The notes beneath the pieces were generated by a model. That model was not told the DNA's origin. It saw nothing but the letters and a program-made list of their open reading frames with translations, and ran no database searches. 45,168 bases of DNA from Mycoplasmatota bacterium (lineage in GTDB: Bacteria > Bacillota_I > Bacilli_A > Izemoplasmatales > Hujiaoplasmataceae), in the NCBI GenBank assembly GCA_016342455.1, contig JAEIOE010000013.1, positions 1 through 45,168 on the forward strand. The letters run 5' to 3'. This document shows, in pieces, positions 1 to 45,168 of the stretch. Position 1 is the stretch's first letter. Each line of letters begins with the position of its first letter. The translations under genes were made by a program, and so were the position numbers.

Positions 1-110
1 TGTGCTTAAAGCTGTAAGCTTCTAGTGCACAAAAAGTAAACTTGGTATAACTCCAGAGTAAAACACGCTATTTTTTTGTGAAAATCATGATAAACTTAGT
101 AATGACAACA
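1..110. repeat. Direct repeat, left copy (about 110 bp)
   Basis: This stretch matches 4926-5035 at roughly nine bases in ten by eye. It begins with an imperfect hairpin (GTGC..AAGCT-gta-AGCTT..GCAC), continues with the block AGAGTAAAACACGCTATTTT at 53-72, and ends with a shared TAGTAATGACA. It starts at base 1-2 of the window, so its true left end may lie outside. The two copies are in the same orientation and bracket the first 5 kb. A shorter relative of the AGAGTAAAA..CGCTATTTT block recurs at 9899-9918. Confidence 0.8.
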
Positions 111-150
111 CATGTATGATACGTATTATATAGAAAAGAAGGACAACATT

Positions 151-714
151 ATGAATATTGCTTTGTTTTACTATGACGATTTTGTTGAATTTGAAATTGC
201 TCTAGCTTTGTTTTTATTAAGAGATGAAAAAATTATTCATTTTTCATTAGAAAAAAAGAACTACCAAAGCTATGAAGGTCAAACGTTTATTCCAGAGTTT
301 CAAATGAATGAAGTTTCACCAAAAAGTGTGGATCTATTAATCATCCCAGGTGGAAATAGTCTGCCTTTATTTAAAAATGAACCATTAAAAAAGTGGATAA
401 AAGAGTGTGTAGAAAACGGTGGGAAAATTGCCGGTATATGTGGAGGAGCTGAATTACTTGCTGGTCTAGGTTTTCTAAAGGGTAGAATATGCACAGCGGG
501 AACATCAGGCTTAAAAAGTGATGATCCTATATATGGTTATTTTTCCGAATGCAAAATATCAAATTCAGTTGTTGAAATCGATGGACCATTTATTACATCA
601 CAAGGTCAGGGTTACGCTGAATTTGCTGCTAAATTATATCATTTAAGTATTGGTGGAGAAAAACCAGAAAGTGAAATGTCTATCTTAAAATGGCTAAAAA
701 ACGATAGAACATAA
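151..714 (+). CDS. DJ-1/PfpI family protein (class I glutamine amidotransferase-like)
   Basis: The 187-residue product has the DJ-1/PfpI fold signature: an N-terminal MNIALFYYDDF strand, a LLIIPGG turn near residue 62, and a nucleophile elbow AGICGGA that places the reactive cysteine at about residue 97. Members of this superfamily act as glyoxalases or deglycases, chaperones or proteases, or are uncharacterised; the substrate cannot be read from the sequence. An upstream in-frame ATG at 112 exists, but the start at 151 is preferred because an AAGAAGG ribosome-binding site lies just before it and homology begins there. The gene sits immediately downstream of the left direct repeat and has no obvious operon partner. 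Confidence 0.85.
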   Translation: MNIALFYYDDFVEFEIALALFLLRDEKIIHFSLEKKNYQSYEGQTFIPEFQMNEVSPKSVDLLIIPGGNSLPLFKNEPLKKWIKECVENGGKIAGICGGAELLAGLGFLKGRICTAGTSGLKSDDPIYGYFSECKISNSVVEIDGPFITSQGQGYAEFAAKLYHLSIGGEKPESEMSILKWLKNDRT

Positions 715-1129
715 TAAATAGTTTTAAAATATTTCTAATAGTTATATAAGTCATGAAATTCATATATAATATGTAAGTTTCAATTAATAGTTATACAAAC
801 GGTATAAAAAATATAGGTTCCATTTTAACAAAAGTATCAGGCCTTTTTTTCATGCAGAAAGGGAGATATTCCCCTATCTGCAAATTTCCATATGTTCTGT
901 AGAGGGACAATTCAATACTTTTGTAGGTTTTTTTCGGTTTAATAGTTTAACCTTTTAACGATTACCTAACAATTTAAACGATTGCCCAACAATTTACGCG
1001 ATTACCTAACAATTTAACGATTATAGATAAAATCATAATTTAATACAGAATATTCCCTAAACATAAAAGAATATTTGGTTTCGGGAATTATAATATAGTA
1101 ATTATCAAATTCCCTAAAAAATAAAAATA
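715..1129. other. Repeat-rich spacer before the first DUF4143 ATPase
   Basis: No gene was seen here. A T-run at 844-850 follows a degraded stem (GG..CC, 814-843) that resembles the terminators at 2959 and 5049. A good hairpin lies at 853-882: TGCAGA and AGGG pair with CCCT and TCTGCA around an 8-base loop. It is followed by a three-to-four unit tandem repeat from 959. The order of parts (T-run, TGCAGA hairpin, AACCTTTTAA, repeat array, promoter) is repeated ahead of the second ATPase at 2959-3303, where the hairpin is degraded. Confidence 0.7.
959..1023. repeat. Iteron-like tandem repeat array 1 (20 bp units)
   Basis: Three consecutive units start with CGATTACC or CGATTGCC at 959, 979 and 999 (lengths 20, 20 and 19), and a fourth truncated unit starts at 1018. 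The consensus is CGATTaCCyAACaATTTaac. Head-to-tail copies at a 20 bp period, about two helical turns, would present binding sites on one DNA face. There are no unique spacers between units, so this is not a CRISPR array. The same unit is found at 3097-3164. Confidence 0.85.
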
Positions 1130-1158
1130 TTGAAGTTATGGGAATGTAGTGGTATAAT
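1130..1158 (+). promoter_or_regulatory. Sigma-A type promoter for the first ATPase gene
   Basis: A -35 of TTGAAG at 1130-1135 is separated by 17 bases from a perfect TATAAT at 1153-1158. Transcription should start near 1165, only about 10 bases before the ATG at 1175, giving a very short leader. The TTG at 1130 would open the reading frame further upstream, but it is part of the -35 box and so is rejected as a start. Confidence 0.75.
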
Positions 1159-1174
1159 ATGTGTGGTGATGATA

Positions 1175-2377
1175 ATGAAAATTATAGAAAGAAAACAATA
1201 CTTGAATGAATTACTATCATTAAAAAATAAACCAGATATAAAAATCATAACAGGTGTAAGACGAGCTGGGAAGTCAATGTTGTTGAGTGAATACATAAAG
1301 GTGCTCAAGAGTATTGAAAAAGATGCAAATATCATTCTAGTAGATTTTAATCGGATTACATTTGATGAGATTAAAGAGTATAAAAAATTAAACAATTATA
1401 TTAGAGAAAGACATTTGCCCAATGTGAATAATTATGTATTCATCGATGAAGTTCAAATGTGTGATAAATTTGAATTAGCTGTAAATGATCTTTATGAATC
1501 AAAAGAGTTTGATATCTATATTACGGGATCTAATGCATTTTTGTTATCAAGCGATTTAGCAACACTTTTCACTGGCAGATACTTTGAGATAGAGGTATTA
1601 CCGTTTTCATTTTCAGAGTATTGTGAATATTATGGTTACAACAATATAAATGATGCTTTTGACAAATATACCATTGAAGGTGGATTTGCTGGAAGTTATC
1701 TTTATGATACAGATAAACAAAAATCTGATTATATTGCCAATGTCTTGGATGTCGTCATTTTAAAAGACATCATGAAGAAAAATGGTGTGACTGATAAAGT
1801 AGCAATGGAGAATATCGTGGCATTTCTTTTAGACAATATCTCAAATCTTACCACACCAAGTAAAATAACGAACAGACTCAATGAAGATGGCATAGCAATT
1901 GACCATAAAACGGTAGGGAATTATATCTCCTATCTGTGTGAGGGGTTTGTATTCTACAAAATCAAGAGGTTTGATATTCGCGGGAATGGTTATTTAAAGA
2001 CAAATGAGAAGTACTATTTAGTAGATCAAGGATTTCGATTTGCCAAACTTGGTAAAAGATATTTTGATTATGGAAGACTTTACGAAAATATTGTTGCTTT
2101 GGAATTAATACGAAGAGGATTCGATATTTATGTTGGAAAACTATATCAAAAGGAAATTGATTTTGTTGCAATCAGAGGAACTGAAAAATTATATATTCAA
2201 GTATCAGATAATATTTCTAGAGAAGAAACCCTTGAAAGGGAATTGACACCATTAAAACAAATTAATGATGCCTATCCGAAGATTTTAATAGCAAATACAA
2301 GGCATGATGACTATGACATAGGTGGAATTAGAGTTTTTGATATTGCGAGATGGTTAAGCCATAATCAAGATAAATAG
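1175..2377 (+). CDS. AAA-family ATPase with C-terminal DUF4143 domain
   Basis: The 400-residue protein has a Walker A GVRRAGKS at about 27-34, a Walker B YVFIDEVQ at about 87-94 and the ITGSN sensor strand at about 116-120, the order typical of the AAA_14/DUF4143 family. The C-terminal part (from about residue 305) has an E..EIDFV..IQVS arrangement like the degenerate PD-(D/E)XK fold seen in this family, but the usual QVK lysine is Ser here. The role of these ATPases is not settled; defence, DNA-related and regulatory roles have all been proposed. The ATG at 1175 follows GGTGAT. It is a distant paralogue of the gene at 3324 and has its own promoter and upstream repeat array. Confidence 0.85.
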   Translation: MKIIERKQYLNELLSLKNKPDIKIITGVRRAGKSMLLSEYIKVLKSIEKDANIILVDFNRITFDEIKEYKKLNNYIRERHLPNVNNYVFIDEVQMCDKFELAVNDLYESKEFDIYITGSNAFLLSSDLATLFTGRYFEIEVLPFSFSEYCEYYGYNNINDAFDKYTIEGGFAGSYLYDTDKQKSDYIANVLDVVILKDIMKKNGVTDKVAMENIVAFLLDNISNLTTPSKITNRLNEDGIAIDHKTVGNYISYLCEGFVFYKIKRFDIRGNGYLKTNEKYYLVDQGFRFAKLGKRYFDYGRLYENIVALELIRRGFDIYVGKLYQKEIDFVAIRGTEKLYIQVSDNISREETLERELTPLKQINDAYPKILIANTRHDDYDIGGIRVFDIARWLSHNQDK

Positions 2378-2420
2378 AAATTTAACTAAGTGTTTGTAAT
2401 AGTTAATTGGAGGGAAATTT

Positions 2421-2834
2421 ATGATGAATGATTATATAAATATAGAAAATAATGAAGATATAATAATGTTTAAAGAAAAGGCTTCTTCTTTTTATGATTC
2501 GGTTCTCAAAGAGATACATTATGAAAGTGGTAGTACCAGAGACCATGAAAGTAATTCACTACATCCATTCGATACACTAGCTGAAGTGAAAATGATATTT
2601 GAAAGTCAATGCAACAAAGGCAAGATAATTGAATTAATCTTTGAACACATCGAAAGATTAAATCTTGTTCCTACATCATTAAATTATGATTCATTGTTTG
2701 AAAATCCTTCAATTTTCTTTTGTGAGAATTTTATATATTTTTCGAGATATGAAAATGATGTATTGAAATTAGGCGAATCTTCTTGTGAAAATACTTGGTT
2801 AAAGGCAAAGAATGCAAAATATATCATTAAATAA
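2421..2834 (+). CDS. Hypothetical protein, 137 aa
   Basis: I do not recognise this protein with certainty. It is soluble, acidic, has no signal peptide or membrane segment, and contains a central block with FYDSVLKEIHYESG near residue 23 and ELIFEHIERLNL near residue 70. This layout recalls a family of small Firmicutes proteins often found as single genes in accessory regions; that resemblance is from memory and weak. A GGAGGG site at 2409-2414 precedes ATG codons at 2421 and 2424. The gene lies 43 bases after the first ATPase gene and may be co-transcribed with it; the terminator at 2959 would close that unit. Confidence 0.6.
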   Translation: MMNDYINIENNEDIIMFKEKASSFYDSVLKEIHYESGSTRDHESNSLHPFDTLAEVKMIFESQCNKGKIIELIFEHIERLNLVPTSLNYDSLFENPSIFFCENFIYFSRYENDVLKLGESSCENTWLKAKNAKYIIK

Positions 2835-2958
2835 AAATTGGTGATATGGTTTTTGAACAGCGATTTACGGTATTATATGCATCGAAAAGAAAGGGTGCGC
2901 AACTTTTTCTAGGGTTATGTAAAAATTACTAGGGGTGACAAGACATATAAGAAGCATT

Positions 2959-2989
2959 GGTTTGATACATAGGTATCGAGCCTTTTTTT
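2959..2989 (+). terminator. Rho-independent terminator
   Basis: GGTTTGATAC at 2959-2968 pairs over 10 positions (two G-U) with GTATCGAGCC at 2973-2982 around an ATAG loop, followed by seven T. It should end the transcript of the first ATPase and the 137-residue protein. The same hairpin with compensating changes occurs at 5049-5081. Confidence 0.8.
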
Positions 2990-3096
2990 GTGCAGATAGG
3001 GGTATTTCTCGCTATATTCCAAATTCAATGAGCCATGCAGAAGTTAAAAGTAGAACTTTGGTAGGACTTTTTTGTTTTTTACGTTCAACCTTTTAA

Positions 3097-3164
3097 AGAT
3101 TACCTAACTATTTACACGATTACCCAACCATTTACACGATTACCCAACCATTTACACGATTACG
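3097..3164. repeat. Iteron-like tandem repeat array 2 (20 bp units)
   Basis: Units at 3097, 3117 and 3137 are each 20 bases, and a partial fourth begins at 3157. The two central units are identical (CGATTACCCAACCATTTACA). The first differs at three positions. The unit is the same as in array 1, and the distance to the following promoter is about 110-115 bases in both places. Confidence 0.88.
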
Positions 3165-3275
3165 CTTTAATGCTGTAAGAACATTGATTAATGATAATTT
3201 TGAAATACAATTGAAATATATTCATCACTAAGCCATAAACATCAATTATATAAAGACAAAAACCTCAATAATATA

Positions 3276-3303
3276 TTGCCTTTTTAATTAATTGTGCTAT
3301 AAT
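3276..3303 (+). promoter_or_regulatory. Sigma-A type promoter for the second ATPase gene
   Basis: TTGCCT at 3276-3281 and TATAAT at 3298-3303 are separated by 16 bases. The predicted start near 3310 again leaves a very short leader, with AGAGG at 3311-3315 and the ATG at 3324. Confidence 0.7.
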
Positions 3304-3323
3304 ATAATCAAGAGGTCGATAAT

Positions 3324-4577
3324 ATGTATAAACAAAGAATATTAGAAAAGACACTAAAAGAGTATCTAGATACATTTAAAGCTGTCGCACTAGTTGGTCC
3401 CAAATTTTGTGGAAAGACAACATTATCTGAACGATTTTCAAAATCAAGTATTTGTCTTAATCCATTAAATGTTAGTGATTATAAAACAATGTTACAACTT
3501 AACAAGGATGAATTTTTATCCTTACCTTATCCCAAGTTGATTGATGAATGGCAACTCATTCCAGAAATATGGGATGTTATCAGACACGAAGTGGATCATT
3601 TGGATGGTAGAGGCTTTTTCATATTAACCGGATCTTCTGCAGCCAATCTTGAAGAAACTGCTCACTCTGGAGCGGGAAGAATTAGCCGTTTAACGCTTAG
3701 ACCGATGAGCTTGTATGAATCTGGTGTATCATCTGGTGAAATATCTTTACAAAAACTATTTTCGAATAATAAAATAACATATAAAAAGTGTGGTGTTACT
3801 GTACAAGATTATGCGATTTGGATTATTAAAGGCGGTTGGCCAGAGGGTATGAAGGATTCTGAACAGCAATCAATTAGAAGAATGCATTCTTATATAGATG
3901 CCCTTATCAAAGAAGATATAAACAAGGTTACTACAAAAAAATATAACGAAAATAGGGCTCGAAAAATATTAGAATCTTTAGCTAGATACACAGCGTCAGA
4001 AACAACAAATAAAAAAATATTAATTGATCTCGATTCAATGGAAACATCTACAGCTGAAAATACATTAGTAGACTATTTGGATGTGCTTAATAAATTATAT
4101 ATCATTGAGGATTTGAAGGCTTGGAATCCTAACTTAAGAAGTAAAACTGTTATTAGAAGCACACCTGCTAGATTTTTTATTGATCCTTCTATAGGTTCAA
4201 GTGTTCTAAAACTAACCAGCGCTAAGTTATTAAAAGACTTTGAAACGTTCGGATTATTCTTTGAGGCCTTGGTTATTCGAGATTTAAGAATATATGCGGA
4301 AGTTTTAGATGGAGAAGTCTACCGTTATAAAGATAAAACAGGTTTAGAAATTGATGCAATCATACAGCTGCAAGATGGTAGATGGGGAGCAGTACAAGTT
4401 AAAATGGGTTCTCATATGTTTGATGATGCAGCGGATAAATTAAATAAATTTGCTGAAAAAGTCGATGCAAAGAAAATGGAAGAACCTTCCTTTTTAGCAA
4501 TCATTTCTGCAACAGAATATGCTTATCAACGTGAAGATGGCATATATATCATACCTATTGGGATGTTAAAAGACTAG
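3324..4577 (+). CDS. AAA-family ATPase with C-terminal DUF4143/PD-(D/E)XK-like domain
   Basis: The 417-residue protein has a Walker A GPKFCGKT at about 25-32, a Walker B KLIDEWQ at about 71-77 and an ILTGSS strand at about 100-105. The C-terminal region carries FFEALVIRDL, GLEIDAII and AVQVKMG at about 309-366, the complete E..D..xVK pattern of the nuclease-like fold that ends DUF4143 proteins. It differs strongly from the ATPase at 1175 and is not a recent copy, although the spacers in front of the two are clearly related. No partner gene follows within 700 bases, so it is probably a single-gene unit. Confidence 0.86.
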   Translation: MYKQRILEKTLKEYLDTFKAVALVGPKFCGKTTLSERFSKSSICLNPLNVSDYKTMLQLNKDEFLSLPYPKLIDEWQLIPEIWDVIRHEVDHLDGRGFFILTGSSAANLEETAHSGAGRISRLTLRPMSLYESGVSSGEISLQKLFSNNKITYKKCGVTVQDYAIWIIKGGWPEGMKDSEQQSIRRMHSYIDALIKEDINKVTTKKYNENRARKILESLARYTASETTNKKILIDLDSMETSTAENTLVDYLDVLNKLYIIEDLKAWNPNLRSKTVIRSTPARFFIDPSIGSSVLKLTSAKLLKDFETFGLFFEALVIRDLRIYAEVLDGEVYRYKDKTGLEIDAIIQLQDGRWGAVQVKMGSHMFDDAADKLNKFAEKVDAKKMEEPSFLAIISATEYAYQREDGIYIIPIGMLKD

Positions 4578-4925
4578 ATATTCAAATATAGAGTGAGATT
4601 GCATTGAACCTCAACCATTTTATTAAAAGGAGCTATGATGGATAGAAGTATTTTGATTTTGTTAAGTGATAATATATATTGTATTAATGGATTACGAAAA
4701 AATCAAGCATGAATTCTTGAAACATAAATGATTAGGTGATACAGCGTTTGATTCTGGATTGGTTTGGGGTTAAACGGTGGTTATAATAGTATATGAATAG
4801 AAAATATAACACTGATACCACTTTGAGTAAAAGATATGCTCGTTAGAACATTCATAAAAAATGCAATAAATCTATCGGCATAAAATCATTCTGATTTCAA
4901 TACAATATTAATTAATGTATACGAT
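4578..4925. other. Spacer without an intact gene
   Basis: No intact gene was seen. AAAAGGAGCT at 4625-4634 is a convincing ribosome-binding site before ATG ATG at 4635-4640, but that frame closes after 25 codons at 4712. A second overlapping frame from 4687 looks like decayed coding sequence and is listed separately. The rest is AT-rich with no repeat or stem that I can support. Confidence 0.5.
4687..4773 (+). pseudogene. Possible remnant of a broken gene
   Basis: From ATG 4687 the frame reads MDYEKIKHEFLKHK, then a TGA stop, then LGDTAFDSGLVWG before a TAA. The composition looks protein-like on both sides of the stop, and a strong ribosome-binding site sits about 55 bases upstream in another frame, as expected after a frameshift. 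The parent gene is not identifiable, and chance cannot be excluded for so short a stretch. Confidence 0.25.
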
Positions 4926-5035
4926 TGTGCTTAAAGCTGTAAGCTTTCAGTGCACAAACAATAAACTTAGCATACTCCAGAGTAAAACACGCTATTTTTT
5001 TAGTGAAAAATATGATAAACATAGTAATGACAAGA
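4926..5035. repeat. Direct repeat, right copy (about 110 bp)
   Basis: This is the second copy of the repeat at 1-110, in the same orientation. The hairpin TGTGC..AAGCT-gta-AGCTT..GCACA is at 4926-4956 and the AGAGTAAAACACGCTATTTT block follows at 4979-4998. It runs directly into GACAAGACATATAAGAA and a terminator that also occur at 2937-2989, so the full repeated cassette is longer than the 110 bp shared with the left copy. Confidence 0.8.
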
Positions 5036-5048
5036 CATATAAGAAACA

Positions 5049-5081
5049 TAGGTTTGATACACTAGTGTCAAGCCTATTTTT
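5049..5081 (+). terminator. Rho-independent terminator
   Basis: Bases 5049-5060 pair with 5065-5076 (12 positions, two G-U) around an ACTA loop, followed by TTTTT. It is a homologue of the terminator at 2959-2989, although no intact gene lies directly upstream. Confidence 0.75.
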
Positions 5082-5326
5082 AATTTAAATGACGTTGTTT
5101 TTGCCTAAACTACATGAATCGTTTGTGAATTTATGTTATAATAAAAATAATTATAAATCATGTAATATTATTTTTAATAGTCAGTCGTGACAAGTGTTTA
5201 AAATATCCGCAACAATTCAAATACGATTAGATAAATATTCGTAATAACTATTAAAAGAATATTGTTTTGCAAGATATACAAATAGTAACGAAAAATATTT
5301 TAATTATAGATCAATTGGGAGAAATC

Positions 5327-6448
5327 ATGAAAAGAAAGTATGTACGAAAGTTATTTAACACAAGAAAACCTTATGATTTAGAGAAGTCTAATGATGTTTT
5401 TTGTCAAGCAATGAGAGAAAATGCAATGCATCATTATAAACAATGTCCTGATTATAAAAGAATATTAGATGAAGCAAACTTTGATCCGAAGTCTATTGCT
5501 TGTATGGATGATTTAATAAACTTACCTTTTTTACCTACACTTTACTTTAAACATCATGAATTATTCTCTAAACCTTTATGGAAAATGCCTATTAAAGCGA
5601 CTTCCTCAGGAACGTCTTCTGGATTTAAAAGTAAGATTGCTATGAGTATTGGTGATTTATGGCGCGGATTTAAAATGATTAAAAGAATCTTTTCCTATCA
5701 CAAACTATGGTCAATTAGACCAGTTACATATTTGATTTTTGGATATCAACCAACAAAACACAGTGAAGCAGGGATTATGAAAACGGCTTATGGTTTCACT
5801 TATGTTGCACCAGCAAAAAAACGAGTCTATGCAATCAGATGGTCTAAAGAAAATGGCTATCAAGTAGATCTAGATTATATGAAAGCTGCCTTTATTAAAG
5901 CATCTCAGCAGAGAACACCAATTCGAACAATTGGATTTCCAGCATATACCTATTTCTTGTTAAAAGAAATGAAAGCAGAGGGTATTAAACTACAGATGGC
6001 AAAAGGTTCCAAAGTTACTATAGGTGGTGGCTGGAAACAGTTTTATGCAGAAAAAGTTGACAAAAATGAATTTTATCAACTAGTTCATGAAGTGTTAGGC
6101 ATAGAAGAAAAGAATTGTGTTGAATTCTTTGGCGCAGTTGAACATCCTATATTATATACAGATTGCGACTACCATCATTTTCATGTACCAGCATATGCAA
6201 GAGTTATTATTAGAGATCCGGATACCTTTAAACCAGTGCCAAAAGGGCAAATGGGACTTATTAATTTATTAACACCTATGATGGAAGGCACACCGCTATT
6301 ATCTGTTATGACAGATGATTTAGGCGTTCTTCATTATGAAGGCTGCGAATGCGGTGAATTATCTCCATGGTTAGAAATTATTGGACGAGTAGGTATCAAA
6401 GATATTACAACATGTGCACAAGGTGCAGATGATTTACTTAGTAAGTAG
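5327..6448 (+). CDS. LuxE-like acyl-protein synthetase
   Basis: The 373-residue product matches the LuxE family, which activates a fatty acid with ATP to acyl-AMP and holds the acyl group on a C-terminal cysteine for reduction by LuxC. TSSGTSSG at about 92-99 is the phosphate-binding loop of this adenylate-forming family, and PEG/LTP-type strands near YARVIIRDPDT and TDDLG follow. A single cysteine in DITTCAQGA at residue 363 falls where the acylated cysteine of the bioluminescence enzymes lies (about 364). The ATG at 5327 with GGGAGAA is preferred to a TTG at 5267. The LuxC-like gene starts 10 bases after the stop, so the two form an operon. Confidence 0.85.
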   Translation: MKRKYVRKLFNTRKPYDLEKSNDVFCQAMRENAMHHYKQCPDYKRILDEANFDPKSIACMDDLINLPFLPTLYFKHHELFSKPLWKMPIKATSSGTSSGFKSKIAMSIGDLWRGFKMIKRIFSYHKLWSIRPVTYLIFGYQPTKHSEAGIMKTAYGFTYVAPAKKRVYAIRWSKENGYQVDLDYMKAAFIKASQQRTPIRTIGFPAYTYFLLKEMKAEGIKLQMAKGSKVTIGGGWKQFYAEKVDKNEFYQLVHEVLGIEEKNCVEFFGAVEHPILYTDCDYHHFHVPAYARVIIRDPDTFKPVPKGQMGLINLLTPMMEGTPLLSVMTDDLGVLHYEGCECGELSPWLEIIGRVGIKDITTCAQGADDLLSK

Positions 6449-6457
6449 GAGGACCAA

Positions 6458-7729
6458 ATGATTTTATATCAAGGAGAAATCTTAGATAATCACTATCAGA
6501 AAGAAAAATTGGGCACACTGAGAGAAGACTGTTATAAGACGCTTCAAGTTGGCGACTCTTTAAAAGTTCAGGAAGTTATTTTAGCCTGTGATAAACTGGC
6601 TCAAAAATTCAAGAATGGTGATTTTGATGAGTTAATCATTCCACTATTAGAAGAATTCGATATTCCTTATGAATTTTTCATAAGTAATATTCCAATGTTT
6701 GAAGAAGAAGCATTAAATAGAAAAGTAGAAATAGAACTAGGCAAAGATTATCTAGACTTAGAACCACTAAACGATCAAAACAGTAGAGAAGTACATCCTC
6801 TAGGCATTTTATTTCATATAGCTGCTGGTAATGTCGATGCACTACCTGCATACTCTGTTATTGAAGGATTATTAGCTGGTAATATCAATATTTTAAAATT
6901 ACCTTCTGGAGATAGAGGTGTATCTGTTCAATTATTATCTGAACTAATCAAGATTGAACCAAAACTAAGTTCATATATTTATGTATTTGATGTGCCATCT
7001 ACTGAATTAGACACACTAAAAATATTTGCTGAAATATCAGATGCAATCATTGTTTGGGGTGGAGATGTCGCTGTTAAAGCGGCGAGATCAATGACATCTG
7101 TAACTACTAAAATTATCGAATGGGGACATAAGTTATCATTTGGATATGCAAGTCTTGATGCACCAGATGAAGAATTAGTAGGAATGGCTCACCATATGGC
7201 TATGACCAATCAAGTATTATGTTCCTCAGCACAAGGAATTTTTGTTGATACTGAATCAAGAGTTGAACTAGATAAATTTGCTGATAGATTTTTTAACATA
7301 TTCGTAGGAGTTAATAAATCACATAAACCAATTCCCTTTGTTATGAAAAGTAAAAATGCCTTAGAATTATATAACGAAAAACTAGAACAACACCTAACGC
7401 ATAAACATATTTGGCAACAAGATGGCATCAGTGTTATCACTTCAGATGATTCTAAACTAGAGTTATCTATGTTGTTTAGAAGTATCTGGATTAAAATGTT
7501 GCCAAAAAAACAAATTATAAAAGAGCTTCGTCCACATAAGAATCATTTGCAAACTGTAGGATTGATGACTTCAAAGGAAACCTACCAGGAATATGTTGAT
7601 ATATTTGTTAAGTCTGGAATCACTAGAATAACTAAAGGTGAAGATATGTCTCGAATGATTATAGGTGAAAGCCATGATGGTATTTATCCGCTTAAGTTAT
7701 ATACTAAAATAATTGAAATTGAGAAATAG
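6458..7729 (+). CDS. LuxC-like acyl-CoA/acyl-protein reductase
   Basis: The 423-residue protein belongs to the LuxC family of NADPH-dependent fatty acyl reductases, distant relatives of aldehyde dehydrogenases. HPLGILFHIAAGNVDALP at about 113-130 and LLAGNINILKLPSGD are the nucleotide-binding part, and NQVLCSSAQGIF at about 251-262 holds the catalytic cysteine (about C255). It is shorter than LuxC of luminous bacteria (about 480). With the adjacent LuxE-like protein it should make a fatty aldehyde. There is no luciferase (luxAB) or LuxD thioesterase in the window, so light production is not implied; aldehyde for lipid or alcohol synthesis is one possible use. Confidence 0.87.
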   Translation: MILYQGEILDNHYQKEKLGTLREDCYKTLQVGDSLKVQEVILACDKLAQKFKNGDFDELIIPLLEEFDIPYEFFISNIPMFEEEALNRKVEIELGKDYLDLEPLNDQNSREVHPLGILFHIAAGNVDALPAYSVIEGLLAGNINILKLPSGDRGVSVQLLSELIKIEPKLSSYIYVFDVPSTELDTLKIFAEISDAIIVWGGDVAVKAARSMTSVTTKIIEWGHKLSFGYASLDAPDEELVGMAHHMAMTNQVLCSSAQGIFVDTESRVELDKFADRFFNIFVGVNKSHKPIPFVMKSKNALELYNEKLEQHLTHKHIWQQDGISVITSDDSKLELSMLFRSIWIKMLPKKQIIKELRPHKNHLQTVGLMTSKETYQEYVDIFVKSGITRITKGEDMSRMIIGESHDGIYPLKLYTKIIEIEK

Positions 7730-7782
7730 ATAATTCTTCATCAATTGAATTACTAAAACATACTGATTAGGAGATGTTGATT

Positions 7783-8382
7783 TTGAAAAGAAAAATGTTA
7801 ATGATTTGCACATTATTTTTAAGTCTCTTTTTAGTAAGCTGTTCTAATGGCATTTCTATGGGAGGTGGAATTACTAGTGGTTATGAGTTTCCTGGCTATA
7901 TTCAAATTCAACTAGATGAAGAAGAGTATGATGTAAAAGAAACTATTTTACTTCATGTAAGCTACGGTCATGATTATATAGAAAACTTTAATGAAAATAA
8001 TCTTGTATTAGGCCATAGAATATCTGTTTATACCATAGATGGGAGCTATTCAGGCAATTTTGATAATCCAACGGAGTTTATTGAATTTTTTGAGGTTTCT
8101 TATGAGGGAGAAGATTTAGGCTCTGATGTTTATCGCTGTTATCCTGGCATGACTATATTTTCAAAGGTTGAATATAATATGACAATTGATTTAGACCTTG
8201 ATATAACTGAGATTGATTACGACTACGGATTACTTGTAATAAGATTTGAAGAAGACTTTGTTAATCAAAATAATATTGATGGTGAAATAATTGAAAACCA
8301 AGATGTACATTATATTTATTCTTTTATATATTTCTTGAAAGATGATACAATTATTCAATTTTCGAAAAAATCTTTTGCGTAA
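7783..8382 (+). CDS. Putative lipoprotein, 199 aa
   Basis: A positively charged start, a hydrophobic stretch and LVSC give a lipoprotein signal peptide with lipidation at Cys20, so the protein should be anchored on the outer face of the membrane. The mature part is acidic and rich in beta-type residues, with no family I can name. TTG at 7783 is the preferred start because GGAGAT lies 7 bases before it; an ATG at 7774 overlaps that site and would add only three residues. It follows luxC by 53 bases and could share its transcript, although a functional link is not shown. Confidence 0.7.
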   Translation: MKRKMLMICTLFLSLFLVSCSNGISMGGGITSGYEFPGYIQIQLDEEEYDVKETILLHVSYGHDYIENFNENNLVLGHRISVYTIDGSYSGNFDNPTEFIEFFEVSYEGEDLGSDVYRCYPGMTIFSKVEYNMTIDLDLDITEIDYDYGLLVIRFEEDFVNQNNIDGEIIENQDVHYIYSFIYFLKDDTIIQFSKKSFA

Positions 8383-8491
8383 TGTTAGAAAAGCGGAAAG
8401 GGAAAAGATGCAAAAACCTTAACAAGAGTGCTATAAAGTGTGCTAGTGTTGCTAAATTGTATTAAAACAGGTCATGTAACACATATAAAAC

Positions 8492-8559
8492 AAAAAGTTT
8501 CTAAAACTCCGAGATACGGTATACTAACAATACCACTCTGATGAATGAAACTTTTTTTT
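8492..8559 (+). terminator. Large structured terminator
   Basis: AAAAAGTTTC at 8492-8501 pairs with GAAACTTTTT at 8547-8556, followed by further T to 8559. The 45-base interior holds a second stem, GGTAT/ATACC at 8518-8522 and 8530-8534. The rest of the gap between 8383 and 8683 contains no supported gene. Confidence 0.65.
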
Positions 8560-8683
8560 ATTTTTATGGATAACTAATATCTACATAAAATAATCTTAGA
8601 TTTTTAGTAAGCAATAATAAAGAAGAACCTTTTATTAACAACTTTTTCATGATAGAATTATAATATCAATACTGGAGGCTATT

Positions 8684-9439
8684 ATGAATTGTAATATTAA
8701 AAGAGTTGCAACTTTATTCATGCTTTTAATTTTTGTTTTTACTTTATCAGCTTGTGACATACTCACTTCAGAAGCGCTTGTAATAACTACAGATGCACTT
8801 GCAACCACTACAGAATCAACAGAATATGTGATCACATGGAAAAACTATGATGGTAGTATATTAGAAATAGATAACAATGTTAGTTATGGTTCAATTCCAT
8901 ATTATAGTGGTCAAACGCCAGTAAGAGAAGAAACTTATGATTACAGATATATATTTATTGGATGGAGCCCGGATATTCAGAATGTAACTCAAAATCAAGT
9001 TTATACGGCGCTGTTTATCTCCGTTCAAAATGTCACAAATATAAATATAAATGCCTCAAATTGGGGAAATTACTTTGGTTTTTCAATTAAATTAAATAAC
9101 ATAAATCAAAACAGCTATACAAGCATAATTAGAGAACAATTAACATTCACATATATACCAAGGTTTATTGCTAATAATTCGAATCAGTCTAAAAATGTAA
9201 CTGTTTCTGGTTACGTTTATGTTCAAATCGGTTACACAACGGACAATTACAGTAATATTGAATTTACAGATTACAAAGTCTATTTTACACATATTATATA
9301 TGAAAACCTAGGCTACTATAGTACTATATCGGTCTCACTTTATCATAATATTGGTACATCTTTATATTCAACAGATAGTTGGGTAGTTAATGTAGAGGCT
9401 TACCTAACAAGTATGTCTGGAACAATTTCTATTTCTTAA
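8684..9439 (+). CDS. Putative lipoprotein with one InlB B-repeat-like domain
   Basis: The 251-residue protein begins with a hydrophobic signal ending in LSAC, so lipidation at Cys24 and surface anchoring are expected. Residues about 48-110 (VITWKNYDGS, YSGQTPVREE, FIGWSPDI, YTALF) have the W..G..P..FxGWSP..Y.A pattern of the Listeria-Bacteroides/InlB B-repeat, a small beta module of surface proteins. The remaining part is Asn-, Tyr- and Thr-rich with no recognised domain. A GGAGG site and TATAAT at 8659-8664 precede the ATG. It looks like a monocistronic gene. Confidence 0.75.
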   Translation: MNCNIKRVATLFMLLIFVFTLSACDILTSEALVITTDALATTTESTEYVITWKNYDGSILEIDNNVSYGSIPYYSGQTPVREETYDYRYIFIGWSPDIQNVTQNQVYTALFISVQNVTNININASNWGNYFGFSIKLNNINQNSYTSIIREQLTFTYIPRFIANNSNQSKNVTVSGYVYVQIGYTTDNYSNIEFTDYKVYFTHIIYENLGYYSTISVSLYHNIGTSLYSTDSWVVNVEAYLTSMSGTISIS

Positions 9440-9522
9440 ACAAAACAGATAGTGGATTGTTATGCTTTTTGAACAGAGTTTCATTATGACATAATATACT
9501 AAGTATAAATAGAGGTTAAAAA

Positions 9523-9894
9523 ATGACGATAAAAGAAAGAATTAAACAAATAAAAATAAAGACTACTCAAGTATACATAGCCCTAATTTCAAAAGAAACT
9601 CCATGGCCAGCAAAAATAGTTGCTGGACTAATTATAGGATATGCATTATCTCCAATTGACTTGATTCCTGATTTTATTCCTATATTAGGATATTTAGATG
9701 ATCTAATTATTCTACCAATTCTTATATATATATGTATTCATTTGATTCCAAAATCCATTTGGGAATCTTATGAACCAAGGGCTCAAAAGATATGGGAAAA
9801 CGGTGCACCAACAAAATGGTATTTTGCAATTCCAATTATTCTGATTTGGTCGCTATTGATTACATGGATTATTGTTAAGTGGATATTGGTATAA
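9523..9894 (+). CDS. YkvA-type DUF1232 membrane protein
   Basis: The 123-residue protein has the DUF1232 core PWPAKIVAGLIIGYALSPID followed by LIPDFIPILGYLDDLIILP, the hallmark SPIDLIPDFIP..G..DD motif. Two further hydrophobic segments, at about 60-75 and 98-121, make it an integral membrane protein. The family is widespread and has no firmly established function. A weak U-tailed hairpin overlaps its stop codon. Confidence 0.85.
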   Translation: MTIKERIKQIKIKTTQVYIALISKETPWPAKIVAGLIIGYALSPIDLIPDFIPILGYLDDLIILPILIYICIHLIPKSIWESYEPRAQKIWENGAPTKWYFAIPIILIWSLLITWIIVKWILV

Positions 9895-9922
9895 AAATAG
9901 AGTAAAATGCGCTATTTTATTA
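9894..9922 (+). terminator. Short hairpin terminator overlapping the stop codon
   Basis: AAAATAG at 9894-9900 pairs with CTATTTT at 9912-9918, followed by ATTAT. The loop and right arm carry the AGAGTAAAA..CGCTATTTT block that is also in the ~110 bp direct repeats. Confidence 0.5.
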
Positions 9923-9972
9923 TGAAAACATGTTAAAATTAGTTATAATTTAACAATAGGTAGGTTGATAAA

Positions 9973-10521
9973 ATGGCGAGTTATGATAAACATTATAAGG
10001 ACAAGAACTATTTCGGTAATTCTTATCAAGAACTAATATCTTTTTTTAGAGATTATCCTAACAAAGGTAAAGTGTTAGATTTGGGATGTGGACAAGGAAG
10101 AGATACTATAGAGATAGCTAAGCTAGGATATGAGGTAATGGGAGTAGATTTATCAATTGTTGGTATTAAACAAATGCTAGAAGAAGCACAAAAACTTTCA
10201 CTTAATGTAAATGCAGAAGTTAGTGACGTATATACCTATGAAAGAATACATGAGTACGACATTATTCTACTTGATTCTATGCTTCATTTCTATTCAAAAG
10301 ATAAAGTCAAGGAAACCAATTTATATATTAAAATACTTCAAGAAATGAAAGCTGGCAGTTTGTTTTGTAATTTATTATTAAAATCAAAGAAGAATGAGGA
10401 ATACATTAAATCTTTAGTAGCTAAGAACGAACATACATTTACAGTCATTCATGATGGTTATGCAAAATATGTTGAGGCAGACTGTGAATACCATATGTAT
10501 ATTATAGAAAAGATAAAATAG
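9973..10521 (+). CDS. Class I SAM-dependent methyltransferase (TehB-like)
   Basis: The 182-residue protein has motif I VLDLGCGQGRDT near residue 35, motif II GYEVMGVDLS, and a motif IV-like DIILLDSMLHFY near residue 93, the usual order of a small class I Rossmann methyltransferase. It is close in style to TehB and methyltransferase domain 25 proteins, but the substrate cannot be deduced. It has no membrane segment. The pepC gene begins 26 bases downstream with its own strong ribosome-binding site, so the two may be co-transcribed. Confidence 0.85.
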   Translation: MASYDKHYKDKNYFGNSYQELISFFRDYPNKGKVLDLGCGQGRDTIEIAKLGYEVMGVDLSIVGIKQMLEEAQKLSLNVNAEVSDVYTYERIHEYDIILLDSMLHFYSKDKVKETNLYIKILQEMKAGSLFCNLLLKSKKNEEYIKSLVAKNEHTFTVIHDGYAKYVEADCEYHMYIIEKIK

Positions 10522-10547
10522 TATAAAAATAAGAAGGAGAATAAAAC

Positions 10548-11873
10548 ATGAAAGCAATAACTTTAAAAGATATTAATCAATTAAATGAAAGTTTTAGCAA
10601 AAAGCCAGTACAAAAAGCATTATCTAGAGTGTTAGTGAAAAATAAATTAGAGGATATATTTGATGTTCAAGAACGAAGTTTATCAAACCAATTTAAATTT
10701 TCTAATGAAATCAAAACATTACCAGTAACAAACCAAGCTGCAAGTGGTAGATGTTGGATCTTTGCGGGACTGAATGCCTTAAGAGAAATAATTGCTAATA
10801 AGTACGATTTAAAAACATTTGAACTATCACAAAACTATACAGCTTTTTGGGATAAGTTTGAGAAAATAAATTATTTTATAGAAACGATGGATGATTTTCT
10901 AACGGTACATTATGATGATAGAACATTGCAACACATCTTAAAACTAGGCATTCAAGATGGTGGGCAATGGGATATGTTTGTTTCATTAGTTGAAAAATAT
11001 GGTGTAGTACCTAAAGAAGCAATGACTGAAACGACTTCATCAAGTGCTACTAGATTTATGAATAGATTAATTAATGTTAAACTTCGTAAATATGCCGCTG
11101 ATGCAAGAACGTTAGCGGCTAATAGTAAAGAAAATGAAATTAAAGCATTAAAAGAAAAAACATTAGATGAACTATATACCTTACTAGTTACTACCTTCGG
11201 TAATCCACCACAAGGATTTGATTTTGAATATATATCAAAAGATGAATATAAGGTTATTAAAGCTCTAACACCTCAATCTTTTTATAAAGACCATGTAGGT
11301 GATATATTAAAAGATTATGTGTCTATTATTAATTCACCTACAAAAGACAAACCTTTTATGAAAACTTATACAGTTGCCTATTTAGGTAATGTTATTGATG
11401 GTAGAGATATAAAATATATCAATTTAGATATGAAAGATTTAAAAGAGCTTGTTTTAAAACAATTATTAGATAAAGAAGTTGTTTGGTTTGGATCAGACGT
11501 TGGACGTTTTGGAGATAGAACCAAAGGTGTTTGGGATACAGAACAATTTGATTATGAAGAAATGTTAGGTATGTCTTTTGAAATGTCAAAAGAAGATCAA
11601 TTATACTATGCTCAAGGGGCTATGAATCACGCAATGCTTTTAACTGCAGTTCATTTAGATGAATCGACTCCAAAGAGATGGAAGATAGAAAACAGTTGGG
11701 GAGATAAATCAGGAGATAAAGGATATTTCTTAGCAAGTGATGCTTGGTTTGATTGTTTTGTTTATCAAGCAGTTATCAACAAGAAATATTTAAGCAAAAA
11801 ACAACTTGCAGCTTGGGAACAAGCTCCTGTAGTTTTAAAACCTTGGGACCCAATGGGGGCTTTAGCTAAATAA
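10548..11873 (+). CDS. pepC: Aminopeptidase C (bleomycin hydrolase family, peptidase C1B)
   Basis: The 441-residue product is close to the usual length of PepC. The papain-like triad is visible: cysteine in NQAASGRCWIFAG (Cys69), histidine in GAMNHAMLLTAV and asparagine in KIENSWGDKSG. The enzyme is a cytoplasmic homohexamer that removes N-terminal residues from peptides, and the C-terminal tail ending in KPWDPMGALAK is the arm that normally lies in the active-site cleft. AGAAGGAG precedes the ATG, and a strong terminator follows at 11884. Confidence 0.95.
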   Translation: MKAITLKDINQLNESFSKKPVQKALSRVLVKNKLEDIFDVQERSLSNQFKFSNEIKTLPVTNQAASGRCWIFAGLNALREIIANKYDLKTFELSQNYTAFWDKFEKINYFIETMDDFLTVHYDDRTLQHILKLGIQDGGQWDMFVSLVEKYGVVPKEAMTETTSSSATRFMNRLINVKLRKYAADARTLAANSKENEIKALKEKTLDELYTLLVTTFGNPPQGFDFEYISKDEYKVIKALTPQSFYKDHVGDILKDYVSIINSPTKDKPFMKTYTVAYLGNVIDGRDIKYINLDMKDLKELVLKQLLDKEVVWFGSDVGRFGDRTKGVWDTEQFDYEEMLGMSFEMSKEDQLYYAQGAMNHAMLLTAVHLDESTPKRWKIENSWGDKSGDKGYFLASDAWFDCFVYQAVINKKYLSKKQLAAWEQAPVVLKPWDPMGALAK

Positions 11874-11883
11874 TTAAAATATT

Positions 11884-11925
11884 AAAGATACCTAAACGAT
11901 TCATTCGTTTGAGTATCTTTTTTTT
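11884..11925 (+). terminator. Rho-independent terminator of pepC
   Basis: AAAGATAC at 11884-11891 pairs with GTATCTTT, and an inner AACGA/TCGTT stem closes the loop. Eight or more T follow. Confidence 0.9.
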
Positions 11926-11938
11926 GAATAGCTAATGA

Positions 11939-11963
11939 ATCACTATTCTTTTAGTGATATAAT
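11939..11963 (+). promoter_or_regulatory. Inverted repeat abutting a -10 box, candidate operator
   Basis: ATCACTA at 11939-11945 and TAGTGAT at 11952-11958 form a perfect 7 bp inverted repeat with a 6-base centre. Its last base is the first base of TATAAT at 11958-11963. It lies where a repressor would block the promoter of the esterase gene. No T-run follows, which argues against a terminator. Confidence 0.5.
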
Positions 11964-11994
11964 TAATTAAATCTAAAATACTGTGAGGAAAAAT

Positions 11995-12918
11995 ATGTCT
12001 AACTATCAAATTCATGAAGACTTTAAAAAAATTAAAATGACAAATCCGCCAATTTTCACGCCACTATTACCATTATTCAATGGCTTTTTAAAGTTGATGT
12101 TTAATATAATACCTAAAATGAAAGGTATTAAATTAACAACTTTGAAAATTCTAGGTTTTCAAAATGACTTAATTAAGATTAAATTATTTGAAAAAGAAAA
12201 TCAAGAAGAGAATGCTCCTTGTATTGTCTTTTTTCACGGAGGTGGCTTTGTTTCTCAAGGATCCCCTCACTATAAAAACCTAATGATGAACTATGTTTTA
12301 GATATTGATTGTAAAATTGTTTATGTTGATTATAGATTAGGCCCCAAATATGTTTTCCCAGTAGGAGTAGAAGATTGCTATAGAGCTTATATGTGGGTGT
12401 TAGATAATGCAAAAGAACTAAAGATAAACCCATCTAAAATTGCCCTAGCTGGGGATTCAGCCGGTGGAGCTATGGTTGCTGCTGTAAATGCTATGGCGCA
12501 TGATCGCATGAAACCAGTTAGTTGTTTTCAAATGATGATTTATCCGGTAACAGATAGTCGTCAAAACACAAAATCTATGGAATGCTTTCAAGATACACCA
12601 ATATGGAATGCTCCATTAAATGCAAAAATGTGGAAAACATATCTAAAAAACGGTTATGGTTTAAACAAAGGCTATGCATCTATATCTGAATTAAACTCTT
12701 TTGAATATTTCCCTAACACATATATTGAAGTAGCTGAGTTTGACTGTCTTCATGATGAAGGCCTTAACTTTCATAACCTCTTAAAAAAGGCAGCTGTAAA
12801 ATCAGAAATTATAGAGAGAACTGGTGCTATTCATGGCTTTGAAATAGTAATGAAATCTCAATACGTTCAACAGTGTATAAAAGAAAGAATAGAAGTGTTT
12901 AAAAAAGCCTTTATTTAA
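11995..12918 (+). CDS. Alpha/beta hydrolase, hormone-sensitive-lipase-like esterase (family IV)
   Basis: The 307-residue protein has the family IV oxyanion motif FFHGGG at about 79-84, the nucleophile elbow GDSAGG with Ser155, an acidic residue in EFDCLHDEG and the histidine in GAIHGF, in the correct order for the catalytic triad. Enzymes of this type hydrolyse short or medium acyl esters; the natural substrate is unknown. The ATG at 11995 after TGAGGA is preferred over a GTG at 11983 that overlaps the ribosome-binding site. A short stem overlaps the stop codon, and a stronger terminator follows at 12951. Confidence 0.88.
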   Translation: MSNYQIHEDFKKIKMTNPPIFTPLLPLFNGFLKLMFNIIPKMKGIKLTTLKILGFQNDLIKIKLFEKENQEENAPCIVFFHGGGFVSQGSPHYKNLMMNYVLDIDCKIVYVDYRLGPKYVFPVGVEDCYRAYMWVLDNAKELKINPSKIALAGDSAGGAMVAAVNAMAHDRMKPVSCFQMMIYPVTDSRQNTKSMECFQDTPIWNAPLNAKMWKTYLKNGYGLNKGYASISELNSFEYFPNTYIEVAEFDCLHDEGLNFHNLLKKAAVKSEIIERTGAIHGFEIVMKSQYVQQCIKERIEVFKKAFI

Positions 12919-12950
12919 AGGCTTAAAATAAAGTATATTTATTATATAAA

Positions 12951-12980
12951 AGTAGAATCTGTCTCGATTCTACTTTTTTT
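12951..12980 (+). terminator. Rho-independent terminator of the esterase gene
   Basis: AGTAGAATC at 12951-12959 pairs perfectly with GATTCTACT at 12966-12974, and T residues continue to 12980. Confidence 0.9.
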
Positions 12981-13012
12981 AGTTTGACAAATCAAACTAT
13001 CTTGTGTATAAT
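12980..13012 (+). promoter_or_regulatory. Consensus promoter with a palindromic operator over the -35
   Basis: TTGACA at 12984-12989 and TATAAT at 13007-13012 with a 17-base spacer make a perfect consensus promoter. A perfect inverted repeat, TAGTTTGA-caaa-TCAAACTA at 12980-12999, covers the -35. A second, looser dyad (TTGAgc..gtTCAA, 13023-13038) lies just downstream of the start site. Placement before an ArsR-family gene suggests autoregulation by metal-sensitive repression. Confidence 0.75.
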
Positions 13013-13052
13013 AATTGAATAATTGAGCAAACGTTCAAATGAAAGGGGATTT

Positions 13053-13427
13053 ATGTATAAAAATAGTAATATTGAAATTTGTAGCAAAGAAGCTATTCAT
13101 AATCAGTCAGTGGCAGATGTTAAGGCTATTTTTCCAGAAACGAATGACTTGGAGAAATTAGCGGAGTTCTACAAAGGATTTGCCGATTTAACTCGAATAA
13201 GAATATTGTCCGCACTATCTATTAAAGAAATGTGTGTTTGTGATCTATCAAATCTTCTTGGAATGTCTATTTCAGCAATATCTCATCAACTTAAAACATT
13301 AAGATACAAAGAATTGGTTAAATTCAGAAGACAGGGGAAAGAAGTATTTTATTCCTTGGAGGATGACCATGTAATAAATGTCTTATCTCAAGGCTTATCA
13401 CACATAAAAGGTAAATCTAATGACTAG
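13053..13427 (+). CDS. ArsR/SmtB-family metal-responsive repressor, CadC-like
   Basis: The 124-residue protein has the winged-helix core ADLTRIRILSAL and SISAISHQLKTLR. MCVCDLSNLL puts Cys61 and Cys63 in the alpha-3 position, the CadC-type thiolate site, assisted by Cys10 in the N-terminal arm. The last helix carries Asp104, His106 and His117 in DDHVINVLSQGLSH, the alpha-5 zinc-site spacing known from SmtB, although the fourth residue (Glu120 in SmtB) is Gly. Such proteins release DNA on binding Cd, Pb, Co or Zn. The ATG at 13053 with AAAGGGG is chosen over a TTG at 13023 that lies in the candidate operator. A small HMA-like gene follows. Confidence 0.9.
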   Translation: MYKNSNIEICSKEAIHNQSVADVKAIFPETNDLEKLAEFYKGFADLTRIRILSALSIKEMCVCDLSNLLGMSISAISHQLKTLRYKELVKFRRQGKEVFYSLEDDHVINVLSQGLSHIKGKSND

Positions 13428-13428
13428 G

Positions 13429-13464
13429 AAAGGAGATATTGTATTTTAATACAATATAAATAAT
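13429..13464 (+). promoter_or_regulatory. Ribosome-binding site separated from its start by a hairpin
   Basis: AAAGGAG at 13429-13435 is the only good Shine-Dalgarno for the ORF at 13465, but it lies 29 bases away. Between them ATATTGTAT at 13436-13444 pairs perfectly with ATACAATAT at 13449-13457 around a TTTA loop. Folding this 9 bp stem would leave 7 bases between the site and the ATG, an ideal distance. The palindrome could instead be a second operator. Confidence 0.55.
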
Positions 13465-13692
13465 ATGAAAATAACATTCTCATTTAATAATCTTAGAGGA
13501 ACTGAAGTGTTACCTAAGATATCTATCGGACTCTATGATTTAGATGGAGTTAGCAAAGTAGCTATAGATAATCAAAAGCGTAATTTAGAGATGATTGTTG
13601 AAGATAGCTTAATTGAAAAGATTATATTAAAAGTTAGACATATAGCTGAAAAGCTAGATGAAAATCTTACTTTTGAATATTCGGTCAAATAA
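13465..13692 (+). CDS. Small HMA-like protein without metal-binding cysteines
   Basis: The 75-residue product has the beta-alpha-beta rhythm of a heavy-metal-associated domain (IGLYDLDGVSKVAID...IVEDSLIEKIILKVRHIAEKL), but it contains no cysteine, so the CxxC of metal-binding HMA domains is absent. It follows the metal-sensor gene by 37 bases and is probably co-transcribed. It could be a decayed metallochaperone, a structural HMA-like subunit or the stub of a lost transporter; no P-type ATPase follows. The assignment rests on pattern only and is weak. Confidence 0.5.
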   Translation: MKITFSFNNLRGTEVLPKISIGLYDLDGVSKVAIDNQKRNLEMIVEDSLIEKIILKVRHIAEKLDENLTFEYSVK

Positions 13693-13812
13693 AACTTCTA
13701 GTTCAAAATATAATAAAAGATAGACTGTTTACTACAAATCGAGTATATAGTTTTTATTTTACCCACTATTATTAAACTATGGTATAATTATTAGCGTGAA
13801 AAGAGTGATAAT

Positions 13813-16143
13813 ATGAAAAAAAGAATTGAATTACTTGCACCTGCAGGAAGCAGAGAAGCTTTTATAGGTGCGATAAATGCGGGGGCAAATGCTGTATACA
13901 TTTCTGGTAAAAATTATGGTGCTAGAAAATATGCCAATAATTTCTCAAAAGAAGAAATAGTTGATTTGATTAAATATGCTCATCTTAGAAATGTGTTGGT
14001 TTATGTAACGATTAACACAATAATATTTGAGTCAGAAATTCAGGAGTTATTTGATTATTCTGATTATTTAGTCATGAACAAAGTAGATGCGATTATCGTC
14101 CAAGACTTGGGTCTTGTTGAACAATTTGTGTTACGATATCCTGACACAGAAATACATGCATCTACTCAAATGAATACTTATAATATTGAACAGTTAAAAT
14201 ACTTAAAAGACTTAGGAGTAGCGCGTGTTATCTTAGCGAGAGAAACAAGCATAGATACCATAAGTAAAATGAACCAAGAAGTTGACATTGATTTAGAAGC
14301 TTTCATTCATGGAGCTCTTTGTGTGTCTTATTCAGGAAACTGCTTGTTCAGTTCAATGAATGGTGGAAGATCTGGAAACCGTGGAGAGTGTGCGCAACCT
14401 TGTCGTTTACCTTATAAACTATATAAAGAAGAAGAACTTATTGAAGAAGAAAGTTATCTTTTATCAACTAAAGATTTAATGACAATTGAAAATCTTTCAA
14501 TGGTTATTGAAAGTGGATTGAAGTCATTAAAAATTGAAGGAAGAATGAAAAAACCTGAGTATGTTATCGCTACGGTAAGAGCTTATCGAGAAGCAATTGA
14601 TGCCTACTTTAATAATGAAGCGTTTTCCTCTGTACAAGAGAGAATTCATGAATTAGAATCAGTTTTTAATAGAGATTATACAAAAGGATATATATTAAAA
14701 GAAGAACCATTTAAAATAAATAATTCATTTAGACCAAACCATCAAGGAGTTAAAGTAGGTAAAGTAATATCTTTTGAAAGAGGTAAAACTGAAATTCAAT
14801 TATTTGATAAACTATCTTTACATGATGGAATCCGTATACTTGGAGAAACAGATTTAGGTGGACAAGTAGATAAGATAGTAAAGAATGGTGAAACAGTTTT
14901 AGTCGCTTATAAAGATGATATTATTACCATTGATTTACCAAAGAGCGTAGAAGTTGATTCTATAGTAATGAAAACACTAGATAGATCTTTAGAGGATAGT
15001 TTAAATCCTTATCTGCAAGAAAACTTTAAATTAATTAAACTTACCGGAAAACTAGAGTGTTTTGTCGGTAACGCTGTCCAACTTACGCTAAAATCAACGA
15101 ATTCAAAAGAAATAGTTATAGAATCTGATTACATCATTGAATTAGCTAAGAAAGCAAGCCAATCAAAAGAAAAAATTCTAAGTTCATTTGATAAGTTTGG
15201 TTCTACCTTCTATGAATTGAGCGAATTTGAAGTGCAAACAGATGGAATTGGATTTATTCCAAATATTATCTTCAATAACCTTAGAAGAGATGCTTTAGAA
15301 TTAATAGAAACAGAAATTTTTAATAGTCCAGATAAAAAAATTGTTAAATTTAAATTGTTTGATTTAAAAGAAAAAGAATTTGACAAACAAGTAATAGTAG
15401 TAAAAGTAGAAACGGAAGAACAACTAAGAGCTGCTAAATCATTAGGTATAGAAGATTTATATATAGCGGAAAACTTAAAAGTATCAGTTGAAGAATCAGG
15501 TGCTAAGTTTATGAATCGTATCTGGAGTAATTCAAACAAATACAAATTAGATTTAAAACTTGTTATTAGAGATATAGGTGGAATTCAATTTGCTAAAGAC
15601 AAAGAAATCATCTCTGATTCAACTTTTAATGTTACTAATTCACTTAGTTTAGCTAGCCTTGTAAATAAGAATGTATCAGCTATCACTTTGTCACTAGAAA
15701 GTAGTGTTGATAATAGTTTTAAGCTAATTAAGAACTTCTTTAATAATTATCAATTCTTACCGAATATTGAATTAATCGTCTATGGTAAAGCAGACCTTAT
15801 GCTAACAAAGTATTGTCCGATAACTAAATCAGAAGGAGTTTATAAAGAAAATTGTAGTTTGTGTCAACAATCAGATTATTCTTTATATGATACAAACGAC
15901 AATCAACATAAATTAGTGAGAGATGGATTTTGCAACCTTAGAATCCTTCATTATCGCCCATTAAACTTAATTAAGTATTTGGATAGAGCCTTTAATATGG
16001 GCGTAAATAGAATTAGATTAGATTTTACTGATGAATCATATGAAGAGACAGTCAAAATTATTCAATGTTTTAGAAACGCATTCAAGGAACAATCTTATCG
16101 AATGCCTGAAAAAAATTATACAACAGGAAGATTTTTAAGATAA
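13813..16143 (+). CDS. Peptidase U32 family protein, probable RNA hydroxylation enzyme (RlhA-like)
   Basis: The 776-residue protein starts with ELLAPAGSREAFIGAINAGA and has the U32 signature with clustered cysteines, GALCVSYSGNC...GNRGECAQPCRLPY, that bind an iron-sulfur cluster in the family. The long form with an extra C-terminal domain (DUF3656 type) corresponds to RlhA, which hydroxylates a 23S rRNA cytidine, while the short forms (TrhP) act on tRNA uridine-34. Further cysteines near the C-terminus (YCPITK, ENCSLC, DGFC) could bind a second cluster. TATAAT at 13783-13788 precedes it. The exact RNA target is inferred from length and domain content. Confidence 0.8.
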   Translation: MKKRIELLAPAGSREAFIGAINAGANAVYISGKNYGARKYANNFSKEEIVDLIKYAHLRNVLVYVTINTIIFESEIQELFDYSDYLVMNKVDAIIVQDLGLVEQFVLRYPDTEIHASTQMNTYNIEQLKYLKDLGVARVILARETSIDTISKMNQEVDIDLEAFIHGALCVSYSGNCLFSSMNGGRSGNRGECAQPCRLPYKLYKEEELIEEESYLLSTKDLMTIENLSMVIESGLKSLKIEGRMKKPEYVIATVRAYREAIDAYFNNEAFSSVQERIHELESVFNRDYTKGYILKEEPFKINNSFRPNHQGVKVGKVISFERGKTEIQLFDKLSLHDGIRILGETDLGGQVDKIVKNGETVLVAYKDDIITIDLPKSVEVDSIVMKTLDRSLEDSLNPYLQENFKLIKLTGKLECFVGNAVQLTLKSTNSKEIVIESDYIIELAKKASQSKEKILSSFDKFGSTFYELSEFEVQTDGIGFIPNIIFNNLRRDALELIETEIFNSPDKKIVKFKLFDLKEKEFDKQVIVVKVETEEQLRAAKSLGIEDLYIAENLKVSVEESGAKFMNRIWSNSNKYKLDLKLVIRDIGGIQFAKDKEIISDSTFNVTNSLSLASLVNKNVSAITLSLESSVDNSFKLIKNFFNNYQFLPNIELIVYGKADLMLTKYCPITKSEGVYKENCSLCQQSDYSLYDTNDNQHKLVRDGFCNLRILHYRPLNLIKYLDRAFNMGVNRIRLDFTDESYEETVKIIQCFRNAFKEQSYRMPEKNYTTGRFLR

Positions 16144-16208
16144 ATATATAGTAAATATGAAGCATATATGCATTGTATATGATTATTAATTTGGTAGTAA
16201 AAATATTT

Positions 16209-16290
16209 TGTGATTTAAATGATATCATCTTTTAAAACAATATATAAAGTGTTATAATAAACACTAGATAAAATAGTTTTACATTAAAAT
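16209..16290. repeat. Duplicated promoter region, copy 1
   Basis: The stretch from TTTTGTGATTTAAATGATATC through TATAATAAACACTAG to TAGTTTTACATT recurs at 17275-17356 with few changes. It contains the TGATATCA palindrome and a TATAAT box (16254-16259). Conservation in both copies, while the following 5' leaders diverge, points to a maintained control region. Confidence 0.7.
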
Positions 16291-16331
16291 GAATAAAATT
16301 GTAAAACTAAAAATATTAAAGGGGGAGTATT

Positions 16332-17204
16332 ATGGATGCGTTTGACAATATTTATGAAGAAAAAATGGGTAAAGGAAAAAGTTTGGATTACGGGAATCAA
16401 AGCTTATTAGATGAGAAGAGAGAAGAAATTTATAAATTCTTAACTTCAACGTTAACACTTATCGTCGTTATTGGACTATGGATAAGTTTTATTTATGGTA
16501 TCTTCAGTTCAATTAGTTCATTTGGAGCAGAAGGTGGAAATGCTTTTTCTGAAGTATTTACGCTGTTATTAAATATCTTTTTAGGAGTAATTGTTCCTAT
16601 AGGGTTTTACAAACTTTATAATGGTTCTAAAAAGAAGGATGTTGAACAAGTTACCTCAGGCTTTGATTGGTTAGTTATGAATTTTAAAATAATGAAAGTA
16701 GTTTTAATTATTGTTTCTGTATTTGTTGGTATTATGGCATTGATAGGAATGTTTATGTCGCCTGCAATCCTGTTATTTATGGTTGTACCAGCTTTGATCT
16801 TCGCCTTAGCTTTTTATATTATAGCTATCTTTAAGGACTTCTTTTCACAAATGAATGTATCTTTTAATAGTGGATACGATACAGTAACAAGTGCTAAAAA
16901 GGTTTTCAACTATTTGGTTGTTATCTTTGTTATTACCATTTTAGGATCTTTAATATTTTTATTACTGTTCCAAAATATAGAAACGTTGATTCCAGCTGGC
17001 TTTGAAGATCAATTCGGACCAATCCTAGCTAATTTAGATACAATAAGATTTACTTTTTACATTTCATTAGCTATTAGTCTTTTAAGCCAAGCTTACTTAA
17101 TTTATTATGTAAGTCAATTTGAAAAAACATTTACTACATTTAATATGTACTACAGAAAAAAAATTGAAGAAGTGAAAAGAAATAAAGAAAATCAAACTGA
17201 ATAA
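16332..17204 (+). CDS. Six-helix membrane protein, tandem paralogue A
   Basis: The 290-residue protein starts with a conserved polar segment (MDAFDNIYEEKMGKGKS) followed by six predicted membrane helices at about 41-65, 74-95, 117-138, 140-162, 190-215 and 237-260, and ends in a Lys/Glu-rich tail. I do not recognise a characterised family; there are no catalytic motifs, so a structural or stress-related envelope role is possible but unproven. GGGGGAG lies 8 bases before the ATG. The next gene encodes a protein of exactly the same length with a nearly identical C-terminal third. The gene has its own promoter and terminator. Confidence 0.8.
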   Translation: MDAFDNIYEEKMGKGKSLDYGNQSLLDEKREEIYKFLTSTLTLIVVIGLWISFIYGIFSSISSFGAEGGNAFSEVFTLLLNIFLGVIVPIGFYKLYNGSKKKDVEQVTSGFDWLVMNFKIMKVVLIIVSVFVGIMALIGMFMSPAILLFMVVPALIFALAFYIIAIFKDFFSQMNVSFNSGYDTVTSAKKVFNYLVVIFVITILGSLIFLLLFQNIETLIPAGFEDQFGPILANLDTIRFTFYISLAISLLSQAYLIYYVSQFEKTFTTFNMYYRKKIEEVKRNKENQTE

Positions 17205-17221
17205 TTTATACAATACAGTAA

Positions 17222-17264
17222 AATACCGAGATATCGTTTGATATCTCGGTATTATTTTATTAAA
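17222..17264 (+). terminator. Rho-independent terminator of paralogue A
   Basis: AATACCGAGATATC at 17222-17235 pairs perfectly over 14 bases with 17240-17253 around GTTT, and the tail is ATTTTATT. The same stem follows paralogue B. Confidence 0.92.
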
Positions 17265-17274
17265 ACAAAAAAAG

Positions 17275-17356
17275 ATTTTGTGATTTAATTGATATCAACT
17301 TTTCAATCAATATATATAGTATTATAATAAACACTAGATTAAATAGTTTTACATTC
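17275..17356. repeat. Duplicated promoter region, copy 2
   Basis: This is the counterpart of 16209-16290: TTTTGTGATTTAATTGATATC, ATTATAATAAACACTAGAT and TAGTTTTACATT are kept in order and spacing. It lies between the terminator of paralogue A and the start of paralogue B, so each paralogue carries its own copy. Confidence 0.7.
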
Positions 17357-17396
17357 AATTGAAGAGATATGTAAAGCAATAAATAGGGAGAATATT

Positions 17397-18269
17397 ATGG
17401 ATGCGTTTGAAGATATTTATGAAGAAAAAATGGGCAAAGGAAAAAGCTTTGATTCGACTAATCAAAACTTAGTTGATGAGAAGAGAGAAGAAATATATAA
17501 ATTCTTTACCTCAACATTAACAGGAATTGTCGTTTTTGGACTCTGGATAGGTTTTATTTTTAGTATCTTTAGTTCAATTAGCGCAATTGGAATCGAAGAT
17601 GAAAATATATTTTCAGAAATATTTAGTCTTTTAGTGAGTATCGTTTTGGGAATATTCGTTCCGCTAGGATTTTATAGACTTTATACGGGGTCAAAAAAGA
17701 AAGATTTTCTTCAAGTGGACTCTGGATTTAATACGATAATTACTTATTTTAAAATATTAAAAGTATTACTAATTGTTTCGGCTATTTTCGTTGGGTTTAT
17801 GATTTTACTAGGATTAATAATAGCTCCTACAATTCTATTGTTTGGTTTAATAGCAGCCGGATTTTATGCGCTAGCTTTCTACATAATTGGTATTTTCAAA
17901 AGCTTTTTTGTACAAACATCTACTTCTTTTAAAAGTGCGTATGATACAGTACCAAGTGCTAAAAAGATTTTCAACTATTTGGTTGTTATCTTTGTTATTG
18001 CCATTTTAGGATCTTTAATATTTTTATTAGTGTTCCAAAATATAGAAACGTTGATTCCATCTGAATTTGAAGATCAATTTGGTCCATTACTTGCTGGTTT
18101 TACTACAATAAGATTTACTTTCTATATTTCATTAGCTATTAGTCTACTAAGCCAAGCTTACTTAATTTATTATGTAAGTCAATTTGAAAAAACTTTTACT
18201 ACATTTAATGTTTACTACAGAAAAAAAGTTGAAGATGAAAAAAGATCAAGATTTAATCAACCAGAATAG
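17397..18269 (+). CDS. Six-helix membrane protein, tandem paralogue B
   Basis: The 290-residue product shares the polar N-terminus and all six membrane helices with the gene at 16332. Divergence is concentrated at about residues 55-185, whereas the last 100 residues differ at only a handful of places. The nucleotide sequence is also nearly identical there (16895-17160 against 17960-18225), suggesting recent gene conversion rather than uniform divergence. Function is unknown. GGGAG precedes the ATG, and a terminator homologous to that of paralogue A follows. Confidence 0.8.
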   Translation: MDAFEDIYEEKMGKGKSFDSTNQNLVDEKREEIYKFFTSTLTGIVVFGLWIGFIFSIFSSISAIGIEDENIFSEIFSLLVSIVLGIFVPLGFYRLYTGSKKKDFLQVDSGFNTIITYFKILKVLLIVSAIFVGFMILLGLIIAPTILLFGLIAAGFYALAFYIIGIFKSFFVQTSTSFKSAYDTVPSAKKIFNYLVVIFVIAILGSLIFLLVFQNIETLIPSEFEDQFGPLLAGFTTIRFTFYISLAISLLSQAYLIYYVSQFEKTFTTFNVYYRKKVEDEKRSRFNQPE

Positions 18270-18285
18270 TTTATTCAATTGACAT

Positions 18286-18322
18286 AATACCGAAATATCT
18301 CCGGATATCTCGGTATTTTTAT
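18286..18322 (+). terminator. Rho-independent terminator of paralogue B
   Basis: AATACCGAAATATC at 18286-18299 pairs with GATATCTCGGTATT at 18304-18317 with one mismatch, followed by TTTATT. Confidence 0.9.
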
Positions 18323-18396
18323 TCAAAATGATATATATGTTTTTGGTTTTCACAAAAACATGACATTAAAATGCTATAATATAAAAAGGTGTTTAT

Positions 18397-19698
18397 ATGG
18401 AAAACAAGGCTTTAAAATGGTACAAACTTGATAACAGTGCGAAAATCTATCCGATTTTAATCTCGGATAGATATACTTATGTATTTAGACTTTCAGCTAT
18501 TTTAACAGAAGTAGTTGATCCTGAAATACTGTATCAAGCAATAACTGAATCTAGGAATCGTTTTCCATCTTTTTTTGTGACACTAAAAAGAGGGTTTTTC
18601 TGGTATTACTTTGAAGAAAACCTACAAGATCCAGTTTTAGAGAAAGAAACAAACTATGCTTGTGAAAAAATACACGAGCATAGAAACAGAAAATATCAGT
18701 TTCGATTCTTGTATTACAATAAAAGAATCTCTTTAGAGATAAACCACGTGTTAACAGATGGCGGAGGTGCATTAGTCTTTTTAAACGCTATTATTTACAG
18801 GTATTTAGAGCTTATTGGAAAAGATGTGTTCCCAGATGAATCTGTTATTTTACTAGATTCAGAAATTGACCCTGCAGAACAAGAGGATAGTTTTATCAAA
18901 AACTATAGTGGAGGTCCACTTAATCCACCGAAACTACCGAAGGCTTATTTTAATAAAAGAAAACTATTTAAGAAATTCGGTAGTGGAGTAATCAATTCCT
19001 TTATTGATTCAGCTGAACTGAAAGCACTAGCTTACAAGTCCTCTGCTAGTATTACGCAATATATCGTTGCTTTGTTAACTTATGCAACAATTAAAACCGG
19101 AAATAAGAAATTACTGGATAAATATCCTGTGAACGTTTGTGTGCCAGTAAATTTAAGGGGTAAATACGGATCTAAAACTTTAAGCAATTTTTCTCTTTTC
19201 TTTCATACTAGTTATAAGTCTTTACCAAATCTCGACTTTGAATCTATCTTAACGAAAGTAAAACAAGACTTTAAAGAAGAGTATAGCGAAGAAAAAATCC
19301 AAAGCAAATTAGATACAGTTTGTGTAGTGCAAGAAAAAATGCTATTTAAGTTAATTCCTTTGTTTGTTAAGTATTTTTTCTTGAAGATTGGTTATAACAC
19401 GTTTGGAAGAAGACCAACTTCCATAACTATTTCTAATTTTGGCTTGATCAAAACACCAAAAGCCATGGAACCATTTATTGAATCTTTTTCGTTTTACATG
19501 GGTTCAGCCGTGAAAACAGCAGTAGCTGTCAATTCTTATAAAGGAAAAACATCAATCGTTTTCTCAAGAGCTTGTGTGAATACCAACTTAGAAGAAGCCT
19601 TTTTCAGTTTCTTAACGGAACAGGGCTTACAAGTAGAAATCGTTTCAAATTTTTGGGAGTTACATGAAAAAAAATATAAAAAACTAAGAAAAGGATAA
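18397..19698 (+). CDS. HxxxDG-type acyltransferase (condensation/alcohol acetyltransferase superfamily)
   Basis: The 433-residue protein carries NHVLTDGGG near residue 116, the HxxxDG catalytic motif of the CoA-dependent acyltransferase superfamily that includes wax-ester synthases, Pap-type enzymes and NRPS condensation domains. A second family feature, the region around YPVNVCVPVNLRGKYG, lies in the C-terminal half. It resembles single-domain alcohol or sugar acetyltransferase-like proteins of Firmicutes more than true condensation domains, but the acyl donor and acceptor cannot be read. The start ATG is 17 bases after a TATAAT at 18375-18380. A terminator overlaps the stop codon. Confidence 0.75.
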   Translation: MENKALKWYKLDNSAKIYPILISDRYTYVFRLSAILTEVVDPEILYQAITESRNRFPSFFVTLKRGFFWYYFEENLQDPVLEKETNYACEKIHEHRNRKYQFRFLYYNKRISLEINHVLTDGGGALVFLNAIIYRYLELIGKDVFPDESVILLDSEIDPAEQEDSFIKNYSGGPLNPPKLPKAYFNKRKLFKKFGSGVINSFIDSAELKALAYKSSASITQYIVALLTYATIKTGNKKLLDKYPVNVCVPVNLRGKYGSKTLSNFSLFFHTSYKSLPNLDFESILTKVKQDFKEEYSEEKIQSKLDTVCVVQEKMLFKLIPLFVKYFFLKIGYNTFGRRPTSITISNFGLIKTPKAMEPFIESFSFYMGSAVKTAVAVNSYKGKTSIVFSRACVNTNLEEAFFSFLTEQGLQVEIVSNFWELHEKKYKKLRKG

Positions 19699-19716
19699 TT
19701 ATCCTTTTTTTCTTTT
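19689..19716 (+). terminator. Terminator overlapping the acyltransferase stop codon
   Basis: AAAAGGAT at 19689-19696 pairs with ATCCTTTT at 19701-19708 around AATT, and the T-rich tail follows. The TAA stop lies in the stem-loop. Confidence 0.85.
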
Positions 19717-19768
19717 GTGAAAAGCGATAGATTAGGTTATAATTGTTCGTGTAAATAAAGAGGTATAT

Positions 19769-21133
19769 ATGAAAAGCCTAATTGGAGATAAATCCTTTTA
19801 TAAGAGACTTATTGCTGTTGCCCTACCTATTGTAGTGCAACAGTTAATAACTTCATCAGTGCAGCTTGTGGACAATATAATGGTCGGTTCCTTAGGGGAG
19901 CTAGCTATTGATTCTGTAGCTGTAGTTAATCAACTATATTTCATTGTAATATTAGTTGTTTTTGGCGTTTTAAGTGGAGCAGGTGTATATACTGCTCAAT
20001 ATTATGGTTCAAAAGACTTTGATAAGTTACAACAAACATTTCGCTTTAAAATTATTGCGTCTTTAGTTGTTGTATTTTTATCATTCATTATCTTAAGTTT
20101 CTTTGGTAGTTTCTTTATTTCTTTGTTTACGGAAAACACATCCGTTGTAACTGGGGGTATGAGTTATCTAAGGATTGTTAGGTATAGCATGATTCCTTGG
20201 GCTTTCTCGGTTTCGATCTCATTTACTTTTAGAGAAATCGGAATCACGAAATCTTTGTTAAGGATTTCTTTAATTACTATTATTACAAATACATTTTTAA
20301 ATTATTTATTGATTTTCGGAAGTTTTGGCTTTCCAGCTCTTGGTATTGAAGGTGCAGCTATCGCTACACTTATTTCTAGAGTTTTAGAAGCTGCTCTGTT
20401 TATATTGCTCGCTTTAAAAAGAGGAAAAGTATTCAACACTAATATAAAAGATGTCTTTAAAATTAATCCAATAGTATTAAAAGCAATTATTATTATGGCC
20501 ATTCCATTAATGCTAAATGAAGTACTTTGGTCAACTGGTCAAACTGTATTTATACAAGCTTATTCCACAAGAGGAGATAATGCATATGCTGCCGCAAATA
20601 TTACTCAGGCAGTTAGTCAGTTGGTTTTTGTTATCTTTGGGGGTATCTCTACAGCTATCGCTGTTATGGTTGGTAATACCCTAGGAGAAAACAAACTAGA
20701 ACTGGCGAAGGAGAACTCCAAAAAACTAATATTTGCAGCATTAGTTACTGCTGTATGCATGGGAGTTATACTATTTATTCTTAGTTATTTTGTCATTGAT
20801 ATCTATAATGTATTAGATGAAACAAAAGCTTATGCTGCTTTTAATATCAGAGTAAATGCAATTACGATTCCAATTGTTGCTTTTAATGTCTCCATGTATT
20901 TTACATTAAGAGCGGGTGGAGATATCAAATCTACATTTATCATGGATTCTGGTTATATGTGGACGATACAAGTCCCAATTATATTTATTTTATCTAGAGT
21001 AACTGATTTGCCAATTACAATGTTATTCTTGATCGTGCAATTATTAGAAATTCCAAAGATGGGATTTGCACTAGCTAGGTATCGAAAAGGGAACTGGATA
21101 AGAAATCTAGCAAATCCAAAAGAATTAATTTAG
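19769..21133 (+). CDS. MATE family efflux transporter
   Basis: The 454-residue protein has about 12 hydrophobic helices and the MATE family opening ALPIVVQQLITSSVQLVDNIMVG, with the internally repeated GVLSGAGVYTAQYYG and GGISTAIAVMVGN segments in the two halves. MATE proteins export cationic drugs or metabolites using a sodium or proton gradient across the cytoplasmic membrane. The FMN-binding protein gene starts 10 bases downstream with a strong ribosome-binding site, so the two are co-transcribed; the functional link is not obvious. Confidence 0.9.
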   Translation: MKSLIGDKSFYKRLIAVALPIVVQQLITSSVQLVDNIMVGSLGELAIDSVAVVNQLYFIVILVVFGVLSGAGVYTAQYYGSKDFDKLQQTFRFKIIASLVVVFLSFIILSFFGSFFISLFTENTSVVTGGMSYLRIVRYSMIPWAFSVSISFTFREIGITKSLLRISLITIITNTFLNYLLIFGSFGFPALGIEGAAIATLISRVLEAALFILLALKRGKVFNTNIKDVFKINPIVLKAIIIMAIPLMLNEVLWSTGQTVFIQAYSTRGDNAYAAANITQAVSQLVFVIFGGISTAIAVMVGNTLGENKLELAKENSKKLIFAALVTAVCMGVILFILSYFVIDIYNVLDETKAYAAFNIRVNAITIPIVAFNVSMYFTLRAGGDIKSTFIMDSGYMWTIQVPIIFILSRVTDLPITMLFLIVQLLEIPKMGFALARYRKGNWIRNLANPKELI

Positions 21134-21143
21134 GAGGAAAAAT

Positions 21144-21533
21144 ATGTCAAAAGCAAAGAGAATCGGATTGATCGTTTTTATCTTTGTTGTAATCATTTCA
21201 GCTGTATCAGCTTACTTCATTGTTCAAATTCAAGATGACTTAAATTATTTAGCCCAAATGCCTTTAGAAGATGTTGATTTAAGTACTGTTGAAGACGGAA
21301 AATACTTGGGAGAGTATGATTCTTTTCCGGTATCTGTTATTTTAGAAGTGGTAGTTGAAGACCATGAGATAATAAGCATTGATATATTAAAGCATAACAA
21401 TGGTCAAGGTGCAGCAGCTGAGGCAATTCTTTTTACTGTAATGACTGAACAATCTATTGAAGTAGATGCCATAGCTGGAGCTACTTATAGTTCAAAAGTA
21501 ATACTGCTAGCGATAAAAGATGCGCTAGAGTGA
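21144..21533 (+). CDS. Membrane-anchored FMN-binding domain protein
   Basis: The 129-residue protein has one N-terminal membrane helix (about 7-27) and a single FMN_bind domain of the NqrC/RnfG type outside the membrane. DAIAGATYSS near residue 114 corresponds to the flavinylation motif Dxx[ST]GA[ST], in which the last Thr is linked to FMN by ApbE. The position normally Ser or Thr before GAT is Ala here. Such proteins pass electrons in extracytoplasmic redox chains. The gene ends in TGA, which shows that UGA is a stop in this organism. A terminator follows at 21552. Confidence 0.85.
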   Translation: MSKAKRIGLIVFIFVVIISAVSAYFIVQIQDDLNYLAQMPLEDVDLSTVEDGKYLGEYDSFPVSVILEVVVEDHEIISIDILKHNNGQGAAAEAILFTVMTEQSIEVDAIAGATYSSKVILLAIKDALE

Positions 21534-21551
21534 AATATACAAAATAAAGCC

Positions 21552-21587
21552 AAACCACGTGACAGATTAAAGTTACATGGTTTTTGT
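21552..21587 (+). terminator. Rho-independent terminator after the MATE/FMN operon
   Basis: AAACCACGTGAC at 21552-21563 pairs with GTTACATGGTTT at 21572-21583 with one mismatch and one G-U, followed by a T-run. Confidence 0.85.
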
Positions 21588-21620
21588 ATTAGTGTATGTT
21601 ATAATAGTTATGGTGATAAT

Positions 21621-22556
21621 ATGAATATTATGCATTTAAGATATGCAATTGAAATAGAAAAAACGAAATCAATTAACAAAGCAGCTGAAAATCTGTTTAT
21701 GAGTCAACCTAATCTAAGCAGGGCGATTAAAGAACTTGAAAAGTCCTTAGGAATTATCATTTTTAATCGTACTTCTAAAGGAATGAGTCTCACAGTAAAG
21801 GGCTCTGAGTTCTTAATCTATGCAAAGAAGATACTAAGAGAAATAGATGAAGTTCAAAAGATTTATTCAGATGCTTCTGAAAATAAACAATCGTTTTCTA
21901 TTTCTGTTCCTAGATCTAGTTATATTTCTCACGCTTTTTCTGAGTTTGTTAAAAACTTAGATTTAGAAAAGAAAGCTGAGATTTACTATAAAGAGACTAA
22001 CTCTTTAAAAGCGATAAGAAACATCTTGCAATCAGATTATAAACTAGGGATTATTCGCTACCAAGATATCTACGATGATTATTTCAAATCAATGTTAGAA
22101 GATAAAGGCTTTAAGAGTGAATTAATATCAGAATTCAGTTATATTGTTCTATTATCAAAAGAACATCCTTTAGCAAGTAAAGAATGTTTAACAAAAGAAG
22201 ATTTAGAGAAATATATAGAAATTGCACATTCTGATCCTTATGTTCCAACACTTTCAATGAATGAAATCAAAAAAGAAGAGCTACCTGATAACATCAATCG
22301 AAGAATTTATGTCTTTGAAAGAGCGAGTCAATTTAATCTCTTAAATAAAGTGCACACTACTTATTTATGGGGAACTCCAATTCCTGATGAATTATTAGAG
22401 ATGTATAATTTAGTCTATAAAAGATGTGTTTGTCAATCTAAAGTTTATAAAGATGTTTTAATATCTAGGAAAGATTATAAGTTTAGTGAATTAGATTTAA
22501 AATTTATTACTGAAATTACAAAAGCAAAACGAAATATACTACATAAAAAACGCTAA
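21621..22556 (+). CDS. LysR-family transcriptional regulator
   Basis: The 311-residue protein has the LysR N-terminal helix-turn-helix (HLRYAIEIEKTKSINKAAE, then LFMSQPNLSRAIKELEKSLG and FNRTSKGMSLT) and a C-terminal substrate-binding-type domain. It is a cytoplasmic DNA-binding regulator whose effector is unknown. LysR genes often control a neighbour; the genes on both sides run in the same direction and no divergent partner exists, so no target can be inferred. GGTGAT precedes the ATG. Confidence 0.9.
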   Translation: MNIMHLRYAIEIEKTKSINKAAENLFMSQPNLSRAIKELEKSLGIIIFNRTSKGMSLTVKGSEFLIYAKKILREIDEVQKIYSDASENKQSFSISVPRSSYISHAFSEFVKNLDLEKKAEIYYKETNSLKAIRNILQSDYKLGIIRYQDIYDDYFKSMLEDKGFKSELISEFSYIVLLSKEHPLASKECLTKEDLEKYIEIAHSDPYVPTLSMNEIKKEELPDNINRRIYVFERASQFNLLNKVHTTYLWGTPIPDELLEMYNLVYKRCVCQSKVYKDVLISRKDYKFSELDLKFITEITKAKRNILHKKR

Positions 22557-22580
22557 CATTCTAAGTTTTAGCGTTTTTTT
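22547..22580 (+). terminator. Rho-independent terminator of the lysR-type gene
   Basis: AAAACGCTAA at 22547-22556 pairs with TTAGCGTTTT at 22568-22577, and T residues continue to 22580. The stop codon lies in the left arm. Confidence 0.9.
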
Positions 22581-22585
22581 TATAG

Positions 22586-22620
22586 GTATATCGATAGAGT
22601 TATATCGATATACTTTTTTT
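22586..22620 (+). promoter_or_regulatory. Second U-tailed perfect inverted repeat ahead of rex
   Basis: GTATATCGAT at 22586-22595 and ATCGATATAC at 22604-22613 are perfect 10 bp arms around an 8-base centre, followed by seven T. It sits only 6 bases after the preceding terminator and 58 bases before the rex start. It may be a tandem terminator, an attenuator or an operator for the rex operon. Confidence 0.55.
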
Positions 22621-22677
22621 ATATTATACAGTGTATATATAGGGTGTTAAACTATTAATGGTTAAGAGGTGATTAAA

Positions 22678-23337
22678 GTGATTCAAAACTATAACTCAAA
22701 AAAACTATATGAAAGGCTACCAATATACGTGCATTTTCTTAATTCAATACAAGAAAGCAATATTTCTAGTACAACCATTTCTAAGAGTTTAAATCTTGGA
22801 GAAGTACAGGTTAGAAAAGATTTAGCATTGGTTTCTGGTAAAGGAAGACCAAAGATAGGATATTCAACTAAAAATCTTTTTAAAGCTATCAAAAAATACA
22901 TGGGGATGAATCATGCTTCCAAAGCGATTATTGTTGGTTTTGGTAAATTGGGGAAAGCCTTGTATGATTACGCTGGTTTTTCTGAGTTAGGAATTGATAT
23001 CGTTCAAGCTTTTGATATCTCTAACACAACTGATTTTGTAAAGGATATCAAAGAATTAGATAGCTATTGCTTAGAAAATGAAATATTGTTTGGAATCCTA
23101 ACGGTACCAAGTACTGAAGCACAAGCAACAGCTGAAAAATTAATTCGCTGTGGAATAGTAGGAATTTGGAACTTTACATCTGTTAGATTAAACGTTCCGA
23201 GTCATGTAGTAATACAAAATGAGAACTTAGCTGCATCACTTTCCGTACTCGTAAAATCAACATTAGATAAAAAGGTAGGTAATGATTATGAAAAAAGCAA
23301 TGAAACAAATGATAGCTACACTTCAAAAAAACACTAA
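22678..23337 (+). CDS. rex: Redox-sensing transcriptional repressor Rex
   Basis: The 219-residue protein has the Rex N-terminal winged helix (STTISKSLNLGEVQVRKDLALVSGKGRPKIGY) and a Rossmann domain with IIVGFGKLGKAL as the dinucleotide loop. Rex binds DNA when NADH is low and releases it when the NADH/NAD ratio rises, typically controlling fermentative and hydrogenase genes. The GTG at 22678, 6 bases after AGAGGTG, is preferred to the GTG at 22669, which overlaps that site. The 3' end overlaps the small ORF at 23288. As first gene of the hydrogenase cluster it is the likely regulator of the cluster. Confidence 0.92.
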   Translation: MIQNYNSKKLYERLPIYVHFLNSIQESNISSTTISKSLNLGEVQVRKDLALVSGKGRPKIGYSTKNLFKAIKKYMGMNHASKAIIVGFGKLGKALYDYAGFSELGIDIVQAFDISNTTDFVKDIKELDSYCLENEILFGILTVPSTEAQATAEKLIRCGIVGIWNFTSVRLNVPSHVVIQNENLAASLSVLVKSTLDKKVGNDYEKSNETNDSYTSKKH

Positions 23338-23449
23338 AAAAGAAAATCATTCTGAACAAGAATTTCTAATCTTCAGAAAAGAAAAAATAGCGGATACTTC
23401 AATCAAAATGGCGAAGAGTAATGAATTGCATTTTGTAGAGAAGAGGTAA
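23288..23449 (+). CDS. Small hypothetical protein, 53 aa, overlapping the rex 3' end
   Basis: This ORF is in a different frame from rex and overlaps its last 50 bases. AAAGGTAGG at 23271-23279 is 8 bases before the ATG. It ends 2 bases before the next gene, filling what would otherwise be the only gap in the operon. The product is Lys-rich and hydrophilic (MKKAMKQMIATLQKN...) with no cysteine and no recognised family. Tight packing and a good ribosome-binding site support it, but no homologue can be named. Confidence 0.55.
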   Translation: MKKAMKQMIATLQKNTKKENHSEQEFLIFRKEKIADTSIKMAKSNELHFVEKR

Positions 23450-23451
23450 CT

Positions 23452-24189
23452 ATGAACTTAGAAAAAATCATCGCAGTTAGAACTACGAAGACAATTTATA
23501 AAGTAGGTCAGAAAGTTGTTAAAGTTTTTGATCAGGATACAAAAAAAGATGAAGTTCTAAACGAAGCCTTAAATCAAGCAAGGGTAGAACTTACAAATAT
23601 TGACATTCCAAAAATTGAATCGGTAACTATGATTGATAATAAGTGGGCTATTGTATCGGAATTTATCTCTGGTGTTACCTTGTCAAGATTAATGAAAGAA
23701 AAACCTGAGAATCTATCACTTTATCTCAATCAGTTTGTTGACTTACAAATCAATATGCATCAGACAAAGCCACCATTACTAAATGAATTGAATTCTAAGA
23801 TGCAAAGAAAGATAGAACTTACAGACTTAATCGCAACCACACGTTACGCTTTAAGACTAAATTTAGAATCAATGCCTAAAAAGAATTGCTTATGTCATGG
23901 GGATTTTAATCCGTCTAACATTATTATTTCAGATAATAATCTAGCGTATATATTAGATTGGTCACATGCTTCATTAGGAGACCCACTAGCGGACGTTGCG
24001 AATACCTATTTGATATTCTTAATGGACGGTTTGAATGAATTGGGAATTGAATATTTAGAAATGTATTGTGAGAAAACTGATACAGATAGAGACTTAGTTA
24101 AAAGATGGTTACCTCTTGTTGCTGCATCGAGTCTACAAAAAAGTAATCCAGCAAATATAGCGTTTTTAAAATCATGGATAAATAAATAA
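23452..24189 (+). CDS. APH/choline kinase-like phosphotransferase
   Basis: The 245-residue protein has the protein-kinase-like APH fold. The KVVKVF strand supplies the likely ATP lysine (about K24), CHGDFNPSN holds the catalytic Asp151 and the metal-binding Asn156, and YILDW the metal-binding Asp169. Members phosphorylate small molecules or, rarely, proteins. Lying between rex and the hydrogenase genes, and in the same operon as a PP2C phosphatase, it is a candidate kinase partner of that phosphatase; sensory hydrogenase clusters elsewhere often pair a kinase with a PP2C. The substrate here is inference. Confidence 0.8.
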   Translation: MNLEKIIAVRTTKTIYKVGQKVVKVFDQDTKKDEVLNEALNQARVELTNIDIPKIESVTMIDNKWAIVSEFISGVTLSRLMKEKPENLSLYLNQFVDLQINMHQTKPPLLNELNSKMQRKIELTDLIATTRYALRLNLESMPKKNCLCHGDFNPSNIIISDNNLAYILDWSHASLGDPLADVANTYLIFLMDGLNELGIEYLEMYCEKTDTDRDLVKRWLPLVAASSLQKSNPANIAFLKSWINK

Positions 24190-24207
24190 GATATATAGGA
24201 GGACATG

Positions 24208-24450
24208 ATGAAAATAGTAGTATGTATAGGAAGTAGTTGCCATTTAAAGGGAAGTCGTCAAGTAGTGGAAGATCTACAAAATTTAATTGCTAGCAGTAAT
24301 TTAAAAGATGAAATCAATTTAAGTGGAACATTCTGTATGGGTAATTGTCAAAAGGGAGTATGTGTTACAGTTGACGGAACTGATTATTCACTTACACCAT
24401 CAAACACAAATAAGTTTTTTAACGACTTTATCCTTACACAATTTAATTAG
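24208..24450 (+). CDS. Thioredoxin-like [2Fe-2S] ferredoxin
   Basis: The 80-residue protein matches the NuoE/HydC-type thioredoxin-fold [2Fe-2S] domain: VVCIGSSCHLKGS supplies the first two cysteines and GTFCMGNCQKGV the second two. It carries electrons to or from hydrogenase-type proteins. ATG at 24208 (5 bases after AGGAGG) is preferred to the adjacent ATG at 24205. It is 11 bases upstream of the sensory hydrogenase gene and is part of the same operon. Confidence 0.9.
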   Translation: MKIVVCIGSSCHLKGSRQVVEDLQNLIASSNLKDEINLSGTFCMGNCQKGVCVTVDGTDYSLTPSNTNKFFNDFILTQFN

Positions 24451-24461
24451 GAGGAAAGAAC

Positions 24462-26138
24462 ATGGCAGAGATTATTAAATTAAACAAATCAAATTGCAAA
24501 AATTGTTATAAGTGCATAAGAAATTGTCCAGTAAAATCAATTAGATTTTCTGGTAATCAAGCAAGCATCATAAACGATGATTGCATTCTTTGCGGACAAT
24601 GTTATGTTGTTTGTCCACAAAATGCAAAAGAAGTCGTTGATGATACTGAAATGGTGAAAGTATTACTAGCAGGAGCTAATCCTGTTGTAGTTAGCTTTGC
24701 CCCTTCATTTGTTGCGAATTATAAAGGTGTCGGAATCAAACAAATGGAAGAAGCACTTCAGAAACTTGGTTTTTTCTCAGCAGAAGAAACAGCTATTGGA
24801 GCGACTTATGTTAAAAACGAATATGCAAAGATCATGAAAGAAAAGAAACATGATATATTAATAACTTCTGCCTGTCATTCCGTTAATTTGCTATTAGAGA
24901 AGTATTATCCTAATTTACTAAAATATTTAGCTCCAGTCGTAACACCAATGCATGCTCATGCATTAGATATAAAGAATAGAAACCCAAATGCTAAAGTTGT
25001 CTTTATCGGTCCTTGTATTTCTAAAAAAGATGAAGCTCAAAAAAGTAATGGAGTAGTAGATGCTGTCCTTACTTATGAAGAGTTATCTAGATGGTTTGAA
25101 AAAGAATCGATAGATTTAACAGAACAAATCGATCATGAATCTCATTCAAAAGCTAGATTCTTTCCAACAAATGGTGGAATTATAAAAAGCTTAAATACAT
25201 ATGAATCAGATATACAATACCTATCAGTTGACGGAGTAGAAAACTGTATCAACGCATTAAGAGATATTGAAAAAGGTGGCGTACATAACTGTTTTATTGA
25301 AATGAGCGCTTGTGTCGGTAGCTGTATTGGCGGTCCAGTAATGGAAAAATTCAAAAAAGCACCAATTAGAGACTATTTTGAAGTAATCAATTATGCAGGA
25401 GAAACTGATTTTTCGGTAATCGGTTTAAAAGAAAACCAATTAGATAAATACTTTATTCCAGTTGTAAAAGAAGAAACAATGCCTTCAGAAGAAGCGATAA
25501 GGAAAATTCTAATACAAATGGGTAAAACCAAAAAAGATGATGAATTAAACTGTGGTTCATGTGGATATAACTCTTGTAGAGAAAAAGCTATTGCGATACA
25601 TCAAGGAAAAGCCGATTTATCTATGTGCTTGCCATTCTTAAAAGAAAAAGCAGAGTCGTTCTATAACAACATTCTAAATAACACACCTACTGGTATTATT
25701 ATTTTAAATGAAGAATTAGAAGTTCAACAAATTAATAAAGCGGCAAAAAAAATCATTAACATACGTTCTGATAAAGATATCTTAGGGGATCAAGTAATTA
25801 GAATACTAGACCCAAAACCATTTATAAATGCAAGAGATAATTCTAAGAATATATACGGTAAAAGAACTTATCTAGCTGAATACGAAAAATATGTTGAGCT
25901 AACAGTTATACATGATCTAAACTACCGTATCATCATGTGTATTATGAGAGATGTTACAGAAGAAATTCGTGAAAGAGAATATAAAGAAAGAACTTCTAAG
26001 AAGACAATTGAAGTTGCGGATAGAGTAGTAGAAAAACAAATGCGTATTGTTCAAGAAATCGCTTCTTTATTAGGAGAAACGGCTGCGGAAACAAAAATTG
26101 TATTAACGAAACTAAAGGAGTCGATTAGGAATGAATGA
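24462..26138 (+). CDS. Sensory [FeFe] hydrogenase with PAS domain (group C, HydS-like)
   Basis: The 558-residue protein has in order two [4Fe-4S] ferredoxin motifs (Cys12/15/18/22 and 41/44/47/51), an H-cluster domain, a CxxCxxxxC iron-sulfur motif (Cys364/367/372, then Cys389) and a PAS domain at about 398-500. H-cluster cysteines are kept: ITSACHS (Cys138), IGPCISKK (Cys185), SACVGSC (Cys284, Cys288). The residue before Cys138 is Ala137 where catalytic enzymes have the proton-transfer cysteine (TSCCP). This loss and the PAS domain are the marks of the sensory group. It overlaps the phosphatase gene by 8 bases. It probably senses H2 or redox state and signals through the neighbouring phosphatase and kinase. 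Confidence 0.9.
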   Translation: MAEIIKLNKSNCKNCYKCIRNCPVKSIRFSGNQASIINDDCILCGQCYVVCPQNAKEVVDDTEMVKVLLAGANPVVVSFAPSFVANYKGVGIKQMEEALQKLGFFSAEETAIGATYVKNEYAKIMKEKKHDILITSACHSVNLLLEKYYPNLLKYLAPVVTPMHAHALDIKNRNPNAKVVFIGPCISKKDEAQKSNGVVDAVLTYEELSRWFEKESIDLTEQIDHESHSKARFFPTNGGIIKSLNTYESDIQYLSVDGVENCINALRDIEKGGVHNCFIEMSACVGSCIGGPVMEKFKKAPIRDYFEVINYAGETDFSVIGLKENQLDKYFIPVVKEETMPSEEAIRKILIQMGKTKKDDELNCGSCGYNSCREKAIAIHQGKADLSMCLPFLKEKAESFYNNILNNTPTGIIILNEELEVQQINKAAKKIINIRSDKDILGDQVIRILDPKPFINARDNSKNIYGKRTYLAEYEKYVELTVIHDLNYRIIMCIMRDVTEEIREREYKERTSKKTIEVADRVVEKQMRIVQEIASLLGETAAETKIVLTKLKESIRNE

Positions 26139-27303
26139 TTTATGTGCTGATATTGGTTATCAAAGCCTAAATAAGTATGGAGAATATATTTGTGGAGACC
26201 ACATTGAATTAGTTGAACAAGTGGAAGGCACACAAATCATTGTATTAGCTGACGGCTTAGGTAGTGGTGTGAAAGCAAATATCCTATCTACCCTTACATC
26301 AAAAATCATCTCAACAATGATTTCTGAGGGAATGAGTATTTCAGAATGTGTTAAAACAATTGCGAATACCTTACCTGTTTGCCAAGATAGAAATGTAGCG
26401 TACTCCACATTCACAATAATTAGAATTATCGATAACTTAGAAGCAGAAGTGATTCAATACGATAATCCAAACGTTATCTTACTGAGGAATGCAAAAAGTT
26501 ATGAATTCTTTAAAACCGAAATGAATATTGAAGGGAAAAGAATCTTCTACTCAAGACTAGCGATAGAAGAAAATGATATATTTATAGCCATGAGTGATGG
26601 ATGTATCCACGCTGGAGTAGGAATGAATCTAAACTTTGGTTGGGAAAGAAAAAACATCATTGAATATATGAAAACATTCTATGATGTAGGATATACTGCA
26701 AAAACACTAACTAAAATTCTATTAGATAAATGTGATGAATTATATGATTACAAGCCAGGTGATGATACAACTGCTTGTATCATTAAAATAAGAAAAAGAG
26801 AACAACTTAATCTAGTAGTAGGTCCCCCTGCCCATATGGATGATACAGAAAGAATGATGAGTTTATTCTTCGCTAAAGTTGGAAAGCATATTGTATGTGG
26901 AGGAACCACATCGCAAATAGCTGCTAGATATTTAAAAGAAGAAATGATTACGGAAATAAATTCAACAGATCCTTCCATTCCTCCGATAGCCTATATCGAC
27001 GGAGTAGATTTAGTGACTGAGGGAGTTATTACGATTAACAAAGTATTAGAATACGCCAAAGATTATTTAGCAAATAATGATTCTTATGAACAATGGTGTT
27101 ATAAAAAAGATGGAGCGTCTCAAGTCGCGAAAATGCTATTTGAAGACGCAACTGATATAGACTTTTATGTAGGTAGAGCAATCAATCCTGCTCACCAAAA
27201 TCCAGATTTACCAATTAACTTTAATATTAAGATGCAGTTAGTAGATGAGTTATCTGAATGTTTAAGAAAAATGGGAAAAAGGATTAATACGAGTTACTTC
27301 TAG
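26131..27303 (+). CDS. SpoIIE/PP2C-type serine phosphatase
   Basis: Residues 1 to about 220 form a PP2C domain with VLADGLGSG (Asp41, Gly42), AMSDGCIHAG and PGDDTTACI as metal-binding motifs. The C-terminal 170 residues (ERMMSLFFAKVGKHIVCGGT...) are a second domain found in phosphatases beside [FeFe] hydrogenases; I cannot name a fold for it. The start overlaps the end of the sensory hydrogenase gene, which points to translational coupling and a fixed stoichiometry. The role in a phospho-signalling branch of the cluster is inferred from context. Confidence 0.88.
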   Translation: MNDLCADIGYQSLNKYGEYICGDHIELVEQVEGTQIIVLADGLGSGVKANILSTLTSKIISTMISEGMSISECVKTIANTLPVCQDRNVAYSTFTIIRIIDNLEAEVIQYDNPNVILLRNAKSYEFFKTEMNIEGKRIFYSRLAIEENDIFIAMSDGCIHAGVGMNLNFGWERKNIIEYMKTFYDVGYTAKTLTKILLDKCDELYDYKPGDDTTACIIKIRKREQLNLVVGPPAHMDDTERMMSLFFAKVGKHIVCGGTTSQIAARYLKEEMITEINSTDPSIPPIAYIDGVDLVTEGVITINKVLEYAKDYLANNDSYEQWCYKKDGASQVAKMLFEDATDIDFYVGRAINPAHQNPDLPINFNIKMQLVDELSECLRKMGKRINTSYF

Positions 27304-27311
27304 GAGAATTG

Positions 27312-28739
27312 ATGATGAGAAAATTTGATACAAAAGTTCAAGAAATGAAATATAGAGTATTAAAAGAAGTTTCTAAAGAAGCTTGGAATGGTACCTTATA
27401 CGATAATATTATAGATATCCCCAAAAAAATAATCTCTGGTAAGAAACCAACTGTTAGATGTTGTATCTATAAAGAACAGGTAATAGTAAATGAAAGAGTG
27501 AAACTAGCAATTGGTGGAGATAAATCAAATCCAAATGTAATACAAGTAATAGATATTGCCTGTGATGAATGTCCTGTAGGTGGATATGAAGTAACTAATG
27601 CCTGCCGTGGGTGTTTGGCACACAGATGTGAAACTGTTTGTCCAAAAGACGCAATTCGTTTTGATCAACATCAAAGAGCATATATAGATAAAGATAAATG
27701 TATTGAATGTGGTCTATGTGCAAAAGCTTGCCCATATTCTGCAATTAGACATAACAGAAGACCTTGTGAGATGAGTTGTCAAGTCGGAGCTATCTCAATG
27801 GGAAAAGATAATCAAGCAGTGATAGATAACGAAAAATGTGTATCATGTGGAGCTTGTGTATATATGTGTCCTTTTGGAGCTATCATGGATAAATCATATA
27901 TTATTGATGTTATTGATATGATTAAAAAAAGTGAAGAAAACAAAAACTATAAAGTCTATGCAATAGTAGCACCATCGATTGCAAGTCAGTTTACTTATGC
28001 AAAACTAGGGCAAGTCGTAAAAGGAATTAAAGAATTAGGATTCCATTCAGTAGTCGAAGTTGCACTAGGTGCGGATAAAGTTGCAGACCTTGAAACAAAA
28101 GAACTAGTAAAAAAAGGTTTTCTAACAAGTTCATGTTGTCCCGCTTTTGTAGATTATATCAACAAACATTACCCAGAATTCAATAAAGATATCTCACATA
28201 ATCTATCACCTGCCGCTTTATTAGGTCAATATATTAAAAGTACAGATGAATTCGCGAAAGTGGTATTTATTGGGCCATGTACTGCTAAAAAGATGGAAAT
28301 GCAAAGAGCAGATGCAGTTGGAACAATGGATACAGTAATTACTTTTGAAGAACTTCAAGCTTTGTTTGACAGCAGGGATATCAATCTCAATGAATTAGAA
28401 GAAGAACCCTTAGATAACGCATCATACTTCGGAAGGATATTTGCCAGAGGTGGCGGTTTAACAGATGCCGTTAAACAAGCAATCATAGAAAATGAAATTG
28501 AAGATTTCGATTTCAGACCAGTTGTTTGTGATGGTCTTGATGAAATTAAAATGGCCTTACTTAAACTATCAAAAAATATAGATATTGGTAACTTCATTGA
28601 AGGTATGGCTTGTAAAGGTGGATGCATTAATGGAGCCGGTTGTATTGTTCATGGAAACAGAAACAAAGTACAAATTGATAAATATGGAAAAGAAGCAATG
28701 GAAAAAACGATTAAAGAAGCAATTTCTGTATTAGGTTAG
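27312..28739 (+). CDS. [FeFe] hydrogenase, group B type
   Basis: The protein is 475 residues from the ATG at 27312 (an ATG at 27315 fits as well). It has the group B opening (MRKFDTKVQE, RCCIYKEQ), an ACDECPVGGYEVTNACRGCL block, several [4Fe-4S] motifs at about 100-185 and the H-cluster loops TSSCCPAF (about 271-278), IGPCTAKK (Cys322) and MACKGGC (Cys433, Cys437, counted from 27315). Both L1 cysteines are present, so this should be the catalytic enzyme of the cluster, reducing protons or oxidising H2 in the cytoplasm. The maturases HydE, HydF and HydG are not in the window. It is the last gene before a terminator. Confidence 0.92.
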   Translation: MMRKFDTKVQEMKYRVLKEVSKEAWNGTLYDNIIDIPKKIISGKKPTVRCCIYKEQVIVNERVKLAIGGDKSNPNVIQVIDIACDECPVGGYEVTNACRGCLAHRCETVCPKDAIRFDQHQRAYIDKDKCIECGLCAKACPYSAIRHNRRPCEMSCQVGAISMGKDNQAVIDNEKCVSCGACVYMCPFGAIMDKSYIIDVIDMIKKSEENKNYKVYAIVAPSIASQFTYAKLGQVVKGIKELGFHSVVEVALGADKVADLETKELVKKGFLTSSCCPAFVDYINKHYPEFNKDISHNLSPAALLGQYIKSTDEFAKVVFIGPCTAKKMEMQRADAVGTMDTVITFEELQALFDSRDINLNELEEEPLDNASYFGRIFARGGGLTDAVKQAIIENEIEDFDFRPVVCDGLDEIKMALLKLSKNIDIGNFIEGMACKGGCINGAGCIVHGNRNKVQIDKYGKEAMEKTIKEAISVLG

Positions 28740-28764
28740 TCTGGTGAAAATCAGACTTTTCTTT
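28738..28764 (+). terminator. Terminator of the hydrogenase operon
   Basis: AGTCTG at 28738-28743 pairs with CAGACT at 28752-28757 around GTGAAAAT, and TTTCTTTT follows. Confidence 0.85.
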
Positions 28765-28852
28765 TACATGAACTATTTGTGATATAAGAATTAATTTGTC
28801 TCAGTTTCTTCTAATTATGTTATAATACTATAGAAAATAAAAGGTGAAGAAT

Positions 28853-30040
28853 ATGAAAAAATTTATAACATTAGCAGTTCTTGGATTACTATCGCTTACT
28901 TTAGTATCCTGTAATAATCTAGAGTATAGTGCCTATACAGAAGAAACAAGTTATGCTGTATTCGATAATTATTTTATTAATAGAAACCAAGTAATTTCGA
29001 TAGACTATGAAATTATCGAACAGCTATATGAATACGATACAATTGAATACTTTGTAACAAATGAAGATGTAGTTACTGTAAACTATTTGGGGAATGTCAA
29101 AGGAAAAGATCCTGGAGTTAGTTTGGTAAAAGCCACTTTATATGATGGCAAAGTAGGAGTAGCTAATATCGTGATTGGCTATTTTATTAACATTGATATG
29201 GATAGCGATAGAATGATTCCAATTAATAATTATTTAGAATTCCAAACATTATTACTTAGTAATACTTATGGAAGTCTTTACTTAGCGGATGACATTGAAT
29301 TTCCTAGTGATTTTGATTTTACAATGATTTCAAGATTTAAAGGAATGTTAATTAATCCTTACGGTTATACGATTACCGGTCTAAAAGGGTCTAGTGCTAT
29401 TTTTGGGTTGCTTGAAAACGCATATATTGATGGTATTATTATTGCAGATTCTAGCTTTTCAGGCGTTGAATGCGCCGCTTTAGCCAAAGAATCCAGTTAT
29501 TCTTATATCACAAACACGCATGTCTTCACTACTACAATTACCGCTACAGGTATTAGTGGTGGTTTAGTTGCTGATTCAACAAACACAACCTATGAATTTG
29601 TATCATTTGAAGGAGGTATTACTTCAAGTGATTATGTAGGTGGATTGTTTGGAACCGTTACGAACGGATTGGAAGGTTATTCAGAGTATATAGATAACTT
29701 TTTAATCAATAGTTATGCTTATGCGACAATTTCTGTAACTGATAATACAAAACATGGAAGTGGACTTATAGGTTTGGTAGTGAGTAATGCTAAAATAGAA
29801 AGTTGTTACTTTTTAGGTTCTATTACAAGTGATACTGTATATCAATTTAGTAAAGACCTAGATAGTTCAAAAGTATATTATATTAGTTTATACACAAATT
29901 TAGATATTGATAATTTGGCTTCAAGTGATTATGCTAGTTTTCTTGTCTATCAAGTAACGGAGTATGAATTATTTACTGGCTCTGTGTTGCCTGGCTTGGA
30001 AGCTTTTATCTTTGAAGAAGCAGTAAACCCAAGGAATTAA
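28853..30040 (+). CDS. Putative lipoprotein with Big_2-like and GLUG-like beta regions
   Basis: The 395-residue protein starts with a signal peptide ending in LVSC (lipidation at Cys20). A short stretch at about 66-90 (NEDVVTVNYLGNVKGKDPGV) has the pattern of bacterial Ig-like Big_2 domains. The rest shows repeated short beta turns with Gly-Gly-Leu (SGGLVADS, VGGLFGTV, GSGLIGLV), as in GLUG or beta-helix surface proteins. It is likely surface-exposed; the ligand is unknown. ATG at 28853 after AAAAGGTGAA is preferred to the GTG at 28844, which overlaps the ribosome-binding site. Confidence 0.75.
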   Translation: MKKFITLAVLGLLSLTLVSCNNLEYSAYTEETSYAVFDNYFINRNQVISIDYEIIEQLYEYDTIEYFVTNEDVVTVNYLGNVKGKDPGVSLVKATLYDGKVGVANIVIGYFINIDMDSDRMIPINNYLEFQTLLLSNTYGSLYLADDIEFPSDFDFTMISRFKGMLINPYGYTITGLKGSSAIFGLLENAYIDGIIIADSSFSGVECAALAKESSYSYITNTHVFTTTITATGISGGLVADSTNTTYEFVSFEGGITSSDYVGGLFGTVTNGLEGYSEYIDNFLINSYAYATISVTDNTKHGSGLIGLVVSNAKIESCYFLGSITSDTVYQFSKDLDSSKVYYISLYTNLDIDNLASSDYASFLVYQVTEYELFTGSVLPGLEAFIFEEAVNPRN

Positions 30041-30069
30041 GTGAAATTTGCTTAATATGCTTATATACC

Positions 30070-30098
30070 TTGACACTTATCTAAATATAAAATATAAT
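30070..30098 (+). promoter_or_regulatory. Consensus promoter of the serS leader
   Basis: TTGACA at 30070-30075 and TATAAT at 30093-30098 with a 17-base spacer match the sigma-A consensus exactly. Transcription should begin near 30105, at the start of the T-box leader. Confidence 0.88.
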
Positions 30099-30104
30099 AT
30101 CAAT

Positions 30105-30316
30105 AGATAAAAAAACAATGATAGGACCAATGAATATGTAACTTATCTTAGAGAGTCAGTGTTGGTGAAAACTGATATAAGAGCTATTCTATCTACCCTA
30201 GAGTGAGATTAATAACCTCCGTATTCCTGCGTTAAAGGAATAAGTGCTAGTTTTACTAGAACTAAGGTGGTACCACGATAATTCGTCCTTTACTTAATTG
30301 TAAAGGACTTTTCTTT
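30105..30316 (+). promoter_or_regulatory. T-box leader (serine) controlling serS
   Basis: The leader has the AGAGAGTCAGTG...GGTGAAAACTGA Stem I features, and the T-box AAGGTGGTACCACG at 30264-30277. A terminator stem follows, GTCCTTTAC at 30285-30293 with GTAAAGGAC at 30300-30308 and a U-tail to 30316. By position relative to CCCTAGAG the specifier codon is TCT at 30188-30190, a serine codon, in agreement with the gene downstream. Uncharged tRNA-Ser should favour the antiterminator and raise serS, and perhaps alr, expression. Confidence 0.93.
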
Positions 30317-30334
30317 TAAAAAGGAGTGAGAAAG

Positions 30335-31597
30335 ATGATTGATGAAAAATGGATTTTAACTGATCCGGAAGCAGTAAAAGAAGCGTTAAAGAAAAGAGAG
30401 TATGACATTGATTTTACGGAATACTTAGAATTAAAAGAATTGAGAAGTTCTCTTCTTCAAAAAATTGAAGATGTAAGAGCGAAAAGAAATAAACTATCTA
30501 AGTCAATAGGTCAATTGAAACGTGAGAAAAAAGACACGTCTGAATTGTTCAACGAAATTGACACTATTAAGAATGCAATTGATGAAGATGAACTAACATT
30601 AAAGGATATTGAGACACAGGTTGAAGAATTCTTGTATAAAATCCCGAATATACCTGATGATGATTTATTAGCTGGTGGAAAAGAATTAAATGAAGTGATT
30701 TCTGTGAATAAGGAAAAACCTTCATTTGATTTTAAAATCAAGGATCACGTTGATTTAGCAACTAGTCTAAAAATCATTGATTATGAACGAGCTGCTAAAA
30801 TGAGTGGTAAAGGTACTTGGATGTATACAAATTTAGGTGCTAGATTAGAATGGGCTTTATTAAACTTCTTTATTGATGAACATCTAAAAGATGGATATGA
30901 GTTTATGTTGTTACCACATATATTGAATTATGAAAGTGGTCTTACAGCTGGTCAATTCCCAAAATTTAAAGATGAAGTTTTCTGGTTAGAAGGAGAAGAT
31001 AAATTTATTTTACCAACTGCAGAAACTGCTTTAATAAATATTCATCGCAATGAAATATTAAAGAATGAAGAATTACCTAGAAAGTATTTTGCTTATACAC
31101 CTTGTTACAGAAAGGAAGCTGGAAGCTACCGTTCTGAAGAAAGAGGTATGATCAGAGGATATCAGTTCAATAAAGTTGAAATGGTACAATATACAAAACC
31201 AGAAGACAGCGATAAAGCTTTTGACGAATTAATGGCGAAAGCGGAAGGCTTAATGAAACAACTTGGTTTACATTATCAAGTTTCAAAATTAGCAGCTGGA
31301 GATGTATCATTTGCAATGGCAAGAACTTTTGATATAGAAGTTTGGTTACCAAGTATTGGTATCTATAAAGAAGTATCATCAGTTTCAAACTCAAGAGCAT
31401 TCCAAGCAAGACGTGGTAAAATCAGATACAGAAAAGAAGATGGAACAGTAGATTTCTGTCACACATTGAATGGTTCAGGATTGGCAACATCTAGACTTTT
31501 ACCTGCTATCTTAGAACAAAATCAACAAGCAGACGGTTCTGTATTAGTTCCAAAAGTTTTAGTTCCTTATTTAGGTGGTATTACAGTCTTAAAATAG
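30335..31597 (+). CDS. serS: Seryl-tRNA synthetase
   Basis: The 420-residue protein has the N-terminal long antiparallel coiled coil (about 28-105) that grips tRNA-Ser, the class II motif 2 CYRKEAGSYRSEERGMIRGY and motif 3 NGSGLATSRLLPAILEQNQ. It charges tRNA-Ser with serine in the cytoplasm. Motif 3 has ATSR where AVGR is common. The ATG at 30335, 8 bases after AAGGAG, is chosen over a GTG at 30326 within the ribosome-binding site. alr begins 12 bases after the stop and may share the T-box-controlled transcript. Confidence 0.96.
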   Translation: MIDEKWILTDPEAVKEALKKREYDIDFTEYLELKELRSSLLQKIEDVRAKRNKLSKSIGQLKREKKDTSELFNEIDTIKNAIDEDELTLKDIETQVEEFLYKIPNIPDDDLLAGGKELNEVISVNKEKPSFDFKIKDHVDLATSLKIIDYERAAKMSGKGTWMYTNLGARLEWALLNFFIDEHLKDGYEFMLLPHILNYESGLTAGQFPKFKDEVFWLEGEDKFILPTAETALINIHRNEILKNEELPRKYFAYTPCYRKEAGSYRSEERGMIRGYQFNKVEMVQYTKPEDSDKAFDELMAKAEGLMKQLGLHYQVSKLAAGDVSFAMARTFDIEVWLPSIGIYKEVSSVSNSRAFQARRGKIRYRKEDGTVDFCHTLNGSGLATSRLLPAILEQNQQADGSVLVPKVLVPYLGGITVLK

Positions 31598-31609
31598 TTA
31601 GGAGTCTTT

Positions 31610-32704
31610 ATGGAAATTGATAGAAGTTACGCTTTAATTCATTTAGATAATTTGTTGTATAATTATAATCAAATCAAGAAACAAGTTGCTAATAGTAACG
31701 TGTTAGCTGTGGTAAAAGCAGATGCTTATGGACATGGTGCTGTGAAGTGTGCGAGAAGATTAGAAGCCAATGGTTGTACGTATTTTGCTGTAGCTTGTCT
31801 TAAAGAAGCCATTGAGTTAAGAGAAGCAGGAATCAATGGGAACATATTGATCTTTGGAAGAACCAATCCATTGAACCACTGTTACTTATCTAAATACAAT
31901 TTAATACAGTCTGTCTGTTCAATAGATTACGCAAGGGAATTAAATACTTGTGGAGAAAGAATTAGAGTTCATGTGAATGTTGATACTGGCATGTCTAGAT
32001 TTGGAATCTATTTTCACAAAGAAGAGAATTTAGAGTCTGTAGTAGATGAAATTAAAAAGATTCAGGAATTAGAATATTTAAAGTATGAAGGATTATATAC
32101 TCACTTCGCAAATAGCGATAAAGAAGATAAATTATTTTGTAATCAACAGTTTGGTTTGTATCAACTGTTAATTGATAGAATGAATGAAGAAAATATATTT
32201 ATTGGCTTAAAACATGTTTCGAATAGTAGTGCAATTATAAATCATCCTGATAAGTACTTAGATATGGTCAGGTTAGGTATTGGTTTATATGGTTATCCTC
32301 ATTCGAGAGCTGTCATAGACTTATTACCGGTGATGGAAGTTTTCGGGAAAGTTGTTTCTATCAGGACTATTCTTGCCGGAGATACTGTTAGTTATGGCAG
32401 AGTTTATACAGCTAAAAGAACAGAACGTATCGCAACGATTGGGATAGGTTATGCAGATGGCTACAATCGTTTATTAACAAATAAAGATTATCTTGTTTAT
32501 AAAAATAAAAAACTACCAGTTATTGGTAGAGTATGTATGGATGCAATTGTGGTTCGGATTGATGATTTAGATATTCATATAGGAGAAGCAGTTGAAGTCT
32601 TTGGTTTACATAAACCATTAGAATCCATGTGTGAGATTTTAAATACGATTCCATATGAGTTATTATGCAATGTATCTAAAAGAGTAATAAGATTATATGA
32701 TTAA
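31610..32704 (+). CDS. alr: Alanine racemase
   Basis: The 364-residue PLP enzyme has AVVKADAYGHG with the PLP lysine at Lys36, NVDTGMSRFG, and GIGYADGYNR with the catalytic tyrosine of the second domain, plus VIGRVCMDAI. It interconverts L- and D-alanine to supply D-Ala for peptidoglycan. It is 12 bases downstream of serS and probably co-transcribed from the serS promoter. Its presence weakly suggests a cell-wall-making organism. A terminator overlaps its 3' end and the 3' end of the convergent gene. Confidence 0.95.
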   Translation: MEIDRSYALIHLDNLLYNYNQIKKQVANSNVLAVVKADAYGHGAVKCARRLEANGCTYFAVACLKEAIELREAGINGNILIFGRTNPLNHCYLSKYNLIQSVCSIDYARELNTCGERIRVHVNVDTGMSRFGIYFHKEENLESVVDEIKKIQELEYLKYEGLYTHFANSDKEDKLFCNQQFGLYQLLIDRMNEENIFIGLKHVSNSSAIINHPDKYLDMVRLGIGLYGYPHSRAVIDLLPVMEVFGKVVSIRTILAGDTVSYGRVYTAKRTERIATIGIGYADGYNRLLTNKDYLVYKNKKLPVIGRVCMDAIVVRIDDLDIHIGEAVEVFGLHKPLESMCEILNTIPYELLCNVSKRVIRLYD

Positions 32705-32710
32705 ATATAA

Positions 32711-32740
32711 AGAGGGTAGAATTTCTATCCTTTTTCTTTT
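32711..32740 (+). terminator. Terminator of alr
   Basis: AGAGGGTAGA at 32711-32720 pairs with TCTATCCTTT at 32724-32733 (with G-U pairs) around ATT, and the tail TTTTTCTTTT follows. It lies at the convergence of alr and the minus-strand gene. Confidence 0.8.
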
Positions 32741-33224
32741 ATTCCTTCTTTTCAGTTTCTTCTATATATTCAACTTCTTCAATATCCGGAACTTTAAAGA
32801 GTTTGTATATAAGACCCATAATTTTATCTTCTCTCCATGATAACAAAGACATTCCAACTACTAAAACTACCTGCATAAAGAATCCAAGGCTAAGACCCCT
32901 AATTGCAACACCAGAAGTATCCACTAAATATAGTAATATAAACCAGAAGAACATAATGATAGTTAAAATGGTATGAATCTTAAATATTTTATTTGCTAGA
33001 TCAAGTTTTTTGCTTAATGCAAAGAACAGATAAGCAAATACGGGCACTAAAAATACTAGTAAATATATCCAAGTACCTTTTAAAGCGCTAATATTTACCC
33101 TAATTCTAGTTGAGAATACTACTCCGTAATAGAATGGTATAAAAAGATTAATAAAGTACAAAAGTGCAAATGCTCCTCTAGTAGCAATTTTGAAAAATGA
33201 TTTTTTATTATTTTTATAAAGCAC
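32739..33224 (-). CDS. Four-helix membrane protein of unknown function
   Basis: The 161-residue product has four hydrophobic helices (about 14-34, 50-72, 83-105 and 112-132) and an acidic tail (VEYIEETEKKE). No family is recognised. The only start in this frame is a GTG at 33224 without a ribosome-binding site. Directly upstream and in frame is an 11-codon ORF with a good AGGGGG site, ending in TAA immediately before that GTG. The gene may therefore be a nonsense-mutated longer gene, a re-initiation case, or a sequencing error. It runs convergently to alr. Confidence 0.65.
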   Translation of the reverse strand: MLYKNNKKSFFKIATRGAFALLYFINLFIPFYYGVVFSTRIRVNISALKGTWIYLLVFLVPVFAYLFFALSKKLDLANKIFKIHTILTIIMFFWFILLYLVDTSGVAIRGLSLGFFMQVVLVVGMSLLSWREDKIMGLIYKLFKVPDIEEVEYIEETEKKE

Positions 33225-33260
33225 TTAAGCGTTGTTGCATAATTCTTTAAATTTGTCCAT
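33225..33260 (-). other. In-frame 11-codon ORF abutting the membrane-protein start
   Basis: On the minus strand ATG at 33260 reads MDKFKELCNNA and then TAA at 33227-33225, and GTG of the membrane protein follows at once in the same frame. AGGGGG at 33270-33265 lies 4 bases before the ATG. Without the TAA the protein would be 173 residues with a typical charged N-terminus. Confidence 0.6.
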
Positions 33261-33349
33261 AAATCCCCCTATTTTGATAAAATTATTAAATGTATTATAT
33301 AAATCATATCAAATAATTGTTAGTTTTTAAAGTGGCTAAGACAAATTTT

Positions 33350-33382
33350 GCTACAAATAAAGGGAATATTCTAAATATTCCC
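33350..33382 (-). terminator. Terminator of pdxST
   Basis: Read on the minus strand, GGGAATATT and AATATTCCC pair perfectly around TAG (33382-33362), followed by TTTATTT. It lies 7 bases after the pdxT stop. Confidence 0.8.
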
Positions 33383-33389
33383 CATTTAA

Positions 33390-33965
33390 CTATTCTAAAT
33401 TCTCTTTTATCATATCGATGAAATATTTATGTATTGTTAAATCCTTAGTAAGTTCAGGATGAAAAGCAGTTACTAATTGATTTTTTTCTTTAGCGGCTAC
33501 AATTAACCCTTCTACAGTGGCTAAGACGGTAACGTCTTCACCAACACTCTCAATATAAGGAGCTCTAATAAACACGAAGGGAACATCCATTAAAGAGTCA
33601 AAACTACCAGTAGTTCTAAAACTTCCAAGTTGTCTACCAAAGGCATTTTTCTTCGCTACAATATTCATCGTTTGAATATATGAGGTAGAGTGATTGTTTA
33701 CTTTCTTCGCAAGAAGAAGTAAACCAGCACAGGTACCGAATACAGCTAAACCATGTTCGATTTTTTCTTTGATCAAATCAAACATATGTAAATCATTTAG
33801 TAGTTTATACATGGTAGTTGATTCACCACCAGGTAAAATCAAGCCATCCATCTCTTGTTCTAAGTCTTTCTTTTGTCTAATTTCAAAAGCATCTACATTT
33901 AGTTCTTTTAGCATATTGATATGTTCTTCAAAAGCCCCTTGTAATGCTAAAACACCAATCCTCAT
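33390..33965 (-). CDS. pdxT: Pyridoxal 5'-phosphate synthase glutaminase subunit
   Basis: The 191-residue protein has the PdxT class I amidotransferase features: MRIGVLALQGAFEEH, LILPGGESTTM, the nucleophile AVFGTCAGLLLLA (Cys79) and the histidine-glutamate pair in AFHPEL. It releases ammonia from glutamine and channels it to PdxS in the 24-subunit PLP synthase. It starts 2 bases after the pdxS stop and is co-transcribed with it. A terminator follows at 33382-33350. Confidence 0.96.
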   Translation of the reverse strand: MRIGVLALQGAFEEHINMLKELNVDAFEIRQKKDLEQEMDGLILPGGESTTMYKLLNDLHMFDLIKEKIEHGLAVFGTCAGLLLLAKKVNNHSTSYIQTMNIVAKKNAFGRQLGSFRTTGSFDSLMDVPFVFIRAPYIESVGEDVTVLATVEGLIVAAKEKNQLVTAFHPELTKDLTIHKYFIDMIKENLE

Positions 33966-33967
33966 TT

Positions 33968-34843
33968 TTAGATTCCGCGTTCTCTCATTAGAATCTTAAT
34001 TTCTTCTTCGTTAATACCAACCATAGCTTCTCCTAAGTTTTCACTTACTTCAGCTAATACCTTAGCATCTCTAAAATTCGTTACAGCTTTTACAATAGCT
34101 TGTGCTCTATGTGCTGGGTTACCAGATTTAAAGATACCAGATCCAACAAATACACCTTCCGCACCTAATTGCATCATTAATGCAGCATCTGCAGGAGTAG
34201 CTACTCCACCAGCAGCGAAGTTAACAACTGGAAGTTTTCCATGTTCGTGTACATATTGTAATAAATCTATTGGAACTTCTAATTCTTTTGCCTTATTATA
34301 CAATTCGTCTTCTCTTAAAGCCTTTACAGCTCTCATTTCACCTTGGATCAAACGCATATGTACAACGGCTTGAATAACATCACCTGTACCTGGTTCTCCC
34401 TTGGTTCTAATCATAGAAGCACCTTCAGAGATTCTTCTTAAAGCTTCCCCTAAGTTTTTAGCTCCACATACAAAAGGAACTTTGAATTCGTTTTTATTGA
34501 TATGATAGATATTATCTGCTGGAGATAATACTTCAGATTCGTCAATATAATCAATTTCTAACGCTTCTAGTATTTGTGCTTCCACAAAATGACCAATTCT
34601 TACCTTAGCCATAACAGGAATAGTTACTGCAGCTTGAATTTCTTTAATAAGTTTTGGGTCACTCATTCTTGAAACTCCACCAGCAGCTCTAATATCAGCT
34701 GGAATTCTTTCTAATGCCATTACAGCACATGCTCCAGCAGCCTCAGCTATTTTAGCTTGTTCCGCATTTGTAACGTCCATAATAACGCCACCTTTAAGCA
34801 TTTGTGCTAATTCTTTGTTTAATTCATAACGTTCGTTTTTCAT
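33968..34843 (-). CDS. pdxS: Pyridoxal 5'-phosphate synthase lyase subunit
   Basis: The 291-residue TIM-barrel protein has [37 protein letters not shown] and [15 protein letters not shown] with the active-site lysine, all diagnostic of PdxS. It builds PLP from ribose 5-phosphate, glyceraldehyde 3-phosphate and ammonia. Of three possible starts the ATG at 34843 is chosen because AAGGAGG ends 5 bases upstream; the ATG at 34846 is too close and the TTG at 34867 adds an unrelated tail. It is divergent from pdxR. Confidence 0.97.
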
Positions 34844-34860
34844 CATTTCCTCCTTGTGCC

Positions 34861-34922
34861 TTGACAATTCATTTATCTTACTATATTATACAATAAACTG
34901 ATATGTTTTAAATGTTCAGTTT
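34861..34922. promoter_or_regulatory. Overlapping divergent promoters and inverted repeat between pdxS and pdxR
   Basis: On the plus strand TTGACA at 34861-34866 and TATTAT at 34884-34889 (17-base spacer) drive pdxR. On the minus strand TATAAT at 34890-34885 serves pdxS, with only a weak -35 near 34913-34908. The two -10 boxes overlap. AAACTGA at 34895-34901 and TCAGTTT at 34916-34922 form an inverted repeat over the weak pdxS -35 and just after the pdxR start, well placed for PdxR to activate pdxST and limit itself. A TTTGT-a-ACAAA dyad follows at 34920-34930. Confidence 0.7.
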
Positions 34923-34956
34923 GTAACAAATTAACAAGGTCAGATGAGGTGATGTT

Positions 34957-36360
34957 ATGTTAACGATGTTTTTTGATAGAGAGAGTTCAATACCATTATA
35001 TGAACAGTTATATACTTATATAAAAACAGCCATAGAAAAGGACGAATTAGTGGCCAATGAAAAGCTTCCTTCAAAAAGGAAACTTGCCTTACATTTAAAG
35101 GTTAGTGTTATTACAATTGAAACTGCATATAATCAATTGATGGCAGAAGGATATATATTGTCGAAACCAAAATCAGGCTTTTTTGTGTTACCATTTATAC
35201 GACTTACCAATATCCCTTTAAAACATAAACTTTCTTTAGTTACAAAAAATATACAACTTAAAAAGTATCTCTTTGATTTTAAAACAAATCAAGTAGATGA
35301 GCTATCTTTCCCTTATGAAAAGTGGGCGAAGATTGAAAAAGAAGTTGCTTTATATACTTATCCTGCGAATATAAATAAAACCGATTATCAAGGCGTTGCT
35401 TTTCTTAGACAGAGAATTTCAGAAATACTTTTCGAATACCGTGGTATAGAAGCAAACCCAGATTCAATTGTTATTGGTTCAGGCTCGGAACAACTAATTT
35501 CTTTATTGGTGTTATTACTTGGTAGAGAAAATATTTTTGGAGTAGAAGAACCAGGATATATGAAGAATTATCGTTTATATCATGATTATGGAGCGAAAGC
35601 TAAAACAGTTCCGTTAGATGACTATGGTTTAGACTTACAACTTGTAAGTGATTGTAACATTATTCATGTTACACCAAGTCATCAGTTTCCTTTAGGAATC
35701 GTTACACCGATTGCTAGAAGGATGGAATTATTAAACTGGGCATATAAAAAAGAGTCACGTTATATTATAGAAGATGATTACGATTCAGAGTTTCGATTTT
35801 CAGGCAATCCTATCCCCGCTTTAAAGAGCTTAGATATCCATGATCGAGTGATCTATATGAACTCTTTTTCGAAGAGTATTGCACCTTCTTTAAGAGTTAG
35901 CTTTATGGTCTTACCAGACCGCTTAATAAATCTATATCACAAGCACTATTCTTATTTCACTTGTTCAGTTCCCGTTATGACGCAATTAGTCTTAGGAGCC
36001 TTTATCAAACAGAAGGAATATGAAAGACATTTAAACAGAATGAAAAATATATATAAAACGAAAAGAGATAGTTTAGTTAACTGCTTGAAAAATACTAGTT
36101 TTAGCGATAGAATAGAAATAGTCGGGGAAGAAGCTGGTTTGCATTTCTTAGTTAAAATAACTACAAAAACAAAAGTAAGTGAATTAGTTTCTTTAGCAAA
36201 ATCCCAATCAGTTCGTGTATATTCAGTAGATGAATACCGTGCAAATAAAACTGAGAAAAGTGATAAAAAGACGATAATATTTGGTTATTCACACCTGCAA
36301 CAAAACGATTTTTTAGAAGCAACAAAACGATTAGAAAAAGCTTGGGAAAATAACTTGTAA
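34957..36360 (+). CDS. pdxR: MocR-type regulator of PLP synthesis (GntR HTH plus aminotransferase domain)
   Basis: The 467-residue protein has an N-terminal GntR winged helix (PLYEQLYTYIKTAIEKDEL, LPSKRKLALHLKVSVITIET) and a C-terminal class I aminotransferase-fold domain with the PLP lysine in MNSFSKSIAPSLR. MocR proteins use PLP as effector. Divergent placement next to pdxST, and the inverted repeat between them, identify it as PdxR, which activates PLP synthesis when PLP is scarce. AGGTGAT precedes the ATG at 34957. Confidence 0.92.
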   Translation: MLTMFFDRESSIPLYEQLYTYIKTAIEKDELVANEKLPSKRKLALHLKVSVITIETAYNQLMAEGYILSKPKSGFFVLPFIRLTNIPLKHKLSLVTKNIQLKKYLFDFKTNQVDELSFPYEKWAKIEKEVALYTYPANINKTDYQGVAFLRQRISEILFEYRGIEANPDSIVIGSGSEQLISLLVLLLGRENIFGVEEPGYMKNYRLYHDYGAKAKTVPLDDYGLDLQLVSDCNIIHVTPSHQFPLGIVTPIARRMELLNWAYKKESRYIIEDDYDSEFRFSGNPIPALKSLDIHDRVIYMNSFSKSIAPSLRVSFMVLPDRLINLYHKHYSYFTCSVPVMTQLVLGAFIKQKEYERHLNRMKNIYKTKRDSLVNCLKNTSFSDRIEIVGEEAGLHFLVKITTKTKVSELVSLAKSQSVRVYSVDEYRANKTEKSDKKTIIFGYSHLQQNDFLEATKRLEKAWENNL

Positions 36361-36390
36361 ATTTTTTTTCTAAAAGCTGTAAATTCTGCT

Positions 36391-36418
36391 TTGTTATGTA
36401 AGCGCTATATGTTACAAT
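36391..36418 (+). promoter_or_regulatory. Promoter of the dehydrogenase operon with a cre-like spacer
   Basis: TTGTTA at 36391-36396 and TACAAT at 36413-36418 are 16 bases apart. ATGTAAGCGCTATAT at 36396-36410 fits the CcpA cre consensus WTGNAARCGNWWWCA at 13 of 15 positions and fills the spacer. Catabolite repression of an amino-acid oxidation operon would make sense, but CcpA is not visible in the window. Confidence 0.5.
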
Positions 36419-36441
36419 AAATATTGGAAAGTGGTGAAAGC

Positions 36442-36750
36442 ATGAGAATAGAAAAACATCCGATTTTGTCTTTTGAAAAAAAGCCAGAAATTCATTTCAC
36501 ATTTAATGGTAAACAGTTAATCGGATATCTCGGTGACACAATAGCCTCTGCTTTACATGATAATGGAATCATGCATTATTCTAATAGCATATTAGAAGAA
36601 CGTCCAAGAGGATTTTACTGTGCTATCGGCAACTGTGGTTCTTGTTCTATGACAGTTAATGGAGTTTCAAATGTTAAAACTTGTATGACTGAGTTGGTTG
36701 AGGGGATGGAAGTCGTTTCAGATACAGATGAGGTGACTATTCATGGATAA
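36442..36750 (+). CDS. [2Fe-2S] subunit of an electron-transferring amino-acid dehydrogenase
   Basis: The 102-residue protein has a plant-type [2Fe-2S] pattern, Cys60-x4-Cys65-x2-Cys68-x12-Cys81 (FYCAIGNCGSC...TCM), and matches the N-terminal segment of sarcosine-oxidase alpha, HcnA and proline dehydrogenase alpha subunits. Here that segment is a free-standing gene. It overlaps the flavoprotein gene by 8 bases, so the two should be made in equal amounts. The ATG at 36442 is preferred to a TTG at 36424. Confidence 0.88.
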   Translation: MRIEKHPILSFEKKPEIHFTFNGKQLIGYLGDTIASALHDNGIMHYSNSILEERPRGFYCAIGNCGSCSMTVNGVSNVKTCMTELVEGMEVVSDTDEVTIHG

Positions 36751-37834
36751 ATTTGACTTAGTAATTATCGGTGGAGGACCTGCAGGCTTATCAGCTGCTA
36801 GAATCGCTTTAGAAGCCGGCCTTTCGGTAACACTTATTGATCGTTCGATTTCTTTAGGTGGTCAGCTTATAAAACAAACTCACAAATTTTTTGGTTCAAA
36901 AGCACAATATGCAAAAACAAGAGGGATTGATATTGCGAATATCCTTATTAACGATTTAGATGAATATAAAGATAGATTACATATATTAAAAGAAGCGACG
37001 GTTGTTGCGCTATATAAGGATTATGTAATAACCGTGTATCAATTTAACAAATATTTTAAAATACAAGCAAAATCGATTATTGTAGCAACAGGCGCTTCTG
37101 AAAAAGTGCTTGCTTTCGAAAATAATGATTTACCAGGTATTTATGGCGCTGGCGCTGTACAAACCTTGATGAATCTTTATGGAGTGTTACCAGGTAAAGA
37201 AGTAGTAATGGTTGGCTCTGGTAATATTGGCTTAATTGTAAGTTATCAAATGATTCAAGCAGGAGTGAAGGTGAAAGCTTTATTAGAAGCAAGTGACCAT
37301 ATTGGTGGATATTTAGTACATGCTTCTAAGTTAGTAAGACTAGGAGTTCCAATCCTCACAAGAACTACTGTAAAGAAAGCATATGGTAAAAACAAATTAG
37401 AAAAAATACAAACTGTTGAGCTAGATGAACAATGGAATTATATTGAAGGTACAGAAACGGAAATTTCTTGTGATGCACTTTGTATTTCAGTAGGATTAAC
37501 TCCATTACATCAACTATTGTCAATGGCAGAGATAGATATGATTTATGTAAATGAATTAGGTGGTTTAATACCTAAGTTGAAAAAGAATTATGAGACTTCT
37601 ATGCCTCGTGTTTTCGCATGTGGAGATGTAACTGGTATTGAAGAAGCATCCTCAGCGATGGTTGAGGGTAAATTAGCTGGATTGCTTGCAAGTAAGTCAC
37701 TTGGTTTTATTCACCCTGAATTTGAATTATTAGAAAAAAATTTAGTAGAACAACTAAACAACTTAAGACAAGGACCGTGTGGAGTAAAAATCCGACTTGG
37801 TTTGGAAAAAGCAGAGGTGAACAGTCATGATTAA
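36743..37834 (+). CDS. FAD/NAD(P)-binding subunit (alpha-type) of the dehydrogenase complex
   Basis: The 363-residue protein has two dinucleotide-binding motifs, VIIGGGPAGLSAARIALEAG near residue 6 and VVMVGSGNIGLIVSYQMIQAG near residue 153, and a VFACGDVTG motif near the end, as in the disulfide reductase-like subunit of HcnB, sarcosine oxidase and dye-linked L-proline dehydrogenase complexes. It probably passes electrons from the substrate-oxidising subunit to NAD(P) or another carrier. It overlaps both neighbouring genes by 8 bases. Confidence 0.88.
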   Translation: MDKFDLVIIGGGPAGLSAARIALEAGLSVTLIDRSISLGGQLIKQTHKFFGSKAQYAKTRGIDIANILINDLDEYKDRLHILKEATVVALYKDYVITVYQFNKYFKIQAKSIIVATGASEKVLAFENNDLPGIYGAGAVQTLMNLYGVLPGKEVVMVGSGNIGLIVSYQMIQAGVKVKALLEASDHIGGYLVHASKLVRLGVPILTRTTVKKAYGKNKLEKIQTVELDEQWNYIEGTETEISCDALCISVGLTPLHQLLSMAEIDMIYVNELGGLIPKLKKNYETSMPRVFACGDVTGIEEASSAMVEGKLAGLLASKSLGFIHPEFELLEKNLVEQLNNLRQGPCGVKIRLGLEKAEVNSHD

Positions 37835-38306
37835 AGTGAATGGATATCCAACGAAAGAACAAGTGAAAACTAAATTCCCTAAAATTGAAAAACTTGTGAA
37901 ACCGATAGCAATTATAGAGTGTTACCAGGAAATACCCTGTAACCCATGTTCTACAAGCTGTCCTGTGAATGCAATAACAATTGGTGAAGACATAAACAAA
38001 ATACCAAAAATTGACTATGATTTATGTATTGGTTGTGGCAGTTGTGTTTATAGTTGTCCAGGTCTTTGTATTATGCTTGTTAGTATCAAAGAAGATTTGG
38101 CTATTTTTCAAATACCATATGAATTATTACCAGTTCCTTTGACTGGAGAAATTTGGTCAGGAATAGATCGTTCAGGACATCAGATTTGTGAAGCAAATAT
38201 TTTAAAGACACTGAAAAATAAGCAAAGTGACCGAACAGTAATTGTAACGGTTTCCGTTCCAAAAGAGTTCTTATATGACTTCAGTACAGTAGGGTGTAAA
38301 TTATGA
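37827..38306 (+). CDS. 4Fe-4S ferredoxin-type subunit (gamma-type)
   Basis: The 159-residue protein has cysteine groups PCNPCSTSCP near residues 38-46 and LCIGCGSCVYSCPG near 67-78, enough for two [4Fe-4S] clusters. It corresponds in size and order to the gamma subunit of the four-subunit archaeal dye-linked proline dehydrogenase. It overlaps the flavoprotein gene by 8 bases and the next gene by 4, as expected for a subunit of one complex. Confidence 0.85.
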   Translation: MIKVNGYPTKEQVKTKFPKIEKLVKPIAIIECYQEIPCNPCSTSCPVNAITIGEDINKIPKIDYDLCIGCGSCVYSCPGLCIMLVSIKEDLAIFQIPYELLPVPLTGEIWSGIDRSGHQICEANILKTLKNKQSDRTVIVTVSVPKEFLYDFSTVGCKL

Positions 38307-38578
38307 GTAAAAAAGATATAATAATATGTCGTTGTGAAGACATTACATTAGCAGATATTCATAAATGTCTTGAACAAGGTTATACTACTTTTGAAGAATT
38401 AAAGAGAATTCTTCGAGTAGGTATGGGACCTTGTCAAGGACAAACTTGTTCATCCCTTATTCAAAAAGAAATAGCAATTTTCCTTAAAAAGAAAGCAGAA
38501 GATGTTTTACTACAAAAGACAAGACCTTTGGTTACGGGGGTTAAACTTCAAGACATCGCGGACTCAGCCGATGAATAA
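38303..38578 (+). CDS. BFD-like [2Fe-2S] subunit (delta-type)
   Basis: The 91-residue protein has Cys9-x-Cys11 (IICRCED) and Cys44-x4-Cys49 (GPCQGQTC), the BFD/NirB-type [2Fe-2S] pattern. This matches the small delta subunit of the four-subunit proline dehydrogenase or the C-terminal part of related alpha subunits. It overlaps the upstream gene by 4 bases and the downstream one by 8. Confidence 0.87.
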   Translation: MSKKDIIICRCEDITLADIHKCLEQGYTTFEELKRILRVGMGPCQGQTCSSLIQKEIAIFLKKKAEDVLLQKTRPLVTGVKLQDIADSADE

Positions 38579-39719
38579 AGCAAGCATTGTGGTAATCGGA
38601 GCTGGGATAAGCGGGTTATCAGCCGCTTATAATCTAGCGAAACGAGGATTAAAGGATATTGTTGTAATTGATAAGGCATATATAACAAGTGGCTCTACAG
38701 GAAGATGTGGCGCTGGTGTGAGACAGCAGTGGGGGACAGCACTTAATTGTATCCTAGCTAAAAAATCCATTGACTTCTTCATGCACGCTAAAGAAGATTT
38801 GGGCTATGAGAAAGACATTGAGTTTAAGCAAGAAGGTTATTTAATTCTCTCTACTTCAGAAGCGGAAGACAAAGTATTTGATAAGAATGTGCAACTACAA
38901 AACTCTATAGGAATTCCAAGTCAAAGATTAACTGTGGAAGAGGCTTTGAAAATAGTTCCTCATTTAAATCCTAATGCTTTTACATCTGCTAGTTTTTGTA
39001 AAACGGATGGACATATCAATCCATTTTTAATGAGCGAGGCATACTACCTAGCGGCTAAGAAATTAGGAGTAACATTTTATTTCTTTGAGGAAGTAACAGA
39101 AATTATAGTGAAAGATAAATCAATTGAAAAAGTAATTACTGACAAACGTGTGATATATACAGATAAAGTAGTAAATGCGGCTGGTGGATTTGCTCGTGAA
39201 GTTGGAGAAATGGCAGGAGTGGAAATCCCTGTATTCTCAGAAAACCATGAAATTCTAGTAACAGAACCTACTAAACAAATGCAAGGTCCAATGGTAATGA
39301 GTTTTTCTAAGAATATTTATTGCCAACAAGTTCCACATGGAAGTTTTTTGATGGGTAGATCTAATCCAAAAGCATTGCATGATCATGATATTTCATCATC
39401 TTGGCAATTCTTAGATGAGATGGCGAAAACAGTTTGTAATATCTTACCTAAAGTTGGTCAATTAAGAGTAATTAGAACTTGGGGTGGATCTTATAACATA
39501 AGTCCAGACCATCAACCATTTATTTCTGATACTGAACAATTAAATGGATACTTTATGGCTTGTGGTTATTCTGGACATGGTTTCATGTTCGCACCAATCA
39601 CGGGAGAGTTAATTACAGAAATGGTTTTTGGTGATAAATTAGAAGACTACGCAAAAGATTTAAACATAAAAAGATTAGATGATAAGAATTTCACTGATTT
39701 TGAACAATCAGTAGTATAA
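38571..39719 (+). CDS. FAD-dependent amino-acid dehydrogenase subunit (DadA/proline dehydrogenase beta-like)
   Basis: The 382-residue protein has the N-terminal FAD motif [21 protein letters not shown] and the D-amino-acid oxidase fold pattern, with [24 protein letters not shown] and [12 protein letters not shown]. It is the likely substrate-oxidising subunit. In archaeal dye-linked L-proline dehydrogenase the beta subunit has this size and fold. With the P5C-type dehydrogenase downstream, L-proline is the best substrate guess; hydroxyproline or sarcosine are alternatives. The ATG at 38571 overlaps the previous stop; the longer frame from 38502 is rejected. Confidence 0.87.
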
Positions 39720-39735
39720 GAAAGGAAGGAAAAAA

Positions 39736-41292
39736 ATGGCAATTTATGAATACAGAACTGAAGAACTAACAAACTTTACCGAACTTAAAAATCAAACAGA
39801 ATATGAAGAAGGCTTACAAAAAGTAAGAAAGTATCTAGGGAGAGAGTATCCTTTAATTATTAATGGAGAGAGAATCTTTACAGACAAGCAAATTAAATCA
39901 TTAAATCCTAGCAATCATTCAGAAGTAATTGGAACCATATCACAAGCGGGTATGGAAGAAGCGAAACTAGCAATGTCTTCTGCTTTAGAAACTTTTGAAT
40001 ATTGGAAAAAAGTAAATCCAAAGGTAAGAGCTGACGTATTATTCAAAGCGGCGAACATTATGAAACGCAGAAGACATGAACTATCCGCTTTAATGACTTT
40101 AGAAGCTGGTAAACCATGGAATGAAGCTGATGCTGACACAGCGGAAGCAATTGACTTCTTAGAATACTATGGAAGACAAATGCTTAAAATGACTCACATC
40201 GATGATTGTATTTTAAGCAGAAGAGATATGGAAAGAAACGAATATAACTATATTCCTTTAGGGGTTGGAGCTATTATCACACCTTGGAATTTTCCATTAG
40301 CTATTTTAACGGGAATGTCAGCTGCGGCTGTAGTAGCTGGTAATACAGTATTATTAAAACCGGCATCTACAACACAAGTAATAGCTTATAAATATGTTGA
40401 AATAATGGAAGAAGCTGGATTGCCTGCTGGTGTCATTAATTTTATGCCGGGGCGTGGTTCAGTTGTTGGAGACTTTATCGTAAAACATCCAAAAACAAGA
40501 TTTATTTCATTTACTGGCTCAAAAGATGTTGGTGTTCAAATCTATGAAAACGCGGCGAAAGTGAACAAAGGACAAATTTGGTTAAAGAGAGTTATCGCTG
40601 AAATGGGTGGAAAAGACGCTATTTTAGTAGATAGAGATACAAATGCAGATGAAGTTGCACAAGCAATCGTAACATCAGCCTTTGGTTTTTCAGGTCAAAA
40701 GTGCTCTGCTTGTTCTAGAGCTATCATTCATGAAGCAATGTATGATGAAGTTGTAAAACTTATCAAAGAGAAAACAGAAGCCATTCAAGTTGGAAATCCA
40801 GAACATTTTCTAAATAAAATGGGACCTGTTAATGATGTGTTAGCCTTCGATAAAATTACTGAATATATAGAAATAGGAAAAAAAGAAGGAAAACTATTAA
40901 CAGGAGGTAACTCTTCTAAAGAAATAGGATACTTTGTTGATCCTACAGTGATTATTGATTTAAAACCAAATTCAAGATTAATGCAAGAAGAAGTATTTGG
41001 ACCTGTGTTAGCAGTTTGTAAAGTGAAATCATTTGAAGAAGGTATGAAAGTTGTAAATAATACAGAATACGGACTTACTGGCGCAGTATTTTCAAATAGT
41101 AGATTAAACTTAGAAGTTGCTCGTGAAGACTTCCATGTTGGAAACCTTTATTTAAACAGAAAATGTACAGGAGCTATCGTTGGTTACCAACCATTTGGTG
41201 GTTTTAATATGAGTGGTACAGATTCAAAAGCTGGAGGGCCAGACTATTTAGTGTTACACATGCAAGGAAAAACGGTTTCAGAATCGTTATAG
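39736..41292 (+). CDS. rocA: L-glutamate gamma-semialdehyde (P5C) dehydrogenase-like aldehyde dehydrogenase
   Basis: The 518-residue NAD(P)-dependent aldehyde dehydrogenase has [27 protein letters not shown], the general base in [10 protein letters not shown] and the catalytic cysteine in [11 protein letters not shown]. Length and N-terminal region are those of RocA/PruA-type P5C dehydrogenases, which turn P5C (as glutamate semialdehyde) to glutamate. It lies 16 bases after the flavoprotein subunit with GAAAGGAAGG before the ATG, so the operon would oxidise proline completely to glutamate. Confidence 0.88.
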
Positions 41293-41300
41293 TAATTCAC

Positions 41301-41340
41301 GGTAACAGAAAGTGGTATCCCAGTACGACTTTCTGTTATC
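41301..41340 (+). other. Long hairpin without a T-run after rocA
   Basis: GGTAACAGAAAGT at 41301-41313 pairs over 13 bases (one G-U) with ACTTTCTGTTATC at 41328-41340, and an inner GTA/TAC stem lies at 41315-41317 and 41324-41326. There is no U-tail. It could be an mRNA-stabilising stem at the operon end, a factor-dependent terminator or an operator for the Nudix gene. Confidence 0.65.
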
Positions 41341-41375
41341 AACTATAACACTGAATGCAAATAGGAGAATATGAG

Positions 41376-41783
41376 ATGAAATTATACAATTTAGTGATGG
41401 TATTGAATAAAACTTGTGACAAAGTTTTAATGTGTCATAGGACATTTGATCCTTATATTGGATTGTTAAATTTAATCGGTGGTAAGATTGATAAAGACGA
41501 AAATTATTTGGAAAGTGCATATCGAGAATTATTTGAAGAAACTGGGATAAGCACTAATGACATTTCATTAGTTCCCTTCATTGATTACACCTGGCACATG
41601 ATTGATAGCAAGATGTTTGTTTTTATTGGTAAATTAAATAAAGATGTAGCATTAGTAGAAGAAGTAAATCGGCTCGAATGGATTGACTTAGATGAAGACT
41701 TCTTTAATATGAAAAAATATGCAGGAGAAGGCAATATTGGACATATGGTGGAGATTTACAAGCAGTTCCCTGACATAGTTTAG
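41376..41783 (+). CDS. Nudix hydrolase
   Basis: The 135-residue protein carries a complete Nudix box, GGKIDKDENYLESAYRELFEETGI, matching Gx5Ex7REUxEExGU. Such enzymes hydrolyse nucleoside diphosphates linked to another group; the N-terminal LVMVLNKTCDKVLMCHR resembles small MutT-like 8-oxo-dGTP diphosphatases, but the substrate is uncertain. The ATG at 41376, 7 bases after TAGGAG, is preferred to the ATG at 41355, which lies before that site. The next gene starts 10 bases downstream. Confidence 0.88.
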   Translation: MKLYNLVMVLNKTCDKVLMCHRTFDPYIGLLNLIGGKIDKDENYLESAYRELFEETGISTNDISLVPFIDYTWHMIDSKMFVFIGKLNKDVALVEEVNRLEWIDLDEDFFNMKKYAGEGNIGHMVEIYKQFPDIV

Positions 41784-41793
41784 GAGGGCAAAA

Positions 41794-42789
41794 ATGCAAC
41801 TTTTAGAAACATTAAATAGTTTTTTAGACAAGCGAGGATTTAATGGTGAGATTCTAATCTCCATAGCAAATGAAGTTATCCTAAAAAAAGGATATGGTTT
41901 TGCATCGTTTGAACATAATGTTCCTAATACAGCTGATACAGTGATGCGAATTGCTTCTATCACGAAGCAATTTACTGCAGCTTGTATTCTAAAACTATAT
42001 GAAGATGGATTATTGGATCTAAATGACTTATTAATGAAGTACATTCCTGATTTTATCCAAGCGGATAAAATTACAATTCATCATTTATTGTCCAATTCAT
42101 CAGGAATCGCTAACTTTGAGCTAGAAATGGATTTTTATCCATTCACTACCTCAGATAATGTAGCGAAAGCTTTAATTGATTATATTAAAGATAAACCTTT
42201 GTTATTTGAACCTGGTTCTAAATTTAATTACTCGATTTCAGGTTATCTTGTTTTACAATATATTATTGAAATTGTTAGCAAGCAAGATTTTGAAAGTTAT
42301 TTAAAGAAAACATTCCTAAAAAAACTAGGAATGTTAGATACAGGTTTTGATTTCCCTAACCGCGTAGTTAGAAACAAAGCATCCTGTTATAAAATAACCG
42401 ATGGTTTAATTGAATGTGCTGATTACATTGATATGCGCATTGCTGGTGGTGGCGGTGGATTGTATTCTACAGTCATGGACTTGTATAAATGGAATAAATC
42501 ACTTTTGACACATCAAATTTTGAAAGAAGAAACAATTAAGAAAATGATTGAACCTCATATTAAAGCTGATGAAGTCAACAGTTATGGCTACGGAACGATT
42601 ATCGCCAATAGTGAAGTGAACGGTCATGATATAGTAAAATACTATCATCCCGGTGGTGGAAATGGTGTTAGAAGCTTTAATACATATTATCCGCAAATTG
42701 AAGTACAAGTTATCCTTATTTCTAATGTAGAAGATGTTAAAACATTTGAAAGAGTTAGAAAAGGAATTGATCAAATATTATGGAAATAA
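41794..42789 (+). CDS. Beta-lactamase-family serine hydrolase
   Basis: The 331-residue protein has the class C beta-lactamase/esterase fold: RIASITKQF supplies the SxxK pair (Ser55, Lys58) and HPGGGNGVRSF corresponds to the third (HxG) motif. The second motif, normally YSN before SGY or TGY, reads YSISGY, so the Asn is Ile. No signal peptide is seen, so it is predicted cytoplasmic, unlike true beta-lactamases. Family members are esterases or D-aminopeptidases. It forms a two-gene unit with the Nudix gene. Confidence 0.85.
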   Translation: MQLLETLNSFLDKRGFNGEILISIANEVILKKGYGFASFEHNVPNTADTVMRIASITKQFTAACILKLYEDGLLDLNDLLMKYIPDFIQADKITIHHLLSNSSGIANFELEMDFYPFTTSDNVAKALIDYIKDKPLLFEPGSKFNYSISGYLVLQYIIEIVSKQDFESYLKKTFLKKLGMLDTGFDFPNRVVRNKASCYKITDGLIECADYIDMRIAGGGGGLYSTVMDLYKWNKSLLTHQILKEETIKKMIEPHIKADEVNSYGYGTIIANSEVNGHDIVKYYHPGGGNGVRSFNTYYPQIEVQVILISNVEDVKTFERVRKGIDQILWK

Positions 42790-42813
42790 GCATCTAAAAA
42801 GATGCTTTTTTTT
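42789..42813 (+). terminator. Rho-independent terminator of the serine hydrolase gene
   Basis: AGCATCT at 42789-42795 and AGATGCT at 42800-42806 pair perfectly around AAAA, followed by seven more T. Confidence 0.92.
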
Positions 42814-42898
42814 GAAGTTTAAAGTAATATTTTCATGCAAATTATCAGGGCTAATTTAATATATATGTTATAATTTAGATGCATTGGAGGTATACTTT

Positions 42899-45085
42899 AT
42901 GGTAAGAAGAACACTTAGAGTTGAAGGCATGACTTGTACAATGTGTGCGAAAACGATTGAAAATAAATTTAAAGAGATGGAATCAATTGAAGCAAATGTC
43001 TCTGTTAGTGCAAGCAAAGTTATTTTAACTTATGACGAAACAATTTATTCCTTAGAAAAAATCGCTAAAATAATTAAAGATTTAGGTTATTTTCCAGTAT
43101 TAAAAGATAATTTAAATGATAATAAATTAATGAGAAAAAGAATGAAAGTAGAAATGATTATTTCTATTGTTTTAAGTATTCCTTTATTGCTAGCAATGTT
43201 TTCTCATATTGAGTTGACTTCCTTTATAAAAGTACCTGTTTTATTAATGAATGGAATATTCCAGTTATCAGTAGCCGGAATCATTCAGTTTTATATCGGT
43301 AGAAGATTCTATAAAGGAGCTTATATTAGCATTAAGAATAAAGTATTCGGAATGGATATATTAGTCGTATTAGGAACCACTTCCGCATATTTATATAGTT
43401 TATATCTTTTATATAATCAATTATTTGTCTTAGAAATGATGCATCCAGTGTATTTCTTTGAAGTAAGTGCGCTAATCATCACTATGGTATTAGTAGGTAA
43501 TTACATTGAACATTATGCCAAAGAAAAAACCGAAGATGCTTTAGTAGACTTAATCAATTTAGGAGCGAAAGAAGCCAGAGTCTTAGAAAATGGTGAAGAA
43601 TTATTTATTAGCATTGAAGAAGTAAAAGTTGGAGATTATGTAGTAGTTCTAGCAAATGAAAAAATACCAGTAGATGGTAAAATTATCTCTGGTGTATCTC
43701 ATATAGATGAATCTATGATTACTGGTGAGTCGATGCCAGTATTTAAAGAACCAGGGAATCTAGCAGTTGGTGGAACGATCAACTTACAAGAAAAACTAGT
43801 AATAGAAGCGATACATATCGGTGAAGAAGCATTGCTTAGTCAAATTATTCAATCAGTTGAAGAAGCGAGTGCTAGAAAGATACCTATTCAAAGAACAGCT
43901 GACAAGATAGCAAATATCTTTGTTCCAGTGGTAATTGCAATAGCTATTATTAATTTTGTAATTCACTTTGTCGCATTAAATCAGAGTTTTACTTATTCCT
44001 TCACAACGACAATTGCTATCTTAGTAATTTCGTGTCCTTGTGCCTTAGGATTAGCTACACCTACTAGTGTTCTAGTAGGTAATGGTATTGCGGCTAAGAA
44101 TCAAATTCTCTATCGTGGTGGTGAATTCTTTGAAGTTGCTAATAAAATTAAAGCAATCGCCTTTGATAAAACGGGAACACTAACAAAAGGTAAATTTGAA
44201 GTAACAGATTACTTTGGTGAAAATCAATACTTAGATTACTTATATTCAATAGAAAGAGAATCAAATCATCCTATCTCTAAGGCTGTCTCAGAATATACAA
44301 AATCTAGAGGAGCTAAGATATTAGCAATAAAGGATTTTGAAGTGTTCCAAGGAAAAGGGATTAAAGCTAACATTAACGACCAAAAAATATATATTGGTTC
44401 AGCTAAAATAGTGGATGAGTTTGAGATTAAATTTGGTGCATTTAGAGATATTTATAATAAATTAATTGAAGAAGCAAAAACAGTTAACTTTTTAATCGTC
44501 AACTGTGAGATAAAAGCCTTATATGCTTTAAGGGATGAAATTAAAGAAACTTCAATAGAAACAATAAGAGAACTTAAGTCAAGAGGAATAAGAACTTATC
44601 TAATTACAGGGGATAACGAAGGCGTCGCAAAACGAATTGCGAAAGAAGTTGGCGTTGACCAAGTATATTATGAAGTATTACCTCATGAAAAATCAGAAAT
44701 AATTAAGGAAATACAACTTGAAGGAAAAATAACTGCCTTTGTAGGAGATGGAATTAATGACGCTCCAGCTTTAAAACAAGCAGATATAGGGATTGCTTTA
44801 AGCAATGGAACGGATATTGCAATTAATTCTAGTGACCTAACGCTTATGAACAATGATTTAGGTTTAGTAGTAGAAGCAATTGATCTATCAAAAGCTACAC
44901 TTAGGAATATCCATCAAAACTTCGCATGGGCATTTAGTTATAACTTAGTTGCAATACCTTTAGCAGCGACTGGTAACTTATCAATGGCACTAGCAGGAGC
45001 TGCGATGGCTTTCAGTTCGATTATGGTTGTATTAAATGCATTAAGACTAAAAAGACATAAAGTAAAGCATTCGAAAGGAGAATAA
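42899..45085 (+). CDS. copA: Copper-type P1B ATPase
   Basis: The 728-residue protein has one N-terminal HMA domain with GMTCTMC, eight membrane helices, a TGES loop (ITGES), the intramembranous metal site SCPCALGLATP, the phosphorylation motif DKTGTLTKG and GDGINDAPAL. The CPC motif and two N-terminal extra helices fit Cu(I) export, with MVVLNALRL in the last helix also typical of CopA. It pumps copper from the cytoplasm across the membrane. The ATG at 42899 follows GGAGG by 8 bases; a TTG at 42884 is rejected. No CopY-type operator was found. The next ORF starts one base after the stop. Confidence 0.93.
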   Translation: MVRRTLRVEGMTCTMCAKTIENKFKEMESIEANVSVSASKVILTYDETIYSLEKIAKIIKDLGYFPVLKDNLNDNKLMRKRMKVEMIISIVLSIPLLLAMFSHIELTSFIKVPVLLMNGIFQLSVAGIIQFYIGRRFYKGAYISIKNKVFGMDILVVLGTTSAYLYSLYLLYNQLFVLEMMHPVYFFEVSALIITMVLVGNYIEHYAKEKTEDALVDLINLGAKEARVLENGEELFISIEEVKVGDYVVVLANEKIPVDGKIISGVSHIDESMITGESMPVFKEPGNLAVGGTINLQEKLVIEAIHIGEEALLSQIIQSVEEASARKIPIQRTADKIANIFVPVVIAIAIINFVIHFVALNQSFTYSFTTTIAILVISCPCALGLATPTSVLVGNGIAAKNQILYRGGEFFEVANKIKAIAFDKTGTLTKGKFEVTDYFGENQYLDYLYSIERESNHPISKAVSEYTKSRGAKILAIKDFEVFQGKGIKANINDQKIYIGSAKIVDEFEIKFGAFRDIYNKLIEEAKTVNFLIVNCEIKALYALRDEIKETSIETIRELKSRGIRTYLITGDNEGVAKRIAKEVGVDQVYYEVLPHEKSEIIKEIQLEGKITAFVGDGINDAPALKQADIGIALSNGTDIAINSSDLTLMNNDLGLVVEAIDLSKATLRNIHQNFAWAFSYNLVAIPLAATGNLSMALAGAAMAFSSIMVVLNALRLKRHKVKHSKGE

Positions 45086-45086
45086 T

Positions 45087-45168
45087 ATGAAATTTATCAA
45101 CACTAACCAGAACACCCTTTCTTCAATCTTGGATAAGTGGGGGATGAATGGTAATTTTTTCAAGTATA
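45087..45168 (+). CDS. Start of a further gene, cut by the window edge
   Basis: ATG at 45087 follows AAAGGAG (45074-45080) and begins one base after the copA stop. The frame stays open to the window end for 27 codons (MKFINTNQNTLSSILDKWG...). Too little remains to identify the product. The spacing suggests translation coupled to copA. Confidence 0.55.
   Translation, partial: MKFINTNQNTLSSILDKWGMNGNFFKY

Follow-up and report, generated by a model that had tools for sequence, protein, structure and literature searches.

The luxE–luxC pair and its surroundings

The window studied here, the whole analysed stretch of 45,168 nucleotides from a Mycoplasmatota bacterium, carries a luxE homologue followed by a luxC homologue. 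The features of the pair are as follows.

5048..5077, + strand: terminator-like hairpin upstream of the pair, between it and the preceding gene (terminator prediction)
5327..6448, + strand: luxE homologue, acyl-protein synthetase, 373 amino acids (Pfam, phmmer, AlphaFold2 model)
5600..5614, + strand: TSSGT adenylation (ATP/AMP) motif, LuxE residues 92–96 (conservation in homologues)
6413..6415, + strand: TGT codon of LuxE Cys363, predicted acyl-transfer cysteine in the C-terminal tail (alignment)
6448..6452, + strand: GGAGG, luxC ribosome-binding site, overlapping the luxE stop codon (sequence)
6458..7729, + strand: luxC homologue, acyl reductase with an aldehyde-dehydrogenase fold, 423 amino acids (Pfam, structural match)
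7220..7222, + strand: TGT codon of LuxC Cys255, predicted acyl-accepting cysteine (alignment)

Both open reading frames are intact and adjacent, and they form a tight two-gene operon. The luxE start is most likely the ATG at 5327, which is preceded by a Shine–Dalgarno-like GGGAG, and not the TTG at 5267 where the program-called ORF opens; luxE stops at 6448 and luxC starts at the ATG at 6458, after a gap of 9 bp. Because the luxC ribosome-binding site overlaps the luxE stop codon, translation of the two genes is probably coupled. Two terminator-like sites were found in the region, compared with 1.1 expected by chance. A conserved regulator site upstream of luxE was considered and rejected, as no shared motif and no FabT- or FapR-like site was found.

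The accessory region that precedes the pair contains two AAA_14/DUF4143 ATPase genes (1130–2377 and 3324–4577). Single accessory genes are separated by recurring intergenic elements of about 50–200 bp, made of hairpins and a terminator-like stem, of which copies lie at 1–125, 845–1016, 2936–3154, 4926–5081 and 9886–10011; the contig of the window starts within one of them. This element has 16 matches in the assembly, mostly partial, with clusters on contigs C47, C41 and C96. A second hairpin element, AAAGTTTC...GAAACTTT around CTCCGAGATACGGTATACTAA, is found after the lipoprotein gene that follows the pair (8490–8560) and directly upstream of luxE at another locus (L032:5558–5605). Farther along the window, two similar membrane proteins of 290 amino acids each are encoded in tandem (16332–17204 and 17397–18269), apparently as the result of a duplication, and a T-box leader (30109–30293) lies upstream of a GTG-started gene that resembles seryl-tRNA synthetase.

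Family membership, predicted catalytic residues and predicted reaction

The preliminary description of this DNA recognized an acyl-protein synthetase of the LuxE type with a cysteine at residue 363 and a LuxC reductase with a putative catalytic Cys255, and both assignments were borne out with the residue numbers exact. LuxE matches Pfam family PF04443 with 151.6 bits (3.7e-44; curated cut-off 24.9) and LuxC matches PF05893 with 192.9 bits (1.1e-56; cut-off 21). Neither protein reaches the NCBIfam equivalogs of luminous bacteria (102.4 versus 550 bits for NF052244 and 69.5 versus 750 bits for NF052251). The LuxC–LuxE complex of Photobacterium phosphoreum (PDB 7xc6) is the top PDB sequence match of LuxE (phmmer, 2.4e-21) and the sole one of LuxC, with identities of 26% for LuxE and 23% for LuxC. 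Cys363 is invariant in 55/55 aligned LuxE homologues and Cys255 in 56/56 aligned LuxC homologues, and both are present in 7xc6; the P. phosphoreum counterparts are Cys364 of LuxE and Cys286 of LuxC, the latter in YDQQACFSTQ (PMC8301110). LuxE residues S93, S94, G95 and T96 are likewise invariant in the 55 homologues and common to 7xc6. The window and luminous pairs thus belong to the same two families, with both acyl-carrier cysteines and the same motifs (TSSGT, GGGWK and TDD in LuxE; GN, WGG and HDG in LuxC). They differ in that the window pair is a two-gene unit in the order luxE–luxC, without luxD, luxA or luxB.

AlphaFold2 models built from alignments of the homologous loci gave pLDDT values of 84.9 for LuxE and 90.7 for LuxC. 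The top fold match of the LuxC model is 7xc6 LuxC (E 1.6e-22), with aldehyde dehydrogenases next, while the top fold matches of the LuxE model are PaaK-type adenylating enzymes. Residues 356–373 of LuxE, the tail that carries Cys363, have a pLDDT below 50, which fits the idea that this tail is probably a flexible swinging arm without proving it. The window's LuxE shares the adenylating fold with the PaaK-type ligases BT_0428 (4r1l), PaaK1 (2y4n) and ClxA (9s3l); these are full-length proteins of about 400–440 amino acids, whereas LuxE falls short of this length and has the acyl-cysteine tail at its end. Within this LuxE family C280, H283, H286, C340 and C342 are invariant, and the CxCG motif of C340 and C342 is also present in ClxA and BT_0428. 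In 7xc6 LuxE C280, H283, C340 and C342 are absent and H286 is common to both. Together these cysteines and histidines may form a metal site that goes back to PaaK-type ancestors.

Since both acyl-carrier cysteines are present, the genes are coupled and the folds are the right ones, reduction of an acid to an aldehyde is the natural reading of the pair. By analogy with the luminous system (PMC8301110), the two proteins would form a complex in which LuxE uses ATP to adenylate a free carboxylic acid, giving acyl-AMP, and then moves the acyl group from AMP to its own C-terminal Cys363, on the probably flexible tail. The tail would hand this group on to LuxC, at Cys255, and LuxC would reduce the resulting thioester with NAD(P)H to the aldehyde. 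This predicted route, from the acid through acyl-AMP, acyl-LuxE and acyl-LuxC to the aldehyde, has good support in the residues, the folds and the pairing of the genes.

The preliminary description went further and specified fatty acids as substrates. Here the acid-to-aldehyde chemistry stands on the residues, the folds and the gene coupling, and the chain length comes from the analogy with the luminous complex. The most likely substrate is a fatty acid of medium or long chain, since the characterized LuxE/LuxC complex works on fatty acids, but with identities this low the substrate range of the luminous enzymes is not transferable. It is possible, although we consider it rather unlikely, that the same chemistry is applied to a short, branched, hydroxy or aromatic acid and yields an aldehyde or alcohol building block instead of a fatty aldehyde. 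The PaaK-type ligases nearest to the LuxE fold act on aromatic and small acids, but every ANL enzyme appears PaaK-like at such a distance. Clusters of RiPP-like or PaaK/GNAT/transporter type surround some relatives of the pair, in Streptomyces, on a Salmonella plasmid and in a single Lachnospiraceae genome; where they could be placed, however, these relatives fall in other branches. Vibrio cholerae RfbN, a protein with a LuxE domain, has been connected with a pathway to 3-deoxy-L-glycero-tetronic acid (cited in PMC4772473), an example of LuxE/LuxC-like proteins associated with small or sugar-like products. Against this reading, 7xc6, the one close complex with a solved structure, reduces fatty acids.

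Distribution and probable transfer of the pair

A scan of 84,980 genomes yielded 56 homologous loci, in 54 of which luxE directly precedes luxC (55/57 with the window), the two genes usually overlapping by 4 bases or standing a short gap apart; in the two exceptions, L028 and L051, automatic ORF calling gave no adjacent pair. In an even phylum sample of 392 genomes, 13 carriers were found, the window's genome included, and the pair is adjacent in all 12 others. A LuxC of the same kind is present in about 6% of 200 sampled genomes of a Lachnospiraceae family, where luxE was found beside luxC at 9 of the 10 loci read, ORF calling having missed luxE at the remaining one (L107). This strict pairing fits an obligate two-component enzyme. 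It also bears on the idea that the pair works in reverse, LuxC oxidizing fatty aldehydes scavenged from the host or the community to acyl-LuxE and acyl-AMP, which we regard as highly improbable. The aldehyde dehydrogenase fold of LuxC and the gut or rumen origin of many carriers agree with such a role, but simple aldehyde dehydrogenases manage oxidation without a LuxE partner, the strict pairing speaks for ATP-driven reduction, and relatives are also found in sediment-type bacteria and on a cold-seep Chloroflexota plasmid.

Occurrence of the pair is patchy (about 3–6% of sampled genomes), and its carriers are in the minority and scattered among Firmicutes of gut and sediment, many of them from gut or rumen. 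Comparison of the homologous loci revealed no third gene recurring beside the pair across lineages; the neighbours vary by locus and include a serpin, GreA, an M18 peptidase, a chitinase-like protein, a HAD phosphatase and a helicase. The lipoprotein encoded downstream of the pair in the window, for which a connection had been suggested, has no homologue beside the pair at any other locus and resembles another lipoprotein of the same genome (27% identity, E 1e-10); we therefore rejected it as a third component of the module.

Among 101 relatives, with the window's genome counted in, a true pair, whole or in part, was found in only nine, and the four further genomes sampled from the window's genus all lack it. 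In a concatenated tree, the window and Izimaplasma-like Bacilli form a clade of six rows with 100% SH-aLRT support, and an Anaeroplasma pair lies inside a Lachnospiraceae clade (97%), a nesting that probably reflects a cross-class transfer. Because of long branches, the exact position of the luminous proteins in the tree is unreliable. A pair on a Chloroflexota plasmid (CP069395, 40% identity) is likewise a luxE–luxC unit, with a 4-base overlap and unrelated neighbours, but it belongs to another phylum and falls outside the Bacillota clade of 55 rows.

More distant pairs occur in other contexts on Streptomyces, Salmonella and Pantoea plasmids. A related cluster is present in a Lachnospiraceae genome (L112:2434–10473), on a Salmonella plasmid (L081:4662–9539) and on a Streptomyces plasmid (L115:809–8250); it encodes LuxE, a PaaK-like ligase and a long LuxC, which in L112 and L081 carries a fused AMP-binding domain. 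L112 and L115 also have genes for a GNAT protein and a transporter, and the whole looks like a biosynthetic cluster. A luxE–luxC pair is also present in an unverified 'Bacteriophage sp.' record from human faeces (L083, MT835565.1). A phage origin of the pair was rejected, as this is the single such record and none was found in viral contigs; L083 is probably a bacterial contig.

Probable fate of the aldehyde

The window's assembly, a 2.43 Mb draft estimated to be 97.8% complete, was searched family by family for enzymes that might use the aldehyde. The preliminary description had pictured a non-luminous low-GC anaerobe without luxAB alongside the pair, and this picture held: luxAB and luxD were not seen in the window, the luciferase family PF00296 has no match in the assembly or in eight other pair-bearing genomes, and an anaerobic way of life fits the FeFe-hydrogenase genes and the relatives in Izimaplasma, Mycoplasmatota and Bacilli.

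The use it had envisaged for the aldehydes, in alkyl or plasmalogen-type lipids, found no such backing. The assembly has no match to PF09989, the marker of the anaerobic plasmalogen enzyme PlsA, and the pair and PF09989 are independent of each other among the 101 relatives (4/9 versus 43/92, Fisher p = 1.0), so that a PlsA-type link was rejected; PF09989 is present in 28 of 50 other carriers, these 28 being mostly Clostridia. The route through an alkyl-DHAP synthase was rejected as well, since the AGPS-type FAD enzyme PF02913, the alkylglycerol synthase whose presence was to be checked, is missing from the assembly. A few carriers have PF02913 matches, and these are of about 470 amino acids, the size of GlcD-type oxidases. 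A candidate acyltransferase in the window (18397–19698), with an HxxxDG motif and no Pfam or PDB family, was discarded as a pair-linked wax or alcohol acyltransferase because nearly every genome of the family has it, pair or no pair.

These results also make it improbable that the aldehyde feeds a PlsA-independent pathway to ether or vinyl-ether lipids, a further objection being that no lipid-synthesis gene was recognized beside the pair at any Bacillota locus examined. Anaeroplasma contains plasmalogens, and an Anaeroplasma MAG has the pair with no PF09989 match, but this is the pair that looks acquired from its place inside the Lachnospiraceae clade. Bacterial plasmalogens were reported to be built from long-chain aldehydes, not alcohols, according to the account of Goldfine and Hagen (1972) given in PMC9702350. 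More doubtful still is a broader proposal, in which the pair is a horizontally spread, self-contained aldehyde module that provides PlsA-less anaerobic Firmicutes with a separate route to ether, vinyl-ether or alcohol lipids, and in which stand-alone pairs are ancestral to the luminous operons.

LuxE and LuxC genes of non-luminous bacteria are also found in flagellar glycosylation islands of Aeromonas (PMC7874193) and Enterobacteriaceae (PMC4875605), where they are accompanied by genes for ACP, ketoacyl-ACP reductase, an AMP ligase and a glycosyltransferase; the window pair lacks these partner genes. No aldehyde-using partner is encoded beside it, and for this reason the aldehyde probably goes to general dehydrogenases, which would convert it to the alcohol or back to the acid. 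All 13 pair-bearing genomes that were checked encode iron-dependent alcohol dehydrogenases, but as these enzymes are nearly ubiquitous anyway, their presence, which the preliminary description had proposed to look for, is uninformative.

In conclusion, the pair is a stand-alone LuxE–LuxC reductase belonging to an already known kind. The explanation we favour, with somewhat better than even confidence, is that it acts as a free-standing two-protein carboxylic-acid reductase, probably for fatty acids, whose aldehyde is handled by general dehydrogenases. Its role would be a low-flux biosynthetic step or an adjustment of the acyl pool rather than bulk electron disposal, in which one ATP would be spent to AMP for each acid. 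To our knowledge, LuxE and LuxC are known almost solely from bioluminescence. Here they occur as a scattered pair, nearly always joined and lacking a constant third gene, which suggests that the reductase is of use on its own; the pair also offers a testable enzyme set for the roles that aldehydes play in anaerobes that do not glow. Should the substrate prove to be a fatty acid, the pair would add a new gut source of fatty aldehydes or alcohols.
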